Source: Agrobacterium tumefaciens
Lineage (GTDB): Bacteria; Pseudomonadota; Alphaproteobacteria; Rhizobiales; Rhizobiaceae
Length of the DNA: 64,000 nucleotides
Assembly (NCBI GenBank): GCA_017744915.1
Contig: JAGIAH010000016.1
Span: 1-64,000 of the forward strand
Reading direction: 5' to 3'
A model generated the notes under the pieces. The model was not told the DNA's origin, did not search any database, and worked only from the letters and a program-made list of their open reading frames with translations. Made by a program: the position numbers and the translations under genes. Numbering within the stretch: position 1 is the first letter of the stretch; each line of letters starts with the position of its first letter. This document shows, piece after piece, positions 1-64,000 of this stretch.

Positions 1-123
1 ATGCAGAAGCGCGACCGTGACGACCGTCCGCGCCGCGATGGCGACCGTCCGGACCGTGGCCCGCGTGAAGATCGTGGTCCCCGCGAAGACCGTCCGCGCC
101 GTCCGCGCGAAGACCGTGCATAA
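1..123 (+). CDS. rpsF: 30S ribosomal protein S6, C-terminal tail (partial)
   Basis: The window opens inside a reading frame in frame 1 that ends with TAA at 121-123. The 40 visible residues are almost entirely Arg, Asp, Pro and Gly in repeated units such as [19 protein letters not shown] and RPRRPRED. Rhizobial S6 proteins carry this kind of disordered charged tail behind the small ribosomal fold, and rpsR follows 16 bp later, as in the usual rpsF-rpsR order. The folded domain of S6, which binds S18 on the 30S platform, lies outside the window. The identification therefore rests on the tail and the neighbour. The methionine at position 1 is probably internal. Confidence 0.8.
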
Positions 124-139
124 GAAGGAGTTTTGATCA

Positions 140-388
140 ATGGCTGACGCATCCTCTTCCCAGGCACGCCGCCCGTTCCACCGCCGTCGCAAGACGTGCC
201 CCTTCTCCGGCGCCAACGCTCCGAAGATCGACTACAAGGACGTTCGTCTCCTGCAGCGCTACATTTCCGAGCGCGGCAAGATCGTTCCGTCGCGCATCAC
301 GGCCGTTTCCCAGAAGAAGCAGCGCGAACTCGCCCAGGCGATCAAGCGCGCCCGCTTCCTCGGCCTGCTGCCCTACGTCGTAGCGTAA
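140..388 (+). CDS. rpsR: 30S ribosomal protein S18
   Basis: 82 residues, normal length for S18, which binds S6 and 16S rRNA on the platform of the 30S subunit. The basic N-terminus leads into a CPF segment and the conserved core [18 protein letters not shown], followed by PSRITAVS and a basic C-terminal helix ending in [11 protein letters not shown]. All of this is typical of bacterial S18. A good ribosome-binding site (aaggag, 125-130) stands 9 bp before the ATG. It is cotranscribed with rpsF, and a hairpin terminator follows 10 bp after the stop, so the DUF2232 gene and rplI downstream probably depend on readthrough or on their own promoter. Confidence 0.97.
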
Positions 389-398
389 TGAATTGAAG

Positions 399-432
399 CG
401 AGGCTGCGCTTTTTTTGGTGCGGCCTCGTTTT
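399..432 (+). terminator. Rho-independent terminator behind rpsR
   Basis: An 11-bp stem with two G-T wobbles pairs 399-409 (CGAGGCTGCGC) with 418-428. The loop is T-rich (410-417) and a short T run follows (429-432). Its position 10 bp after the rpsR stop fits partial or full termination of the rpsF-rpsR transcript. Confidence 0.7.
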
Positions 433-518
433 ATCCGTTGAAGCAACTGACTTTTAATCAGTGGGTTGCGAGTTCCAAATCCTTCCGCGTTGGGCGCGGA
501 TCGATACCATAAAACCCA
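428..518 (+). pseudogene. tRNA-Lys(UUU)-like relic
   Basis: Positions 446-462 form a perfect tRNA-Lys anticodon arm: stem ACTGA/TCAGT around a CTTTTAA loop with anticodon TTT. It is preceded by GCA and followed by GGGTT, as in many alphaproteobacterial lysine tRNAs. A T-loop-like GTTCCAAATC lies at 472-481. GTTTTAT at 428-434 can pair over 7 bp with ATAAAAC at 509-515, which is directly followed by CCA. The D arm is much too short (11 nt between the acceptor strand and the anticodon stem) and no proper 5-bp T stem forms. It is therefore unlikely to be a working tRNA. The tRNA likeness is seen; descent from a tRNA gene is inference. Confidence 0.35.
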
Positions 519-580
519 TGTTGGGGATGAGGCTCTCAGGAGCGATCCTCTAACTGCTTTAGTTTCAGCAGGACAGCGAA

Positions 581-1555
581 GTGCAAAAGTTGAACCAGAC
601 AGTGCTGATCACCGGCGTTCTCGCCGGCATATGCGCCGCGTTTTTAACGCTTGGCGCAACGGCACAGTCGTCCTTTTCCTTCCTGCTCTACGCCGGTTCC
701 GCCATGCCGATCCTGATCGCCGGCATGGGCTGGGGCAATCGCGCCGCCGTCGTCGCCATCATCACCACGGCTCTTATCGGTGCGCTGGTCATGTCGCCGC
801 TTTTCGCGCTGACCATTGCCATCTTCACGCTGATCCCGGCCGGCTGGCTTTCGCATCTCGCCAATCTGGCGCGCCCGGCTTCCGAACTTGGCGGCCCGGA
901 TGATCTGCTTGCCTGGTATCCGCTGTCCGGCATCGTGCTGCATCTTTGCATTCTGGTCTCTGTCGCCGTCGTTATTCTCGGCTGGATGATCGGTTATGGT
1001 CCCGATCTCGTCGCGCGTCTGATCGACGTGATTATGACCTCGGTTCAGAATAGCGAACCTTTGTTCCAACCCGATGTCGAGGGACTGGCGCGGGCGAAGT
1101 CCCTGTTCGTACTGATGCTGCCGATCGTTCAGGGCGGTCTTTGGGTCATCCTGCTGTTTGCGGCCTATTATTTCGCGACCCGGCTGGTCGGTTCCTTCGG
1201 CAAGAGCCTTCGTCCGCGCGAAGACATTGCTTCCGCGCTGCGCATGCACCGCAATGCGATCTTCATCTTTCTCGGCGGCATCCTCGCCATGTTCTTCGGG
1301 GGCGTCGCCGCCATGGTTGGTGCCGTCATCTGCGGCACCTTCGGCGCGGGCTTCCTGATGGCGGGTTATGCCTCGCTGCATAAAAAAGCGCGTGGAAAGG
1401 ACTGGCGGCTGCCGGTTCTCATCCTCGCTTATCTCTCGGCGGTCTTTGTCTTTCCGCTGTTCATCATTCTCGTGCTCGGCCTGAGCGACGTGCGCAGCAC
1501 GATCTCTCTGACGCCGGCACGGAAAACCGACACAACGAACGAAACCAAACCATAG
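581..1555 (+). CDS. DUF2232 multi-pass membrane protein
   Basis: 324 residues with about eight hydrophobic segments: an N-terminal pair from about residue 8, strong helices near residues 105-130 and 180-205, and a C-terminal group from about 225 to 305. This matches the DUF2232 (YybS-like) inner-membrane family, whose function is not established. The start is GTG at 581, with AGGA at 570-573 as ribosome-binding site. The gene always-between position, rpsR on one side and rplI on the other, is characteristic of Rhizobiales and suggests coexpression with ribosomal proteins. It is followed 14 bp later by rplI. No catalytic motif is visible. Confidence 0.85.
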
Positions 1556-1569
1556 AAAGGATCAAGAAG

Positions 1570-2145
1570 ATGGACGTTATTCTTCTCGAACGCATCAACA
1601 AGCTCGGCCAGATGGGCGAAACCGTCAAGGTTCGCGACGGCTATGCCCGTAACTTCCTGCTGCCGCAGGGCAAGGCGCTGCGCGCCAACGCCGCCAACAA
1701 GACCCGTTTCGAAACCGAGCGCGCAACGCTCGAAGCCCGTAACCTCGAGCGCAAGTCGGAAGCCCAGAAGGTTGCAGAGGCTCTCGAAGGCAAGTCCTTC
1801 ATCGTCGTCCGTTCGGCTGGCGAAACCGGCCAGCTGTACGGTTCTGTTGCTGCCCGCGACGTCGTCGAAATCCTCGGCGCCGAAGGCTTCAACATCGGCC
1901 GCAACCAGGTTGAACTGAACACGCCGATCAAGACCATCGGCCTGCACAACGTCACCCTGCACCTGCATGCCGAAGTCGAGCTTCAGGTTGAGCTGAACGT
2001 TGCCCGTTCGGCTGAAGAAGCAGAACGTCAGGCCAAGGGCGAAAGCCTCACCTCCGCTGACGCCATCTACGGCGTTGACGAAGACGCGCTGCGTCCGGAA
2101 GACTTCTTCGATCCGGAAGCTGACCGCGACGGCGACGACGAATAA
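1570..2145 (+). CDS. rplI: 50S ribosomal protein L9
   Basis: 191 residues. The N-terminal domain begins [19 protein letters not shown] and continues with [17 protein letters not shown], the L9 signature that binds 23S rRNA. A long central helix connects to the C-terminal domain (about residues 75-150). The acidic extension after residue 150 makes the protein longer than the roughly 150 residues of E. coli L9, which is usual in Rhizobiales. A ribosome-binding site (aaagga, about 1556-1562) precedes the ATG. A strong terminator follows. Confidence 0.97.
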
Positions 2146-2168
2146 GATTTGGCTTAACGGCCAAAGGA

Positions 2169-2202
2169 AAACCCCGGATGGCGACATCCGGGGTTTTTTT
2201 GT
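2169..2202 (+). terminator. Rho-independent terminator behind rplI
   Basis: A perfect 12-bp stem pairs 2169-2180 (AAACCCCGGATG) with 2185-2196 around a GCGA tetraloop, followed by a T run to about 2200. It lies 24 bp after the rplI stop and closes the ribosomal protein operon. Confidence 0.93.
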
Positions 2203-2230
2203 TTGCGGGCTTCGAGTTTGCCGTTGGATA

Positions 2231-2368
2231 CCCCCCTCTGCCCTGCCGGGCATCTCCCCCTCAAGGGGAGAGATCACGGCCATCTCGACGTTTGAGAATG
2301 AAGCAACGGTAAAGCTTCTTGCTGATCTCCCCCCTTGAGGGGGAGATGTCCGGCAGGACAGAGGGGGG
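2231..2368. repeat. Palindromic intergenic repeat, family A, copy 1
   Basis: Two arms of about 37 bp are inverted relative to each other: CCCCCTCTGCCCTGCCGGGC... at 2231-2267 and its near-complement at 2332-2368. About 65 bp of unrelated sequence separates them. The same arms occur again at 18361-18512. The size, structure and intergenic location resemble RIME-type repeats of rhizobia. It sits between the convergent ends of rplI and the hlyD-like gene. Confidence 0.85.
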
Positions 2369-2395
2369 TGCCTCTCGGCACACTCCAGAGCAAGA

Positions 2396-3463
2396 CTACT
2401 TCGCCGCCGTCTCCGCCCCATCCGGCGCCTTGCTCTTATCCACATGCACCACCACCGACATGCCCGGCGAAAGCTCAGCCGCGAGCGGCTGATCCGCATC
2501 GATCACAATCCGCACGCCGAGACGCTGGGCGATCTTCACGAAATTGCCGGTCGCATTGTCAGGCTTGATGACGGCGAATTCCGAACCCGTCGCGGGCGAG
2601 AACCGCTCCACATGGCCGGTCAGCTTGCGGCGATGCAGCGCGTCGACTGAAATCGTCACCGGCTGGCCCACCTGCATGCCGGCGAGCTGGGTTTCCTTGA
2701 AATTGGCGATAACCCAGACATCATGCGGCACGACGGCCATCAGCTGCGTGCCGGCGGTGACATATTGGCCTGTGCGGACGCCCACTTCGCCGAGCCTGCC
2801 ATCCACGGGCGCGTGGATTTCGGTATTGGCGAGGTCGATCCGGGCGAGTTCGACGGTGGCTTCGGCATTGGCGACGGCGGCCTGCAATGAGCTGCGGTTG
2901 ACGATGATCGTCTGCAGATCCTGACGGGAAACCTCGAGCGCCGCTTTCGCCTGCGACAGCGATGCCCGTGCCTTTTCAAGCGCGGCATGGGCTTCTTCCT
3001 GCAGGCTGGAGGTTCCCGCACCGCTCTTGATGAGGTTATCCTGCCGGTCGGAGGCGAGCTGCGCCTGTTTCAGCGAAGCCTCGGCGCTGTCGACCGCCGC
3101 CTCGCTGGAGCGGATATTGGCATTGGCGGCATTTTCCTGCTGGCGGGAATTGTCGAGCGCTGCCTTGTGGGTATCGAGTGTGGCTTCCGCCTGCGCCTGT
3201 TTCTGGCGATAGATGCGGTCATCGATCCTGGCCAGCAGGGCGCCCTGCTTCACTTCCTGATAGTCCTTCACCGGGACATCCACGACATAACCACTGACCT
3301 GCGGGCTCATGGTCGTCACATAACCGCGCACGAAGGCGTTGTCTGTCATTTCAACGGTGGAGAGGAAAGGCGGCAGCCGCCAGGCGTAAAGCACGAGCGC
3401 CACACCGGCGACGCCGCCGAGTAGAACGAGGATGGAAACGGGAGTAAAAAACTTCTTCAGCAT
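2396..3463 (-). CDS. HlyD/EmrA-family membrane fusion protein of an efflux pump
   Basis: 355 residues. One N-terminal transmembrane anchor (about residues 8-28) is followed by a beta-barrel/lipoyl start (NAFVRGYVTTMSPQVSGYV), a long coiled-coil hairpin rich in Ala, Gln and Glu (about 90-205), and the second lipoyl half with the hallmark HAPVDGRLGEVGVRTGQYV. The C-terminal barrel follows. This is the periplasmic adaptor that links an inner-membrane MFS pump to a TolC-type outer-membrane channel. It is encoded 18 bp downstream of the MFS gene and is last in a three-gene operon, so the pair is EmrAB-like. No TolC gene is nearby. Confidence 0.93.
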   Translation of the reverse strand: MLKKFFTPVSILVLLGGVAGVALVLYAWRLPPFLSTVEMTDNAFVRGYVTTMSPQVSGYVVDVPVKDYQEVKQGALLARIDDRIYRQKQAQAEATLDTHKAALDNSRQQENAANANIRSSEAAVDSAEASLKQAQLASDRQDNLIKSGAGTSSLQEEAHAALEKARASLSQAKAALEVSRQDLQTIIVNRSSLQAAVANAEATVELARIDLANTEIHAPVDGRLGEVGVRTGQYVTAGTQLMAVVPHDVWVIANFKETQLAGMQVGQPVTISVDALHRRKLTGHVERFSPATGSEFAVIKPDNATGNFVKIAQRLGVRIVIDADQPLAAELSPGMSVVVHVDKSKAPDGAETAAK

Positions 3464-3481
3464 AATGTCACTCTTGGAGGT

Positions 3482-5233
3482 TCAAGACTGTGGCGCCGGC
3501 GCGGCATCGGCATTGTTCCCCGCGAGGAACGGACGGATGCGCAACCATGCAAGGTGGAGTAAAAGCGCGACCAAGGCCAGCGCCGAAACGACGGATATCA
3601 GCAGGAACGTATCATTATAGGCGAGCACATAGGCTTCCCTGCTGACCTGCTGGCCAAGCAGCGCCAGACCTTCCGCCTTCAGCAGCGCCGGATCGGTGAT
3701 GACATGGCTGTAGGAACCGGAAAGCTGCGACACGCGCTGGGCGACCAGGGGATTGGTGAGCAGGATATTTTCCACCAGAATATTGGAGTGAAACTTCTCC
3801 CGCAGCGTTACGAAACTGCCGAGCAGCCCGGTCATCAGCATCGAACCTGTGATCTGGGTAAACAGGAAGATGGTGATGAAATTCACCAGATAGGGCGCAC
3901 CTCTGGCAAGGGCCGCGGCAAACCCCTTGGACATGACCGGCGGCAGGAACATGGCCGCGCCAAAGGCAATCATCATCTGGCTGAGATACATTTGCTCGGG
4001 CCGCGTCAGATTGGTGGACTGGCTGTCCATGAACGAGCCGGCCGCAATCAGTGTCAGCGCGATCACATGGGCGGTATCGACATATTTCGTCAGCATCAGC
4101 CAGGCGCAGGCGGCACCGCCAAGCACGGTAGCCAGCAGCACCAGCGCGTAAAGCGTGGTCGTCTGGTCGTTCAGCAGGCCCAGCTGCTGATAGAAGCTGA
4201 CCGCCGTCGAGGATTGCTCGGACGAAACCGCGCGGTAAACGAGCAGCACCGCAATGACATGCAGATTGGTCTTCGAGAATATCCAGCGCAGGTCGAGCAG
4301 CGGGTTCTTGCGCGGCAGTTCGATGAAGGCCATCAGCGTCAGAAGCGCGATCGACGTCGCCAGAAGCGCGCCCAGCCACCACGTCTCGAACCACCAGTAG
4401 AACCGGCCAAGCGTGAGCATGATCGCGAGGCAACCGAGACCGCCGGCAAACAGCAGATAACTCAGAATATCCATGCGCTCGATGACTTTCGCACGCGGCG
4501 GCGGCGTGACCTTGAGAACGTGGATCATGGCGCCGGCGATCAGCGCAAATCCCACTTCCATGGAATAGAGCGCGTTCCAGCCACCGATTTCCAGCAGGGA
4601 GGGCGAAACGATGCGGGCCAGCGGCGCCGACAGCAGGGTGCCTGTCAGTGCGATGCTGAAACCGAGCGAGAATTTCCGCGCCGGCGGAAAGGCCTCCAGA
4701 ATATAGAGGAAACCGAGCGAGGAAATCGGCGCCGCCGCCATGCCGCTGACGAAACGGATGACGATGGCCGAATGCAGGTCCGTGACGAAGAGATTGAGAC
4801 AGGACGCGACAACGAAGGCGACGATCGAGAGTTCGGCAAAGGGCCGCAGGCCATATTGCGCCCGCACCTTGAAGAGCGCGATGGAGAAGGTGGCATAGGG
4901 CGCCATATAGGCGGCGGAAAGCCACGCCACCTCCGCCACCGTTGCGGAAAACTCGCCCTGCAACTGGTAGATATTGGCCATGAGGAGGTTCATGCCCAGA
5001 CCCTGGGTAATGAAGAACGACAGACCGGCGAAGATAAAGCAGAGCCGCAGCCACAGCGGCCGCTCAACCGGCTGCGGCACAGCGGGAGCGGCAGGCTCCG
5101 GCACGGTCTCGCCCGCGCCCGCAGCACTTGACGGCGCAGGCGCTTCCTCTTTCGGAAACGCTGTGGTGGCGGCGGTCGCCTCGGCGTTTTCGGAAGCGGC
5201 CTCATCCGTGGTTTGCGGCAACACGCTGCTCAC
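3482..5233 (-). CDS. MFS drug transporter (DHA2/EmrB type)
   Basis: 583 residues. An Ala/Glu/Pro-rich cytoplasmic N-terminus of about 60 residues precedes roughly 14 transmembrane segments, the topology of the DHA2 family (EmrB, QacA). It would exchange protons for hydrophobic drugs or plant phenolics and pass them to the HlyD-type partner encoded next. The start codon overlaps the MarR stop (ATGA at 5230-5233), so the two are translationally coupled. The classical motif A is weak here. The substrate cannot be read from sequence. Confidence 0.9.
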   Translation of the reverse strand: MSSVLPQTTDEAASENAEATAATTAFPKEEAPAPSSAAGAGETVPEPAAPAVPQPVERPLWLRLCFIFAGLSFFITQGLGMNLLMANIYQLQGEFSATVAEVAWLSAAYMAPYATFSIALFKVRAQYGLRPFAELSIVAFVVASCLNLFVTDLHSAIVIRFVSGMAAAPISSLGFLYILEAFPPARKFSLGFSIALTGTLLSAPLARIVSPSLLEIGGWNALYSMEVGFALIAGAMIHVLKVTPPPRAKVIERMDILSYLLFAGGLGCLAIMLTLGRFYWWFETWWLGALLATSIALLTLMAFIELPRKNPLLDLRWIFSKTNLHVIAVLLVYRAVSSEQSSTAVSFYQQLGLLNDQTTTLYALVLLATVLGGAACAWLMLTKYVDTAHVIALTLIAAGSFMDSQSTNLTRPEQMYLSQMMIAFGAAMFLPPVMSKGFAAALARGAPYLVNFITIFLFTQITGSMLMTGLLGSFVTLREKFHSNILVENILLTNPLVAQRVSQLSGSYSHVITDPALLKAEGLALLGQQVSREAYVLAYNDTFLLISVVSALALVALLLHLAWLRIRPFLAGNNADAAPAPQS

Positions 5234-5685
5234 GATTGCGCCCTCCCGGCTGCGAGGTTTTGCAGATTGGCGGAAAGCCGGCGCATCACATCGAGCGCCA
5301 TCGCCAGTTCCTGTGAGGAAATATCGGCAGCGATTTCCGAACGCAGCGTCTTTGCCACCGCCTGCACCGTTTCCGAGGTCTTCTCACCCTCCGCCGTCAT
5401 GTGGATGCGTTTGGCGCGACGGTCGTTCTCATCGGAGCGGCGCTCGATGAGGTTCTGTTTCTCCATACCATCCAGCACCCGCACCAGCGTCGGGGTTTCA
5501 ATTTCCATTTCCTCGGCAAGTTCCGTCTGGGTCAGCGCACCGCGCCGCGACAGCGCAAAAAGCGCACGCGCACGGGCCAGCGTCAGCCCGCTTTCCCCTA
5601 CCCGCGCATCGAAAAACGCGCGCAGTTTGCGGGTGAAAGCGGAGACTTCATCCAGAAGCTGTTCCTTGTCGGTCTCGCGGGACAT
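5230..5685 (-). CDS. MarR-family transcriptional regulator of the efflux operon
   Basis: 151 residues with a winged helix-turn-helix: helices around LTQTELAEEMEIETPTLVRVLDGME (residues about 50-75) and the wing motif DENDRRAKRIHMT (about 85-98) that defines MarR proteins. It is the first gene of the operon and overlaps the MFS gene by 4 bp. That arrangement is typical of an autoregulated EmrR/MarR repressor released by phenolic compounds. The ligand is inference from the family. A candidate operator lies directly upstream. Confidence 0.93.
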   Translation of the reverse strand: MSRETDKEQLLDEVSAFTRKLRAFFDARVGESGLTLARARALFALSRRGALTQTELAEEMEIETPTLVRVLDGMEKQNLIERRSDENDRRAKRIHMTAEGEKTSETVQAVAKTLRSEIAADISSQELAMALDVMRRLSANLQNLAAGRAQS

Positions 5686-5694
5686 ATCAGCAAG

Positions 5695-5707
5695 CCTTAT
5701 AATTAGG
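5695..5707. promoter_or_regulatory. Candidate operator of the MarR/efflux operon
   Basis: CCTTATAATTAGG is an imperfect 13-bp palindrome that differs from its own complement only at two symmetric positions and the centre. It lies 10 bp upstream of the MarR start in an AT-rich stretch, which is where MarR proteins commonly bind their own promoter. Binding is inferred, not shown. Confidence 0.35.
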
Positions 5708-5996
5708 ATACTATTTATTTTCTGCCTATTTATTCGGAAGCCTGACGATTTTCAAGTTTCTTTCATGCCGGGTCTGCCATGCGGTAAACTCATGGCAGCG
5801 AATCACCTCGCCGGAAAATTCCGGCACCTTGTCCCCACCAGCCTGTGGATTGCTGGGGACAACTGAAGATGTGATCCGGCTGCACGGAGCAGACGTCAGC
5901 CTGCCACAGAGTGTTGCAACAATATCATTGACTGCCATGCCCCAGGAAGCCAAACCCGAGGTTTAAGGACAAAGGCAAAGGGAGATCGCGCAAACC

Positions 5997-7493
5997 ATGA
6001 ACGACGCTGTGAGAAAGATCACCCCCGCGCAGCCGGCGGAACCGCATTACCGCGAGGCGCCGAACAACATCGAGGCCGAACAGGCGCTGCTGGGCGCCAT
6101 CCTCGTCAATAACGACGCCTATTACCGCGTCTCGGACTTCTTGAAGCCCGTGCATCTTTACGAGCCGCTGCACCGCAAGATTTTCGAGGTGGCGGGCGAT
6201 ATTATCCGCATGGGCAAGACCGCCAATCCGGTGACGATCAAGACCTTCCTGCCGGCCGATGACAAGATCGGCGACCTGACGGTGGCACAGTACCTCGCAC
6301 GTCTGGCGGCCGAAGCCGTATCGATCATCAATGCGGAAGATTACGGCCGGGCGATCTATGATCTGGCGCTGCGCCGCGCGCTGATCCAGATCGGCGAGGA
6401 TGTCGTCAACATCGCCTATGACGCGCCGCTCGACATGCCACCGCAGGCGCAGATCGAAGACACCGAACGCCGCCTGTTCGAGCTGGCGGAAACCGGCCGT
6501 TACGACGGCGGTTTCCAGTCGTTCAACGATGCGGTGGCGTTGGCGATCGACATGGCGGGCGCCGCCTTCGAACGCGACGGCAACCTCTCCGGCATTTCCA
6601 CCGGCATTCATTCGCTCGACGGCCGCATGGGCGGCCTGCAGCGTTCCGACCTTATCGTGCTTGCGGGTCGTCCGGGTATGGGCAAGACCTCGCTTGCAAC
6701 CAACATCGCCTATAATATCGCCGCCTCGTATGAGCAGGAAGTGCAGCCGGACGGTTCGTTCAAGGCGAAGAACGGCGGCGTCGTCGGCTTTTATTCGCTC
6801 GAAATGTCGTCCGAACAGCTGGCCACCCGTATCATTTCCGAGCAGACGGAAGTCTCCTCCTCGAAAATCCGCCGTGGTGACATTACCGAGGCCGATTTCG
6901 AAAAGCTCGTCGCCTGCAGCCAGATGATGCAGAAGGTGCCGCTTTATATCGACCAGACCGGTGGTATCTCGATTGCCCAGCTTTCCGCCCGCGCCCGCCG
7001 CCTGAAGCGCCAGCGCGGCCTCGATGTTCTGGTCGTGGACTATATTCAGCTGATGACCGGCGGCGGCAAGGGCGGTGAAAACCGCGTGCAGGAAATCACC
7101 CAGATCACCACGGGTCTGAAGGCGCTGGGCAAGGAACTCAACGTTCCGATCATCGCGCTCTCACAGCTCTCCCGTGCGGTGGAAAACCGCGAAGACAAGC
7201 GCCCGCAGCTTTCCGACCTTCGTGAATCCGGCTCCATCGAGCAGGACGCCGACGTCGTGCTGTTCGTGTTCCGTGAGGAATATTACGTCAAGAACATGGA
7301 ACCGCGCGATATTTCCGATCCCAAATATGCCGAGTGGGAAGCCCTGTTCGACAAGGTGAAAGGCACGGCAGACGTCATCATCGCCAAGCAGCGTCACGGA
7401 CCGACCGGCACGGTGAAGCTCGCCTTCCAGTCCGAATTCACCCGCTTTGCGGATCTCGCCGATCCGAGCTTCACCCAGTACGAAGAGCATTGA
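5997..7493 (+). CDS. dnaB: Replicative DNA helicase DnaB
   Basis: 498 residues, usual length. The N-terminal DnaB domain (about residues 20-125, starting PNNIEAEQALLGAIL) leads to the RecA-like motor with Walker A GRPGMGKTS near residue 225, Walker B LDVLVVDYIQLM and the C-terminal ESGSIEQDADVVLF motif. The hexameric enzyme unwinds DNA ahead of the replisome. A purine-rich ribosome-binding site (aaagggaga) precedes the ATG. In this window it stands alone, without the alr gene directly adjacent: alr lies 2.1 kb downstream behind leftward azlCD and araC genes. Confidence 0.98.
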   Translation: MNDAVRKITPAQPAEPHYREAPNNIEAEQALLGAILVNNDAYYRVSDFLKPVHLYEPLHRKIFEVAGDIIRMGKTANPVTIKTFLPADDKIGDLTVAQYLARLAAEAVSIINAEDYGRAIYDLALRRALIQIGEDVVNIAYDAPLDMPPQAQIEDTERRLFELAETGRYDGGFQSFNDAVALAIDMAGAAFERDGNLSGISTGIHSLDGRMGGLQRSDLIVLAGRPGMGKTSLATNIAYNIAASYEQEVQPDGSFKAKNGGVVGFYSLEMSSEQLATRIISEQTEVSSSKIRRGDITEADFEKLVACSQMMQKVPLYIDQTGGISIAQLSARARRLKRQRGLDVLVVDYIQLMTGGGKGGENRVQEITQITTGLKALGKELNVPIIALSQLSRAVENREDKRPQLSDLRESGSIEQDADVVLFVFREEYYVKNMEPRDISDPKYAEWEALFDKVKGTADVIIAKQRHGPTGTVKLAFQSEFTRFADLADPSFTQYEEH

Positions 7494-7502
7494 TCCGGAT
7501 AT

Positions 7503-7532
7503 GGCGAGGGTGAAACATCTTTCACCCTCGCC
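7503..7532. terminator. Perfect hairpin between dnaB and azlD
   Basis: A 13-bp perfect stem (GGCGAGGGTGAAA at 7503-7515 with 7520-7532) has a 4-nt loop. It sits 10 bp after the dnaB stop, between convergent genes. No T run follows on either strand, so it is either a weak terminator or an RNA 3'-end stabiliser. Confidence 0.6.
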
Positions 7533-7591
7533 GCCAGTCCCGCATTCCGAACACAAGGCCAGAGTCTTTTCAGGGCCTTGGCAGACTTTTC

Positions 7592-7894
7592 TTACAATCC
7601 GATTCCGCGCAGCAGCGCCACGGACGCAACGCCGAGCGCGGCGGCCGGCAGCAGGCTGAGACGGAGCGCGGCGACGGCGGTTATTGCACAGGCGATGGTT
7701 TCCGCCAGTCCGCTGGCGAGCACCGTCGGTGTGACCACGGCCATAAGAACGGCGGGTGGCACCACGCCGAGCGCCTTTTTTAGACGCGGCGTCAGGGCGA
7801 AATGATTGACCATCAGCAGGCCGCCAAGGCGTGTGGCGATGGTTGCAGCCATCATGGCAAGGATCGTCAGAAGCGTGTTCGGGTCGAGCGTCAT
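7592..7894 (-). CDS. azlD: AzlD-family small subunit of an amino-acid exporter
   Basis: 100 residues forming three to four hydrophobic helices, with the AzlD features ATRLGG near residue 20 and VPPAVLMAVV near 45. AzlD works with AzlC to export branched-chain amino acids or their analogues. The start codon overlaps the azlC stop by 4 bp (7891-7894). Specificity for branched-chain substrates is family knowledge only. Confidence 0.9.
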   Translation of the reverse strand: MTLDPNTLLTILAMMAATIATRLGGLLMVNHFALTPRLKKALGVVPPAVLMAVVTPTVLASGLAETIACAITAVAALRLSLLPAAALGVASVALLRGIGL

Positions 7895-8595
7895 GCCGGC
7901 TGCTCCGCCTGTTCCTCACGGCCGAAGGCGGCGACGGCAAGCCCCGCCAGTGCGCCGGCGGCGATATACCAGGCACCCGGAACCACCGCATGCGTTAGAT
8001 AGGCGGCAGATGCGCTGGCCAGAAGCACGAAGCCGGTTTCCCTGCCCTTCCAGAAACCCATGAGAAGCACGATGAAGACGGCGGGAAAGGCGAAATCCAG
8101 ACCGGTGACCGACATGTCTCCCACCACCGAGCCAAGCAGCGCACCGGCAAGGGTTGCGAGGTTCCAGACGAGATAGATGGAGAGCGCAGCACCCGTGAAG
8201 AAGGCCGCCGTCAGCCTGCCGGCGATGACCCGGAATTCCGACAGCGCCCAGGATTCATCCGTCAGCACCAGCATGGCCGCATATTTCCGCCAACCCCTGA
8301 AATCATCCATCTTGCCGGCGATGGAGGCGCTCATCAGCACATGGCGCAGATTGACCAGCAGAGCCGCGAAACCGAGCGCGCTCCAGCTGGCCGGATGGGT
8401 CCAGAGATCCATGGCGACGAATTGAGAGCCGCCGGCAAAGACCAGCAGCGACATCAGCGAGGCTTCCAGCGGCGACAGGCCCTTGCCGATGGCGACTGCA
8501 CCGAACACCACGCCGATCGGCACCATGGCGACCAGCAATGGCGCGGCGGCCCTCAGCCCCGCGATAAATTCCGGGCGTTTTCCCGATATGGACAT
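7891..8595 (-). CDS. azlC: AzlC-family large subunit of an amino-acid exporter
   Basis: 234 residues with about six to seven transmembrane helices. The N-terminal FIAGLRAAAPLLVAMVPIGVVFG and the LEASLMSLLVFAGGSQFVAMDLW region are diagnostic for AzlC. It is the first gene of an azlCD pair. The AraC-type gene immediately upstream on the same strand (93 bp away) is the likely local regulator. Confidence 0.93.
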   Translation of the reverse strand: MSISGKRPEFIAGLRAAAPLLVAMVPIGVVFGAVAIGKGLSPLEASLMSLLVFAGGSQFVAMDLWTHPASWSALGFAALLVNLRHVLMSASIAGKMDDFRGWRKYAAMLVLTDESWALSEFRVIAGRLTAAFFTGAALSIYLVWNLATLAGALLGSVVGDMSVTGLDFAFPAVFIVLLMGFWKGRETGFVLLASASAAYLTHAVVPGAWYIAAGALAGLAVAAFGREEQAEQPA

Positions 8596-8688
8596 CGCAT
8601 TCTCCCTTTCAGACGAAAGGGATTACGCCCACGCCCCGCCGCGGTCTTGAACGAAAGTGATGTTGCGCAGGGAAAGATGTGCGGAACG

Positions 8689-9546
8689 TCACCCCGTCCG
8701 AAACTGTCCCGGCGTAACGCCCGTGCGCGCCTTGAAGTGCCGGGTGAAATGCGCCTGATCGGCAAAACCGCAGAGCGCCGCCACCTCGGCCGGCATCTCG
8801 CCGGCGCGCAGCAGACGCCGCGCCCTGCGGATGCGCACATCCGTCAGATAGGCATGCGGGGTGATGTGAAATTCCTTGCGAAAGGCGCGAATGAGATGCG
8901 CCCGGCTGAGACCGGCGATGGAGGCCAGCTCCTCCAGTCCGATATCGCTCTCGTAATTGTCGGTGAGATAATCCCGCGCGGTATGGACCGCCGTTTTCTC
9001 GCGGGTTTCGACCGGCAGGATGATGGCACTGCCATGCCTGCCGAACAGCACCGCCAGAACCGAGAACATGCCCTCATCCGCTTCGAGTGCGCCGGTTTTC
9101 GCCTCCAGCCGCCGATGTGCCATCTGGAAGGCCGTCGCCATCTGCGGATCGCGCGGCAGGAACTTCGGAAAGGACGGCGTGCCGTGAAACGCCCTGCCCG
9201 TCACATCCTCGATAATCTCCCGCAGCAGTTCCGTATCGGGATAGATCATCCGATAGCGATAACCGCCGCCGCCCGGCGCACCATCGTGAATCTCATCCGG
9301 GTTGATGAGGTAAAGATGCCCCGGCCCGGTCTGTTCGGTTGTGCCCTGAATGGTGGAAATCTGCGAGCCGCTTTCGATGGCGCCTATGGAAAACGTGTCA
9401 TGCGCATGCGGCGAATATTCATGGGTGAGAAAAGTCGCGCTCAGGCATTCCATGCCGCCAAAGCGCCGGTCACGCCAGAAACGCGTGGTTTCCGTCGTGG
9501 CAACGGGCATGAAATCAAGGGCCTGTTCCTGCGAAACATTGTGCAT
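8689..9546 (-). CDS. AraC-family regulator, probably of azlCD
   Basis: 285 residues. The N-terminal half is an AraC-type cupin sensor (around HEYSPHAHDTFSIGAIESG, then LINPDEIHDG). The C-terminal 100 residues carry two helix-turn-helix motifs: IGLEELASIAGLSRAHLIRAF and PAEVAALCGFADQAHFTRHF. The same-strand position just upstream of azlCD fits the common regulator-exporter pairing in which the cupin senses the exported amino acid. The ligand is inferred only. Confidence 0.92.
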   Translation of the reverse strand: MHNVSQEQALDFMPVATTETTRFWRDRRFGGMECLSATFLTHEYSPHAHDTFSIGAIESGSQISTIQGTTEQTGPGHLYLINPDEIHDGAPGGGGYRYRMIYPDTELLREIIEDVTGRAFHGTPSFPKFLPRDPQMATAFQMAHRRLEAKTGALEADEGMFSVLAVLFGRHGSAIILPVETREKTAVHTARDYLTDNYESDIGLEELASIAGLSRAHLIRAFRKEFHITPHAYLTDVRIRRARRLLRAGEMPAEVAALCGFADQAHFTRHFKARTGVTPGQFRTG

Positions 9547-9632
9547 GAGCGAAGTTTAGAGCATTCCGTCCTTACCGTCTTGAACAAAAGTGCTAGGGTC
9601 CGAACCGGTTCAAGATCAACCGGACGCATGGC

Positions 9633-10808
9633 ATGACAGACGACTTCGAAGACACATTTTCCGAAAACGAAACCGAAGCATTCGAAACCGCCCCACTGAG
9701 GCTGACCGTCGATCTCGGCGCTCTCGCCGATAATTGGCGGGACATGAAGAAGCGCTCAGCAGGCGCGCGGACGGCGGCTGTCGTCAAGGCCGATGCTTAT
9801 GGTCTCGGTATCGAAGATTGCGGCGCGACGCTTTACCATGCCGGCGCGCGGGACTTCTTCGTGGCGACGGTGGCCGAGGGCGCGACGCTGCGGTCCTATG
9901 CCCCGGAGGCGCGCATCTTCGTGCTTTCCGGCATCTGGCAAGGCCAGGAACGGCAGGTCTTCGACAATGATCTCGTGCCGGTTCTGGCCTCCGAGGAGCA
10001 GCTTTCCTTCTGGATGGCGACAGTCGCCGAGCGGGGCGATCACCCATGCGCGCTGCATGTGGATACGGGCTTCAATCGCCTTGGGCTGCCGCTTGATGAC
10101 GCCCTGTTTCTGGCCGACGACGTGACGCGGCCGGCGAGTTTCGACCCGGTTCTGGTGCTGTCGCACCTCGCCTGCGCCGACACGCCCTCCTCGCCGATGA
10201 ACAGGGTGCAGCTCGAATCATTCCGGAAGGTTAGCGCCGCTTTCGAAGGTATCGAATCAAGCCTCTCGGCTTCCGCCGGGATATTTCTAGGCCCTGACTA
10301 TCATTTCGACCTTACCCGCCCCGGCATCGCGCTTTATGGCGGTGAAGCGGTGAACGGCGTGGCCAATCCGATGCGGCCTGTGGCCACGGCCGAGGCGCGG
10401 ATCATCCAGATTCGCGAGGCCGGCGAAGGCCAGACCGTCAGTTATGGCGGCACCTTCCTGCTCAAGCGCGCAAGCCGGCTCGCCATCGCATCGGTCGGTT
10501 ATGCGGATGGATACCAGCGCTCGCTTTCCGGCTCCGGCATTCCGCTACGCGAAATGGGCCATGGCGGCGCCTATGGCGTGGTCAACGGCCATAAAGTACC
10601 CGTCGCCGGCCGCGTGACCATGGACCTCACCATTTTCGACGTGACGGACGTGCCGGCAAATGCCATCCGCAGCGGCGACTATATCGAGCTTTTTGGCCCC
10701 AACGTTCCGGTCGACGAGACTGCACGCGCGGCCGGCACCATCGGCTACGAGATGCTGACGGGGCTTGGTCTGCGTTACGAGCGGCAATATCTGATGGCAG
10801 ATGACTGA
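9633..10808 (+). CDS. alr: Alanine racemase
   Basis: 391 residues. The PLP-binding lysine is in AVVKADAYGLG (about residue 52), and the second catalytic region contains SVGYADGYQRS in the C-terminal barrel domain. It interconverts L- and D-alanine for peptidoglycan. An acidic N-terminal extension of about 20 residues (DDFEDTFSENETEAFE) precedes the barrel and is unusual but common in close relatives. No regulatory motif is obvious in the 86 bp before the start. A toxin-antitoxin pair follows 65 bp later. Confidence 0.96.
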   Translation: MTDDFEDTFSENETEAFETAPLRLTVDLGALADNWRDMKKRSAGARTAAVVKADAYGLGIEDCGATLYHAGARDFFVATVAEGATLRSYAPEARIFVLSGIWQGQERQVFDNDLVPVLASEEQLSFWMATVAERGDHPCALHVDTGFNRLGLPLDDALFLADDVTRPASFDPVLVLSHLACADTPSSPMNRVQLESFRKVSAAFEGIESSLSASAGIFLGPDYHFDLTRPGIALYGGEAVNGVANPMRPVATAEARIIQIREAGEGQTVSYGGTFLLKRASRLAIASVGYADGYQRSLSGSGIPLREMGHGGAYGVVNGHKVPVAGRVTMDLTIFDVTDVPANAIRSGDYIELFGPNVPVDETARAAGTIGYEMLTGLGLRYERQYLMADD

Positions 10809-10873
10809 GGGCCGCCTTTAGCTCTTGGAAAGCCGACGCGAGCTGTGCTAAAAGAGAACAAAAGGAGATCGAA

Positions 10874-11185
10874 ATGCCCGAAATCCATTTGAGCGAGCAG
10901 GACGAGAAGTTCATCGAAGAGCAGGTGGCGGCAGGCATCTTCAAGGATGCGGACTCGGTCGTCTCCGCCGGTCTACGTTTGCTCGGCAGCAAGGAAGGCA
11001 AGCTTGTAGAGCTTCAACGACTGATTCAGGAAGGGCTGGACGATGTGGAGGCTGGCCGGGTGATGGAGTTTTCCACGGCGGACGATTTAACAGCGCACAT
11101 TATCAAGCTCGCGGGGGAGCAGAATGAAGCGAAGGCGCCTAGTGGTCACCGCACGAGCACTGAGCGATCTTCTCGCCGATCATAA
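10874..11185 (+). CDS. parD: ParD-type antitoxin
   Basis: 103 residues. The N-terminus (EIHLSEQDEKFIEEQVAAGIFKDADSVV then AGLRLL) is the ribbon-helix-helix DNA-binding domain of the ParD/CopG class. The middle helix (ELQRLIQEGLDDVEAGRVMEF) is the toxin-wrapping segment. It has an excellent ribosome-binding site (aaaggagat, ending 6 bp before ATG). The C-terminus overlaps the toxin gene by 62 bp. ParD would neutralise ParE and autorepress the pair. Confidence 0.92.
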   Translation: MPEIHLSEQDEKFIEEQVAAGIFKDADSVVSAGLRLLGSKEGKLVELQRLIQEGLDDVEAGRVMEFSTADDLTAHIIKLAGEQNEAKAPSGHRTSTERSSRRS

Positions 11186-11432
11186 TTACATCGCGCGATT
11201 CAATCCGACCGCTGCAAAGCGTTTTCTGGACGACATAAACGTCAAAATGATCTCGCTCGCGCGATACGGGATAACAGGCGTGCCTCGGAGCTTCGAACCG
11301 AATTTGCGGGCTTTCCCCTATCGTGATCGATGCATCTATTTCGTTGTCGATGACAAAAAGATGTATGTCCTGCGCGTGCTGCATGGCCATCAGGACATTT
11401 CCGCCGAAGATTTCAAACAAGAAGAAAACTGA
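11124..11432 (+). CDS. parE: ParE-type toxin
   Basis: 102 residues of the ParE/RelE fold: an N-terminal strand RRLVVTARALSDLLADHNYIA, the conserved FLDDINVKMISLA helix and the C-terminal strands RCIYFVVDDKKMYVLRVLHGHQD. The HGxQD-like ending is typical of ParE. Family members poison DNA gyrase. The start lies inside the antitoxin gene, giving translational coupling. The stop is only 6 bp from radA, so the module is wedged tightly between two housekeeping genes and may be cotranscribed with radA. Confidence 0.92.
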   Translation: MKRRRLVVTARALSDLLADHNYIARFNPTAAKRFLDDINVKMISLARYGITGVPRSFEPNLRAFPYRDRCIYFVVDDKKMYVLRVLHGHQDISAEDFKQEEN

Positions 11433-11438
11433 CATAAC

Positions 11439-12845
11439 ATGGCCAAAGCCAAGACCCAATTCGTGTGCCAGAACTGCGGCACGGTTCACACCCGCTGGGC
11501 GGGAAAATGCGAAGGCTGCGGCGAGTGGAATACCATCGTCGAGGAAGACCCTATGGGCGGCATCGGCTCCGGGCCGGGCAAGACACCCAAGAAGGGACGG
11601 CCCGTCACGCTCACCTCGCTGTCCGGCGAAATCGAGGAAGCGCCGCGCATCCCGACCGGCATCAGTGAACTCGACCGGGCGACCGGCGGCGGTTTCGTGC
11701 GCGGCTCGGCCGTCCTGATTGGCGGCGATCCCGGCATCGGCAAATCGACCCTTCTCATGCAGGCGGCGGCCGCCCTTTCGCGGCGCGGGCATCGCATCAT
11801 CTATGTCTCCGGCGAAGAGGCGGTGGCACAGGTGCGCCTGCGCGCCCAGCGTCTGGGTGCGGCGGAAACCGACGTGCTTTTGGCCGCGGAAACCAATGTC
11901 GAGGATATTCTGGCGACGATCTCCGAGGGCAAGCGGCCCGATCTCGTCATCATCGATTCCATCCAGACATTGTGGAGCGACACGGCCGATTCCGCCCCCG
12001 GCACGGTGACGCAGGTGCGCACCGGCGTGCAGGCGATGATCCGTTTCGCCAAGCAGACGGGCGCGACCATGGTGCTGGTTGGCCACGTGACCAAGGAAGG
12101 CCAGATCGCCGGTCCGCGCGTGGTGGAACACATGGTCGACGCCGTCCTCTATTTCGAAGGTGATCGCGGCCATCATTACCGTATCCTGCGCACCGTGAAG
12201 AACCGCTTCGGACCGACGGACGAGATCGGTGTGTTCGAGATGTCGGACCGGGGATTGCGTGAGGTTTCCAACCCATCCGAACTTTTCCTCGGCGAGCGCA
12301 ACGAAAAATCGCCGGGCGCCGCCGTCTTCGCCGGCATGGAAGGCACGCGCCCCATTCTCGTCGAAGTGCAGGCGCTGGTCGCCGCCACCTCGCTCGGTAC
12401 GCCGCGCCGTGCCGTGGTTGGCTGGGACAGTTCGCGGCTCGCCATGATTCTTGCCGTACTCGAGGCCCATTGCGGCGTGAAACTCGGCCAGCACGATGTT
12501 TACCTCAACATCGCCGGCGGATACCGCATATCGGAACCGGCCGCCGATATGGCGATTGCGTCTGCATTGGTTTCCTCGCTTGCCGGCCTTGCCCTGCCCG
12601 CCGATTGCGTCTATTTCGGCGAAATCAGCCTGTCGGGCGCAGTAAGGCCGGTCTCACATACGGGCCAGCGATTGAAAGAAGCTGAAAAACTTGGCTTTTC
12701 CGCCGCACTTCTGCCTTCTGCTTCGGCTGAATTGCCGAAAGGCGGCAAGGGACGCTGGACGGAAATCGAAAGCCTTCCGGACCTCGTGGCCCGCATCGCC
12801 GGCTCCGGCAACCGGTTCAAACAGGTTGAGGACGACGAATATTGA
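11439..12845 (+). CDS. radA: DNA repair protein RadA
   Basis: 468 residues. An N-terminal four-cysteine zinc finger (C10, C13, C24, C27 in CQNCG...CEGCGEW) is followed by a RecA-like ATPase with Walker A GDPGIGKST near residue 97, the RadA-specific KNRFG motif near 253 and a Lon-like C-terminal domain. RadA drives branch migration of recombination intermediates. It starts 6 bp after parE. The following gene is cvpA, then purF, an order common in Rhizobiales. Confidence 0.97.
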   Translation: MAKAKTQFVCQNCGTVHTRWAGKCEGCGEWNTIVEEDPMGGIGSGPGKTPKKGRPVTLTSLSGEIEEAPRIPTGISELDRATGGGFVRGSAVLIGGDPGIGKSTLLMQAAAALSRRGHRIIYVSGEEAVAQVRLRAQRLGAAETDVLLAAETNVEDILATISEGKRPDLVIIDSIQTLWSDTADSAPGTVTQVRTGVQAMIRFAKQTGATMVLVGHVTKEGQIAGPRVVEHMVDAVLYFEGDRGHHYRILRTVKNRFGPTDEIGVFEMSDRGLREVSNPSELFLGERNEKSPGAAVFAGMEGTRPILVEVQALVAATSLGTPRRAVVGWDSSRLAMILAVLEAHCGVKLGQHDVYLNIAGGYRISEPAADMAIASALVSSLAGLALPADCVYFGEISLSGAVRPVSHTGQRLKEAEKLGFSAALLPSASAELPKGGKGRWTEIESLPDLVARIAGSGNRFKQVEDDEY

Positions 12846-12934
12846 TCCTTTCGCCAAGGGAAACAGTGGTGTAAGAGGATCGCAAAATTGGCAAGGCAGC
12901 GTCTGACAAGGCGTCGCACCTCCGGAGTTGGTAT

Positions 12935-13522
12935 ATGCCCATTACAATTTTCGACGACATCGTCATCGCCGTTGTTCTTTTCTCCGCCATTCTCGCGATG
13001 GTCCGCGGCTTCTCCCGCGAAATCCTGTCGATTGCGAGCTGGGCCGGTTCGGTCGCCGCCGCCTATTATCTCTATCCGGTCCTGCTGCCCTATGCGCGCA
13101 ACTATACCGATGACGACAAGATCGCCATTGCCGGTTCGGCGGGCGTGGTTTTCCTCGTCTCGCTGATCGTGATTTCTTTCATCACCTCGCGCATTGCCGA
13201 TTTCATTATCGACAGCCGCATCGGCGCTTTGGATCGCACACTCGGTTTCCTGTTCGGCGCGGCGCGCGGCATCCTGCTGCTCGTCGTCGCGGTCGCCTTC
13301 TGGAACTGGCTGGTGGATGTGAAGACGCAGCCGGAATGGGTCACGCAGGCCAAGGCCAAGCCTTTCCTCGACGGGCTGGTGGGCAAGCTGGAGGCGGTTC
13401 TGCCTGACGATATCGAACCGCAGATCCGCGCCCGCATCCTCGGAAAACAACAGGAACCCGGCGCCACGCAGGCGCCCGCGGAAGATGTGCCGGCAGCAAA
13501 TCCGCCGGCAACGAATAATTGA
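12935..13522 (+). CDS. cvpA: CvpA family membrane protein
   Basis: 195 residues with four transmembrane helices in the first 125 residues (DIVIAVVLFSAILAMVRGF; SIASWAGSVAAAYYL; VVFLVSLIVISFITS; GAARGILLLVVAVAFW), then a soluble tail rich in Ala and Pro. CvpA proteins were named for colicin V production and often stand next to purF. Their molecular role is unclear. The ribosome-binding site is GGAG at about 12922-12925. Confidence 0.93.
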   Translation: MPITIFDDIVIAVVLFSAILAMVRGFSREILSIASWAGSVAAAYYLYPVLLPYARNYTDDDKIAIAGSAGVVFLVSLIVISFITSRIADFIIDSRIGALDRTLGFLFGAARGILLLVVAVAFWNWLVDVKTQPEWVTQAKAKPFLDGLVGKLEAVLPDDIEPQIRARILGKQQEPGATQAPAEDVPAANPPATNN

Positions 13523-13661
13523 CACAGTGTCGCGCCTTGCAATGCATGCAAGGCGCGCTATTTGTGCTAAATATCAAGCACGACACAGATGGGCCGACCG
13601 GGAGACATACTCACCGGAGAGGTCTTTCTTTTTTTCTCGGTAGAGAGCAAGGGCAAGCCGG

Positions 13662-15170
13662 ATGATTGAGCCGCTTTCGCATTCCCCGTTCCCTGGGGCC
13701 ACGTTCAAAGAAGAGATCGACGGCGATACGCTGCATGAAGAATGCGGCGTTTTCGGCATTCTCGGCCATGCCGACGCCTCGGCGCTGACCGCTCTTGGTC
13801 TCCATGCGCTTCAGCATCGCGGCCAGGAAGCAGCCGGCATCGTTTCTTTCGATGGCAAGCGCTTCCATCAGGAACGCCATATGGGCCTCGTCGGCGATCA
13901 TTATACCGATCCCGCAACGCTCGCCCGCCTGCCCGGCTCCATCGCGATTGGCCACACCCGTTATTCCACCACCGGCGAAGTGGCGATGCGCAACGTGCAG
14001 CCGCTGTTTGCCGAACTGGAAGAAGGCGGCATTTCCATTGCCCATAACGGCAACTTCACCAACGGCCTGACGCTGCGCCGCCAGATCATCGCCACCGGCG
14101 CCATCTGTCAGTCGACCTCGGATACCGAAGTCGTTCTTCACCTCATCGCCCGCTCGCGCCACTCCTCCACCGCCGATCGTTTCATCGATGCCATCCGCCA
14201 GATGGAAGGCGGTTATTCGATGCTGGCGATGACGCGCACCAAGCTGATTGCCGCGCGTGACCCGATCGGCATCCGCCCGCTGGTCATGGGTGAGCTGGAC
14301 GGCAAGCCGATCTTCTGCTCGGAAACCTGTGCTCTCGATATCATCGGCGCGAAATTCGTCCGCGACGTGGAAAATGGCGAAGTCATCATCTGCGAAATCC
14401 AGCCTGATGGCTCGATCACCATCGATGCGCGCAAGCCTTCGAAGCCGCAGCCGGAACGTCTCTGCCTGTTCGAATATGTCTATTTCGCCCGTCCCGATTC
14501 CGTCGTCGGCGGCCGCAACGTCTATACGACGCGCAAGAACATGGGCATGAACCTCGCCAAGGAAGCGCCGCTGGAAGCCGATGTGGTTGTCCCGGTTCCC
14601 GATGGCGGCACGCCGGCAGCGCTCGGTTTTGCGCAGGAAAGCGGTATTCCCTTCGAATACGGCATCATCCGCAACCACTATGTCGGCCGCACCTTCATCG
14701 AGCCGACCCAGCAGATCCGCGCCTTCGGCGTCAAGCTCAAGCACTCCGCCAACCGGGCGATGATCGAAGGCAAGCGCGTCGTGCTGGTGGATGATTCCAT
14801 CGTGCGCGGCACGACCTCGGTGAAGATCGTGCAGATGATCCGCGAGGCGGGCGCCAAGGAAGTGCATATCCGCGTCGCCAGCCCGATGATCTTCCACCCA
14901 GATTTCTACGGCATCGACACGCCTGACGCCGACAAGCTGCTCGCCAACCAATATGCGGATGTCGAGGCGATGGCGAAATTCATCGGTGCCGATTCGCTGG
15001 CTTTCCTGTCCATCGACGGGCTTTATCGTGCCGTCGGCGGTGAAAACCGCAACCCGGCGCGTCCGCAATTCACGGACCATTATTTCACCGGCGATTATCC
15101 GACCCGCCTTCTCGACCAGAATGGCGAGGCGATGGGCAGCAAGATTTCCATGCTGGCCAGCAACGGCTGA
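13662..15170 (+). CDS. purF: Amidophosphoribosyltransferase
   Basis: 502 residues. The first enzyme of purine synthesis, making phosphoribosylamine from PRPP and glutamine. A short N-terminal propeptide precedes the nucleophile Cys28 (HEECGVFGI), which becomes the new N-terminus after processing. The glutaminase domain includes HTRYSTTGE and HNGNFTN. The phosphoribosyltransferase domain has the PRPP loop VVLVDDSIVRGTTS near residue 375. The gene lies 139 bp behind cvpA and is closed by a strong terminator. Confidence 0.97.
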   Translation: MIEPLSHSPFPGATFKEEIDGDTLHEECGVFGILGHADASALTALGLHALQHRGQEAAGIVSFDGKRFHQERHMGLVGDHYTDPATLARLPGSIAIGHTRYSTTGEVAMRNVQPLFAELEEGGISIAHNGNFTNGLTLRRQIIATGAICQSTSDTEVVLHLIARSRHSSTADRFIDAIRQMEGGYSMLAMTRTKLIAARDPIGIRPLVMGELDGKPIFCSETCALDIIGAKFVRDVENGEVIICEIQPDGSITIDARKPSKPQPERLCLFEYVYFARPDSVVGGRNVYTTRKNMGMNLAKEAPLEADVVVPVPDGGTPAALGFAQESGIPFEYGIIRNHYVGRTFIEPTQQIRAFGVKLKHSANRAMIEGKRVVLVDDSIVRGTTSVKIVQMIREAGAKEVHIRVASPMIFHPDFYGIDTPDADKLLANQYADVEAMAKFIGADSLAFLSIDGLYRAVGGENRNPARPQFTDHYFTGDYPTRLLDQNGEAMGSKISMLASNG

Positions 15171-15183
15171 TACGCCTGACACA

Positions 15184-15217
15184 AAGCGGCCATCCGGCTT
15201 CCGGTGGCCGCTTTTTT
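15184..15217 (+). terminator. Rho-independent terminator behind purF
   Basis: AAGCGGCCA (15184-15192) pairs with TGGCCGCTT (15205-15213), and an inner CCGG/CCGG pair extends the stem. A T run follows to about 15216. It begins 14 bp after the purF stop. Confidence 0.92.
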
Positions 15218-15315
15218 CTTGCCTTTTGTTCAGGCCATCGCATGCGACGATATGATCGCTTGCGAAAGGCCGCTAGCGCTTCGTAGAAGGAAGCGCAATC
15301 ATTTCGGGGGAGACC

Positions 15316-16056
15316 ATGACTATCGATCTCAAGGGCCGTATCGCTCTCGTCACCGGCGCGTCGCGCGGCATCGGCTATTTCACGGCGCTGGAACTCGCCA
15401 AGGCCGGCGCGCATGTCATCGCCTGCGCCCGCACGGTGGGCGGCCTTGAGGAGCTGGACGACGCCATCAAGGCCGTCGGCGGCACCGCCACTCTGGTCCC
15501 CTTTGATCTCTCCGACATGAAAGCCATCGATGCGCTGGGCGCCAATATCTACGAGCGCTGGGGCAAGCTCGATATTCTGGTCGCCAATGCCGGTGTTCTC
15601 GGCGTGATCTCGCCGGTTGGCCATATCGAGGCGAAGGTCTTCGAGAGGGTCATGAACATCAACGTCACCGCCACCTGGCGGCTGATCCGCTCGGTCGAAC
15701 CGCTGCTGTTGAAATCGGATGCCGGTCGCGCACTCATCCTGTCTTCGGGGGCCGCCCATAGCTGTCGTCCCTTCTGGGGCGTCTACTCCACCTCCAAGGC
15801 GGCCGTGGAGGCGCTTGCCCGCACCTGGGCAGCGGAAACGCAGAAGAGCCCGCTTCGTGTCAACAGCATCAATCCGGGTGCGACACGCACGGCGATGCGT
15901 GCCCAGGCCATGCCCGGCGAAGACCCGGCCACCGTGCCGCATCCTTCCGAGGTCGCCGCGGCCATCCTTCCGCTGGCTTCTCCCGATCTGACCGAAACCG
16001 GCAAGCTCTTCGTCGTGCGGGAAAAGCGCTTCGTGGACTACCGCCAGCCGGAGTGA
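15316..16056 (+). CDS. Short-chain dehydrogenase/reductase (SDR)
   Basis: 246 residues with the classical SDR features: cofactor loop TGASRGIGY (about residues 14-22), the NAG motif (VANAGVLG, about 91), catalytic Ser near 143 (LSSGAAH) and YSTSKAAVEA (Tyr and Lys, about 157-161). The ribosome-binding site is gggggaga before the ATG. The substrate is unknown. The position behind purF recurs in Rhizobiales but gives no functional clue. Confidence 0.92.
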   Translation: MTIDLKGRIALVTGASRGIGYFTALELAKAGAHVIACARTVGGLEELDDAIKAVGGTATLVPFDLSDMKAIDALGANIYERWGKLDILVANAGVLGVISPVGHIEAKVFERVMNINVTATWRLIRSVEPLLLKSDAGRALILSSGAAHSCRPFWGVYSTSKAAVEALARTWAAETQKSPLRVNSINPGATRTAMRAQAMPGEDPATVPHPSEVAAAILPLASPDLTETGKLFVVREKRFVDYRQPE

Positions 16057-16373
16057 TCACTGCCGGACATGGGCAGGATCGTCGGCGGCAAAGCCGCAAT
16101 CCTGCCTTTCTGCCTGATCGAAGAGACCTCTTCGCTCACCTGATAGCCATGATGAAAAAACTTCGTACAACTCTGCTACGAAGGGTCGGATCGTTTTTTG
16201 CCTGTGGCGAATAGACCTTCCCGATTTCCGTATAAGGCAAATTTATTTTAGGCAGATATTTCAGCTAATAAGCGTATTATTCCTGATCGTACTTCCGCAT
16301 TCCGAAGCTTTGTTCACACGATGCTGCTGAACCGCCATTCTTTGCGGTTCTCTTTTCGAGGGGGAATATCCGG
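16057..16373. other. Intergenic region with one inverted repeat
   Basis: 317 bp without a supportable gene. The left part is ordinary; the right part is AT-rich and probably holds the promoter of the small membrane protein. A perfect 7-bp inverted repeat (CTTCGTA at 16161-16167, TACGAAG at 16177-16183, 9-nt spacer) is followed 9 bp later by a run of six T. It could be a terminator for the SDR gene or an operator. Confidence 0.5.
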
Positions 16374-16754
16374 ATGAAAAATGTTGCTTTCTATTTCTTC
16401 GCAGCGGCCGTGCTGTGCGCCACGGCCGGAATGATCTGGGGCATCCAGATGTCGGTTTCCGAAGACCATTCGCTGTCCATGGCCCATGCGCATCTCAATC
16501 TCGTCGGCTGGACGACACTTGGCCTGTTCGGCCTTTATTACACTGTGACGCCGGAGGCCGACGGCACGGTGCTTTCGAAGGCGCATCTCGCCATTGCCCT
16601 TGCCGGCGTTCTCTGTCTCGTGCCCGGCATCGTCATCGTCCTGACCAGCGGCGCACGGGTTCTCGTGGCGATTGGATCGATCCTCACCGTCATTTCCATG
16701 CTGATCTTTCTGGTGACCGTGGCAAGAAACGGCATAGGCCGCAGGCCCGCCTGA
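16374..16754 (+). CDS. Small four-helix membrane protein resembling a COX1-superfamily fragment
   Basis: 126 residues with four hydrophobic helices: residues about 4-26, 40-60, 70-90 and 97-117. The motif MAHAHLNLVGW (about 36-46) resembles the heme-ligand helix of the heme-copper oxidase subunit I/NorB superfamily, but the protein is far too short to be a catalytic subunit. Proteins of this kind are annotated as cytochrome oxidase subunit I-like in Rhizobiales, and their role is unknown. The ribosome-binding site is gaggggga, 8 bp before ATG. It is monocistronic. Confidence 0.75.
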   Translation: MKNVAFYFFAAAVLCATAGMIWGIQMSVSEDHSLSMAHAHLNLVGWTTLGLFGLYYTVTPEADGTVLSKAHLAIALAGVLCLVPGIVIVLTSGARVLVAIGSILTVISMLIFLVTVARNGIGRRPA

Positions 16755-16759
16755 CACGG

Positions 16760-16793
16760 CCGGGCAGGCTCTTGACCAACGGCCTGCCCCGCG
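16760..16793 (+). terminator. Hairpin behind the COX1-like gene
   Basis: CGGGCAGG (about 16761-16768) pairs with CCTGCCC (about 16784-16790) just after the stop at 16754. There is no T run, so termination is only possible. Confidence 0.4.
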
Positions 16794-16807
16794 CCATAAC
16801 GCAAGTC

Positions 16808-16837
16808 ATGAAAACGACGATCTGCACCTGCTGCTGA
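16808..16837 (+). CDS. Cysteine-rich leader peptide of cysS (MKTTICTCC)
   Basis: A 10-codon frame encodes M-K-T-T-I-C-T-C-C and then TGA. Three of nine residues are cysteine, and two of them end the peptide. It lies 107 bp upstream of cysS, the cysteinyl-tRNA synthetase gene. Clustered codons for the cognate amino acid in a short upstream frame are the hallmark of ribosome-mediated attenuation. Lack of Cys-tRNA would stall the ribosome at 16823-16834. No strong ribosome-binding site is visible (acgcaag only). Its translation is therefore inferred from codon content, position and the overlapping RNA structure. Confidence 0.6.
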   Translation: MKTTICTCC

Positions 16838-16880
16838 AATAATTTTTGCTGGTTCGCCACCGGCCAGATCGTTTTCGTCT
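16817..16880 (+). promoter_or_regulatory. Putative attenuator structure overlapping the cysteine leader
   Basis: ACGATCTG inside the leader frame (16817-16824) is perfectly complementary to CAGATCGT at 16865-16872. A small hairpin (GCTGGT 16848-16853 with ACCGGC 16859-16864) closes the space between them, and GTTTTCGTCT follows. The left arm overlaps the first Cys codon, so a ribosome stalled on the Cys codons would block this pairing and favour readthrough into cysS. The complementarity is seen; the switching model is inference. Confidence 0.45.
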
Positions 16881-16944
16881 CCCGCAAGGTCCAACAGACA
16901 AACGGTCCGGTCAGGACAATTGACTGCCTTTAGGGAATATCCGC

Positions 16945-18330
<1,386 letters not shown>

Positions 18331-18360
18331 GGAGCGGTTAAGGCTGCGGCTCGCGGCTCA

Positions 18361-18512
18361 CCCCCCTCTGCCCTGCCGGGCATCTCCCCCACAGGTGGGG
18401 AGATTAATCGCGGCTATCGCTCGCCTATCTCTAACGCTGCGGATGGGGCCGGGAGTTTGCATCTTGCCGATCTCCCTCCTTGTGGGGGAGATGCCCGGCA
18501 GGGCAGAGGGGG
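18361..18512. repeat. Palindromic intergenic repeat, family A, copy 2
   Basis: Inverted arms of about 37 bp, CCCCCTCTGCCCTGCCGGGC... at 18361-18400 and its near-complement at 18476-18512, match those at 2231-2368. The middle differs. It fills the gap between cysS and the DUF559 gene. Confidence 0.85.
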
Positions 18513-18593
18513 TAGCCTTCACCACAATCTGCTTGCGGTTTTGAGATAGCTCAACCAATCTGGCGTAAAGTAGCTAAATGACGAGCGCCGATC

Positions 18594-18962
18594 ATGCCGC
18601 ATGCAGACGTAGACCCGATGCATCGCAAATATGCGAAGCAGATGCGGAAAGCGATGACAGATGCCGAGCTGAAGCTTTGGAATGCTATTCGTGCGCATCG
18701 CCTCGACGGCTTAAGTTTCCGCAGACAAATGCCGATTGCCGGTTTTATCGTTGATTTCGCGTGCTCGGATCACCGCCTCGTTGTCGAGGTCGATGGCTCT
18801 CAACATACGTCTGAGGCAGCATTACAATACGATCGTGAAAGAACTGCTCGGCTTCAGAAAGACAGCTGGACAGTCCTCCGTTTCTGGAACGACGATATCC
18901 TCAAGGACATCGACAATGTCTGTCTCCACATCCTGAAAACGGTAAAGGAGGAGCAAATATGA
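18594..18962 (+). CDS. DUF559 endonuclease-like protein
   Basis: 122 residues, full length for DUF559. The Vsr/restriction-endonuclease-like core includes MTDAELKLWNAIR, GLSFRRQMPIAGFIVDFACSDHRLVVEVDGSQH (the D...E-V-D catalytic pattern) and RDxR-like YDRERTARLQ, then WTVLRFWNDDIL. Such proteins are common near repeats and mobile DNA, and their role is unknown. The start could also be the ATG at 18618. Its stop overlaps the first GFA gene by 4 bp, although the two are functionally unrelated. Confidence 0.85.
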   Translation: MPHADVDPMHRKYAKQMRKAMTDAELKLWNAIRAHRLDGLSFRRQMPIAGFIVDFACSDHRLVVEVDGSQHTSEAALQYDRERTARLQKDSWTVLRFWNDDILKDIDNVCLHILKTVKEEQI

Positions 18963-19435
18963 GCATTTATACGGGCGGGTGTCAGTGCGGCGCGGTCCGG
19001 TTTCGCGCGACCGGAGACCTGAAAGACAGTTCCATCTGCCATTGCCGCATGTGCCAGAAGGCCTTCGGGGCCTATTATGCGCCGCTGGTTTCGGTGCGCG
19101 AGGTGGAATTCGAATGGACGCGCGGCGAGCCGAAGCGGTTTCAATCCTCCAGCGTCGTCAAACGTGGCTTCTGCCCCGAATGCGGCACGCCGCTGACCTA
19201 TGAGGCGCCGGATGGCATGGCGATCGCGGCCGGCGCGTTTGACGATCCCGCCGCGCTGCCGCCGACAATCCAATGGGGCGTGGAGCGCAAGATCGATTTC
19301 GTCGACACCCTTCACACGCTGCCCGCCGTTCCCACCGAAGAGGATCTGACACAGGTGGATTATCTCGCCGGCCTCGTCTCCTATCAGCACCCCGACCATG
19401 ACACCGAACAATGGCCGCCGGAGAACAGACAATGA
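18959..19435 (+). CDS. GFA-family zinc protein, first of three tandem copies
   Basis: 158 residues. Zinc ligands of the GFA/CENP-V fold are all present: C8 and C10 (GGCQCGAVRF), C27, C29, C32 (CHCRMCQKAFG) and CPECGTPL near residue 72. The founding member is a glutathione-dependent formaldehyde-activating enzyme, but most family members have no known substrate. Its start overlaps the DUF559 stop and its stop overlaps the next GFA start (ATGA, 19432-19435), so this is one translationally coupled unit. Confidence 0.92.
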   Translation: MSIYTGGCQCGAVRFRATGDLKDSSICHCRMCQKAFGAYYAPLVSVREVEFEWTRGEPKRFQSSSVVKRGFCPECGTPLTYEAPDGMAIAAGAFDDPAALPPTIQWGVERKIDFVDTLHTLPAVPTEEDLTQVDYLAGLVSYQHPDHDTEQWPPENRQ

Positions 19436-19899
19436 GCGAAAGCGGTTTTTCCGGCGGCTGCCAGTGTGGTGCCGTGCGGTTCCATGCGGGCAAGCTCGGC
19501 CGGGCCTCCATCTGCCATTGCCGCATGTGCCAGAAGCACTTCGGCAATTTCTTCGGCGCGCTGGTCACCGCCGATCAGGCGCATCTGACCTGGACACGCG
19601 GCCAGCCCGCCCTCTTCCGCTCCTCGGCAAAAATCCATCGCGGTTTCTGCAGCAAATGCGGCACGCCGCTGACCTATCATTATCCCGGCGGCGTGGAGAT
19701 CGCCATCGGCGCCTTCGATCACCCGGATGAGATCGAGCCGCAGGTGCAGGTCAATATCCACAAGCGCATGCCGTGGATTGAACAGCTATTCTCCAAACCG
19801 GCAATCGAACAGAGCGTCGACGAGGCGGAAATCACCTCCTATCAGCACCCGGATCACGATACGGCCATATGGCCGCCGGGGGATGACGCGGATGAGTGA
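19432..19899 (+). CDS. GFA-family zinc protein, second tandem copy
   Basis: 155 residues from the ATG at 19432; an upstream in-frame ATG at 19411 would add seven residues but lies inside the previous gene. It repeats the motif set GGCQCGAVRF, CHCRMCQKHFG and CSKCGTPLTY, and ends in the same YQHPDHDTAIWPP phrase as copy one. It clearly arose by duplication. The substrate is unknown. Confidence 0.92.
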   Translation: MSESGFSGGCQCGAVRFHAGKLGRASICHCRMCQKHFGNFFGALVTADQAHLTWTRGQPALFRSSAKIHRGFCSKCGTPLTYHYPGGVEIAIGAFDHPDEIEPQVQVNIHKRMPWIEQLFSKPAIEQSVDEAEITSYQHPDHDTAIWPPGDDADE

Positions 19900-20371
19900 T
19901 GTCCAGGCCTTCAGCGGCGGTTGCCAATGCGGGGCGGTGCGTTACCGGATCGATGGCGGCCTGCATTATCCGCATCTGTGCCATTGCCGTATGTGCCAGA
20001 AGGCGGCGGGCAATTATTTCATGCCGCTTGCAGCAAGCAGCCGGGCGCAATTTGAATTGACCCGAGGTGAGGTGTCGTGGTTCCAGTCCTCCGACCTCGT
20101 GCGCCGTGGTTTCTGCGGTCGTTGCGGCACGCCGCTTTTCTACGACCTGCCGGAGGCCGATTTCATCAACATCACCCTCGGTTCGCTGGACGAGCCGGAG
20201 CGGGTAAAACCCGAAGCGCAATCCAATCTTACCGGCAAAATGCACTGGTTCGGCGAACTCGACGGCTTGCCGGTCGAGCCGGAACCTGCAACCGATGACA
20301 GACCTCTACCGGTGAACAACCGGCAGCACCCGGATCACGACACGGCCACATGGCCACCCGAAGGAACATAA
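19892..20371 (+). CDS. GFA-family zinc protein, third tandem copy
   Basis: 159 residues from the ATG at 19892, overlapping copy two by 8 bp. Motifs GGCQCGAVRY, CHCRMCQKAAG and CGRCGTPLFY are kept, as is the terminal QHPDHDTATWPP. Divergence is greatest between the second and third cysteine clusters (SSRAQFELTRGEVSWFQSS), the region likely to contact substrate. A proline iminopeptidase gene follows after 3 bp. Confidence 0.92.
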   Translation: MSDVQAFSGGCQCGAVRYRIDGGLHYPHLCHCRMCQKAAGNYFMPLAASSRAQFELTRGEVSWFQSSDLVRRGFCGRCGTPLFYDLPEADFINITLGSLDEPERVKPEAQSNLTGKMHWFGELDGLPVEPEPATDDRPLPVNNRQHPDHDTATWPPEGT

Positions 20372-20374
20372 GAC

Positions 20375-21331
20375 ATGACTGAAGAATTGCGCGGCTTTTA
20401 CCCCGAGATCGAACCCTTCGAGACCGGCATGCTCGATGTCGGTGACGGGCACGCGATCTATTGGGAGCGGGTGGGCACACGCGGCGCAAAACCGGCGGTT
20501 TTCCTGCATGGCGGCCCGGGCGGCGGGGTGAACCCCACCCATCGCCGCGTTTTCGATCCGGCACTTTACGACGTCATCCTGTTCGACCAGCGCGGCTGCG
20601 GCCGTTCCACGCCACATGCGGCGCTGGAGGCCAACACCACCTGGCACCTCGTCGCCGATATCGAAAGGCTGCGCGAACTCTGCGGCTTCGAGAAATGGCT
20701 GCTTTTCGGCGGCTCCTGGGGGTCTACGCTGGCGCTCGCCTATGCCGAGACCCACCCCGACCGCGTCAGCGAACTCGTCCTGCGCGGCATCTACACCGTT
20801 ACGAGACCGGAGCTGGACTGGTATTACCAGTTCGGCGTTTCGGAAATGTACCCCGACCGCTGGGAAAAATTCATCGCGCCCATCCCGGAAGAAGAACGCG
20901 GCGAGATGATGCAGGCCTATAACCGCTATCTCACCGGCGCCGACGAGGCGAAAAAGCTGGATTGCGCCAGGGCATGGAGCCAATGGGAAGGCGCGACCAT
21001 CTCGCTCGTCACCGATCCCGACCGTGTCGAGGATTTCGGCGAGGATAAATATGCCATCGCCTTCGCGCGCATCGAGAACCACTTCTTCGTGAATGGCGGC
21101 TGGCTGGAAGAAGGGCAATTGCTGCGCGATGCCGGCAAGCTGAGAGATATTCCCGGCGTCATCGTGCATGGGCGTTACGACATGCCCTGCCCGCTGAAAT
21201 ATGCCTGGCAGCTTGCCAAGGCCTGGCCGAAGGCGGATTTCCATATTGTCGAGGCAGCGGGGCACGCCATGAGCGAGCCCGGCATTCTCGACCAGCTGAT
21301 CCGCGCGAACGATCAATTTGCGGGAAAATAA
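20375..21331 (+). CDS. pip: Proline iminopeptidase
   Basis: 318 residues of the alpha/beta-hydrolase fold. The oxyanion region HGGPGGG (about 47-53) and the nucleophile elbow GGSWGSTLAL (Ser near 112) are the diagnostic pair for family S33 prolyl aminopeptidases. The catalytic Asp is in HGRYDMPCP and the His in AAGHAMSEPG. It removes N-terminal proline from peptides in the cytoplasm. It starts 3 bp after the third GFA gene with its own ribosome-binding site (aaggaa) and is probably cotranscribed with it. Confidence 0.95.
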   Translation: MTEELRGFYPEIEPFETGMLDVGDGHAIYWERVGTRGAKPAVFLHGGPGGGVNPTHRRVFDPALYDVILFDQRGCGRSTPHAALEANTTWHLVADIERLRELCGFEKWLLFGGSWGSTLALAYAETHPDRVSELVLRGIYTVTRPELDWYYQFGVSEMYPDRWEKFIAPIPEEERGEMMQAYNRYLTGADEAKKLDCARAWSQWEGATISLVTDPDRVEDFGEDKYAIAFARIENHFFVNGGWLEEGQLLRDAGKLRDIPGVIVHGRYDMPCPLKYAWQLAKAWPKADFHIVEAAGHAMSEPGILDQLIRANDQFAGK

Positions 21332-21548
21332 CCAGCGCTTTCAAGCCCTTGCAACATCCGGATGAGACGATGATTCACGCGGGGCAAGCCTCGCGTGAAT
21401 ATTACCCTCACTCGCAATTGCAGCCCGTTTCGCAGGCAGGCGCCTTTTATTCATGCAGTTTTTCTCATGAACCCTTCACGGAAATGAATTGGCTCCCGCC
21501 AGACCGATCCGCTATAAACGGCCATCCGAACAATTGGCGGTACTCCCC

Positions 21549-22457
21549 ATGGCACTCGACAAAACGCTCCCGGCCCAAGAGGGCGGCGATAGCGCGCGCG
21601 GTTTTGCTTTCGCGCTCTCCGCATATCTGCTGTGGGGTTTCCTTCCCCTGTACATGAAGGCGGTCGCGCATATTTCGCCGATCGAGGTCATCGTGCATCG
21701 CGTCATCTGGTCGGTGCCGGTCGCGGCCGTGGTGCTTGTCGTGCTCGGACGCACGGCGGAAATCCGCGCGGCGCTGAAAAACCCGAAAATGCTGGCCATG
21801 GCGAGCCTGACCGCCGCGCTCATCAGCATCAACTGGGGCGTCTATATCTGGTCGATCGGTGCCGGCCGCGCGCTTGATGCCGCACTCGGCTATTTCATCA
21901 ACCCGCTCTTCAGCATCTTCCTCGGCGCGGTGCTTCTGAAGGAAAAACTCTACCCGGCGCAGATCGCCGCCATCAGCCTCGTGGCGCTGGCCGTGGCGAT
22001 CCTCACCTGGCATGCGGGCAGCCTGCCCTGGGTCTCCATCGCGCTCACCGTATCCTGGGGTTTTTACGCCTTCTTCCGCAAGACTTTGCCGATCGGCGCG
22101 ACACAGGGCTTCCTGCTGGAAGTCATGCTGTTGTCCATTCCCGCCGTGCTGGTGATGGCCTGGCTTACCGCCAGTGGACAGGCGCATTTCATGGGTGGCA
22201 ATTCCACCGATACCTGGCTTCTGGCGGCAAGTGGCCTCGTCACCGCCGTTCCGCTCATCCTTTACGGCAACGGCGCGAAACTGCTGCGGCTGTCGACCAT
22301 CGGCATCATGCAATATATCGCGCCGACGATGATCTTCCTCATCGCCATCTTCATCTTCCGGGAACCCTTCGACACGGTGCGGATGGCAGCCTTTGCAATG
22401 ATCTGGGTGGCGCTGGCGATCTATACCGGCTCCAGCCTGATGCGACTCAAGCGGTAA
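21549..22457 (+). CDS. rarD: RarD-type EamA-family transporter
   Basis: 302 residues with ten transmembrane helices in the two EamA halves. The N-terminal FAFALSAYLLWGFLPLYMKA and SINWGVYIWSIGAGRALDAALGYFINPL segments are characteristic of RarD, named for chloramphenicol sensitivity. The physiological substrate is unknown. The start at 21549 (MALDKTLPAQ) gives the usual short cytoplasmic N-terminus; an in-frame ATG at 21489 would add an unlikely extension. Confidence 0.93.
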   Translation: MALDKTLPAQEGGDSARGFAFALSAYLLWGFLPLYMKAVAHISPIEVIVHRVIWSVPVAAVVLVVLGRTAEIRAALKNPKMLAMASLTAALISINWGVYIWSIGAGRALDAALGYFINPLFSIFLGAVLLKEKLYPAQIAAISLVALAVAILTWHAGSLPWVSIALTVSWGFYAFFRKTLPIGATQGFLLEVMLLSIPAVLVMAWLTASGQAHFMGGNSTDTWLLAASGLVTAVPLILYGNGAKLLRLSTIGIMQYIAPTMIFLIAIFIFREPFDTVRMAAFAMIWVALAIYTGSSLMRLKR

Positions 22458-22470
22458 TCTTGGCTCCTCC

Positions 22471-22501
22471 CCTCATTCCTGTGCTCGTCACGGGAATGAG
22501 G
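22471..22501. terminator. Hairpin between convergent rarD and PBP genes
   Basis: CCTCATTCC (22471-22479) pairs with GGAATGAGG (22493-22501), extended inward by GTG/CAC. It follows rarD by 13 bp and precedes the end of the leftward PBP gene by 10 bp. No T run is present, so it may be a weak two-way terminator or a palindromic repeat fragment. Confidence 0.5.
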
Positions 22502-22511
22502 AAGGCAAGGC

Positions 22512-24284
22512 TCAATAATCCACCAGTAATTGCGGCACCGCGTCGTAGCCGAAACGCGGTTTGACGCCGAGTAGTCCCGCCGTCTGGGCGATGATCTCGC
22601 GGGTCATCGGCGCTGCGGTGGAGGCCGCCGTGCGCCCGCCATTCACACCCGTCTTCGGCGCGTCAATCATCGTCAGCACGACATATTTCGGTTTGTGCAT
22701 CGGAAAACCGGCGACAAAGGCGTTGAAATTGATGTTCTTCGCGTAGCGGCCATTGATGACCTTGTCGGCGGTTCCGGTCTTGCCGCCCACATGAAATCCC
22801 TCCACCTGCGCGCCGCGGCCGGAGCCCTTGATGCCGTTCCAGTTGAAAAGATAACGGATATCGGCGCTCGTCTTCTGATTGATGACGCTGCGTGAAAGCG
22901 AGGTCGCAGCCTCTTTCGAACGCGGCAGGAAAGTCGGCGAAATGAGGTTGCCGCCATTGATGAGGGCTGCGGCCGCCACCGCCGTCTGCAGTGGCGTGGT
23001 GGCAACGCCGTGGCCGAAGGAGATGGTGACGGAATTGATCTTCTTCCACACCCTCGGCTGGGTCGGCGTGGCGACACCCGGCATTTCCGTGTCCATTTTC
23101 GTCAGCAGTCCGAGTTTCGTCAGGAACTGCTGGTGGCCTTCGACACCGACCTTGTCGGCCACCGCCGCCGTGCCGATATTCGATGAATATTGAAACACTT
23201 CCGGGATGGACAATGGGCGGTTCTTTCCCTTGAAGTCCTTGATGGTGAAGCCGCCCATGCGGATCGGCCGCGATGCATCCACCACCGAATTGAGGGTGAT
23301 CGCCCCCGCATCCAGCCCCATGGCCAGCGTGAAGCTCTTGAAGGTGGAACCCATTTCGAAGGTGGCGTTGCTCATGCGGTTGAACCAGCCCTTTTCATAC
23401 TCCTTGTCGATGCTGCCATCGGCAAGTGTGCGGGAGGGTTCGTTGGGGTCGTAATCCGGAACCGAGGCCATGGCCAGCACCTCGCCGGTCTCCACATCGA
23501 GGATCACCGAACCGGCCGCTTCCGCCTGATAGGCGCTCTTCGCCTTCACGACGACCTCGCGGACGATGTTCTGGACCCGCAGGTCGATCGAGAGCCTCAC
23601 CGGCTCCAGCGGCGCGCCGCTGGCAAGGCCGACGGCGCGCAGATCGGCCAGTCCCTGCTGGTCGAGATAACGCTCCATGCCGGCAAGCCCCTGATTATCG
23701 ACATTGACGTGGCCGACAATATGCGAAGCGGTCGGCCCACCCGGATAAAACCGTCGTTTTTCCGGCCTGAAACCGATACCGGGTATGCCGAGATTGAGAA
23801 TATCCGCCTGCTGCCTTGGCGTCAGCTGGCGCCGCAGCCACTGGAAGCCGGTATCCGAGCGCAGGCGGCGATGTGTTTCGCGCCAGTCGAGATTGGGAAT
23901 GACGGTTGCGAGCTTCTCCACCACCTCATCGGGATCGACCACGCGGCGCGGATCCGCATAAAGCGAGACCATGTTGAGATCGGTGGCCAGCAATGTGCCG
24001 TTGCGGTCGACAATATCCGGCCTCGAGGCAACCGCCGTCGCCCCGGTATTGATCCACGCCGTCGCCACCGGTTCGGCAAGGCCATATTGGACGAGACGTG
24101 CACCGACGATGACATAGATCACGGCAAAGGCGGCGATCAGGATACCGAGCCTCATCCTTGAATCCACCCGGCGACGCGCGGCGGAACCGAGGATCGCATC
24201 ACCGCCCCGCCCGGCATTTCTCTGAATAATGAAATGCGCCCGGCTCTTGAGCCGCACCACAAAAGCAATCATTTCTGATGACAC
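22512..24284 (-). CDS. FtsI-type class B penicillin-binding protein (PBP3 paralogue)
   Basis: 590 residues. A basic cytoplasmic N-terminus of about 43 residues is followed by one transmembrane helix (about 44-64), the pedestal domain with RPDIVDRNGTLLA, and a transpeptidase domain with all three active-site motifs: STFK (near residue 312), SSN (near 367) and KTGT (near 501). It cross-links septal or polar peptidoglycan in the periplasm. No mraZ, ftsL, murE or ftsW neighbours are present, so this is a stand-alone copy. The Agrobacterium literature describes two PBP3 proteins, and this would be the second. Confidence 0.93.
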   Translation of the reverse strand: MSSEMIAFVVRLKSRAHFIIQRNAGRGGDAILGSAARRRVDSRMRLGILIAAFAVIYVIVGARLVQYGLAEPVATAWINTGATAVASRPDIVDRNGTLLATDLNMVSLYADPRRVVDPDEVVEKLATVIPNLDWRETHRRLRSDTGFQWLRRQLTPRQQADILNLGIPGIGFRPEKRRFYPGGPTASHIVGHVNVDNQGLAGMERYLDQQGLADLRAVGLASGAPLEPVRLSIDLRVQNIVREVVVKAKSAYQAEAAGSVILDVETGEVLAMASVPDYDPNEPSRTLADGSIDKEYEKGWFNRMSNATFEMGSTFKSFTLAMGLDAGAITLNSVVDASRPIRMGGFTIKDFKGKNRPLSIPEVFQYSSNIGTAAVADKVGVEGHQQFLTKLGLLTKMDTEMPGVATPTQPRVWKKINSVTISFGHGVATTPLQTAVAAAALINGGNLISPTFLPRSKEAATSLSRSVINQKTSADIRYLFNWNGIKGSGRGAQVEGFHVGGKTGTADKVINGRYAKNINFNAFVAGFPMHKPKYVVLTMIDAPKTGVNGGRTAASTAAPMTREIIAQTAGLLGVKPRFGYDAVPQLLVDY

Positions 24285-24533
24285 CCACTCTCATGGCGAC
24301 AGAACGGAATTCCGCGACGCCAACGCCTCGGATGAGGCTGGCACAGGATCAGTCGCGGGGCCATGAAAAGAGCGGGCGGCGCGATGCCGCTGTTAAATCT
24401 GTATTAATATACATTTAAAATTGTAACGAGCCGCCGGGCGGCCGTTAACAATCGTTACGCCTGTCGCTTGTCTGCCAAAATGCGCAGCGGTTTTGAGAAG
24501 GAAACAAGCGTAAAAACAGGGCCGTGAAGCGCT
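24285..24533. promoter_or_regulatory. AT-rich intergenic region with hairpin between the LOG-like and PBP genes
   Basis: This gap holds the likely PBP promoter. GTAACGA (24423-24429) pairs perfectly with TCGTTAC (24452-24458), with an inner GCCGCC/GGCGGC stem at about 24430-24442. The stretch 24395-24425 is very AT-rich (taatatacatttaaaattgt). On the minus strand the hairpin falls 76 bp after the LOG-like stop and could terminate that gene. Confidence 0.4.
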
Positions 24534-25154
24534 TTAGAGGCGGGAGATCACCGAAGGATCGCCTTCCGGGTTCTGCTGGGCCAGCGCCCGGTCGATGATG
24601 GCGGGCACGATGTCCTTCACCTCGTCGACGATGAGCGGGTTCAAGAGATGGGCGCGGTGGATGAAACCCTGATCGCGCATGTGCTGCACCAGCTCCAGCA
24701 TCGGGTTCCAGAAGCCGTTGATATTGGCAAAGACCATCGGCTTGGCGTGGCGGCCGAGCTGCGCCCAGGTCATGATCTCGACGATCTCCTCCAGCGTACC
24801 GACGCCGCCGGGCAGGGTCACGAAGGCGTCCGAGCGCTCGAACATCATGTGTTTGCGCTCATGCATGTCCTTGGTGATGACAAGCTCGTTCAATTGTCCG
24901 AGAGAATGGCGCGTTGCCTCCATATCGACCAGAAATTCCGGTATGATGCCGGTCACTTCGCCGCCATTGGAAAGAACGCCGCTGGCAACCGCACCCATGA
25001 TGCCCCTGGTGCCGCCGCCATAAACGAGGCGAATGCCGTTTTCGGCAATGGATTTCCCAAGCGCGCGGCCTGCTTCCATGTGTGCCGGATCACGTCCGGG
25101 CTGGGAGCCGCAATAAACGCAGATGGATCGAATCGCTGTATTTTTGTCCGTCAT
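24534..25154 (-). CDS. LOG family protein (cytokinin-type phosphoribohydrolase, TIGR00730)
   Basis: 206 residues with the Rossmann-like LOG fold. Key motifs are VYGGGTRGIMGAVA (about 44-57) and PGGVGTLEEIVEIMTWAQLG (about 114-133), the PGGxGTxxE active-site sequence. In plants and several bacteria these enzymes release free cytokinin bases from riboside monophosphates. Others hydrolyse AMP or other nucleotides. The name lysine decarboxylase sometimes given to them is an old misannotation. In a plant-associated genus a cytokinin role is possible, but not shown by the sequence. Confidence 0.92.
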   Translation of the reverse strand: MTDKNTAIRSICVYCGSQPGRDPAHMEAGRALGKSIAENGIRLVYGGGTRGIMGAVASGVLSNGGEVTGIIPEFLVDMEATRHSLGQLNELVITKDMHERKHMMFERSDAFVTLPGGVGTLEEIVEIMTWAQLGRHAKPMVFANINGFWNPMLELVQHMRDQGFIHRAHLLNPLIVDEVKDIVPAIIDRALAQQNPEGDPSVISRL

Positions 25155-25310
25155 GGAGGGAAGGAACTATGTGCGATGCGGCACGTCAAGAAAATTTGGG
25201 AAATCCCTTGCAAATATGGCCTTTTGGCCACTCGCCGCTTGTCTGGCGCAAGGTAAGACGCTAGCAATCTCAACTCGTGTGAAAAGCTTGAAATACCCGG
25301 AGATTCCAGG

Positions 25311-27323
25311 ATGAAAAACAATAAGGCCGGTTTGCTGGCGCTGATCGTGCTGGGCATTGCGTCCCTGCTCATGATCTTTTTCGTCCTGCCGCGAATTTCC
25401 AACGACGGCAAACCGATCGGCGACGCCATCAACGAAGCGGGCAACGCCGTGAAGAACAGCGTTGAAATGGGCGGCGACAAGGCGGGCGACATCCTCTCCG
25501 ACGCGGCCGAGGAAACAGCCAACATTGCCGACAAGGTCGGGCGTCTGGCGGCTTCCGCAACCCAGTCGATCAAGGACATGGCCTCGCTTTTCGCCGATAA
25601 CAAGGTTCCGTCCGACGCCGATTTCGCAGCCGCCCGCAAGAAGGTCGAGGCTTCGCTGAAGGAACTGACCAATATCGACATTCCGGAGTCGCTGGACGAA
25701 ACCACGTCGCGGCTCATCACCACGGCGCGCGCCGCCGCCGAACGCACCACGGCCTTCCTGCGCGGCCTGCCTGACAGCGCCGCTGCGGCGGCAGCACAGG
25801 TCCGTCATCTGGCCGGCGTCTTCGCCGGCACCGACGATGGCGCCCCCGAAGCCGCAAAACCGGCCACCGCGCCTGCCGATGCGACGCAGGTCTCCTCCCC
25901 CACCGCGCCGACCTTCGACGTGCTGCGCGTCGAGCCCGATGGTTCGGCCGTGATCGCCGGCAAGGCGCAGCCCGGCGCAAAGCTTGAAATTCTGAGCAAC
26001 GGCAAGGTGATCGCCCAGACGAATATCGATGGCAGTGGCGATTTCGCCGCCGTTTTCGACAATCCCCTGCCGCCCGGCGATCATGAGCTGGTGCTGCGCT
26101 CGACCGATACCAGCGGCAAGGCGACGCAATCCGAAGAAGTGGCAACCGTTTCCGTACCCGACGGCAAGAAAGGCGAACTCCTGGCCATGGTTTCCAAGCC
26201 GGGCAAGGCAAGCCGAGTGCTGGCCATGCCGGAGGCGGCCCCCCCGGCGCTTCAGCCGCAGCATGCCGTGCCGTCGCAACAGCCTGCGACATCTGAAACC
26301 ACCGCCAACAACGCGCCCGCGACCTCTTCCGGCACTGCGGCCGCATCGGCGACCGGCGCTCCGCTCACGTCGAGCGTTCAGGTCACCGCCGTCGAATTCG
26401 AGGGCTCGAAGATTTTCGTTGCGGGTTCCGCGCCCGCCGGTTCGACCGTTCGCGGGCTGGTCGATGACAAGGAAATCGGCAAGACCACGACGGAAGCTTC
26501 CGGTCATTTTGTCATCGAAGGCGATGTCGATCTGGCCGTCGGCAGCCATATCGTCACCGTCGAGGAACTGAATGCAGACGGCACGGCGAAGGTGCGCGTA
26601 CGCGTTCCCTTCGAGCGGCCGCAGACCGATCAGGCAACCGTTGCCATGCAGGCCCCATCGGCCTCATCTTCCGCCACCACGACAACGGCCCCGGCCGAAA
26701 ACCAGAGCACGGCAAGCGACCGCGCCGCATTTGAAAAACTGCGCACCGATGTCGCCAAAGCCTTCGGCATCCTGTCCAATCTCTACAAGGATCAGGCGAC
26801 GCCGGCGCTCGATCAGGCCATTGCCGGCCGCTCCGCCGTGGTGATCGCCCTGAAGTCGCTTTCGGAATTCCGCACTGCCGCCGCCACCGAACCTGCCTTC
26901 ACGGCCTTTGCCGGCGACATCACCGCCAAGGCGCGTCAGCTGCTCGCAACGGTCGAAGCCTGGCCGAATGATGTGGCGGCCATCGGCAAGGGCATCGCGT
27001 CGCTCGCGAGCCGCCTCGCCGAACTGCACATCGTCGCTCCGCCTGCCCCCGCGCCGCAGGCCCCTGCCGGCCCGCAGACCTTCGAGCAGGCACCGCTGGC
27101 CGAAAGCCAGAACAGCGTCATCATCCGCCGCGGCGATACGCTGTGGCAGATTTCCCGTCGCGTTTACGGACAGGGCGTTCGGTATACGACGATCTACCTC
27201 GCCAATGAGGACCAGATCAAAAACCCTGATCTGATCGAGCCCGGCCAGATTTTCGGCGTGCCGAAAGAGGCGCTGCCAAATGCGGAGGAACTCCACCGCA
27301 AGCGGCTGAAGAGCGGCTCCTGA
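25311..27323 (+). CDS. LysM-domain envelope protein with Ig-like repeats
   Basis: 670 residues. An N-terminal transmembrane anchor (about 8-27) is followed by a helical region (30-170), two Ig-like modules of similar plan (FDVLRVEPDGSAVIAGKAQPGA from about 201; VTAVEFEGSKIFVAGSAPAGS from about 359) separated by Ala/Pro/Thr-rich linkers, and a second helical region (about 470-570). One C-terminal LysM domain (about 605-655, RRGDTLWQISRRVYG...YLANEDQI) should bind peptidoglycan. It is probably an envelope-tethering protein. The 156 bp before it show no strong motif. Confidence 0.85.
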   Translation: MKNNKAGLLALIVLGIASLLMIFFVLPRISNDGKPIGDAINEAGNAVKNSVEMGGDKAGDILSDAAEETANIADKVGRLAASATQSIKDMASLFADNKVPSDADFAAARKKVEASLKELTNIDIPESLDETTSRLITTARAAAERTTAFLRGLPDSAAAAAAQVRHLAGVFAGTDDGAPEAAKPATAPADATQVSSPTAPTFDVLRVEPDGSAVIAGKAQPGAKLEILSNGKVIAQTNIDGSGDFAAVFDNPLPPGDHELVLRSTDTSGKATQSEEVATVSVPDGKKGELLAMVSKPGKASRVLAMPEAAPPALQPQHAVPSQQPATSETTANNAPATSSGTAAASATGAPLTSSVQVTAVEFEGSKIFVAGSAPAGSTVRGLVDDKEIGKTTTEASGHFVIEGDVDLAVGSHIVTVEELNADGTAKVRVRVPFERPQTDQATVAMQAPSASSSATTTTAPAENQSTASDRAAFEKLRTDVAKAFGILSNLYKDQATPALDQAIAGRSAVVIALKSLSEFRTAAATEPAFTAFAGDITAKARQLLATVEAWPNDVAAIGKGIASLASRLAELHIVAPPAPAPQAPAGPQTFEQAPLAESQNSVIIRRGDTLWQISRRVYGQGVRYTTIYLANEDQIKNPDLIEPGQIFGVPKEALPNAEELHRKRLKSGS

Positions 27324-27335
27324 TTATGTGAAGAC

Positions 27336-27396
27336 GTTGCGGTGAACCCGCAACAACCCTATCTGTGACACGCGCGGCGGCTTGACCAAAGCCGCC
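27336..27396 (+). terminator. Two consecutive hairpins behind the LysM gene
   Basis: GTTGCGG/CCGCAAC (27336-27342 with 27348-27354) and GGCGGCTT/AAGCCGCC (27376-27383 with 27389-27396) form two perfect short stems in the 108-bp gap before the Atm1-like gene. Neither has a T tail, so termination is uncertain. Confidence 0.45.
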
Positions 27397-27431
27397 GTCC
27401 TGCTGTCGGCTTCCGGCAGTGACCGGAGAGA

Positions 27432-29321
27432 ATGATGGCCACGAAGAAAAAAACCATTTCGGCGGATTCCAGCAATCCGACCCAGACCCTTATCAATCTC
27501 TGGCCCTATATGTGGCCGGAGGGCCGGTGGGACCTGAAGATGCGGGTGGTCTGGGCCACCGTGTTCCTCATCGTCGCCAAGCTGGTGCTGATCTCGGTTC
27601 CCTATTTTTTCAAATGGGCAACGGACGCGCTGAACGGCAAGCTCGACATGGCAGGGCTGGTTCCGGCCTTCCTGCTCGGCGCGGTGGCACTCGTCATCGC
27701 CTATAATCTGACGCGGCTGATCCAGGTCGGGCTCAACCAGCTGCGTGATTCCCTCTTTGCCAGCGTCGGCCAGCATGCGGTGCGCCAGCTCGCCTATCGC
27801 ACCTTCGTACACATGCACCGGCTTTCCCTGCGTTTCCATCTGGAGCGCAAGACCGGCGGGCTTTCGCGGGTCATCGAGCGCGGCACCAAGGGCATCGAAA
27901 CCATTGTCCGTTTCACCATTCTCAACACCGCACCGACCTTCATCGAGTTCCTGCTGACGGCCATCATTTTCTGGGCGTCCTATGGTTTTTCCTATGTGCT
28001 GGTCACCGTCGTCACCGTCTGGGCCTACATCTGGTTCACCGTCAGGGCCAGCAACTGGCGTATCGGCATCCGCCGCGCCATGAATGACAGCGATACCGAC
28101 GCCAATACCAAGGCGATCGACTCGCTCCTGAATTTCGAGACCGTCAAATATTTCGGCAATGAGGAGATGGAGGCGCGGCGTTTCGACGTCGCCATGGAGC
28201 GTTACGAAAAATCGGCTATCTCGATCTGGACCTCGCTCGGTTGGCTGAACTTCGGCCAGGGTGTGATTTTCGGCATCGGCTCGACGGTGATGATGGTGAT
28301 GTCGGCACTTGCCGTGCAGCGCGGCGAACAGACCATCGGCGATTTCGTGTTCGTCAATGCGCTGCTGCTGCAGCTTTCCGTGCCGCTCAATTTCATCGGA
28401 TTCGTTTATCGCGAAATCCGCCAGGGCCTGACCGATATCGAACAGATGTTCGATCTTCTCGAGGTGGAGGCCGAGGTCACCGACAGGCCGGATGCAAAAC
28501 CGCTTGCGGCAGGCCCCGGCGCCATCTCCTTCCGCGACGTGCATTTCGCTTATGATCCGGAAAGGCCGATCCTGAAGGGCGTTTCCTTCGACGTGCCGGC
28601 GGGCAAGACGGTCGCGATCGTCGGGCCCTCGGGTGCCGGAAAATCGACGATCTCGCGGCTGCTTTACCGTTTCTACGATATTCAGGAAGGTTCCGTCACC
28701 GTCGATGGACAGGATATTCGCGACGTAACGCAAAAGAGCCTGCGCTCGGTGATCGGCATGGTGCCGCAGGATACGGTGCTGTTCAACGACACGCTCTCCT
28801 ACAATATCCGCTACGGCCGCCCTTCTGCCACCGAAGAAGAATTGCGGGCAGCGGCGGATGCGGCGCAGATCAGCGCCTTCATCGGCAAGCTGCCGGAGGG
28901 TTACGCCACCATGGTCGGCGAACGCGGTTTGAAACTTTCGGGTGGTGAAAAGCAGCGCGTAGCGATTGCCCGCACGATCCTCAAGGCTCCGCCGATCCTG
29001 ATTCTCGACGAGGCGACCTCGGCGCTCGATACGCATACGGAACAGGAAATCCAGAGCGCGCTCGACATCGTCTCGAAAAACCGTACCACGCTGGTCATCG
29101 CCCACCGCCTCTCCACCGTCATCGGCGCGGATGAGATCATCGTGCTGAAGGAAGGGCTGATCGCCGAGCGCGGAACGCACGCCTCGCTGATGGCCCAGAA
29201 CGGCCTCTATGCCTCGATGTGGAGCCGTCAGCGCGAAGCGATCCGGGCCGAAGAAATGCTGCGCCATGCGCGCGAAACCGACGATCTGGGTGTCGTGGAA
29301 CGCGGCGAACCGGCGCATTGA
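27432..29321 (+). CDS. Atm1-like ABC exporter (fused membrane and ATPase domains)
   Basis: 629 residues. Six transmembrane helices (about 30-330) precede a nucleotide-binding domain with Walker A GPSGAGKST (near 398), signature LSGGEKQ (near 503) and Walker B ILILDEATSALD (near 520). The segment FETVKYFGNEEMEARRFD and the overall layout match Atm1/HMT1-type half-transporters, which export glutathione conjugates or persulfides from the cytoplasm and support Fe-S or heavy-metal homeostasis. Function as a homodimer is expected. The substrate is inferred from the family. Confidence 0.9.
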   Translation: MMATKKKTISADSSNPTQTLINLWPYMWPEGRWDLKMRVVWATVFLIVAKLVLISVPYFFKWATDALNGKLDMAGLVPAFLLGAVALVIAYNLTRLIQVGLNQLRDSLFASVGQHAVRQLAYRTFVHMHRLSLRFHLERKTGGLSRVIERGTKGIETIVRFTILNTAPTFIEFLLTAIIFWASYGFSYVLVTVVTVWAYIWFTVRASNWRIGIRRAMNDSDTDANTKAIDSLLNFETVKYFGNEEMEARRFDVAMERYEKSAISIWTSLGWLNFGQGVIFGIGSTVMMVMSALAVQRGEQTIGDFVFVNALLLQLSVPLNFIGFVYREIRQGLTDIEQMFDLLEVEAEVTDRPDAKPLAAGPGAISFRDVHFAYDPERPILKGVSFDVPAGKTVAIVGPSGAGKSTISRLLYRFYDIQEGSVTVDGQDIRDVTQKSLRSVIGMVPQDTVLFNDTLSYNIRYGRPSATEEELRAAADAAQISAFIGKLPEGYATMVGERGLKLSGGEKQRVAIARTILKAPPILILDEATSALDTHTEQEIQSALDIVSKNRTTLVIAHRLSTVIGADEIIVLKEGLIAERGTHASLMAQNGLYASMWSRQREAIRAEEMLRHARETDDLGVVERGEPAH

Positions 29322-29352
29322 CAGGCATAAACCCCGGGGAACGGGGGTGGCA

Positions 29353-29386
29353 GACCCGTCGGGCCATTGCCGGGCGGGTCGTTTGG
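29353..29386 (+). terminator. Weak hairpin behind the Atm1-like gene
   Basis: GACCCG (29353-29358) pairs with CGGGTC (29375-29380), with further GC pairs inside and GTTTGG after it. It lies 32 bp after the stop. Confidence 0.4.
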
Positions 29387-29482
29387 CTGTAACCAGCTAG
29401 GCAAAATTTGTCGCATTGCCGTATGGATCGTGTCGTATCACGACATATAAAGCGACAGACGGAAACCGGAGCAAGGAATCTC

Positions 29483-30181
29483 ATGAATCTGTTCGACACC
29501 ATTCGCAACACCATCGTGCCGATCCACAAGGAAGGATATGTCTTCGTGGCGGCCTTCTTTGTCGCATCGCTGGTGCTCGGCTGGATCGCCGAACCGCTCT
29601 TCTGGGTCGGTCTCGTGCTGACGGCCTGGTGCGCCTATTTCTTCCGCGATCCCGAGCGCGTCACCCCGCAGGATGACGACCTCATCATCAGCCCGGCCGA
29701 CGGCAAGGTTTCCGCCGTGCAGAGCGTCGTTCCGCCGCTGGAACTGGAACTCGGCAAGGAACCGCTGGTGCGCATTTCGGTGTTCATGAACGTGTTCAAC
29801 TGCCATGTGAACCGTGCGCCGGTGCGCGGCCGCATCGTTAATGTCGCCTACCGTCCCGGCCTCTTCCTCAATGCCGAAGTCGACAAGGCTTCCGAGGACA
29901 ATGAACGCAACGGCCTCGTCATCGAGACCTCGCATGGCAAGGTCGGCGTCGTGCAGATCGCCGGCATGGTTGCGCGGCGCATCGTCTGCTGGGTAAAGCC
30001 GAATGAACCGGTTGATGCCGGTGAGCGTTTTGGCCTTATCCGTTTCGGTTCGCGCCTCGATATCTTCCTTCCCGCTGGTTTCGAGCCGCGTGTATCGGTG
30101 GGCCAGACGGCTATTGCCGGTGAAACCGTGCTTGCCGAATTCGGCTCGGCCAAGGGTCCGGTCCTTAGCCGCCGCGGCTGA
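29483..30181 (+). CDS. psd: Phosphatidylserine decarboxylase
   Basis: 232 residues, the short archaeal/rhizobial type. Two N-terminal hydrophobic helices (about 18-55) anchor it in the inner membrane. [12 protein letters not shown] and [10 protein letters not shown] are conserved. The self-cleavage site that makes the pyruvoyl cofactor is the FGS of [12 protein letters not shown] (Ser near 189). It converts phosphatidylserine to phosphatidylethanolamine, the step after PssA, whose gene follows 17 bp later. The start at 29483 has a good ribosome-binding site (aaggaa); a longer reading from 29408 is unlikely. Confidence 0.95.
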
Positions 30182-30204
30182 GGACAAACAGGAAGGGCAT
30201 GCGC

Positions 30205-31071
30205 ATGGAAACGCCGGCAGCAGAGTCACAGCAGAACGGAAAACATGAGGGCCGCAACGATAGCGGCCGTGGGCCGCGCCTGAGGGAAATTCCCTTTCGC
30301 CTCGTTGTGCCCAATCTCATCACTGTTCTCGCCATCTGCGCGGGCCTGAGCGGCGTGCGCCTCGCCATCGAGGGCCGCTTCGAGCTGGCCGTCGGCATGG
30401 TGCTGCTCGCCGCCTTCCTCGACGGTATTGACGGGCGCATTGCCCGCATGATGAAGGCGACCTCCAAATTCGGCGAACAGATGGATTCGCTTGCCGACAT
30501 CGTCAATTTCGGTGTCGCCCCTGCCCTCGTCGTTTATATCTATCTGCTCGATCAGGCGCGTTCGATCGGCTGGATCGGCGCCCTCATCTATGTCATTGCC
30601 GCCGGCCTGCGCCTGGCGCGCTTCAACGTCATGATCGAGCGACCGGTAAAGGCGCCCTGGCAGAACGAATTCTTCGTGGGCGTGCCGGCGCCGATGGGCG
30701 CCATGCTGGTGCTTCTGCCGGTCTATCTCGGTTTCCTCGGCGTGGAGCCGGACAAGCCCTTCGCTTATGTCGCCGCCGCCTATACGGTCCTGATCGGATA
30801 TCTTCTCATCAGCCGCCTGCCGGTCTGGTCGGGTAAGTCCAGCACCCGCATCCGCCGTGATCTGGTGCTGCCGATGATCCTTGTCGTCGTGCTTTACGTG
30901 GCGATGCTGATGAGCTTCACCTGGGAAGTTCTGGTTCTGACGGTTGCCGCCTATCTCGTCTTCATTCCCATCAGCGCCCGCCTCTGGCATCGCCGTTATG
31001 GCACGCTGACCATCGAGGAAGACGGGCAGGATGATGTGAACGGCGGCAACGGCCTCGATCGCGGCATTTAA
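30205..31071 (+). CDS. pssA: Phosphatidylserine synthase
   Basis: 288 residues from the ATG at 30205, which lies 8 bp from AGGAAGG; an ATG at 30199 is only 2 bp from it. The CDP-alcohol phosphotransferase motif is complete (DGRIAR then G then D then D, about residues 75-98), and about eight transmembrane helices follow. It joins CDP-diacylglycerol and serine. Psd then makes phosphatidylethanolamine, so psd-pssA is a functional operon. Loss of these lipids affects plant interaction in rhizobia. Confidence 0.95.
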   Translation: METPAAESQQNGKHEGRNDSGRGPRLREIPFRLVVPNLITVLAICAGLSGVRLAIEGRFELAVGMVLLAAFLDGIDGRIARMMKATSKFGEQMDSLADIVNFGVAPALVVYIYLLDQARSIGWIGALIYVIAAGLRLARFNVMIERPVKAPWQNEFFVGVPAPMGAMLVLLPVYLGFLGVEPDKPFAYVAAAYTVLIGYLLISRLPVWSGKSSTRIRRDLVLPMILVVVLYVAMLMSFTWEVLVLTVAAYLVFIPISARLWHRRYGTLTIEEDGQDDVNGGNGLDRGI

Positions 31072-31242
31072 AACCACAGGTTTATCTTTTCCCACCCAGG
31101 CCGGCGCAGGATGTGACGCAAAATGTCGCAGCCTGAAAAGCCGGCTTCGTCTCTTTCGCCTCGAATCCGTCAAGATTAGCCTCGAAAGAAGGGGCTCACA
31201 CGCATCGCAACGGCGATTGGCGTGAATTGTGGAGAGAGAGAA

Positions 31243-31374
31243 ATGACGAACGAGACGAAGGCACAGCCGCAGGCCAAGCCCGACCTCAAGAGCAACTACC
31301 GCCCGCTCGGACTGAAGGCCGTTGCGGCCGCAGCCCTGATGCTGAAGCGCAAGCCCGCCGCCAAAACTGCCTGA
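31243..31374 (+). CDS. 43-residue basic small protein behind pssA
   Basis: A 44-codon frame encodes MTNETKAQPQAKPDLKSNY, then RPLGLKAVAAAALMLKRKP and a short end. A purine-rich ribosome-binding site (gagagagaa) precedes the ATG. The pattern is a charged disordered N-terminus, then a short Ala/Leu-rich amphipathic or membrane-grazing helix flanked by lysines. A perfect terminator 83 bp after the stop supports a real transcript. I do not recognise a family. Confidence 0.65.
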   Translation: MTNETKAQPQAKPDLKSNYRPLGLKAVAAAALMLKRKPAAKTA

Positions 31375-31456
31375 AAACATTCACTTTTTTGATGTCGGCG
31401 AATATTGGGGATTTTCCGGAAAACGGAGAGCTCCTGACGGAAGATCACCAGTCACG

Positions 31457-31484
31457 CGGCGCCTTTTCCAGGCGCCGTTTCTGT
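31457..31484 (+). terminator. Rho-independent terminator behind the 43-residue gene
   Basis: CGGCGCCT (31457-31464) pairs perfectly with AGGCGCCG (31470-31477) around a 5-nt loop, followed by TTTCTGTTT. Confidence 0.85.
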
Positions 31485-31568
31485 TTCCGAATATTACGGA
31501 TCGCCCGTCATTCACAGAATTGGCAGACTTCTGTAACGAAGCTGCAACGAAAGCGTAGTAAAAAGCCG

Positions 31569-31606
31569 GCCTTCCACAGGAAGGCTATACGCGCGTCAAC
31601 GTATAG
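31569..31606 (+). promoter_or_regulatory. Double hairpin in the leader of the GGDEF gene
   Basis: GCCTTCC/GGAAGGC (31569-31575 with 31579-31585) and CTATACG/CGTATAG (31585-31591 with 31600-31606) are two perfect 7-bp stems that share a base. They lie about 115 bp upstream of the response-regulator gene and could be a leader RNA element, an sRNA or an operator. Confidence 0.4.
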
Positions 31607-31721
31607 ATTAGTGAATACAAAAGAACTTTTCTATTCCGCATTTTTTTCCACAACAAAGCATAAGCCGTCTTTCGAATCCGCGGACACGCGGATGACGAAT
31701 ATTCGGCGTTGAGGAAAGACT

Positions 31722-33047
31722 GTGGAGACAGGCCAGGGGGGCTTGGGAACGGCCATGCAGGACAAAATCCTTCTGATAGAAGATTCCGTTGCGCTTTCCA
31801 TGCTGCTGAAGACGCGGCTTTCGGAGGAAACGGAAGCCGAGGTCGTTCATTGCGACAGCATGGCCGATGCCGATGCCCTTATGCAGGCCAATAGTTTCAC
31901 GCTGGCGCTGACGGGTCTCAATCTTCCCGATGCGCCGAAGGGCGAGATTCTTGCACTTTTATCCGAGCGCAAGGTGCCGGCGATCGTTTTCACCGCCACG
32001 GTGGATGAGGAGGCGCGCAAGCGCTACGCCGAGAAGAAGATCATCGACTACATCGTCAAGGACGGTCACCGCACCGTCGATGCGGTGGTCAAGACGGTCG
32101 ACCGGATCTTGAGCAACAAGCTTTTCTCCGTTCTGGTGGTCGATGACGTGCGGACGGCACGCTCCGGTCTCGTGGAAATTCTGGAGCGGCAGAACTTCAA
32201 GGTCAGCGAGGCTCATTCGGGCAAACAGGCGCTGGAAATACTCTCGCAGGACCGGTCGATCCAGCTTGTCATTACCGATTACCATATGCCTGACATGGAT
32301 GGTTACGAGCTGACGCGGCGCATCCGCGACAGCCGCTCATCCGAGGATCTGCGGGTGATCGGCGTATCCTCCTCCACGGACCGGCTGCTTTCGGCAAGCT
32401 TCCTCAAGGCCGGCGCGTCGGATTTCGTTTACCGCCCCTTCGTGCCGGAAGAATTGCAGTGCCGCATCGACAACAATATCGAGACGCTGAAGCAGCTCAA
32501 ACGCCTGCGCGAACTGGCCGAACGCGACCACCTTACCGGCCTGCCCAATCGCCGCTCCTTCTTCGAGCGCACGCGGGCGCTGATGGATGTCATCAATGAC
32601 AATGACGAGAGCGGCGCCGTCGCCATTCTCGACATCGACCATTTCAAGAAAATCAACGACACGCTGGGGCACGATGCCGGCGACAGGGCGCTGAAGAAGC
32701 TGGCCGAACTGCTGCATGGCATGTGCGACGAGCAACGCCATATTCCCGCGCGTCTGGGCGGCGAGGAATTTGCCGTGTTCCTGCGCGGGCTGGATGCGCG
32801 GGCTGCCTATGCCTTCTGCGAGGAACTGCGCGAACAGGTGGAAAAGAACGGCCGGCAGCTGAGCGGCAGCAGCCTGGCGCTGACGATTTCCCTCGGCGTC
32901 GTGGAAATCGAAAAGGGCGAGCCTTTCGACAACCAGCTGAATGCGGCGGATCAGCTGCTCTATCTCGCCAAGGCAAACGGTCGCAACCGCGTTTACTCCG
33001 ACATCATGATCCAGGAAGGCCTGCAGAAGATCGGGCTGAACAGCTGA
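31722..33047 (+). CDS. PleD-like diguanylate cyclase, REC-REC-GGDEF
   Basis: 441 residues from GTG at 31722 (ribosome-binding site GAGGAAA 5 bp upstream); ATG at 31755 would give 430. The first receiver (about 12-125) has TGLNLPD where the phosphorylated Asp is expected, so it looks inactive. The second (about 137-255) keeps VVDD and the phospho-Asp in TDYHMPDMDG. The GGDEF domain has an active GGEEF site near 346. The usual RxxD inhibitory site upstream of it reads EQRH, so product inhibition is probably absent. It would make cyclic di-GMP under control of an unknown histidine kinase. The PleD name rests on domain order only. Confidence 0.88.
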   Translation: METGQGGLGTAMQDKILLIEDSVALSMLLKTRLSEETEAEVVHCDSMADADALMQANSFTLALTGLNLPDAPKGEILALLSERKVPAIVFTATVDEEARKRYAEKKIIDYIVKDGHRTVDAVVKTVDRILSNKLFSVLVVDDVRTARSGLVEILERQNFKVSEAHSGKQALEILSQDRSIQLVITDYHMPDMDGYELTRRIRDSRSSEDLRVIGVSSSTDRLLSASFLKAGASDFVYRPFVPEELQCRIDNNIETLKQLKRLRELAERDHLTGLPNRRSFFERTRALMDVINDNDESGAVAILDIDHFKKINDTLGHDAGDRALKKLAELLHGMCDEQRHIPARLGGEEFAVFLRGLDARAAYAFCEELREQVEKNGRQLSGSSLALTISLGVVEIEKGEPFDNQLNAADQLLYLAKANGRNRVYSDIMIQEGLQKIGLNS

Positions 33048-33096
33048 TTTTTTCTGAATAAGATAGCCGCCTGTGGTTCAAGCGACAGTCGCTTGT

Positions 33097-33217
33097 TTCT
33101 TCTCCCCACCGGGGAGAAGGTCGCGGCAGCGGGATGAGGGGGCAAGCTCTCCGCATATCGCTACCGTAACCCCCTCATCTGACCCTTCGGGCCATCTTCT
33201 CCCCGGCGGGGAGAGAA
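33097..33217. repeat. Palindromic intergenic repeat, family B, copy 1
   Basis: The element is bounded by two hairpins, TTCTCCCCACCGGGGAGAA at the left and CTTCTCCCCGGCGGGGAGAG at the right. The arms carry GATGAGGGGG and CCCCCTCATC as an inverted pair further in. A second full copy is at 40516-40633. It lies between the GGDEF gene and the SRAP gene. Confidence 0.85.
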
Positions 33218-33270
33218 ATACGCGTCAACGCCTGCGACGATGGCTGGCCTCGAATCCCTCGTAAATCAGA

Positions 33271-34032
33271 TCAAAACAGAGACATCTGCCCGTCATCCTT
33301 CGCCGGCCTGATCTTCGCCAGCGGCGCGCTTTCCGGCACCGGATCGATGAGATCCGCCCCGACATTGGCGACCTTGTTGACCTTGTCCGAGACCGGAATC
33401 ATCTCGAAAAAATCATCCTGAACCGGCCGCATCAGATCGGCGACCTCGCGTGGCTCCTGGGTCTTGCAGTCCAGCCAGCGGCTGAAATCTTCCGGCGCAA
33501 TGACCACGGGCATGCGGTCGTGGATGCGGCCGATCGCGGCATTGGCAGCGGTGGTGAGGATCGCGCCGGTATCGACTTCCGAGCCATCGGCGGAAGACCA
33601 GGTTTCCATGAGACCTGCGAAAGCGACGATGCCGCCGTTTTTCGGGCGGATGAAATAGGGCTGCGGTTTGCCGCCCTCCTCCTTCGGCGGGCGTCGCCAT
33701 TCGTAAAAACCCGTTGCCGGAACGAGCACGCGGCGATGGCGCATGGCGGCGCGGAAGGAGGCCTTGCCGATGGCGGTTTCCGAACGGGCGTTGATGAGGA
33801 GGGGAAAATCCTTCGGATCCTTCACCCAGCCCGGCAGAAAGCCCCAGCGCACCAGCACGGCCCGGCGGTTGGGCAGGTTGCTGCCGCGCTCCTGCCGCTC
33901 GCCTTCCATGACGATCAATATGGGTTGGGTCGGCGCGATGTTGAAACGGGCGGGAAAATCCTCAAGGCCGATCAGATCGAGATAGTCGGCGATCTCTTCG
34001 GGCGTCGCCTTCAGCACGAAACGTCCGCACAT
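33271..34032 (-). CDS. SRAP-domain protein (HMCES/YedK family)
   Basis: 253 residues when started at MCGRF (34032), which puts the catalytic Cys at position 2 as the family requires; the reading frame extends upstream but those residues would bury the cysteine. Further active-site features are FNIAPTQ, NARSET and ATGFYEW, and the HDRMPVV histidine. SRAP proteins form a covalent thiazolidine link to abasic sites in single-stranded DNA and protect forks. An internal basic segment and a C-terminal tail (about 230-253) are variable. Confidence 0.94.
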   Translation of the reverse strand: MCGRFVLKATPEEIADYLDLIGLEDFPARFNIAPTQPILIVMEGERQERGSNLPNRRAVLVRWGFLPGWVKDPKDFPLLINARSETAIGKASFRAAMRHRRVLVPATGFYEWRRPPKEEGGKPQPYFIRPKNGGIVAFAGLMETWSSADGSEVDTGAILTTAANAAIGRIHDRMPVVIAPEDFSRWLDCKTQEPREVADLMRPVQDDFFEMIPVSDKVNKVANVGADLIDPVPESAPLAKIRPAKDDGQMSLF

Positions 34033-34042
34033 GGCCTTCTCC

Positions 34043-34366
34043 TTACGCCCTTGGCCCGAACAGGATGATGGCGGTGCCGGCAAGGCAGACGACGCCGCCG
34101 GAAATATCCCACCTGTCCGGCGCATGCCCTTCCACGCCCCAGAGCCAGAACAGCGAAGCAGCAATATAAATCCCGCCATAGGCGGCATAGGCCCTTCCCG
34201 CCGCCTCCATCGGAACCAGCGTCAGAAGCCACGCAAAAGCCGCCAGCGCCACCATGCCGGGCAGCAATACCCACCCGGTCTTGCCGAGTTTCAGCCAGGC
34301 CCAAAAGGAGAAACAGCCGGCGATTTCGGCAACGGCCGCCAATGCATAAATAAGATAGACCTTCAT
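34043..34366 (-). CDS. YnfA/UPF0060 family small membrane protein
   Basis: 107 residues from [19 protein letters not shown], with four transmembrane helices. [24 protein letters not shown] and [18 protein letters not shown] are the family signature. YnfA is related to small multidrug resistance transporters. It precedes the SRAP gene by 10 bp on the same strand and may share its transcript. Confidence 0.94.
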
Positions 34367-34497
34367 TCCACCGTCTTCTGCGTGCACAATCGCGCCAATT
34401 CGGGACTATGTATCGGCCCGGACACCGGAATCGATTATTAGAGACCACAATACCACTATAGACAGGCCCAAGACGGCTGAAACAAGCGAAACCATTC

Positions 34498-34914
34498 ATG
34501 ACCCTTCGTATCAAGCCCCGCGCCGCCTCCTCCGCCATCGTCAGGAACGAAGACCGGCTGCTTCTCGTGCGCCGCATCAACCCGCCGTCCAAGGACATGT
34601 TCGCCTTTCCCGGCGGACGGGCCGAAGAAGGGGAAACGCCGGCGGAGACGGCGCTGCGCGAGCTGCACGAGGAAACCGGAATAATCGCCCGCAGGCCACA
34701 GCTTTTTGCCACCTACGATCTTCCCTCCCGTGACGCTGAAGGTGTGCTGACAAGCCATTATTTCCTCTCCGTCTTCACCGTGGAAACGGATGCCGATCCG
34801 CTGGTGACGGTGGGTGACGATGCAGCGGATGCGGGTTGGTACACACTGGCGGAGATTCGCCTTCTGCCGGCGCCCGAAAGCGTCATCGAATGCGCCGAGC
34901 GTCTGCTTGCATGA
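34498..34914 (+). CDS. NUDIX hydrolase
   Basis: 138 residues. The Nudix box is complete from GGRAEEGE through TALRELHEETGI (about residues 40-62), so metal-dependent cleavage of a nucleoside diphosphate linked to another group is expected. The N-terminus RPRAASSAIVRNEDRLLLVRR is typical. The ADP-ribose or dNTP preference cannot be read. The stop overlaps a possible upstream start of the next gene. Confidence 0.93.
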   Translation: MTLRIKPRAASSAIVRNEDRLLLVRRINPPSKDMFAFPGGRAEEGETPAETALRELHEETGIIARRPQLFATYDLPSRDAEGVLTSHYFLSVFTVETDADPLVTVGDDAADAGWYTLAEIRLLPAPESVIECAERLLA

Positions 34915-34979
34915 TTGCCAGCCGGCTAGAATCGGCATTATCTAGGGGTGATCCGCCCGCCGGATGTTCACGAGTATGT

Positions 34980-35435
34980 GTGGGGCAGAATAGAATTTTG
35001 ATACGGCCAACCATCTTCCTGTCTCTTTTTCTGACAATGCTTGCTTCCATCGGGCAGGAAGGCATCGCTTATGCGCAGCCTTCAAAACCCGTTTCCGAGG
35101 CACGTCCCGCGGAAGCGACACCGCCCAAACCTGCTCCATATGACGACAAGCTGGCGCGGCTTTCGGAAATATTGGGCGCGGTGCAATATCTGAGAACATT
35201 GTGCCCCTCCTCCGGACCGGAGGACTGGCGCAAATCGATGAGTGACCTTCTGGCTGCGGACACGGCCAATGAACCCGAACGACGCCAGCGCATGACGGCT
35301 GCATTCAACCGTGGATACCGCTCCTTTGCGGCCATCCACACCAGTTGCACACGCGCCGCCATCATGGCAGAAGAGAACTACCGTAACGAAGGGGCAACAC
35401 TCGCGCAGGAAATCGCGTCCAGGTTCGGAAATTAA
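34980..35435 (+). CDS. TIGR02301-type secreted protein
   Basis: 151 residues from GTG at 34980; an in-frame ATG at 34911 overlaps the NUDIX stop but gives a non-typical N-terminus. From the GTG a signal peptide is clear (ILIRPTIFLSLFLTMLASIG...AYAQ). The mature part holds DDKLARLSEILGAVQYLRTLC, then RRQRMTAAFNRGYRSFAAIHTSC, with two conserved cysteines that could form a disulfide. This pattern is the TIGR02301 family of alphaproteobacteria, of unknown function. The start choice is inference. Confidence 0.75.
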   Translation: MGQNRILIRPTIFLSLFLTMLASIGQEGIAYAQPSKPVSEARPAEATPPKPAPYDDKLARLSEILGAVQYLRTLCPSSGPEDWRKSMSDLLAADTANEPERRQRMTAAFNRGYRSFAAIHTSCTRAAIMAEENYRNEGATLAQEIASRFGN

Positions 35436-35540
35436 AGGTTTATTAACCTCTTTTCGCCGCAGCCCGTGCCGTTTTAATAAAAGGCTGCTAGTGTTGTTAA
35501 CAGGGTGGTAAGGACTTGCTCGCCCTGTCGAGGATGAAAG

Positions 35541-35798
35541 ATGCAGACAAGCCGTAACGAAATCGACGATATGATCGTGCATGAAAAGATGCAGGTCGCT
35601 CTGGAACACCAGAACGAGGCATGGGCTGACGGCATGGCCGACGGCATCGAGCCTGAGATCATCGCCGATGCCGCCATCGCTCTGGCCATGCGCGAAACCA
35701 TCCGTATTCACGGCGAGGCCGGCGCGGAAGCAATGCTGGAATCGCTGCGCCAGCGCATGCTTCAGGGCGAATTTTCGCCGCAGCGGGTGATACAGTAA
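35541..35798 (+). CDS. Unknown 85-residue helical protein
   Basis: The acidic protein is nearly all helix (QNEAWADGMADGIEPEIIADAAIALAMRETI). The ATG follows a weak ribosome-binding site (gaggatgaaag). It ends 14 bp before the next gene and is probably in one transcript with it. I do not recognise a domain. Similar short proteins exist in rhizobial genomes. Confidence 0.75.
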   Translation: MQTSRNEIDDMIVHEKMQVALEHQNEAWADGMADGIEPEIIADAAIALAMRETIRIHGEAGAEAMLESLRQRMLQGEFSPQRVIQ

Positions 35799-35812
35799 AG
35801 CCGGAGTCTATC

Positions 35813-36580
35813 ATGTCTTGCCTGAGCAAGGGGCTTTTGCGCTCTTCCGCCCTGCTGTCCATCCTGCTTGCGCTCACCGCAGGTCCGATTGGCCTGCCGG
35901 ATAAAGCCTTTGCCCTTTCCGAACTGAAGCCGGCGCAGAAGAGCGAAAGCGAACCGCAGGCACAGAACGGCGAACAGCCCCAGCAGGCGCAGCCTGCGGA
36001 GCCCGACGAAGTCGAAGGCGATTCGGAAGGCATTCCCCTGCCCGACCCGCTGGTCGACCGTTCCGCTGGTAAGGCGAACCAGCAATCCGCCAAACCTGAC
36101 ACAACGCCGGAAATGTCCGTTGTCATCGAGCACGATGTTTCCAAGGCGCCGGAGCCCGTGCGCAAGCTGCGCCAGCAGATCATCGATGCCGCCGCATCAG
36201 GTGACATCGAGAAACTGCGGCCCTTCATCGCCGCCGGGCAGAATCAGTTCCGTATCGACGGCAGCGACAGCGAAGACCCGATCGCGGCGCTGAAAAGCTA
36301 TTCCGGTGATCCGGACGGGCTGGAAGTGCTGGCGATCATCATCGACCTGCTGTCCACCGGTTATGCCCATGTCGATGCCGGCACCCCGGATGAAGCCTAT
36401 GTCTTCCCCTATTTCGCCGGAAAGCCGCTGAATACGCTGACTGCGCCGGAAAAAGTGGAGCTGCTGCGCATCATCACGGCGGGCGATCTGGCCGACATGC
36501 AGGAATATGGCAATTACAGCTTCTACCGCGTCGGCATTTCGCCGGATGGCAAATGGAAGTTCTTCACCGCCGGCGATTGA
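35813..36580 (+). CDS. Unknown secreted protein of about 255 residues
   Basis: A signal peptide (LLRSSALLSILLALTAGPIG, cleavage near AFA-LS about residue 36) is followed by a Gln/Glu/Pro-rich linker (about 40-85) and a folded part from about 100. This contains VRKLRQQIIDAAASGDIEKLRPFI and a C-terminal YFAGKPLNTLTAPEKVELLRIITAGD, with NYSFYRVGISPDGKWKFF at the end. The C-terminal half is conserved-looking, but I know no named domain. Periplasmic location is expected. Confidence 0.8.
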   Translation: MSCLSKGLLRSSALLSILLALTAGPIGLPDKAFALSELKPAQKSESEPQAQNGEQPQQAQPAEPDEVEGDSEGIPLPDPLVDRSAGKANQQSAKPDTTPEMSVVIEHDVSKAPEPVRKLRQQIIDAAASGDIEKLRPFIAAGQNQFRIDGSDSEDPIAALKSYSGDPDGLEVLAIIIDLLSTGYAHVDAGTPDEAYVFPYFAGKPLNTLTAPEKVELLRIITAGDLADMQEYGNYSFYRVGISPDGKWKFFTAGD

Positions 36581-36702
36581 TCGCATCCCGGTGCTTGCCG
36601 TTCTTTTGCAAAAATCCTAACTGTGCGGAATGCGCATTCCGGCAAAGTGCATCTGCATTTGCCGGATATTCACATAGCCTCGATGAACCGAACGGTGACG
36701 CC

Positions 36703-37551
36703 ATGTCTTCCGCCTTTCTTGCCGACCGCCGCCTGATCCGGGTTTCCGGCACCGGTGCCGAAGAGTTTCTGAACAATCTGATCACGGCCGATATCGAAAA
36801 TCTGCCGGAAGGCGAAGCTCGCGCATCGGCGCTTCTCACGCCGCAGGGCAAGATCCTGTTCGATTTCCTGATCTGGCGCGATGGCGGGGATTATCTGATC
36901 GAGACGGGCGCTGCCGAACAGGATGCGCTGTTGCGCCGCCTGACCATGTACAAGCTGCGCGCGCCCGTCGATCTGAAGGCCGAGACCGTGGAAGGCATCA
37001 GCGTTTTCTGGGGCGGGAGCGCGCCGGAGGCAGGCGTGCGGGATGGCCGTTTCGCCAAGGCGGGTGTCGATCTCTGGCATGTGCCCGGCACATCGGCCTC
37101 TGGTGAGGCTGCAGTCTATGAGGCGCTGCGCGTCGAGCACGGCATTGCCGAATCCGGCCGGGATTATGCGCTTCAGGATGCCTTTCCCCATGATGTGCTG
37201 ATGGATGTGAATGACGGCGTTTCTTTCAAGAAGGGCTGCTTTGTTGGCCAGGAAGTCGTCTCGCGCATGAAACATCGCGGTACGGCAAGACGGCGTGTGG
37301 TGACCGTTTCCGCCGAAGGCACACTTCCCGTCAGCGGGACGGAAATCAGCGCCGATGGAAAACCAGTCGGCGCGCTGGGAACGGTTTGCGGCAACAGGGC
37401 GCTTGCCATCGTGCGGACCGACCGAATTGCCGATGCGCTCGCCGCCGGCACGCCGCTCCTTGCGGACAATGTTGCAGTGAGCGTAGCCCTGCCGATGTGG
37501 ACCGGGCTCTCCTTCCCGGCAGCCGATCCGGCGGCGCGGGCGGAGGACTGA
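36703..37551 (+). CDS. YgfZ/GcvT-like folate-binding protein (Fe-S cluster maintenance)
   Basis: 282 residues. The diagnostic motif of YgfZ/IBA57 proteins is KGCFVGQEVVSRMKHRG (about 175-192), with its conserved Cys. The N-terminal SGTGAEEFLNNLITADIENL and LTPQGKILFDFLIW regions match the GcvT-type domain. YgfZ uses tetrahydrofolate in repair or assembly of Fe-S enzymes. The ATG at 36703 gives the normal N-terminus; earlier in-frame starts would add 50 unrelated residues. It heads a chain of three tight genes. Confidence 0.92.
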   Translation: MSSAFLADRRLIRVSGTGAEEFLNNLITADIENLPEGEARASALLTPQGKILFDFLIWRDGGDYLIETGAAEQDALLRRLTMYKLRAPVDLKAETVEGISVFWGGSAPEAGVRDGRFAKAGVDLWHVPGTSASGEAAVYEALRVEHGIAESGRDYALQDAFPHDVLMDVNDGVSFKKGCFVGQEVVSRMKHRGTARRRVVTVSAEGTLPVSGTEISADGKPVGALGTVCGNRALAIVRTDRIADALAAGTPLLADNVAVSVALPMWTGLSFPAADPAARAED

Positions 37552-37553
37552 GA

Positions 37554-38177
37554 GTGGCGCCCGCAAAAAGCCCGCGCGCCTGGCAACGCATGCTGTCGGG
37601 ACGGCGACTCGACCTGCTCGACCCCTCCCCGCTCGATGTGGAGATTGCCGATATTGCCCATGGCCTTGCCCGCGTTGCCCGCTGGAACGGACAGACGCGC
37701 GGTGACCATGCCTTTTCCGTCGCCCAGCATTGCCTCATCGTCGAGACCATTTTCTGCCGCATGTGCGCCGATGCGACGCCTGACGAGATGCAGATGGCGC
37801 TTCTGCACGATGCGCCGGAATATGTGATCGGCGACATGATCTCGCCGTTCAAATCCGTGGTCGGCGGCGGTTACAAGACGGTGGAAAAGCGGCTGGAAGC
37901 CGCCGTGCATCTGCGCTTCGGCCTGCCGCCGCATGCATCGCGTGAATTGAAGGACCGCATCAAGAAGGCCGATACGGTGGCCGCCTTTTTTGAGGCGACG
38001 GAACTTGCCGGGTTTTCCGCAGCCGAGGCACAGAAATTCTTCGGCCTGCCGCGCGGCATCACCCGCGACATGTTCGATGTCACGCCGCTTCCTTCGACGG
38101 AGGCGCAAAGGCTGTTCATCGCGCGCTTCGAGGCAATCGAGACGCTGCGCGTGAACAAGACCGGGAGCACGACATGA
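37554..38177 (+). CDS. HD-domain phosphohydrolase, YfbR-like
   Basis: 207 residues from GTG at 37554, with a strong GGAGG about 9 bp upstream and 2 bp after the previous stop. HD-domain metal ligands are in RGDHAFSVAQHC, LLHDAPEYVIGD (the HD pair) and KKADTVAAFFEA. The closest families are 5'-deoxynucleotidases of the YfbR type. The start overlaps no gene, but the stop overlaps the next start (ATGA, 38174-38177). Confidence 0.88.
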   Translation: MAPAKSPRAWQRMLSGRRLDLLDPSPLDVEIADIAHGLARVARWNGQTRGDHAFSVAQHCLIVETIFCRMCADATPDEMQMALLHDAPEYVIGDMISPFKSVVGGGYKTVEKRLEAAVHLRFGLPPHASRELKDRIKKADTVAAFFEATELAGFSAAEAQKFFGLPRGITRDMFDVTPLPSTEAQRLFIARFEAIETLRVNKTGSTT

Positions 38178-38692
38178 CGGCCATCGTGGTATCGCCGCTG
38201 TCGCGGATCGCCGAAATGGCCGTAAAGCACAAGGCCCGCGAAATGGTGACGCTGATCGCCAAAGAGCAGAGCTTTCACCGCCCGGCCGTCATTGCCGCCG
38301 AGCGGCATCTGACGCTTGCCATGAACGATATCACCTTCAAGGGCACCGGCGATCTCATTGCGCCTGATGATGCGCATGTGCTGAAGCTGATCGATTTCGC
38401 GCGGGAATGGGATCAATCCGCACCGCTGCTCATCCATTGCTGGATGGGGATTTCGCGCTCGCCGGCCGCTGCCGTCATCGCCGCCCTCAGTCTTTATCCT
38501 GATCAGGATGAGGACGAGCTTGCGCAACGCCTGCGCACTGTTTCACCCTATGTCACGCCCAATGCCCGCATCATCGCCATCGGCGACCGGCTGCTGGGGC
38601 GCGAGGGCCGGCTTGTCAAGGCGATCAAGGCGATCGGCCGGGGGGCGGATACCGATGGTAACGTGCCTTTCGTGCTGCCGCTTGCCGGCTGA
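38174..38692 (+). CDS. Tyrosine/dual-specificity phosphatase-like protein
   Basis: 172 residues. The active-site loop HCWMGISRSP (Cys near 89, Arg near 95) is the CX5R signature of cysteine-based phosphatases. The N-terminal half has an unusual absence of the WPD-type loop; an Asp in DITFKGTGD or DDAHV may serve. It is coupled to the HD hydrolase gene. The substrate is unknown, and nucleotide or inositol phosphates are as possible as phosphotyrosine. Confidence 0.85.
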   Translation: MTAIVVSPLSRIAEMAVKHKAREMVTLIAKEQSFHRPAVIAAERHLTLAMNDITFKGTGDLIAPDDAHVLKLIDFAREWDQSAPLLIHCWMGISRSPAAAVIAALSLYPDQDEDELAQRLRTVSPYVTPNARIIAIGDRLLGREGRLVKAIKAIGRGADTDGNVPFVLPLAG

Positions 38693-38769
38693 GGCCCGAT
38701 TCTGGGCGGAACCGCTGCGGCACCCATTCGTTACCAACCCTGAACGACAATAAAATCACGGGATAATTC

Positions 38770-39591
38770 ATGGAACAACAGGCAACGGATATCATCGTCG
38801 CATCGCAGACGGCCGTGCGGCAGGCGAGCGCGCTGGCGGTGCAATATTCCTTTTCGGTCATCGGTGCGCTGCTGCTGCTGATCATTGGCTGGCTGGCCGC
38901 CACCTTCCTGCAGCGCTGGGCCTTCCAGGGTCTGTCGCGCATTCGCGGTTTCGATGCGACGCTTGCCGGCTTCTTCGCGGGTGCCATTCGTTATGTCGTG
39001 CTCATTCTGGTCATCGTCATGGTGCTTGGCCAGTTCGGGGTGCAGACGGCCTCCATTCTCGCCGCCCTCGGCGCTGCCGGCCTCGCCATCGGTCTTGCCC
39101 TGCAAGGCACGCTGCAGAACATCGCCGCCGGCATCATGCTGCTTGTGCTGCGCCCGTTCCGGGTGGGCGAATATATCGAGACCGGCTCCGTCAGCGGTAC
39201 GATCATTGAAATCGGGCTGTTTGCCACCGAACTCAAGACGAGTGACGGGCTTTATCGGCTTGCGCCCAATTCCACGCTCTGGAATGTGCCGATCACCAAT
39301 TACAGTCGCTTCCCTTCGCGCCGTCACGAACTGAGCCTGACCGTCAAGAACGACGAGGATATGGCTGCCGCGCAGGACATGCTGATGCGCGTGGTGCGCT
39401 CCGAAAGCCGGGTGCTGCTGGACCCCGCTCCCGTAACGTTCGTCGATTCTGTCAGCGCCGACAGCGCCACCGTCAAGTTGCGTTATTGGGTGCGCAGCGA
39501 CAGCTATTTCGCAACGACCCGCGATGTGACGAAAGCGATGAAACTCGCCTTTGATGAACGCAAGGCCGAGGTGAGCGCACAGCCTGCCTGA
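38770..39591 (+). CDS. mscS: MscS-type mechanosensitive channel
   Basis: 273 residues, the size of E. coli MscS. Three transmembrane helices (about 27-47, 65-85, 92-115) are followed by the pore helix pattern ASILAALGAAGLAIGLALQG and the beta domain start VGEYIETGSVSGTIIEIG. The cytoplasmic cage domain ends with KAMKLAFDERK. It releases solutes on osmotic downshock. It is monocistronic, 77 bp after the phosphatase gene. Confidence 0.95.
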   Translation: MEQQATDIIVASQTAVRQASALAVQYSFSVIGALLLLIIGWLAATFLQRWAFQGLSRIRGFDATLAGFFAGAIRYVVLILVIVMVLGQFGVQTASILAALGAAGLAIGLALQGTLQNIAAGIMLLVLRPFRVGEYIETGSVSGTIIEIGLFATELKTSDGLYRLAPNSTLWNVPITNYSRFPSRRHELSLTVKNDEDMAAAQDMLMRVVRSESRVLLDPAPVTFVDSVSADSATVKLRYWVRSDSYFATTRDVTKAMKLAFDERKAEVSAQPA

Positions 39592-39718
39592 GGCGTGACG
39601 GCTCACCCCTCCCGCAGATTTTTCGAGCGCGGTGGCCGAACAGCCATCGCGCTTTTTCATGACGATACATCAACACGTACCCTTGCGCCCCGCCAAAGAG
39701 GCCTCTATAGGTCGATAT

Positions 39719-39736
39719 GTAATGTTATTACGTTAC
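39719..39736 (+). promoter_or_regulatory. Zur box in front of zinT
   Basis: GTAATGTTATTACGTTAC is an 18-bp near-palindrome that agrees with its own complement at 14 of 18 positions and matches the form of the alphaproteobacterial Zur operator (GTWATRTTATAACATWAC-like). It lies 35 bp upstream of the zinT ATG, where Zur would repress when zinc is plentiful. Binding is not proven here. Confidence 0.8.
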
Positions 39737-39771
39737 TTATTTTTGATCGTAGACTGAAGAGGGCCGAAACA

Positions 39772-40455
39772 ATGCAGAAGACACTGACCCGCCTCACCGG
39801 CGCGCTCGCACTTGGTTCCATGCTGCTGGCGGCTGCCGCGGCAACGGCTGCCGACGGCAACAAATCTGCGGCTCACAGCCACAGCCATGGTCATGACCAC
39901 AGCCAGATGACCGAGGCGGAAAAGCAGGTTTACAAGGGGTATTTCGAAGATGCGCAGGTAAAGCCGCGCCCGCTGACGGACTGGGAAGGCGATTGGCAGT
40001 CGGTCTATCCTTACCTGCTGAACGGTTCGCTGGATCCCGTCATGGCTGAAAAGGCCGCTCATGGCGACAAGACGGCCGCAGAATACCGCGCCTATTACGA
40101 AATCGGCTACAAGACCGATGTCAACCGCATCGTGATCGCGCCCGATAGCGTTACCTTTTATAAGGAAGGCAAGCCGACCAAGGGCACCTATGTCAGCGAT
40201 GGCCAGGAGATTTTGACCTACAAGAAGGGCAACCGCGGTGTTCGTTACATCTTCAAGAAAACCGCCGGCGACGAGGCCGCACCGCGGTTCATCCAGTTTA
40301 GCGACCACACCATCGCACCGAAGAAGGCCGGACATTATCATCTTTATTGGGGCAACGACCGCAAGGCGCTTTTGGACGAAGTCACCAATTGGCCGACCTA
40401 TTACCCCTTCCTGATGGACGGTGCTGACATCGTTGAGGAAATGGCGGCGCATTGA
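39772..40455 (+). CDS. zinT: Periplasmic zinc-binding protein ZinT
   Basis: 227 residues. A signal peptide (about 1-27, ending ATAA) is followed by a His-rich arm HSHSHGHDH (about 36-44) and the ZinT lipocalin-like domain. Zinc ligands are expected in the C-terminal KAGHYHLYWG histidines. The protein gathers zinc in the periplasm for the ZnuABC importer under starvation. A Zur box sits just upstream. The start at 39772 is chosen because the signal peptide begins there; no znu genes are close by. Confidence 0.95.
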   Translation: MQKTLTRLTGALALGSMLLAAAAATAADGNKSAAHSHSHGHDHSQMTEAEKQVYKGYFEDAQVKPRPLTDWEGDWQSVYPYLLNGSLDPVMAEKAAHGDKTAAEYRAYYEIGYKTDVNRIVIAPDSVTFYKEGKPTKGTYVSDGQEILTYKKGNRGVRYIFKKTAGDEAAPRFIQFSDHTIAPKKAGHYHLYWGNDRKALLDEVTNWPTYYPFLMDGADIVEEMAAH

Positions 40456-40515
40456 GCCATCGCAGGCTCACGGTTTTCCGCAGCCGGAAGAATGCCGAGC
40501 GAGTGCCTCTTTCGC

Positions 40516-40633
40516 CTTCTCCCCGCCGGGGAGAAGGTCGCGGCAGCGGGATGAGGGGGCAAGGGTGCGGTCTATCGCTGACGTTGCCCCCCTCATCCGA
40601 CCCTTCGGGCCACCTTCTCCCCGGCGGGGAGAA
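40516..40633. repeat. Palindromic intergenic repeat, family B, copy 2
   Basis: The same outer hairpins (CTTCTCCCCGCCGGGGAGAAG and CCTTCTCCCCGGCGGGGAGA) and the same inner GATGAGGGGG/CCCCCTCATC arms as at 33097-33217; only the central 20 bp differs. It separates convergent zinT and the ABC permease gene and may act as a two-way terminator. Confidence 0.88.
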
Positions 40634-40651
40634 GAAACCAGCCGCAACCGC

Positions 40652-41470
40652 TCACTGCCCCATGGTAGAACGATGCGCCCAGCCGGTCATGCGCTTTTCC
40701 AGCCAGGCCATCACCGCATACATGACAATACCTTCCACCGCGAGCATCAGCAGGCCTGCAAAGACCAGCGGCACGTTGAACTGGCTCTGCGCCGAACTCA
40801 TCATGTTACCGAGGCCGTAATTGGAGGCGACGGTTTCCGAAACGACCGAGCCGACGAAGGCGAGCGTGATGGCGACTTTCAGCGACCCGAAGAAATAGGG
40901 CATGGACCGCGGAATGCCGACCTTCAGCATGATGTCCATCTTCTTTGCGCCGAGCGCCCGCAACACGTCTTCGGTTTCCGGCTCGATGGTGGCCAGGCCG
41001 GTGGCGACATTGACGACGATGGGAAAGAAGGAAATCAGGAAGGCAGTCAAAACAGCAGGAACAGTTCCGATCCCGAACCAGATGACGAGGATGGGCACCA
41101 GCGCCACCTTCGGAATGGCGTTAAAACCGATCATCAGCGGATAAAGACCCGCATAGATGGTTTTCGACCAGCCGATGAACAGGCCGATGGCGAGACCAGC
41201 GGCGACGGCAATGGCGAAACCCAGCGTCGTGGTGTAAAGCGTCTGCAGCGAATTTTTCCAGATCGGCGACCAATATTGCACGATGGCCTGCCCGACCCTG
41301 ACCGGCGACGGCAGAATTGTGGGCGGCATTTTCAGTGCATAAACGAGCAGTTCCCACAGCACGAAAAGTGCCAGCGTATAGAGCCACGGCGCGGCCTTCA
41401 CCCAGTTGACCCGGGCAATCAGTGGCTTGCGCGGTTCGGCCGTCACGGTGCTTTCCATGATCGCGCTCAT
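40652..41470 (-). CDS. ABC importer permease (SsuC/TauC/ThiX type)
   Basis: 272 residues with six transmembrane helices. The EAA loop is GFNAIPKVALVPILVIWFG, placing it in the nitrate/sulfonate/taurine/hydroxymethylpyrimidine family. It overlaps the ATPase gene by 4 bp (41467-41470) and is last in a three-gene operon. The substrate is not evident from the permease. Confidence 0.93.
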   Translation of the reverse strand: MSAIMESTVTAEPRKPLIARVNWVKAAPWLYTLALFVLWELLVYALKMPPTILPSPVRVGQAIVQYWSPIWKNSLQTLYTTTLGFAIAVAAGLAIGLFIGWSKTIYAGLYPLMIGFNAIPKVALVPILVIWFGIGTVPAVLTAFLISFFPIVVNVATGLATIEPETEDVLRALGAKKMDIMLKVGIPRSMPYFFGSLKVAITLAFVGSVVSETVASNYGLGNMMSSAQSQFNVPLVFAGLLMLAVEGIVMYAVMAWLEKRMTGWAHRSTMGQ

Positions 41471-42255
41471 GCCGCCACCCTCGCCTGCGCGATTTCGCCA
41501 TGCAGTTCCTGCACCATGTCGTTGAAACCCTTGTCATACATGATATCGAGCTGGCGCGGGCGGGCAAACGGCACGCGGTGTTCCGCGAGCACTCGGCCGG
41601 GCCTTGCGCTCATCACGAAAATCTTGTCGGCCAGAAAGGTCGCTTCGCGCAGATCATGAGTCACGAGAATGATGGTGACGCGCTGCGCGGCGTGCAGATC
41701 GCGGATGACGCACCACAACTCCTCGCGGGTGAAGGCATCGAGCGCGCCGAAAGGCTCGTCCAGCATCAGCAGTTCCGGTTCGTGGATCAGCGCGCGGCAG
41801 AGATTGGCGCGCTGCTGCATGCCGCCAGAGAGCTGCCATGGATATTTGGAACCAAAGCCCTTCAGGCCGACGATTTCCAGCAGTCGCTCGGCTTTCGCGA
41901 CATATTCGGCCTTGTGGGCGCGCAGCCGGCGACGGTGTTTCTCGACGATTTCGAGCGGCAGCAGGATATTTTCCAGCGTCGTGCGCCAGGGCAGCATCGT
42001 CGGGTTTTGAAAGGCCATGCCGACGATGGAGACCGGTTCGGTGACCTGTCGCCCGGCAACGATGACATTGCCCTTTTGTGGAATATGCAGCCCCGTCACC
42101 AGCTTCATCAGGGTGGACTTGCCGCAGCCGGACGGGCCGACGACCGCTGCGAATTCACCCTTGTCGACCGTCAGGTTCAGGCCGGATACGGCAAGCGTGC
42201 CGGCGGAGCCGCCATAGCGCATATCGACACTGTCTATTTCCACGAGATGTGACAT
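41467..42255 (-). CDS. ABC importer ATPase (SsuB/TauB/ThiZ type)
   Basis: 262 residues with Walker A GPSGCGKST (about 39-47), signature LSGGMQQR (near 145) and Walker B LLMLDEPFGALD (near 165), then THDLREATFLAD. It energises import together with the adjacent permease. A 141-bp gap separates it from the binding-protein gene and includes a 27-bp half-copy of repeat family B. Confidence 0.94.
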   Translation of the reverse strand: MSHLVEIDSVDMRYGGSAGTLAVSGLNLTVDKGEFAAVVGPSGCGKSTLMKLVTGLHIPQKGNVIVAGRQVTEPVSIVGMAFQNPTMLPWRTTLENILLPLEIVEKHRRRLRAHKAEYVAKAERLLEIVGLKGFGSKYPWQLSGGMQQRANLCRALIHEPELLMLDEPFGALDAFTREELWCVIRDLHAAQRVTIILVTHDLREATFLADKIFVMSARPGRVLAEHRVPFARPRQLDIMYDKGFNDMVQELHGEIAQARVAA

Positions 42256-42351
42256 CGTAGTCCCCTATATCTTCGGCGGGAACGGGCGCTTATGGCCTTC
42301 GTTTTTCCTGCCCATTTCCAAGGCTGCCGGCTATACCGGCCTTGCCGTTCG

Positions 42352-42378
42352 TTTCTTCTCCCCGCCGGGGAGAAGAAA
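42352..42378. repeat. Half-copy of repeat family B
   Basis: TTTCTTCTCCCCG (42352-42364) and CGGGGAGAAGAAA (42366-42378) form a perfect 13-bp inverted repeat with one central base. It equals the terminal hairpin of the family B elements. It lies inside the importer operon, between the binding-protein and ATPase genes, and could reduce expression downstream. Confidence 0.85.
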
Positions 42379-42396
42379 TTTGCCGTACCCGCTCGC

Positions 42397-43440
42397 TCAG
42401 GGAAGCATGCGTTCTTCCTTGGCCGGCAGATATGTCGCGTCGAAGACCTGCTCCGCCTTGACGTTGCCCTTCAGGCCAAGCGAAACCTTCAGCGTCTCGA
42501 TGGAGGCCGCAAGCCGGGTCGGATCGACCCCGCCCATGCCGTTTTCCACCACATAGGGCGTCTTGATATTCATGCTGTTCGCCATATTGAGACGTTCGAG
42601 CTCAATGGTGCTGTCGAGCGTCTCGTTGCGCTTCAGCACCGCCGCCACGCCCTCTTCCGGGATTTTGACGGAATCGGCGAAGCCCTTGGCCAGTGCTCTC
42701 AGGAAACCCTTCACGGCTTCCGGGTTTTTCTCAGCGAAATCAGTGTTTACCAGCACCGCATTGCCATAGAGATTCAAGCCGTGCTCGGCCATCAGGATGG
42801 TCGAGATATCGTCATCGGCAATGCCCTGTTTCTTGAGATTGAGGATAACCGAAAAGGCGAAACCAAAGACGGCATCGACATCGCCCTTGGCGAGCATCGG
42901 TTCACGCACCGGAAAACCGATCGATTCGATCTTGATCTTGCCGTCATCGAGGCCTGCAACCTGCTTGAAGGCCGGCCATTGTGCAAAAGCGCCATCCGGC
43001 GGCGGCGCGCCGAGCTTCTTGCCTTCCAGCGACTTCGGATCGCCGGTGACACCGAGCGACTTGCGGCCGACCACGGCAAATGTCGGGCGCTCATAGACCA
43101 TATAAACGGCCTTGACCTTCTGGCTCGGATCTTCGTCGAGGAACTTCATCACCGAATTGATATCACCGAAACCCATCTGGTAGGCGCCGGTCGCAACACG
43201 CGGGATGGCCTCGACCGAGCCGTTACCGCTATCGATGGTGACATCGAGCCCTTCGGCCTTGAAATACCCCTTGTCCAGCGCCAGCAGGAAACCGGCGGCA
43301 GGCCCCTCGAATTTCCAGTCGAGCGTGAATTTTACCGGCGTTTCGGCACGAGCACCCGTTACCGGCAGCGAAACGCCCGCGACCGCACCGATGGCGGCAA
43401 TGGCGAGCGTCTTCGACAACAACCTGCGCGTTAAAATCAT
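42397..43440 (-). CDS. ABC importer substrate-binding protein (SsuA/THI5-like)
   Basis: 347 residues. The signal peptide carries twin arginines (MILTRRLLSKTLAIAAIG, cleavage near ARA-ET). The mature protein starts PVKFTLDWKFEGPAAGFLLALDKGY, the NMT1/THI5/SsuA-like fold, with a SGNGSVEAI and GYQMGFGD-type ligand pocket. Members bind aliphatic sulfonates, taurine or thiamine precursors. No assimilation enzyme is next door, so the substrate is open. It is the first gene of the importer operon. Confidence 0.92.
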   Translation of the reverse strand: MILTRRLLSKTLAIAAIGAVAGVSLPVTGARAETPVKFTLDWKFEGPAAGFLLALDKGYFKAEGLDVTIDSGNGSVEAIPRVATGAYQMGFGDINSVMKFLDEDPSQKVKAVYMVYERPTFAVVGRKSLGVTGDPKSLEGKKLGAPPPDGAFAQWPAFKQVAGLDDGKIKIESIGFPVREPMLAKGDVDAVFGFAFSVILNLKKQGIADDDISTILMAEHGLNLYGNAVLVNTDFAEKNPEAVKGFLRALAKGFADSVKIPEEGVAAVLKRNETLDSTIELERLNMANSMNIKTPYVVENGMGGVDPTRLAASIETLKVSLGLKGNVKAEQVFDATYLPAKEERMLP

Positions 43441-43512
43441 CTATTCCCCCTGATGGTTTTGCTGGATTGGTTGCATAAGACCCAATTCCAACCCCCAAGG
43501 CAAGATAAAATT

Positions 43513-43541
43513 GCATACAAAATAGCCATTATTTTGTATGC
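43513..43541. promoter_or_regulatory. Perfect 12-bp inverted repeat upstream of the importer operon
   Basis: GCATACAAAATA (43513-43524) and TATTTTGTATGC (43530-43541) are exact inverted copies around a GCCAT spacer, 73 bp upstream of the binding-protein start. GTATAC-like half sites of this kind are typical of GntR-family operators. No GntR gene is in the window, so any regulator acts from elsewhere. Confidence 0.65.
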
Positions 43542-43731
43542 TTATTTTATGCGCACCAATGATCGATATGCGGGCAAAAAGGCGGAGATTCTGCTCATCC
43601 CACGTGCAACGAAGGCGCGGAAATATCGTTCACACAGAGAACACATCGTTCTCATTTGCCGGGGTTGCGGATCATGGGCAGCGTGAGACAAATAGAGCCT
43701 CAAACAGCAGGCGAAACGGCGGGACGGCGAC

Positions 43732-45291
43732 ATGAATTCTGCACTTGGCATACACCACATCACCATGATCACCCAGAAGGTGCAGGCGAATGTGGATTTT
43801 TACGCCGGTTTCCTGGGGCTGCGGCTCGTCAAGCGCACGGCGGGCTTCGAAGACGCGATGCAGCTGCACCTGCTTTACGGCGACGACACCGCCTCGCCCG
43901 GTTCACTGCTGACCTTTCTGGTCTGGGAAGATGGCGGCCAGGGCCGCGTCGGGTACGGACAGACATTGGAAATCTCCGTGGCGATCGATCCCGCCGCAAT
44001 CGGTTTCTGGCTGACGCGGGCGCTGAAATTCGGCATGCGCGCCGAAGGTCCGTCGGATGAATTCGGCGCCCCCGTCATCCGGCTGAAAGACCCTGATGGC
44101 CTGATCGTCAAGCTTGTCGGCACCCATGCCTTTGCCGATGCGACGCCGCATGTGACGGCCGATATCTCCGCCGAAGACGCCATTCGCCGGATCTATGGCG
44201 CAACCATGCTGAGCGAGGTGCCGGAAGAAACCGTGGCGTTTCTGGAAAAACACTTCGGTTACCGGCAGGAAAGCCAGGCGGGCGCGATCCGCCGGCTTAC
44301 CTCCGACAGCGGCGACATCATCGACGTGCGCGACGCGACCGGTTTCTGGTCCAGCGCGCCCGGCACCGGCACGGTCGACCACATCGCCTTCCGTGCAAAG
44401 GACATGGATGAGCTGAACTCGGTTCTCACCGGGTTGAAATCGCTGAATTCCAGCACCACCAACGCCCATGACCGGAAATATTTCCATTCGCTCTACGTCC
44501 GCGAACCGGGCGGCGTGCTGATTGAAATGGCGACCGATGGGCCCGGCATGACGGTGGACGAACCGCTGGCAACGCTCGGCAAAGAATTGTTCATTCCGCC
44601 GCTTTTCATGAAGGATGAGGCGGATGTGCGCGTCGCCCTGCCGCAATTTGCAATGCCGGGTGAAGAGCGGATCGTTTATCGCGACCTGCCCTTCGTGCAC
44701 CGTTTTTATACGCCCGAAGAACCTGACGGCAGCACCATCATCCTGCTGCACGGTTCCGGCGGCAGTGAAACGAGCCTGATGCCGCTGGCGCACCGGGCGG
44801 CACCCGGCGCCACCCTTCTCGGCGTGCGCGGCCGCAGCACGGAAGAGGATATCGCCCGCTGGTTCCGACGCTTCCCGGATTTCAGCTTTGACCAGAAGGA
44901 TATCGTCTCAGAAGCGGAGGCCTTCGCCGCCTTCGTGGAAGGAGCAATCCGCGCCTATGGTCTGGATCGCTCGAAACTGCGGTTTATCGGCCATTCCAAT
45001 GGCGCGAACTTCTACGCGGCCTTTGCGGCGCTTTATCCGGAGCTTGCCGGCAACGCCCTGCTCTATCGCCCGATGCCGGTTCTCGACACATGGCCGGAGG
45101 CCGATCTTTCCGGCCGCGATTTCCTGCTTGTTGCGGGAGAACGCGACAAATATCGCGACAAGGCGGGCGAGTTGCAGGGCAGGCTTGCGGCAAGCGGCGC
45201 AAGGGCCGAGATGAAAACGGTCGAGGACGGGCACGAGCTGGGGCTTACCGATGTCGAGGCGGCGCGGCACTGGCTGGCGGATGCTTCCTGA
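43732..45291 (+). CDS. Fusion: ring-cleaving dioxygenase-like VOC domains and alpha/beta hydrolase
   Basis: 519 residues. Residues about 1-300 form the paired VOC modules of the MhqO/PcpA-like dioxygenase family, with metal ligands in LGIHHITM, VDHIAF and GGVLIEMATD. Residues about 305-519 are a carboxylesterase/MhqD-like hydrolase with LLHGSGGSET, the nucleophile elbow GHSNGANFYAAF and a final EDGHELGL histidine. In Bacillus the two activities come from neighbouring genes that protect against quinones. Here they are one chain. The quinone role is inferred from those homologues. The gene is monocistronic. Confidence 0.9.
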   Translation: MNSALGIHHITMITQKVQANVDFYAGFLGLRLVKRTAGFEDAMQLHLLYGDDTASPGSLLTFLVWEDGGQGRVGYGQTLEISVAIDPAAIGFWLTRALKFGMRAEGPSDEFGAPVIRLKDPDGLIVKLVGTHAFADATPHVTADISAEDAIRRIYGATMLSEVPEETVAFLEKHFGYRQESQAGAIRRLTSDSGDIIDVRDATGFWSSAPGTGTVDHIAFRAKDMDELNSVLTGLKSLNSSTTNAHDRKYFHSLYVREPGGVLIEMATDGPGMTVDEPLATLGKELFIPPLFMKDEADVRVALPQFAMPGEERIVYRDLPFVHRFYTPEEPDGSTIILLHGSGGSETSLMPLAHRAAPGATLLGVRGRSTEEDIARWFRRFPDFSFDQKDIVSEAEAFAAFVEGAIRAYGLDRSKLRFIGHSNGANFYAAFAALYPELAGNALLYRPMPVLDTWPEADLSGRDFLLVAGERDKYRDKAGELQGRLAASGARAEMKTVEDGHELGLTDVEAARHWLADAS

Positions 45292-45325
45292 TTGGAGTGC
45301 GCATGGGGTCGAGCGAATGCGCCTT

Positions 45326-45356
45326 GCGTTCTTCTCCCCGCCGGGGAGAAGAACGC
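45326..45356. repeat. Second half-copy of repeat family B
   Basis: GCGTTCTTCTCCCCG (45326-45340) is perfectly inverted in CGGGGAGAAGAACGC (45342-45356), a 15-bp palindrome with one central base. It starts 34 bp after the fusion gene. Confidence 0.85.
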
Positions 45357-45458
45357 GGCACTCGCTCGCTCTCCCCGTTACCCACACCTCCATCAACCGG
45401 GCCTTGCATAAACTCCCCAAAAGAGCTTTAAAAACAGCTTGGTAATTGGAGAGCCCGT

Positions 45459-48233
45459 TTGGACATCCCGCTGTTTATCCTCGCCCTTGTCGCGGCATTC
45501 ATCTACACGCTGGTCGCGAGCATCCGCAATTCAAGCCGAATCAAGTCTCTGGAGCGGGAGGTTCACAGCCTCAAGCGGCTGATGGCCGCAGGCGTTGCGG
45601 CTCCTGTGATGGCGCGGGTGGAGAGCGCGGAAACCGCGGAAACGGAAAGCGAAGCCGCGCCGGAAGCAACAGCCTTCCAGGCTGAATATGTATCCGAGCA
45701 GGAAGAAGCCGCAGCCACGGCAGCACCGGAAGAGGTCGTGCGAGACGAAGCCCAGCCTGCGCTTGCCGCAACGGCCGTTGAAGCACCGGCGGCGAAGGAA
45801 AGCTTCGAAAGCCTGCTCGGCGCGCGCTGGGCGGTTTGGGCCGGTGGACTGGCGCTGGCGCTTGGCGGTATTTTCCTCGTCAAATATTCGATCGAATCGG
45901 GTCTCCTGAGCCCGGCGGTCCGGCTGTCGCTCGCCGCCATTTTTGGCCTCGTGCTCGGGCTTGCCGGCGAGGCGATCCGCCGCAAGGCGGTGCCCGGCAT
46001 CGCTACCACCTATTCCAACGCCATGATACCGGGCGTGCTGACGGCGGCCGGCGCATTGACGCTGTTCGGCGTGGTTTATGCAGCCTATGGCATTTACGAC
46101 TATATCGGCCCGGGCACGGCATTTATCCTGCTTGGCCTCGTCGCCTTCGCCACCATCGGCCTGTCGTTGCTGCACGGACAGGCGCTGGCCGGTCTCGGCC
46201 TTCTCGGTTCGATGCTGACGCCGGCGCTGATTTCCACCGAGACGCCGAATATCTGGGCGCTTTTCGTCTTCCTGACGGTCGCGTGGCTTGCCACGGCAGC
46301 GGCCGCACGCCGGCAGGGCTGGACCGTGGTTCCGTCGCTTGGCAATGCCGGCCTCGGCCTCTGGGCGCTCGGCTATATCGGGTTTTCCGATACGATCAGT
46401 GCCGAACCGCCGACACTTGCCCTGCTCATCATGCTGGCCGGCACGATCTTCCTCTGGCCCGGAAAACAGCTCGACACCCCGCCCGCAGAAACGGCCGAAA
46501 CAGCAGTTCCCGAGCGGCGCGCGGTTCGTATCATGCGGCTTCTGCTGCGTCCGTCGCTCGCCATCAATCTCACGGTATCCATGGCCGTGATCCTGCCGGC
46601 CATCGGCGTCCTCTTTGCCGAGGGCAGCATCGACACCCATCCGGCTGTGGTCGTTTCGGCGCTCATAGCTGCACTTGCCGCCCTTGGCGCTGCCCGCCAC
46701 TATGCGGTCTGGCCCGCCATCATCGCCGCGCTCGGCGCGCAGACTGCGGTTTCTCTCATGTCGCGGCAGGGCATCGACTTCATCGGTCTCATCAATGATA
46801 CCGGCGTAACGCTTCCGCCCGTCGGAACAGGTTACACCGCGGAAATAGCCATGGCACTCGGCCTCGGCGCGATCCTGGTGCTGTGCGCCTTCTCCTTCCT
46901 GAAACGCAAGGGCGCCGAAGATGCGGATTTCGCCCAGCTCTGGGCCGGTATCGCAGCACTTTTCCCGGTCTGGCTCGCGACGGCAAGCTTCGTCGAATAT
47001 GGCAATCTCGGCCGTGACTGGCTGCACGCTGCCTACGGTCTCGGCCTCGGCTTCGTGCTGATCGCAGGTGCCGAATGGCTGCACCGGCAGAACAACGAGA
47101 CCTACCGCAAGCCGCTCAACATTCTCGTGCTCGGCTCCTTCGCCGCCTTCGCGCTTTGCCTGCACACGCTGACGGAAGGGCTTGTGACAACCGTGTTGCT
47201 TTCCGTCATTGGCTTCGCCTATGTGCTGGCAAGCCGCCAGCGCAACTGGGAGGTTCTGCCCTGGGTGATGGCGGTGGCAAGCGTTGCCGTTCTCGGCCGC
47301 ATCGCCTGGGAACCCACCATCGTCGGCCCGCAAAATCTCGGCACCACGCCGGTCTTCAACGCGCTTCTGCCGGGTTATGGCATTCCCGCCCTTCTGGCCG
47401 TCGCCTCTGCCTGGCTGCTGCGTGACTGGCCGGGTGTCCGCGCCAAGAATTTCCTGCAGGCGATTGCCAGCGTCATGGGCCTTCTGGCTGTGGCCGTCCT
47501 CATCCGCCACGCGATGAATGGCGGCACGCTGGATGACAGCGTACCGACACTTGGCGAACAGTCGATCTATACGCTGCTGACCATTGGCTTCTCAGGTGTC
47601 TTGATGACGCTCGATCTCAAGAGCCCCAGCCCCGTCTTCCGTTACGGTTCGATGATTGCCGGCGTGATTGCCGTCATCAACGTGCTGACGATGCATTTCT
47701 TCACGCTCAACCCCTATTTCACGGGCGAGAATACCGGTCGCATCCCGGTCCTCAACCTGCTGCTCATCGGTTACCTGTTGCCGGCGCTCGCCTATGGCGG
47801 CCTTGCCTATTTTGCGCGGGGAAAACGTCCGCCGCCCTATGTCAGCATGCTGGCGGTGGCGGGTGCCGCACTCGGTTTTGCCTGGGCCACGCTTTCGGTG
47901 CGCCGTTTCTGGCAGGGCGAAAACATCGCCGACTGGAAGGGCTTCCTGCAGGGCGAGACCTACAGCTATTCGGTGGTCTGGCTGCTGATCGGTGTGCTGC
48001 TGCTCGTGCTCGGCTCGCGCTTTAATGCCCGCAGCCTGCGTCTGGCATCGGCCGCCTTCGTGCTGATCTCCGTCGCCAAGGCCTTCCTGATCGACATGAG
48101 CAATCTGGAAGGTGTGCTGAGAGCACTGTCCTTCATCGGGCTTGGCGCGGTGCTGATCGGCATTGGCTTGTTTTACCAGAAAATCCTCACCCGGAAGCCT
48201 GCCCTTCGCGACCCGCGACAAGCCGATACATGA
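45459..48233 (+). CDS. DUF2339 giant multi-pass membrane protein
   Basis: 924 residues. The N-terminus has one transmembrane helix, a short coiled coil (residues about 22-45), then an acidic Ala/Glu-rich linker (about 45-110). The sequence FESLLGARWAVWAGGLALALGGIFLVKYSIE starts a bundle of about 25 transmembrane helices that fills the rest. This is the DUF2339 plan; function is unknown, though envelope roles have been suggested. The start codon is TTG or GTG-like context near 45459 with gagag upstream and is the least certain part. Confidence 0.85.
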   Translation: MDIPLFILALVAAFIYTLVASIRNSSRIKSLEREVHSLKRLMAAGVAAPVMARVESAETAETESEAAPEATAFQAEYVSEQEEAAATAAPEEVVRDEAQPALAATAVEAPAAKESFESLLGARWAVWAGGLALALGGIFLVKYSIESGLLSPAVRLSLAAIFGLVLGLAGEAIRRKAVPGIATTYSNAMIPGVLTAAGALTLFGVVYAAYGIYDYIGPGTAFILLGLVAFATIGLSLLHGQALAGLGLLGSMLTPALISTETPNIWALFVFLTVAWLATAAAARRQGWTVVPSLGNAGLGLWALGYIGFSDTISAEPPTLALLIMLAGTIFLWPGKQLDTPPAETAETAVPERRAVRIMRLLLRPSLAINLTVSMAVILPAIGVLFAEGSIDTHPAVVVSALIAALAALGAARHYAVWPAIIAALGAQTAVSLMSRQGIDFIGLINDTGVTLPPVGTGYTAEIAMALGLGAILVLCAFSFLKRKGAEDADFAQLWAGIAALFPVWLATASFVEYGNLGRDWLHAAYGLGLGFVLIAGAEWLHRQNNETYRKPLNILVLGSFAAFALCLHTLTEGLVTTVLLSVIGFAYVLASRQRNWEVLPWVMAVASVAVLGRIAWEPTIVGPQNLGTTPVFNALLPGYGIPALLAVASAWLLRDWPGVRAKNFLQAIASVMGLLAVAVLIRHAMNGGTLDDSVPTLGEQSIYTLLTIGFSGVLMTLDLKSPSPVFRYGSMIAGVIAVINVLTMHFFTLNPYFTGENTGRIPVLNLLLIGYLLPALAYGGLAYFARGKRPPPYVSMLAVAGAALGFAWATLSVRRFWQGENIADWKGFLQGETYSYSVVWLLIGVLLLVLGSRFNARSLRLASAAFVLISVAKAFLIDMSNLEGVLRALSFIGLGAVLIGIGLFYQKILTRKPALRDPRQADT

Positions 48234-48294
48234 TGTCAATTGCGCGGGCGCGATTCCGCCTCTAAACAGCATTGCCAAAGCCGATGGAGTAGCA

Positions 48295-48936
48295 ATGCAG
48301 GCCCAATCTTTCGCGCCTTACGAATCGCTTGCCGAAGCGCTGATACCGCATGCCGCGGATAGCGGCGACGGCTCGCACGATCTCGCCCATATTCACCGCG
48401 TTTTCCGCAACGCCATGCGCATCCATGAGCAGGAAGGTGGCAATGGCACCGTGCTGGCGGCGAGCGTGCTTTTGCATGATTGCGTGGCCGTGGAGAAGAA
48501 CTCGCCCTTGCGGGCGCAGGCCTCGCGGCTGGCGGCGGAAAAAGCCTCGAGCATTCTGGACGCGCTCGGCTGGCAACGGCAGGATATCGATGCCGCCGCG
48601 CACGCCATCACCACCCACAGCTTTTCCGCCAATATCGAGCCGCAGACACTGGAAGCGAAAATCCTTCAGGATGCCGACCGGCTGGATGCCATCGGCATGG
48701 TCGGGGCGGCGCGCTGCTTTTATATTGCCGGGCGCATGGGCTCGGCGCTTTATGATCCGGCCGATCCGCTGGCGCAGGCACGGCCGCTGGACGACCGCGC
48801 CTTCGCCATCGACCATTTCGAAACTAAGCTGTTCAAACTGGCCGACGGCTTTCGCACCGAAACGGGACGGCAGATGGCAGAAGCCCGCCACGAGCGGTTG
48901 AAACAGGTGCTGGACCTGTTTCTCGATGAGATTTGA
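48295..48936 (+). CDS. HD-domain hydrolase, YedJ-like
   Basis: 213 residues from the ATG at 48295. The HD ligands are HDLAHIHRV (about 28), VLLHDCVAVEK (about 62) and ILQDADRLDAIG (about 123-134). The last motif is characteristic of the YedJ/YpgQ group of nucleotide pyrophosphohydrolases. An in-frame reading from 48163 overlaps the DUF2339 gene and is rejected. It is followed 11 bp later by the MOSC gene. Confidence 0.88.
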   Translation: MQAQSFAPYESLAEALIPHAADSGDGSHDLAHIHRVFRNAMRIHEQEGGNGTVLAASVLLHDCVAVEKNSPLRAQASRLAAEKASSILDALGWQRQDIDAAAHAITTHSFSANIEPQTLEAKILQDADRLDAIGMVGAARCFYIAGRMGSALYDPADPLAQARPLDDRAFAIDHFETKLFKLADGFRTETGRQMAEARHERLKQVLDLFLDEI

Positions 48937-48947
48937 GGAGACCGAAA

Positions 48948-49790
48948 ATGCGTGTGACCGAACTCAACATCTATCCGCTGAAAAGCGCGCGCGGCATCGC
49001 CCTCTCCGAAAGCCACGTTTCGGCGGAAGGCCTGCCGGGCGACCGCCGCGCCATGCTGACCGACCCTTCCGGCCATTTCATCACCCAGCGTGAATTGCCG
49101 GATATCGCCACCGTGCTGGCGCGGCATGTGGATGGCGGCATGGCGCTTTCGCGCGAGAAGAACGGTGAGATTTTCGCACGCCCCTCCGGGCAGCGCATGG
49201 ATGTGGCCGTGTGGAAATCGATCGTCAGCGCCAATATCGCCGATGACGACACCAACGACACGCTTTCGGCATGGCTCGGGCGCGAGGTGAAGCTCGCCTT
49301 TTTCGACGATGCCTCCAACCGCATTGCAAGCCTTGAATGGACGGGCAATGAAACGCCCGTCACCTTTGCCGATGGCTATCAGATCCTCGTCACCACCACC
49401 GCCTCGCTTGCCGCACTGAACGACAATATGCGCGACAATGGCGAGGACGCCGTGGGTATGGAACGGTTCCGGCCGAATATCGTGCTGGATACGGACGAAG
49501 CATGGGCGGAGGATCGCTGGGCGGCCATCGAGATCGGCGGCATTCGTTTCGATCTCGTCAAGCCCTGCGCCCGCTGCATCATGACCACGCAGGACCAGAT
49601 GACCGGCTCCCGCGACGTGCCCTCCCCCATGAAGGCCATGGGCCGCATCCGCATGTCCGGAGACCGGCGCGTGCCGGGCCCGCTGTTCGGCTGGAACGTG
49701 ACGCCGCGCGGTCAGGGCAGGCTCTCGGTCGGCGATGTGGCAAAGGTGGTTGAGGAACGGCCAGAGGGCTGGGCGATCAAGCGGCGGTAG
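48948..49790 (+). CDS. MOSC-domain molybdenum-cofactor sulfurtransferase-like protein (YcbX type)
   Basis: 280 residues. An N-terminal beta-barrel MOSC_N domain (VTELNIYPLKSARGIAL..GDRRAMLTD) precedes the MOSC domain with the conserved Cys of KPCARCIMTT (about 205-215). YcbX-like proteins use molybdenum cofactor to reduce N-hydroxylated compounds. A clear ribosome-binding site (gaggag) precedes ATG 48948; an earlier in-frame start at 48933 overlaps the HD gene. Confidence 0.93.
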   Translation: MRVTELNIYPLKSARGIALSESHVSAEGLPGDRRAMLTDPSGHFITQRELPDIATVLARHVDGGMALSREKNGEIFARPSGQRMDVAVWKSIVSANIADDDTNDTLSAWLGREVKLAFFDDASNRIASLEWTGNETPVTFADGYQILVTTTASLAALNDNMRDNGEDAVGMERFRPNIVLDTDEAWAEDRWAAIEIGGIRFDLVKPCARCIMTTQDQMTGSRDVPSPMKAMGRIRMSGDRRVPGPLFGWNVTPRGQGRLSVGDVAKVVEERPEGWAIKRR

Positions 49791-49862
49791 GCGGAGTGAA
49801 ATTATAAGTTGATATCTAAAAAATAAAAATCAATCATGGGTTATATTATCGGAGATAATGCC

Positions 49863-50369
49863 ATGATCGATTTTCTCAACGCCATTTCGAATAATCACAT
49901 ATCTGTCGTTGCCACGATAGGGATATTGGTGTGCCTGGCGGGCTTACTTTTATGTTTCTTTTCCGCAGGCAAAACCCATGGCGTGGTGCTTGCACTCGTC
50001 GGCGCGGTTTTCACCGCACTACCCTTTATCACCAGCATGAAGGTCAATAAGGACGGGCTGGAAATTCTGACGAACAGCCAGGAAGTCAACACCAAGCTGG
50101 CGGCTTCGGTTGCGCAACAAACAAAGGCGATAGAAGAACTCAAGCTCGGTCTCGCGGCACTTGATACTGTTGTCAGGACCTTTGCAAAAGAGCCGTCGCT
50201 CGGCTCCAACAATTCCTTTGTGCCTCAGGTAGACTGGTCGGTTGTTCAGCAAAATCTGGGCACGTCAATCAACAATTCCGATACGCTTCTCGACGATATC
50301 CAGAAACGGCAGCAGAGCCTTGAAGGAATTCTCAACCGCAATGGCGCGCTGATAAACAAGATGTATTGA
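49863..50369 (+). CDS. Orphan protein with membrane anchor and coiled coil
   Basis: 168 residues from the ATG at 49863, which has a GGAGA ribosome-binding site; ATG 49836 has none. Two N-terminal transmembrane helices (about residues 13-32 and 38-58) are followed by a soluble tail with coiled-coil character (LAASVAQQTKAIEELKLGLAALDTVVRTF and NNSDTLLDDIQKRQQSLEGILNR). AT content is visibly higher here than in neighbouring genes. No catalytic motif or family is recognised. It may have been acquired. Confidence 0.75.
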   Translation: MIDFLNAISNNHISVVATIGILVCLAGLLLCFFSAGKTHGVVLALVGAVFTALPFITSMKVNKDGLEILTNSQEVNTKLAASVAQQTKAIEELKLGLAALDTVVRTFAKEPSLGSNNSFVPQVDWSVVQQNLGTSINNSDTLLDDIQKRQQSLEGILNRNGALINKMY

Positions 50370-50522
50370 AGACGCCGTCCCATCAGCATCACGAATAGTG
50401 CCGTCAAGAAAAGTCGCTAGTGGGGTCGGCTGACAAAAGATAATATTCATCCCATCATAGAGGAATCCGCAGCAAGCCATGGCTCTTTCTTTTGGGCGCG
50501 GCGCTGTGATGGGGGAATGTTC

Positions 50523-51737
50523 ATGTCGCAAGCCACACGCCAGACCATGCCCTGGCTGATCATCGCAGCCGGGTCGCTGATTGCGGTCATGACCTTCGGT
50601 CCCCGCTCGGCCATGGGCTTCTTCCAGTTGCCGATGCTTGCCGATACCGGCTGGGATCGCTCCACCTTCGGTCTCGCCATGGCCCTGCAGAACCTGTTCT
50701 GGGGCCTTGGCCAGCCGTTCTTCGGCGCAATCGCGGATAAATATGGCACGGGCCGCGTGCTGGTGCTTTCCGGCATCCTTTATGCTGCCGGCCTCATCTG
50801 CATGTCCTTCGGCACCTCGCCCTTCTGGCTGCATTTCGGCGGTGGCGTGCTTGTCGGGCTTGGCATTGCCGCCGGTTCCTTCAGCGTCATTCTCTCCGCC
50901 TTTGCGCGTCATGTCACGCCGCAGCAGCGTTCGCTCGCCTTCGGCATCGGCACGGCGGCGGGTTCGGCCGGTATGTTCCTGTTTGCGCCCATCAGCCAGG
51001 GGCTGATTTCCGCCTATGGCTGGTCGGACAGCCTCGTCTGGCTGGCCGCCATGATGATGCTGGTGCCGCTGCTTGCTTTTCCCATGCGCGGCAATGCCTC
51101 CTCCGGCAGCCAGTCGCAGGCGCAGTTCCAGCAGACCGCCGGCGAAGCGCTGAAGGAAGCGCTTGGCCACAAGAGCTATCTGCTTCTGACCACCGGCTTT
51201 TTCGTCTGCGGCTTTCAGGTGGCCTTCATCACCGCGCATTTCCCGGCCTATCTCGGCGATATCGGCATCGAACCGCGTTACGCCGTCATTGCCATGGCGT
51301 TGATCGGCTTCTTTAATGTCATCGGGTCGCTCGCCGCCGGGGTTATCGCCCAGCGTTATTCGAAACCCTATCTGCTGGCCTATATCTATATCGCCCGTTC
51401 GGTCGTGGTCACGGCCTTCCTGCTGCTGCCGCAATCCCCGCTTTCGGTCATCCTCTTCGCCTCCGTCATGGGCGTTCTGTGGCTTTCCACCGTGCCGCCC
51501 ACCAATGCGCTGGTGGCGATCATGTTCGGCACGCGCCATCTCGGCATGCTGGGCGGCGTGGTTTTCCTCACCCACCAGATCGGCTCGTTCCTCGGCGTCT
51601 GGCTGGGCGGTTTCCTCTACGACAGGTTCGGCACCTACGATATCGTCTGGTGGCTCGGCGTCGGCATGGGAATTTTTGCGGCCATCGTGCACTGGCCCAT
51701 TCAGGAGCGGCCGGCGCCGCGCCCGGCAATGGCCTGA
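50523..51737 (+). CDS. MFS transporter, oxalate/formate antiporter-like group
   Basis: 404 residues with twelve transmembrane helices. The first half has GFFQLPMLADTGWDRSTFGLAMALQNLFWGLGQPFFGAIADKYGTGRV, i.e. motif A GAIADKYG. The second half contains GNASSG as the central loop and RFGTYDIVWW near the end. Substrate is unknown. The ATG at 50523 has good spacing from GGGGGA; the ATG at 50517 sits too close. The stop is 29 bp from the convergent recO. Confidence 0.88.
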   Translation: MSQATRQTMPWLIIAAGSLIAVMTFGPRSAMGFFQLPMLADTGWDRSTFGLAMALQNLFWGLGQPFFGAIADKYGTGRVLVLSGILYAAGLICMSFGTSPFWLHFGGGVLVGLGIAAGSFSVILSAFARHVTPQQRSLAFGIGTAAGSAGMFLFAPISQGLISAYGWSDSLVWLAAMMMLVPLLAFPMRGNASSGSQSQAQFQQTAGEALKEALGHKSYLLLTTGFFVCGFQVAFITAHFPAYLGDIGIEPRYAVIAMALIGFFNVIGSLAAGVIAQRYSKPYLLAYIYIARSVVVTAFLLLPQSPLSVILFASVMGVLWLSTVPPTNALVAIMFGTRHLGMLGGVVFLTHQIGSFLGVWLGGFLYDRFGTYDIVWWLGVGMGIFAAIVHWPIQERPAPRPAMA

Positions 51738-51766
51738 GATCAGAGCGCTTTCGCTTTTGGAAAGGC

Positions 51767-52531
51767 CTATCCGGCCTTATCGAGCGCGGGCGGTGACGCC
51801 CTGCCCTCCAGCGCCTTCAGCGCCGCCTGCACGAAACCGTCGCGGGCGGCGTTTTCATTGAGGCCGCGCGGATCGTAGACATGCCGGTTGAGGAAGTGCG
51901 CCGTCAGCCGGAAGGCGGCCGCGAGGCTCTCGCGATCGGCCGCCTTGGATTGCCCCTCGCCGAGAAAGGCGGGAAGCGCAAGCATCCTCTCCGCATAGGG
52001 TGCGCCCGCCGTGCGGCACACCGCCCTGCCCGTCTTCGGCGAGACATAGATGAGATCGGTGCGCAGCCCCGTTGCCGCACATTCGGTAAGATCAAGGCCG
52101 AAACCGAGCTCGTTCAGCACCGCCAGTTCGAAGCGCACGAAGAGTTCGCCGGCGTCGACGGGATCGTGGAGATTGTCGAGAATGATATCGAGCGCCTGGT
52201 AAAGATGCGGATGCGGATCACGCTCCGGCAGAAGCCTGAGCAGAGCGCCCATGGCCTGCACGCCAAAAACGGCGGTCGCCGTCTCCATCAGCTGTGCTGC
52301 GCGCAATTGCAGCGGCTCGATGCGGAATTCACCGAGATGGTCATGAAGCCGCGCCCGCCAGATGACATCCACCCGGTTTCCCGCCTGCAGCACCGGCTGC
52401 ATTGTGCGAGACCGGCCGGAGCGCACCATTCCCAGATGGCGGCCGCGCGAAGGCGTCATCACCTCGGCGATGACACTCGTCTCGCCATGGCGTTTTACGC
52501 CGAGAATGATCGCCTCATCCTGCCACTGCAT
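51767..52531 (-). CDS. recO: DNA repair protein RecO
   Basis: 254 residues. The OB-fold N-terminus [27 protein letters not shown] and the central [13 protein letters not shown] are typical. The C-terminal helical domain has [23 protein letters not shown], where the zinc-finger cysteines of some RecO proteins are not all kept. RecO loads RecA together with RecR. It stands behind the era-rnc-lepB group in many alphaproteobacteria, but here a receiver and a Crp-type gene separate them. Confidence 0.93.
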
Positions 52532-52587
52532 GAAACCTGTCCGAATTTCGATTCAAGCCCGATCATAACCGATCTGGCGGCGAAACG

Positions 52588-52965
52588 TTATTCTTTTACG
52601 GCATTTCCGGTGACGCCGACGAGGCTGAGGACAAAACCGATGACTTCGTTTTCACCGAAAGGCTTGCTGAGCAAGGGCGTGTGCAGGAGATCTTCCGGAA
52701 AACCCGTCGTATCGCCGTAGCCGCTGACGAAACCGAAGGCGATGCCCGCCTCGCGTAGCCCCCGCGCGAAATCGAAGCTCTTGCCGTCCGTCAGGCTGAC
52801 ATCGAGAAGCACACAGTCGGCGCTGTCCTCTTCCACGGCCTGCCTGGCATGTGCCAGCGTGGTGGCGATGACGACGATTTCCACACCCATGGACTGGAGA
52901 ACCGCTTCGACATCAAGCGCCACCAGATATTCATCCTCAACGATGATAACCCGTTGTGGCACCAT
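52588..52965 (-). CDS. Stand-alone response regulator receiver
   Basis: 125 residues from MVPQRVIIVEDEY (start 52965); the in-frame upstream reading to 53088 is not supported. Receiver features are the acidic pair VEDEY, phospho-Asp in CVLLDVSLTDG (about 54-58), the Thr/Ser switch FVSGYGD and the Lys in LLSKPFG. No output domain is present, so it works by protein interaction or as phosphate sink. The gene precedes recO and follows a Crp/Fnr gene on the same strand. Confidence 0.93.
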   Translation of the reverse strand: MVPQRVIIVEDEYLVALDVEAVLQSMGVEIVVIATTLAHARQAVEEDSADCVLLDVSLTDGKSFDFARGLREAGIAFGFVSGYGDTTGFPEDLLHTPLLSKPFGENEVIGFVLSLVGVTGNAVKE

Positions 52966-53100
52966 ATGTTTTCTTCTTCCTAAATGAGGGAGCCGCCGGG
53001 CTTGAGCCGCGTCTCCGAAATGATTCTCCAATGAGATATCACCACAGGAGTCGCAAATTACGGCCCCACCGTCATTTAAAAAAGACATGTCGAAACAAGA

Positions 53101-53853
53101 TCAGATGAAGGGTCTTTGACGCTTCTCGTCGCTTTCCCAGCCGGCCACATTGGCCAGCCCGGCGTTATCCAGCACCAGACATCCCTTGTCCGTCCAGCGG
53201 ATCAGGTCGCGATCGACCAGCTTTCTCAAGGTCTTGTTGGTGTGCACGATGGAAAGGCCAAGCGTATCTGCCACATGCTGCTGGGTGACGGGGATAGGCG
53301 TTTCGCCGCGCACGAGATTAACCGCCTTCGCCTTGCTATACAGGAATGCGATGAGATAGGCCGCACGCTCCAGCGCGGTGCGCCGGCCGATGCTGAGGAG
53401 ATGACTGTCGAGCATGCGTTCCTCGCTTGCCGCGATCCAGGTCAGGTCATAAGCAAGGCTTGGATGATCGGTGAAAAGGTTGTTGAGGCGCGAGCGCTCG
53501 AAGACACACAGGGTTACCGGTGAGAGCGCCTCCACCGAATGCTGCATTTCCCCCATCACCGTGCCCTGCAGACCGACGAGGTCACCCGGCATGACATAAT
53601 TGAGGATCTGCCGCCGGCCGTCCTCCAGCGTCTTGTAACGGAAGGCCCAGCCCTGCAGGACGGTATAAAGATGGGCGCTGTGCGAACCTTCCATCAGGAT
53701 GACCGAGCCGCTTTCCACCGCAAGTTCTCCGGTCTTGAAACGCGAGACGAAATCGAGCTCGGAAGAGGAAAAGTCCCGGAAATGCGGCAAGTCACGCAGG
53801 GGACAGTGCTGGCACGGTGTGGTGGAAATTCCGTTCGGTTTTTTTGGCGACAT
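53101..53853 (-). CDS. Crp/Fnr-family transcription regulator
   Basis: 250 residues with an N-terminal cyclic-nucleotide-type sensor barrel and a C-terminal helix-turn-helix (VTQQHVADTLGLSIVHTNKTLRKL). The N-terminus has C14-x-x-C17 (CQHCPLRDL) and a central Cys near 118 (VTLCVFERS). The third N-terminal Cys that Fnr uses for its 4Fe-4S cluster is not obvious, so oxygen sensing is uncertain. Its target is unknown; a perfect gene pair with the single-domain receiver is suggestive. Confidence 0.9.
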   Translation of the reverse strand: MSPKKPNGISTTPCQHCPLRDLPHFRDFSSSELDFVSRFKTGELAVESGSVILMEGSHSAHLYTVLQGWAFRYKTLEDGRRQILNYVMPGDLVGLQGTVMGEMQHSVEALSPVTLCVFERSRLNNLFTDHPSLAYDLTWIAASEERMLDSHLLSIGRRTALERAAYLIAFLYSKAKAVNLVRGETPIPVTQQHVADTLGLSIVHTNKTLRKLVDRDLIRWTDKGCLVLDNAGLANVAGWESDEKRQRPFI

Positions 53854-54208
53854 GAATATCCGTCATCGAAAAAGGTTGCGCCCAATTGTTTTGGAACAAC
53901 CCGCCCGAAGGGTATTCGGTTCCCGATGAGGGGTGAAGATATTCAGATCGTTCGGAAATCCCGATATCTGCCCGCGAGATAGGACGCAAAAGCAGTATTT
54001 GAGGATAGCCACACCGCCTGCATCGGCTCCAAACGCTTCCCGCCGTCATTCCGGCCCTGAGCCGGAATACAGCCGGCGCGCGCCGGAGGGTCCTTTTCAG
54101 CCCAAGGATCTGGGCCGGCCGGATACCGGCTCAAGGCCGGTATGACGGTTGTGTCGGCGATCCGCCGTTGCTCTGCGCCTATCCGGCAATTTTCAGCGCG
54201 AGGCCAAT
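53854..54208. other. Intergenic region between era and the Crp/Fnr gene
   Basis: 355 bp with no supportable gene. The left part (53860-53945) is the likely promoter of the regulator; a family C repeat fills 54043-54148. Confidence 0.75.
54043..54148. repeat. Palindromic intergenic repeat, family C, copy 1
   Basis: CCGTCAT (54043-54049) with the following CCGGCC...GAGCCGG arm is inverted in ACCGGCTC...GGCCGG and ATGACGG (54142-54148). In between is TTTCAGCCCAAGGATCTGGG, which also occurs in the copy at 57973-58076. Confidence 0.85.
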
Positions 54209-55150
54209 TTAACCCCGCGGGAACTCCAGCCCCATTTCGCGGAAGCGCTCGGGGTCGTCGCCCCAGTTTTCGCGCACCTTGACGAACAGGAAGAGATGCA
54301 CCGGCTGCTCGAGGATTTCCGACAGTTCCTTGCGCGAGGCGGTGGAAATGGCCTTGATCGCATCGCCATTCTTGCCGAGCGCAATCTTCTTCTGGCTGTC
54401 GCGCTCGACATAGATCACCTGCTCGATGCGCACCGAGCCGTCCTTGCGCTCCTCCCACTTTTCCGTCTCGACATGCGAGGCATAGGGCAGTTCCTGATGC
54501 AGGCGCAGGAAGAGTTTTTCGCGGGTGATTTCGGCGGCGAGCTGGCGCATCGGCAGATCGGAAATCTGGTCTTCCGGATAATACCACGGGCCTTCCGGCA
54601 GTTCGGCGGCCAGATAGTTCATCAGGTCTTCACAGCCCGAGCCATTGGTAGCCGAGATCATGAAGGTACGGTCGAAAGCAACCGTTTCATTGGCGGCGGC
54701 GGCAAGCTTCAGAAGGTCTTCGCGTTTCACCTGGTCGATCTTGTTGAGGCAGAGGATCTTCTTCTGCGGAACGTCCTTCAGGCCTTCCAGAATGGTTTCC
54801 GCATCGCCCTTCAGCCCGCGCTCGCTATCGATCAGCAGCAGGATGAGATCGGCATCCTTGGCACCACCCCAGGCGGAGGTGACCATGGCGCGGTCGAGCC
54901 GGCGGCGCGGCTTGAAGATGCCGGGCGTGTCCATGAAGACGATCTGTGCATTGTCGTGAATGGCGATACCGCGCATGACCGCACGCGTCGTCTGCACCTT
55001 GTGGCTGACGATCGACACCTTGGCGCCCACCAGTCGGTTGACCAGCGTCGACTTGCCGGCATTGGTCGGGCCGATAAGGGCCACAAAGCCGGAGCGGGTC
55101 GGAAGGGCGGCATCTTCGCCTGTTACGGCGGGGTTTTGGTGATCGGTCAT
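54209..55150 (-). CDS. era: GTPase Era
   Basis: 313 residues from ATG 55150; ATG 55159 is possible. G1 GPTNAGKST, G2 region TTRAVMRGI, G3 DTPGIF and G4 NKID are all visible, and the C-terminal KH domain contains VIYVERDSQKKIALGKNGDAIK. Era helps mature 16S rRNA and assemble the 30S subunit. It is the last gene of the leftward lepB-rnc-era unit and is separated from rnc by 94 bp. Confidence 0.97.
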   Translation of the reverse strand: MTDHQNPAVTGEDAALPTRSGFVALIGPTNAGKSTLVNRLVGAKVSIVSHKVQTTRAVMRGIAIHDNAQIVFMDTPGIFKPRRRLDRAMVTSAWGGAKDADLILLLIDSERGLKGDAETILEGLKDVPQKKILCLNKIDQVKREDLLKLAAAANETVAFDRTFMISATNGSGCEDLMNYLAAELPEGPWYYPEDQISDLPMRQLAAEITREKLFLRLHQELPYASHVETEKWEERKDGSVRIEQVIYVERDSQKKIALGKNGDAIKAISTASRKELSEILEQPVHLFLFVKVRENWGDDPERFREMGLEFPRG

Positions 55151-55244
55151 GGTATCCATTCAAGGTCAGAGGTATTCAACATGCGGCCAAAGGGTCCGCC
55201 ATGCGCTCGATTGTCAGCACCCGGTCGTCGCCGGGCGCTCAGTC

Positions 55245-55958
55245 TCAGGTGGAGGACTTCTGCCAGACGCCTTCGCGTTCCAGCAATCTGGTTGCCGCCA
55301 CCTGCTCGGCCGCGCGCTTGGAGCGCTCGACACCGGTTTCCGGCTTCACGCCGGGAATTTCCACCGTCACGGTGAAGCGTGGATCGTGATCCGGTCCGGA
55401 GCGATCGTCAACCCGGTAAGAGGGCGTGGTCGCAAATCTCGCATGCGCCCATTCCTGCAATTCCGTCTTGGCGTCGCGCCGCCCGGCATCCACGCTTGTC
55501 GCACGGCTCTGCCAGTATTTCAGAATGAATTTGCGCGATGCTTCCAGCCCGCCATCCAGATAGATGGTGGCGATCAGGCTTTCGACCACATCGGCGCGCA
55601 CGTTGAGCATCGCCTTGCCGGTGAGCTTCTTCACGTCCGATCCGGTGCGGATGAAATTATGCAGACCCATCTCATCACCGATCGAAGCACAGGATTCGGC
55701 GCTGACAAGCTGGTTCAGGCGAACGGAAAGCTCGCCTTCGGTGGCGTTGCGAAAGATGGAGAACAACAATTCGGCAACGCAGAGGCCGAGAACGCGATCG
55801 CCCAGAAATTCCAGCCGCTCGTAATTGCCGGCCGCGGCAGAGCGCGCACTGGCATGGGTCAAGGCCCGGTCGAGCCGGGCCTTGTCCTTGAATTCATATC
55901 CGATCAACGCTTCCAGACGGGAAATCTCGTCCGCCGAAAGCGGCTTGCTCTTGCTCAT
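55245..55958 (-). CDS. rnc: Ribonuclease III
   Basis: 237 residues from MSKSKPLS. The catalytic signature ERLEFLGDRVLG (about 45-56) and the second-site Glu in DVVESLIATIYLDGG are intact. The C-terminal double-stranded-RNA-binding domain ends in KRAAEQVAATRLLE. It cuts rRNA precursors and double-stranded RNA. The start overlaps the lepB stop by 4 bp (55955-55958); a longer in-frame reading to 56009 is unlikely because it lies in lepB. Confidence 0.97.
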   Translation of the reverse strand: MSKSKPLSADEISRLEALIGYEFKDKARLDRALTHASARSAAAGNYERLEFLGDRVLGLCVAELLFSIFRNATEGELSVRLNQLVSAESCASIGDEMGLHNFIRTGSDVKKLTGKAMLNVRADVVESLIATIYLDGGLEASRKFILKYWQSRATSVDAGRRDAKTELQEWAHARFATTPSYRVDDRSGPDHDPRFTVTVEIPGVKPETGVERSKRAAEQVAATRLLEREGVWQKSST

Positions 55959-56701
55959 CCCACAACCTTGAACAGGCGGTCCCAACGCATGTTGGCCGGC
56001 CATTCCCAAATGCGGCTGAACGGCGTGTCGTTGCCCAGCGAGAAGAAGATGACGCTGGCGCGGCCGATCAGGTTTTCTTCCGGCACGAAACCGACGTCGA
56101 AGCGGCTGTCGAGCGAATTGTCGCGATTGTCGCCCATCATGAAATAATGGCCTTCCGGCACCACGAATTCGCGGGTGTTGTCGCCGCGCGAGTCGGGCGA
56201 CTGGTCGAGCGTGTCGTAGGTTACGCCATTGTCGAGCGTTTCGCGGAAGACCGGCACATTGGTGCCCGGATCCGCACGGTAATCCGAGGTGAAGGCGCCG
56301 TCCGGCTGCTTCGGAACCGGCTGGCCGTTGATGAACAGCACGCCATTTGTCACCTGGATGCGGTCACCCGGCAGGCCGACGAGGCGCTTGATGTAATCCA
56401 CTTCAGGATTGGGCGGCAGGCGGAAGACCACGACATCGCCGCGCTTCGGCTTGCTGAATTCAAGAATGCGGCCGGAGAACAGGTTCGGCGAAAAGGGCAG
56501 CGAATATTTCGAATAGCCGTAGGAGAACTTGTTGACGAAAAGATAGTCGCCAACCAGAAGCGTCGGCATCATCGAGCCCGACGGGATCGTGAAGGGCTGA
56601 AACAGCACGGTGCGGATGACCATGGCCAGCAGCAGCGCCTGAATGATGACCTTGACGTTCTCCCAGAGGGCGTTCTGCTTCTTCTCAGCTTTTTCCGACA
56701 C
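55955..56701 (-). CDS. lepB: Signal peptidase I
   Basis: 248 residues. One N-terminal transmembrane helix (about 14-36) is followed by the catalytic Ser43 in IPSGSMMPTL, the lysine in YIKRLVGLPGDR and the GDNRDNSLDSR box. It removes signal peptides at the outer face of the inner membrane. It is followed by rnc with a 4-bp overlap. The 210-bp gap upstream may hold a promoter. Confidence 0.97.
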   Translation of the reverse strand: MSEKAEKKQNALWENVKVIIQALLLAMVIRTVLFQPFTIPSGSMMPTLLVGDYLFVNKFSYGYSKYSLPFSPNLFSGRILEFSKPKRGDVVVFRLPPNPEVDYIKRLVGLPGDRIQVTNGVLFINGQPVPKQPDGAFTSDYRADPGTNVPVFRETLDNGVTYDTLDQSPDSRGDNTREFVVPEGHYFMMGDNRDNSLDSRFDVGFVPEENLIGRASVIFFSLGNDTPFSRIWEWPANMRWDRLFKVVG

Positions 56702-56911
56702 TTATAGACCTGCCTGATTGTGTTTCCCGGCTTCTTCGGCTTCACGAAGCTCTCCGGGCCGTTGTTTGTCGCGCCTGCGGCGGGTGAAGCGGTTTCACGC
56801 AGCCGGCAACGCTTTCATATTTCTGCGACTTCTCTAGAACCTTTCCAGCCCGAAGGGAAGCGCTTCTGTCATACGCCAGCAAATAGAGCGCCAATGCGGC
56901 CTCCCCGGGTC

Positions 56912-57316
56912 TCAGCCGTTCACGGGAACCGCCTCGATAATCACAAATGCCTGAGCGTAAGGGAAATCATCCGTGATCGTCAGATGGATATTGGCGCGGT
57001 GGCCGGCGGGCAGCATGGCCGCCAGCCTCTGCCCTGCCCCATTGGTCAGGATCATGGTCGGCTTGCCGCCCGGCAGGTTGACGACGCCCATATCCTTCCA
57101 GAAAACGCCGTTTGCAAGGCCGGTTCCAAGCGCCTTTGAGCAGGCTTCCTTGGCGGCGAAACGCTTGGCATAGGAAGCGGCGCGGTTTTTCCGGCCATCC
57201 GATTTCGCCCGCTCGATATCGGTGAAACAGCGATGGGTGAAGCGCTCGCCGAAACGTTCGATCGATTTTTCGACGCGGCGGATATCGATCAGGTCGCTGC
57301 CCAGTCCAATGATCAT
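56912..57316 (-). CDS. acpS: Holo-[acyl-carrier-protein] synthase
   Basis: 134 residues from [15 protein letters not shown]. Metal-binding Asp8 and Glu57 ([14 protein letters not shown]) and the VNLPGGKP and HLTITDD strands define AcpS. It transfers phosphopantetheine from CoA to acyl carrier protein. The start overlaps the preceding DUF2062 gene by 4 bp. The reading frame continues upstream, but those codons overlap DUF2062 and do not look like AcpS. Confidence 0.97.
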
Positions 57317-57891
57317 TTCAACATCTCCAGGGAAGCATTCTTGTTGGCGGCGCGGTGCGCGAGATTTTCCATCTTGCGCCGCTGGAAACCGCTGATGAGG
57401 CCGTAAACGGCGATATAGGCGATGACCGCGCTGATGGCGGCCGGAAACACCGCACCGATGGTCATGGGTTCCAGAACCGGTGTCCATATCTGCCGGAATT
57501 CGAGATGGCTGAACAGCGCAACGAAATCCACATGCGCCGCACTTTCCGTCTTCTGCCGGCCAAGGATGAAATGCCCCAGCTCCCAGGTGGATGCCCAGAT
57601 GAAGGGAAATGTCAGCGGGTTGGCGAAGGTGGTGCCGAGTGCTGCCGCCACGAGATTGACGCGCATCAGAAAACCGAGCGCCATGGCGATGAGGATATGA
57701 ACACCGAGAAACGGTGTCCACGCCACGCCGACACCGAGCGCAACGCCGGCGGCAACCGAATGCGGAGAGGCGGACAGCCTGAGCAGACGCAGCTTCATAT
57801 AGCGCAGCGAACGGGAAAAACCCGTGCGCGGCCAGAAGAGGTCGCGAATCTTCTCTGAAAAACCAACGGGTTCACGGCGGCGAAACGGCAT
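57313..57891 (-). CDS. DUF2062 membrane protein
   Basis: 192 residues. The N-terminus is basic ([30 protein letters not shown]). The family core [26 protein letters not shown] leads into three transmembrane helices, including [21 protein letters not shown]2062 proteins are of unknown function and often precede acpS-lepB in Rhizobiales. It is coupled to acpS by overlap. Confidence 0.92.
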
Positions 57892-58316
57892 GGAGGGCAG
57901 TCTATTTCATCGCCCGGGCCGAGCCAAGTGCATCGTAGACGACGCAGGGATTCTTTTGCAGGCGCATTTTTCCGTCATTCCAGCCTTAAGCCGGAATCCA
58001 GCCGACGCGCGGCGAGAGGAATTCTTTCAGCCCAAGGACTTGGGCTGGCTGATGCCGGATCAAGCCGGGCATGACGCACGCGGGATCTTACGAATGCAGT
58101 GGATATCGCACCTTCGAGATCAGTCCCAATTTAGTGTCGTACGTTACGAAGGGGGCTGAGCCGGTTTTTCTGCGGCACATTTGTCTACCTGTTCGGGACA
58201 ACCGCCTGAAGCGCACATTCACATAGTTTTACGAGACACAGGTGCACAGGCACGACTGTTGCCGTGCACCTTTTCAGTCCATACGCATGGCAAATACCTG
58301 CCATGCGCTGAGTGCA
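57892..58316. other. Intergenic region with repeat before DUF2062
   Basis: 425 bp without a convincing gene. The left half is a family C repeat (57973-58076). The right half, 58080-58316, shows nothing I can name. Confidence 0.7.
57973..58076. repeat. Palindromic intergenic repeat, family C, copy 2
   Basis: CGTCATTCC (57973-57981) and the AAGCCGGAATCC that follows are inverted in GGATCAAGCCGGGCATGACG (ending 58076). The middle has TTTCAGCCCAAGGACTTGGG as in copy one at 54043-54148. Confidence 0.85.
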
Positions 58317-58463
58317 TTACCGGCGGAACAGGCCGCGGTCGATTTCGCGCTGGCGGAACTCGAGGTCGACATTCGATACCGAGCCGCTGAGATATTCGAA
58401 TTCGCGTTCCTGGGTGGTCTTGCCACGAACGGCGCGGGCGATCTTGCGAAGCGGAGTAAACAT
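58317..58463 (-). CDS. 48-residue DUF3563-like small protein
   Basis: Starts MFTPLRKIARAVRGKTTQER, then EFEYLSGSVSNVDLEFRQRE and ends DRGLFRR. The pattern of a basic amphipathic N-terminal helix, an YLsgSvsnvDLE middle and an Arg-rich end matches the small rhizobial proteins placed in DUF3563; function unknown. It uses the ATG at 58463; a 13-codon upstream extension lacks conservation. It is between rsh and DUF2062 with long gaps on both sides, so probably monocistronic. Confidence 0.75.
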   Translation of the reverse strand: MFTPLRKIARAVRGKTTQEREFEYLSGSVSNVDLEFRQREIDRGLFRR

Positions 58464-58592
58464 GATTTTCGGTCCTTTCGGTTTGGAACTGGCGTTTCTC
58501 ATCGGTGTTCATCCACCGGCACGCCGCGTTTCCTTCTCTTCAATTTCTGAAAGGAAGATAGTCGCAAACCGCCCCTGCGACCAGAGACAGGA

Positions 58593-58633
58593 AAAGGCCG
58601 CTGCCATGCACTCAACGCATAACAACGGCCTTT
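58593..58633. terminator. Two-way terminator-like hairpin behind rsh
   Basis: AAAGGCCG (58593-58600) pairs with CGGCCTTT (58626-58633), with an inner ATGC/GCAT pair. Read leftward it is followed by a short T run, as expected for the end of the rsh transcript 28 bp after the stop. Confidence 0.65.
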
Positions 58634-58660
58634 CTGAATATATGAACGCTCAAAAATGCC

Positions 58661-60895
58661 TCAATCGAAGGCACGCGTCACGGTCGAAACGCAATCAAGG
58701 TCCTTGAGCTGCGACAGGAGCTGGTTCAGCTGCCGCAAATCCCAGACTTCGACATCCAGCGCCAGCTCGGAGAAATCCGTGCCGATGCGGACCATGTTGA
58801 GCCCACGAATATTGACATCCAGCGTCGCGATCGATTGCGCCACGGAGGCGAGCGTGCCCGGCTCGTTCAGCGCATTGATCATCACCCGCGCCATGAAGCG
58901 AGACTTGTTCGCCTCATCAAGGTCCCAGCGCACATCGATCCAGCGCTCCGGCTCGTCGTCGAAGCGTTGCAGCGCCGGCGCCTGGATGGGATATATGGTG
59001 ATGCCCTTGCCCTTTTCCATGATGCCGACGATGCGGTCACCCGGAACGGCGCCAGCCGCACCGAAATGCACGTCGACATTGCCCGACAAGCCGCGAATGG
59101 GCAGCGGGTCGGGCCCATCCAGCATCTCGGCCGCACCGTCATCTTCCAGAGCGGAGCGTGACTTGCCGGGGATCTTGAAGACCATGCCGGAGGCGCTGCG
59201 CATGTTGAACCAGCCATCGTCGCCGGTCATCTTCACCGTCACGCGCTCGTCCTGATAATCCGGATAGACCGCACGCAGCACATCGAGCGAAGAAACCTCG
59301 CCGCGACCGACGGCGGCGATGGCATCCTCGACATCCTTCTGCGCAAGGCGATGCAGCACGGGCTTCAGCGCTTCACGCGAGAAGGCCTTGCCGGCGCGTT
59401 CGAAGGTGCGCTCCAGAATACGATAACCGAGGCCGGAATATTGCTTGCGGATGGCCATGCGGGTGGCGCGGCGAATGGCCGAGCGAGCCTTGCCCGTCAC
59501 CACCACCTCTTCCCACGCGGCAGGGGGCACCTGCACACCGGAGCGGATGATCTCGACCTCGTCGCCATTGTTGAGCCGGGTCACGAGCGGCATGATCCGC
59601 CCGTTGATCTTGGCGCCAACGGTGGTGTCACCGATATTGGTGTGAACGGCATAGGCGAAATCGATGGGGGTCGCACCGCGCGGCAGGGCAATCAGCTTAC
59701 CCTTGGGCGTGAAGCAGAACACCTGGTCCTGGAAGAGTTCGAGCTTGGTATGCTCAAGGAACTCTTCGGGGCTGTCGCCTTCGGCCAGCGATTCAATGGT
59801 GTGGCGCAGCCAGGAATAGGCATTGCTTTCCTTCGAAAGCAGATCGCCCTCCCCGTTTTCACCATCCTTGTAAAGCGCATGGGCGGCAATGCCGAATTCG
59901 GCGATCTCATGCATGCGTTTGGTGCGGATCTGCAGCTCGATGCGCTGGCGCGACGGGCCGACGATGGTGGTGTGAATGGAGCGATAGTCGTTCTGCTTCG
60001 GGGTGGAGATGTAATCCTTGAAGCGGCCCGGCACCACGCGCCAGCGCGTGTGCACAATGCCCAGCGCCCGGTAGCAGGAAGGAATGTCGTCCACCAGAAT
60101 GCGGAAACCGTAAACATCGGAAAGCTGCTCGAAGGAGAGCGACTTCGACTGCATCTTGCGGAACACCGAATAGGGCTTCTTCTGCCGCCCCTTGACATTG
60201 GCGCCGAGCAGGCCGTTTGCCACCAGCAGCTCGCGCAACTCGTCCTCGATCTTCTTGATCAGGCCTTCATTGCGCGTTTCCAGTTCCTGCAGCCGGTTTG
60301 TCACCGTCTCATAGGCTTCCGGATTGAGATAACGGAAGGACAGGTCCTCCAGCTCGTCGCGCATGTCCTGCATACCCATGCGACCGGCAAGCGGCGCATA
60401 GATTTCCATCGTCTCCTCGGAAATGCGGCTGCGCTTGTCAGCCGGCATGTATTCCATGGTGCGCATATTGTGCAGGCGGTCGGCGAGCTTCACCAGGAGA
60501 ACGCGCACGTCGTCGGAAATGGCGAGCAGCAGCTTGCGCAGGTTTTCGGCCTGCTTGGCCTTGCGGGTGACGAGATCGAGCTTCTTGAGCTTGGTGAGCC
60601 CCTCCACCAGCCTGCCGATGTCCTCGCCGAACAGTTCATCGATTTCAGCGCGGGTGGCGGTGGTGTCCTCGATCGTATCGTGCAGCAGCGCGACCGCTAT
60701 GGTCGACTCGTCGAGATGCATTTCGGTGAGAATAGCGGCAACTTCCAGCGGATGCGAAATATAGGGGTCGCCATTGGCCCGCTTCTGCTGGCCATGCTTC
60801 TGCATCGCGTAAACATAGGCCTTGTTCAGCAGGGCCTCATTCGCATCCGGTTTATATTTTTGAACCCGCTCAACGAGTTCGTATTGCCGCATCAT
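58661..60895 (-). CDS. rsh: Bifunctional (p)ppGpp synthetase/hydrolase Rsh
   Basis: 744 residues from MMRQYELVERVQKYKP. The hydrolase site HDTIED (72-77) is intact. The synthetase domain includes GFRILVDD, RFKDYIS (the RxKD type that fits bifunctional enzymes) and DYRSIHTT. TGS (TPKGKLIALPRGATPIDFAYAVHT) and C-terminal ACT (VMINALNEPGTLASVAQSIAT) domains follow. It makes and destroys the alarmone in stringent response and, in rhizobia, is the single long RelA/SpoT homologue. It is 72 bp downstream of an rpoZ neighbour (133 bp to its stop). Confidence 0.97.
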   Translation of the reverse strand: MMRQYELVERVQKYKPDANEALLNKAYVYAMQKHGQQKRANGDPYISHPLEVAAILTEMHLDESTIAVALLHDTIEDTTATRAEIDELFGEDIGRLVEGLTKLKKLDLVTRKAKQAENLRKLLLAISDDVRVLLVKLADRLHNMRTMEYMPADKRSRISEETMEIYAPLAGRMGMQDMRDELEDLSFRYLNPEAYETVTNRLQELETRNEGLIKKIEDELRELLVANGLLGANVKGRQKKPYSVFRKMQSKSLSFEQLSDVYGFRILVDDIPSCYRALGIVHTRWRVVPGRFKDYISTPKQNDYRSIHTTIVGPSRQRIELQIRTKRMHEIAEFGIAAHALYKDGENGEGDLLSKESNAYSWLRHTIESLAEGDSPEEFLEHTKLELFQDQVFCFTPKGKLIALPRGATPIDFAYAVHTNIGDTTVGAKINGRIMPLVTRLNNGDEVEIIRSGVQVPPAAWEEVVVTGKARSAIRRATRMAIRKQYSGLGYRILERTFERAGKAFSREALKPVLHRLAQKDVEDAIAAVGRGEVSSLDVLRAVYPDYQDERVTVKMTGDDGWFNMRSASGMVFKIPGKSRSALEDDGAAEMLDGPDPLPIRGLSGNVDVHFGAAGAVPGDRIVGIMEKGKGITIYPIQAPALQRFDDEPERWIDVRWDLDEANKSRFMARVMINALNEPGTLASVAQSIATLDVNIRGLNMVRIGTDFSELALDVEVWDLRQLNQLLSQLKDLDCVSTVTRAFD

Positions 60896-61027
60896 GCGAT
60901 ATTCCACAAAAAGAAAGCGCGCCAACCTGAGGGTCGGCGCACAATGCTGCATCAATAGGGATCAGATTATGACGGCAACTATTGACAGACGGTAACCGCC
61001 GCCTGCCAAAGGCATCATAAAATCCTA

Positions 61028-61420
61028 TCAATAGTCGTCATTTTTTTCCGGCGGCACAAGGCCTTCGATACCGGCCAGCAGTTCTTCTTCCGACATCTGG
61101 TCGAAAGTGACGGTTTCCGGCTGGTCGTCGTCTTCGCCATCGGCAATGGCGGAGGCAGCGAGCGTGACCGGATCGGGCTCGGGCTCGTCAACTTCCACGT
61201 GCTTCTGCAGCGAATGGATCAGGTCTTCCTTCAGGTCGTCGGGAGACAGCGTCTCGTCGGCGATTTCGCGCAGCGCCACAACCGGGTTCTTGTCGTTATC
61301 GCGGTCAACCGTGATGGAAGAGCCCTGGGAAATCTGGCGCGCACGGTGGCTGGCGAGAAGCACGAGCTCGAAACGGTTGTCTACTTTATCAATGCAATCT
61401 TCAACTGTGACGCGGGCCAT
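61028..61420 (-). CDS. rpoZ: RNA polymerase omega subunit
   Basis: 130 residues. [31 protein letters not shown] is the omega signature, which stabilises the beta-prime subunit. An acidic C-terminal extension (about 70-130, [13 protein letters not shown]..) is usual in Rhizobiales. It lies upstream of rsh on the same strand. Omega and ppGpp meet at RNA polymerase in other bacteria, which makes the pairing functionally sensible. Confidence 0.96.
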
Positions 61421-61813
61421 TGCCTGTCCTTTGCGGGTCGTAATGTCGTGGATCAGAGCGCCGTGCGGTCTTCAGGATGCACAAGGGTTGCTCTAACCTA
61501 TTGAATCTGCGCTTCGTGCCTTGCGAAAAACACTTGCGATTTTTCGCGACGAAGCTTTCCAGCTTCCGATACAGCCATTGGCCGCGGAATTCAAGTTTTT
61601 CCTGTCTTTGGCGTCTTTTGACACCTTATTCACCATGTTTGGCGTCTGATGAACAAAATGTCCAGAAGAATTGTCTTGGAATACGGGGGAAGGTAGCTTA
61701 CTTAAATCGCAACGGCTTTGCGCGAAATTCGTTGATACGACAATGATTTTTCGCGTCATCGACCGGATATAAAAGCCAGATAATGGCCTTTCCAAAAAAA
61801 GGAATGGGATGGA
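61421..61813. promoter_or_regulatory. Divergent promoter region between rpoZ and the NYN gene
   Basis: 393 bp with no supportable gene. TTGCGAAAAA (61521-61530) and TTTTTCGCGA (61540-61549) are inverted around a 9-nt spacer, with an 8-bp perfect core, about 105 bp upstream of rpoZ. The rest is AT-rich and should contain two divergent promoters. Confidence 0.5.
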
Positions 61814-62383
61814 ATGTTCGATCCACGGGAGAAAATTGCGCTCTTTATAGATGGAGCCAATCTTTATGCAGCATCGAAAAGCCTGGGATTCGATATCGAC
61901 TACCGCAAGCTTCTGAAAGCGTTTCAGAAGCGTGGATACCTGCTGCGTGCCTATTATTATACCGCACTCATCGAAGATCAGGAATATTCCTCGATCCGCC
62001 CGCTGATCGATTGGCTGGACTATAACGGCTACAAGGTCGTGACGAAGCCGGCGAAGGAATTCACCGACGCGCTCGGCCGCCGCAAGATCAAGGGCAACAT
62101 GGATATCGAACTGGCAGTCGACGCCATGGAGCAATCCGAGACCGTCGATCATCTGGTGCTGTTTTCCGGCGACGGCGATTTCACCACGCTGGTGGACGCG
62201 CTGCAGCGCAAGGGCCGCAAGGTGTCCGTTGTCTCCACCATGGCAACGCAACCCGCCATGATTGCAGACGATCTGCGCAGGCAGGCCGACCACTTCATCG
62301 ATCTGATGACACTGAAGGCCGAAATCGGGCGCGACCCGAACGAGCGTCCTGTTCGTCACGCCGAAGGCCCCGAGACGGTCTGA
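61814..62383 (+). CDS. NYN-domain protein, LabA/DUF88 family
   Basis: 189 residues. The NYN fold resembles PIN nucleases: acidic residues in LFIDGANLY (Asp about 11), IKGNMDIELAVDAM (about 93-106) and LFSGDGDFTTLVDAL (about 116-130) would bind metal. A ribonuclease role is likely by family. It is divergent from rpoZ and closed by a strong terminator. Confidence 0.93.
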   Translation: MFDPREKIALFIDGANLYAASKSLGFDIDYRKLLKAFQKRGYLLRAYYYTALIEDQEYSSIRPLIDWLDYNGYKVVTKPAKEFTDALGRRKIKGNMDIELAVDAMEQSETVDHLVLFSGDGDFTTLVDALQRKGRKVSVVSTMATQPAMIADDLRRQADHFIDLMTLKAEIGRDPNERPVRHAEGPETV

Positions 62384-62415
62384 TCCGGCCTTTTCTGATC
62401 GCCGACATTACCCTG

Positions 62416-62446
62416 ACGCGCCCGTCTGAAAACGGGCGCGTTTTTG
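62416..62446 (+). terminator. Rho-independent terminator behind the NYN gene
   Basis: ACGCGCCCGT (62416-62425) pairs perfectly with ACGGGCGCGT (62432-62441) around a 6-nt loop, followed by TTTTG. Confidence 0.93.
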
Positions 62447-62600
62447 TTTGAAGCCTTTCCGGCAAGGTAAAAATTCCTTTTAAAATTAACAAACATCAAA
62501 TCAGGCCAGTCAAAATTATACCTTGGTTAATTTTAGACGTGTCTAAATCACGCAACGGCACCAGAGACGTTATTTGGGTGCCAAAGCAGGATGACAAGAC

Positions 62601-64000
62601 ATGCACGGCCAAGCAAAAACCGACCACCAACTCAATGAAAGACTGGATTTTCTGGGCCTTGGCCAGGAACAACGGCAAAATCTTTCGGATGTGAAGGATG
62701 TCATTGTCGGCTCTCTCGATGCGTCTCTCGATCGCTTCTACGCAAAGGCGCGTGCCGTGCCGGAAACGGCGAAGTTCTTCGCCAACGAAGCGCATATTCA
62801 GCACGCCAAGAGCATGCAGCTCAAACATTGGGAACGAATCGCTTCCGGCACCTTCAACGCCGATTACACCAATGCGGTGACGACCATCGGCCGCACCCAT
62901 GCGCGGCTGGGTCTGGAGCCGAGATGGTATATTGGTGGTTACGCGCTGATATTGGACGGCATCATCAAGGCCATCATCGATTCCGGTGTGAAGGGCATCT
63001 TCATGGAGAAGAAGGCCAGAAAAACCAGGGATGCGCTGTCCGCGACCATCAAGGCCGCCCTTCTCGACATGGATTATTCCATCTCCGTCTATCTCGATGT
63101 GCTTGCCACTGAGCGGCAAAAGGTGGAGGCCGAGCAGGCGCAGATGAAGAAGGAGCAGGAGCATGTTCTGGAACTGCTCAACAGCGCCCTTGGCAGGCTG
63201 GCGGATGGCGACCTCGCCACCGGCATCAGCGAAAAGACCGCCCCGCAATTCGAAGGGCTGATCGCCAATTTCAACGCCGCCGTTGGCAATCTCTCCGGCA
63301 CCTTCGCGCAGATCATCGAGGAAGCGAACAAGGTTTCAGGCAATACGCGTGAACTCACCTCCGCGACCGACGACATGGCGCGCCGGACCGAGCAGCAGGC
63401 GGCCGCCCTTGAGCAAACCGCCGCCGCCGTCGAGGAAATCACCACCATTTCCAAACTCTCGGCGCAACGCTCCGAAGAGGCCAAGGCCATCGTCGAAAGC
63501 TCCGCCGTCGAAGCCGCGCGCTCGCGCGATGTGGTGACGGATGCGGTGAAGGCCATGGGCGCCATCGAGGAATCGTCGCAGAAGATCACCCAGATCATTT
63601 CCGTCATCGACGAGATTTCGTTCCAGACCAACCTTCTGGCGCTGAATGCCGGTGTGGAAGCGGCGCGTGCCGGAGAGGCAGGCAAGGGCTTTGCCGTCGT
63701 CGCCCAGGAAGTGCGCGAACTCGCACAGCGGTCCGCCACCGCCGCCAAGGAAATCAAGACGCTGATCGCCAAGTCTTCCGAGGATGTGACGCAGGGTGTT
63801 TCACTGGTCAACAAGACGGGTGAATCCTTGAATACGATCGGCAACAAGGTGGATCACATCCAGGAACATATCGCCTCGCTGACCAAGGCGGCGCAGGAAC
63901 AGTCCGTCGGCATTCAGGAAATCAGCGCTGCGATCAACAGCATGGATAATCTGACCCAGAAGAATGCGGCCATGGTGGAAGAAACCAATGCGGCGACGCA
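62601..64000 (+). CDS. Protoglobin-coupled methyl-accepting chemotaxis protein (partial, 3' end cut)
   Basis: 466 codons are visible before the window ends. Residues about 10-175 are a globin-coupled sensor domain: the heme-proximal region [19 protein letters not shown] is diagnostic for protoglobin/HemAT sensors. A linker helix precedes the signalling domain, whose hairpin tip reads [40 protein letters not shown]. No transmembrane helix is present, so it is a cytoplasmic receptor that probably senses oxygen and steers motility. A methylation-type helix ([18 protein letters not shown]) is visible. The remainder lies outside. Confidence 0.93.

Follow-up and report, generated by a model that had tools for sequence, protein, structure and literature searches.

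Does the short frame that ends Cys-Thr-Cys-Cys in front of cysS, the gene of cysteinyl-tRNA synthetase, act as a leader peptide for this gene in Agrobacterium tumefaciens, and through which RNA structures? The window, i.e., the whole stretch of 64,000 nucleotides that was analysed, contains the following elements around this frame:

16772-16777, + strand: -35-like element TTGACC, which starts 36 nt 5' of the leader ATG, present in 29/29 aligned same-genus loci
16795-16800, + strand: -10-like element CATAAC, starting 13 nt before the ATG, with CATAA in 29/29 aligned same-genus loci
16808-16837, + strand: leader ORF MKTTICTCC*, probably leaderless (from the sequence, the same-genus alignment and the geometry-based selection)
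16927-16937, + strand: cysS ribosome-binding region (CCTTTAGGGAA) with the SD AGGGA, from the sequence
16945-18330, + strand: cysS, cysteinyl-tRNA synthetase, 461 aa (TIGR00435, 445 bits for a cut-off of 340, E=3e-133)

The codons of the leader, read directly from 16808-16837, are ATG AAA ACG ACG ATC TGC ACC TGC TGC TGA. Cys codons are thus found at 16823-16825, 16829-16831 and 16832-16834 (codons 6, 8 and 9, the last two in tandem). The spacer between the leader stop and the cysS ATG (16945) has 107 nt (16838-16944). An earlier note had described a Cys-Thr-Cys-Cys frame 107 bp before cysS; this is exact in the sequence, and the identity of cysS follows from TIGR00435. Upstream, the leader is preceded by an ORF of 126 aa, also on the + strand, which ends at 16754 and has no NCBIfam match in the profile search. 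The leader frame is formally open further 5' (GTG at 16415); this extension overlaps the 3' end of the preceding gene, which is read in a different frame. A pattern scan of the own genome gave nine sites, among which MKTTICTCC is the sole ORF of fewer than 20 codons with more than one Cys.

The conservation of this arrangement was examined at three levels. cysS was found in 119/121 genomes of the family (120 places), 67/71 of the order and 83/86 of the class, the order and class sets including the own genome plus two and one already covered relatives, respectively. In the family, 110 of the 120 places were fetched (30 loci and 80 stretches), and cysS could be located in all but L098, i.e., in 109; the 111 family upstreams of the geometry test described below include three from an earlier same-genus search. 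The rest of the order is represented by 47 of 64 cysS places and the rest of the class by 28 of 82 (in 81 genomes). Within the genus, 29 of 30 aligned loci keep TTGACC, CATAA, the ATG, the clustered Cys codons and the stop, and the 30th (L010), missed by the aligning regular expression, also encodes MKTTICTCC. Six further matching genomes were left out of this alignment, among them one (G014) that matched only the start of cysS. Since the frame, the promoter boxes and the Cys codons are kept in these 29 loci while the sequence around the boxes varies, the leader appears to be more than a chance frame.

The selection by geometry alone asks for an ORF of 5-40 codons that starts with ATG and has TTGAC at exactly 35-37 nt from this ATG on the 5' side; Cys content is ignored. 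Such an ORF exists in 122 of the 158 non-redundant cysS upstreams (family and order), i.e., in 88/111 family upstreams and in 34/47 upstreams from other families of the order, where 26 of the 35 families examined have the leader in at least one genome. Cys is present in 122/122 of these ORFs (at least two Cys in 85), compared with 194/428 of the other ATG short ORFs of the same 158 upstreams. The same search gave 1 match on the reverse-complemented upstreams and 0 on the reversed ones. It must be noted that the 122 include L145 and L147, which pass the geometry test, and L126, which has no -10-like box and may be due to chance; among the 36 upstreams without strict geometry, some have relaxed versions (e.g., L067, L076, L144). 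Outside the order, strict geometry is found in 1 of 28 cysS upstreams. This single case (L208) has the Cys leader MNTASIIIICCITR, with leaderless geometry, before cysS.

A scan of public genomes for the form ATGAAAACG, 6-30 nt, TGCATTATYGGCTAGC gave at least 119 stretches, all those listed being just upstream of cysS. Among the matches listed, 119/119 sit 40-250 nt upstream of cysS on the same strand, 116 of them with TTGAC 35-37 nt before the ATG, and the genera represented include Mesorhizobium, Chelativorans, Aminobacter, Nitratireductor, Aquamicrobium, Pseudaminobacter and Aliihoeflea. The earlier note had raised the question of whether a short Cys-clustered frame is kept before cysS across Rhizobiales (Hyphomicrobiales); it is, and a co-evolving RNA fold comes with it (see below). 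On comparative evidence, the leader before cysS is a genuine, widely conserved and functional element.

No leader passes the tests in those genomes of the family in which CysS begins with a G[FY]RG stretch ahead of L.NTM (L072, L082, L087, L088, L090, L096, L109, L120, L130). These genomes could be a natural loss set for comparing the control of cysS.

The promoter geometry bears on the way the leader is translated. In the 158 upstreams, the distances from TTGAC to the ATG of short ORFs are concentrated at 35 (31 ORFs), 36 (67) and 37 nt (24), and any other distance from 15 to 79 nt has at most 6 short ORFs. The distance of 35-37 nt, found in 122/158 upstreams, would place the transcription start at the AUG. 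Nearly all leaders of the family have an ATAA-like box 12-14 nt 5' of the ATG; in other families this box is weaker. In the window, the gap between the -10-like box and the leader ATG is 7 nt, which is about where transcription is expected to start; the predicted start is thus probably at, or adjoining, 16808, i.e., at the leader ATG. A generic sigma-70 scan reported no promoter at this site; its pattern requires a T as sixth base of the second hexamer, and CATAAC does not have it. The leader of cysS is probably leaderless, similar to trpL of S. meliloti. The weak ribosome-binding site that the earlier note had held against the leader would then be no difficulty: if the mRNA begins at the ATG, as is probable, a missing site is what is expected of a leaderless mRNA.

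The composition of the peptides was studied in a non-redundant set of 124 leaders, which was picked with a small Cys bonus, unlike the geometry-only set. For non-redundancy it excludes 27 of L001-L030 and L032; two false picks (L125, L082) were removed; its 36 leaders from outside the family were chosen by eye from a scored list, a choice of which the geometry-only count is independent. In the window genus the peptides end Cys-stop (MKTTICTCC, MKTTICCCC, MKITICRCC). In the other genera they have mostly 13-20 codons and commonly end ...C..II(G/R/S), e.g., MKTSFAICGICIIG, MKTVICIICRKIIR and MKTLTTIICICAIIIG. Two Cys are found in 62 leaders, one in 38 and three or four in 24; the last Cys is at codon 11 or later in 89.

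It could be argued that only the promoter and a structured 5' UTR are conserved, the short frame being unused and its Cys codons incidental. The leader is indeed short and the translation of its frame is predicted. This reading nevertheless appears extremely improbable: (i) Cys occurs in every one of the geometry-selected frames; (ii) over the 124 leaders, the Cys count is 240 in frame 0, compared with 6 and 30 in the two alternative frames and with a mean of 62 (maximum 90) in shuffled leader bodies; (iii) both Cys codons are used (TGC 199, TGT 41).

Another explanation is that of an arrest peptide, i.e., the conserved end would stall the ribosome in response to a signal other than Cys-tRNA. 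The third sense codon from the end does encode Ile in 116 of the 119 leaders not ending TGC TGA, but the residue in the final position is not constant (G 54, R 28, S 16, C 6, D 5, A 4), and the last codon is NGC in 103 of the 119, so that this stretch looks RNA-driven. Moreover, the Agrobacterium-type leader lacks the conserved Ile-containing end, and the constant residue is Cys, before the gene of the Cys synthetase. An arrest peptide is accordingly held to be improbable.

At the nucleotide level, the usual end of these 119 leaders is ATT ATY NGC TAG, with ATT itself as third sense codon from the end in 112. The stop is TAG in 108/124 leaders versus 8/46 long ORFs of the window. This end looks like an RNA-level motif.

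The RNA structures involve four further elements of the window:

16808-16824, + strand: RNA strand 1, first nucleotides of the leader ORF, partner of strand 2 (swap test, MFE folds)
16848-16867, + strand: local hairpin of the Agrobacterium-type leader, GCTGGT/ACCGGC in the MFE fold (16848-16853 with 16859-16864)
16865-16878, + strand: RNA strand 2 (CAGATCGTTTTCGT), partner of strand 1 or of strand 3 (swap test, folds, covariation counts)
16896-16911, + strand: RNA strand 3 (AGACAAACGGTCCGGT), which forms the 3' side of the alternative hairpin 2:3 (same-genus conservation, hairpin co-variation)

The terminator scan gives the local hairpin as CTGG/CCAG (16849-16867). Two segments 3' of the leader ORF are conserved, GCTGG..C.GG.CGTTTTCG and AAACG.CCCGGCCAGC, separated by a variable loop; in the leaders of other genera, GCTGG makes up the outer 5' arm of hairpin 2:3.

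In the swap test, the pairing energy of a strand with its own partner is compared with that obtained with partners from other genomes. For pairing 1:2 (leader nt 1-18 with stop+10 to stop+40), the own pairs reach -13.8 vs. -11.0 kcal/mol for swapped ones (p=3e-16, n=124), with 3e-10 in the family alone and 2e-5 in the other families alone; these p-values ignore relatedness, which is shared by the three controls, all null (later window, p=0.49; leader end, 0.82; the 18 nt before the ATG, 0.46). In sliding windows the signal comes only from roughly nt 1-20 of the leader and from stop+6 to stop+36; the co-variation starts at the leader ATG, with none 5' of it. A helix of at least 7 pairs (G-U allowed) is found in 98/124 leaders vs. 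67.7 expected (maximum 74 in 30 permutations) and, in the other families, in 18/36 vs. 10.2 expected (maximum 13). For pairing 2:3 the swap test gives p=1e-4 overall and 1e-6 in the other families; it is null within the family (p=0.37), where the hairpin hardly varies.

Covariation was also counted on an alignment of 112 of 114 leaders (the long L141 and L164 left out) that excludes the Agrobacterium-type Cys-stop leaders. The pairs of 1:2 are formed in 82.5% of cells vs. at most 62% in slid controls, and those of 2:3 in 83.1% vs. at most 47%. The covariation score of 1:2 is 0.132 vs. 0.109 shuffled (0/500 as high) and at most 0.091 slid; that of 2:3 is 0.162 vs. 0.147 shuffled (2/500) and at most 0.069 slid. 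Two-sided changes are above shuffles for both pairings (17 vs. 5.5 for 1:2, 44 vs. 26.6 for 2:3, 0/500 each) but not above slid controls (5-21 and 7-60, respectively), and the pairs of 1:2 that show a two-sided change are no more numerous than in shuffles (108/500). The ranking of columns by mutual information is noisy: most top pairs are not standard, and d51-d91 and u9-d47, of the two helices, come fourth and fifth; the swap test and the covariation counts were therefore relied on in its place.

Folding calculations complete these counts. The 1:2 helix is present in the free MFE fold of 30/31 same-genus leaders, and 2:3 forms in 20/31 when nt 1-36 are masked; 2:3 is absent from the window leader's own fold with this masking, and the fold of the window leader does not exceed shuffled sequences in stability (z -0.29). 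Ensemble energies are close, with means over the 124 leaders of -57.6 with 1:2 enforced and -56.4 with strand 1 masked. On comparative grounds, both pairings can be regarded as conserved features of the locus, as can the Cys frame and the promoter-to-ATG geometry. As strand 2 can pair with only one of strands 1 and 3 at a time, two exclusive RNA folds are predicted; as in an attenuator, these structures are mutually exclusive and one of them involves the leader ORF.

The leader likewise has another mark of an attenuator, a short ORF with cognate codons upstream of a gene for the same amino acid. The reading to which we give rather more credence than to all others is that of a leaderless Cys-codon leader-peptide attenuator of cysS, responsive to Cys-tRNA. 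The transcript would begin with the A of the leader ATG, and its 5' AUG would be the loading site for ribosomes. Strand 2, just after the leader stop, would pair with either strand 1 or strand 3. At low levels of Cys-tRNA, the ribosome would stall at the Cys codons and cover strand 1, leading to the 2:3 pairing and to the expression of cysS; at high levels, strand 1 would be free, 1:2 would form and cysS would be held down, perhaps by pairing of the segment adjoining strand 2 with the cysS Shine-Dalgarno. The exact start site, the ribosome stalling and the direction of control are what we infer here. The suggestion that a Cys-codon leader controls cysS, made in the earlier note, thus gains comparative support, and cysteine-responsive control would be the most economical reading of the conserved elements.

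The position of the Cys codons complicates this scheme. As a rule of thumb, 18 nt are protected behind the ribosome A site. By this rule, a ribosome at the first Cys codon mostly covers strand 1 in 58/124 leaders and leaves it exposed in 52, and a ribosome at the last Cys codon mostly covers it in 8, partly in 27 and leaves it exposed in 89. In the window leader (Cys codons 6, 8 and 9), the stalled ribosome would cover strand 1 at least partly. In the exposed cases the AUG is at least 27 nt behind the stalled P site, which leaves space for a second ribosome. Because the stalled ribosome leaves strand 1 exposed and the AUG has this space, a ribosome queue can be proposed: with late Cys codons, a second ribosome, queued at the AUG, would cover strand 1. 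A start-codon switch is then possible, and is put forward tentatively, in which the RNA 5' end is the sensor arm: the leaderless AUG and the few codons next to it would pair past the leader stop, and the helix setting the output of cysS would at the same time hide the sole ribosome loading site. If true, this would be a ribosome-queue sensor and not a classical attenuator.

The output step concerns one more candidate element:

16880-16889, + strand: candidate anti-SD TCCCGCAAGG, paired with 16927-16936 in the window MFE fold

The window MFE fold has 1:2 and anti-SD:SD together. The SD window co-varies with stop+18 to stop+42, adjoining strand 2 (p=1e-4 and 2e-4, best of 22 SD windows); by subset, p is 4e-4 in the family and there is no signal in the other families (p=0.41). 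The whole-leader duplex swap test for the SD is modest (p=0.014). Computed on the 124 leaders, SD accessibility is unaffected by a ribosome at the first Cys, the last Cys or the stop, and it is the same with 1:2 enforced as with strand 1 masked. Among the 31 same-genus MFE folds, anti-SD:SD is found in 9 free and 4 masked ones; the window leader keeps it even with nt 1-36 masked. Since thermodynamic folding ignores pseudoknots and co-transcriptional order, these nulls are a failed test and not a refutation, and SD sequestration may possibly be the output of the cysS leader. It was rejected as a demonstrated output: the co-variation is modest and seen in the family only, and the accessibility and masked-fold calculations did not support it.

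The same leader and the same sensing could also act on transcription, by Rho-dependent or weak intrinsic termination relieved by ribosome stalling at the Cys codons. This version draws on the folding calculations that leave SD control unsupported, on the one terminator-like stem of the window (16849-16867, then ATCGTTTTCG) and on the related Rhodobacterales motif, for which the authors, in the account consulted, read a terminator (PMC8632094). On the other side, a run of at least 5 T between stop+40 and cysS exists in only 7/124 leaders, i.e., there is no conserved U-run, and the window stem occurs at the rate of shuffles (mean 0.8) with a tail of four T. An intrinsic terminator is ruled out as a conserved feature by the rarity of such T runs, and the transcriptional version as a whole is considered rather unlikely.

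Some neighbouring features deserve mention. Just after cysS lies a palindromic repeat of about 160 nt (18353-18513), with 62 match rows in the own genome, a number that counts many copies twice, once per strand; its Rfam match to mir-1260b (27 bits vs. a gathering score of 81) looks spurious. A DUF559-type small protein is found at 18594-18962 (NF007294, 96 bits, below the cut-off of 218). Three neighbouring ORFs at 18959-20371 have similar GGCQCGAVR...CHCRMCQK motifs, and the third alone has NCBIfam matches, weak and below cut-off. In these motifs the ORFs resemble glutathione-dependent formaldehyde-activating (GFA) proteins.

With regard to novelty, Rfam 15 gives 0 matches at gathering score in the window and in 20 family loci, and, at E up to 1, the sole match near cysS is a spurious microRNA family. 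No report of this cysS leader for Rhizobiales was found in the open-licence literature. A work of Lopatovskaya et al. (2010) reportedly deals with attenuation of amino-acid and aminoacyl-tRNA operons and could contain a Rhizobiales cysS leader. The suggestion of the earlier note that the leader may be new can be retained in part: it was not found in print for Rhizobiales, but a Cys-codon leader of cysS, uORFC-8-2, is published for Rhodobacterales (PMC8632094). In the literature found, the leaderless form would thus be new for Rhizobiales, a Cys leader before cysS being already known. If the proposed reading is true, plant-associated and environmental bacteria would have, for an essential synthetase, an amino-acid gauge that spans the order and is missing from Rfam; it would also offer a compact test case for a leaderless start codon as part of a switch.

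Three known systems can be compared with this leader, uORFC-8-2 being the nearest. As far as its published description was consulted, uORFC-8-2 is a short ORF with Cys codons, accompanied by RNA stems, upstream of cysS in Rhodobacterales, read by its authors as ribosome-mediated attenuation (RNA Biol 2021, PMC8632094). Both systems are from Alphaproteobacteria and have a Cys-codon short ORF before cysS together with RNA stems. They differ, according to the same source, in that: (i) tandem Cys are usually at codons 14-15 in uORFC-8-2, and the window leader has Cys codons 6, 8 and 9; this tandem signature is not shared, the tandem pair being at 8-9 in the window and 38/124 leaders having a single Cys; (ii) the first stem of uORFC-8-2 holds the Cys codons, whereas the pairing strand of the Rhizobiales leader is the start of the ORF; (iii) uORFC-8-2 has a U-run consistent with an intrinsic terminator, whereas 117/124 leaders have no run of at least 5 T after stop+40; (iv) uORFC-8-2 is described for Rhodobacterales only, and the present leader is from Rhizobiales and has leaderless geometry.

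In mycobacteria, leaderless polycysteine short ORFs with contiguous Cys codons are described, the downstream genes being controlled by cysteine supply (Canestrari et al. 2020, per PMC9031893), and candidate Cys leaders before cys operons are reported with no conserved terminator hairpin in the mycobacterial alignment presented (PMC1262725). In being leaderless, these polycysteine ORFs are, as described, the nearest system (PMC9031893). They belong to a different phylum and, in these accounts, precede cys operons and not cysS; here two competing helices co-vary. If the leader of cysS is indeed leaderless, leaderless Cys leaders would exist in two phyla.

The trpL attenuator of Sinorhizobium meliloti is described as leaderless, its AUG being the RNA 5' end, with Trp codons and alternative structures (PMC7298713, PMC10117765). 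In these descriptions it acts on trpE(G), with a transcription terminator yielding the small RNA rnTrpL, whereas the present leader has Cys codons, precedes cysS and shows no conserved terminator. The two leaders, found in the same order, have in common an AUG at the RNA 5' end (predicted here), codons for the cognate amino acid and alternative RNA structures.
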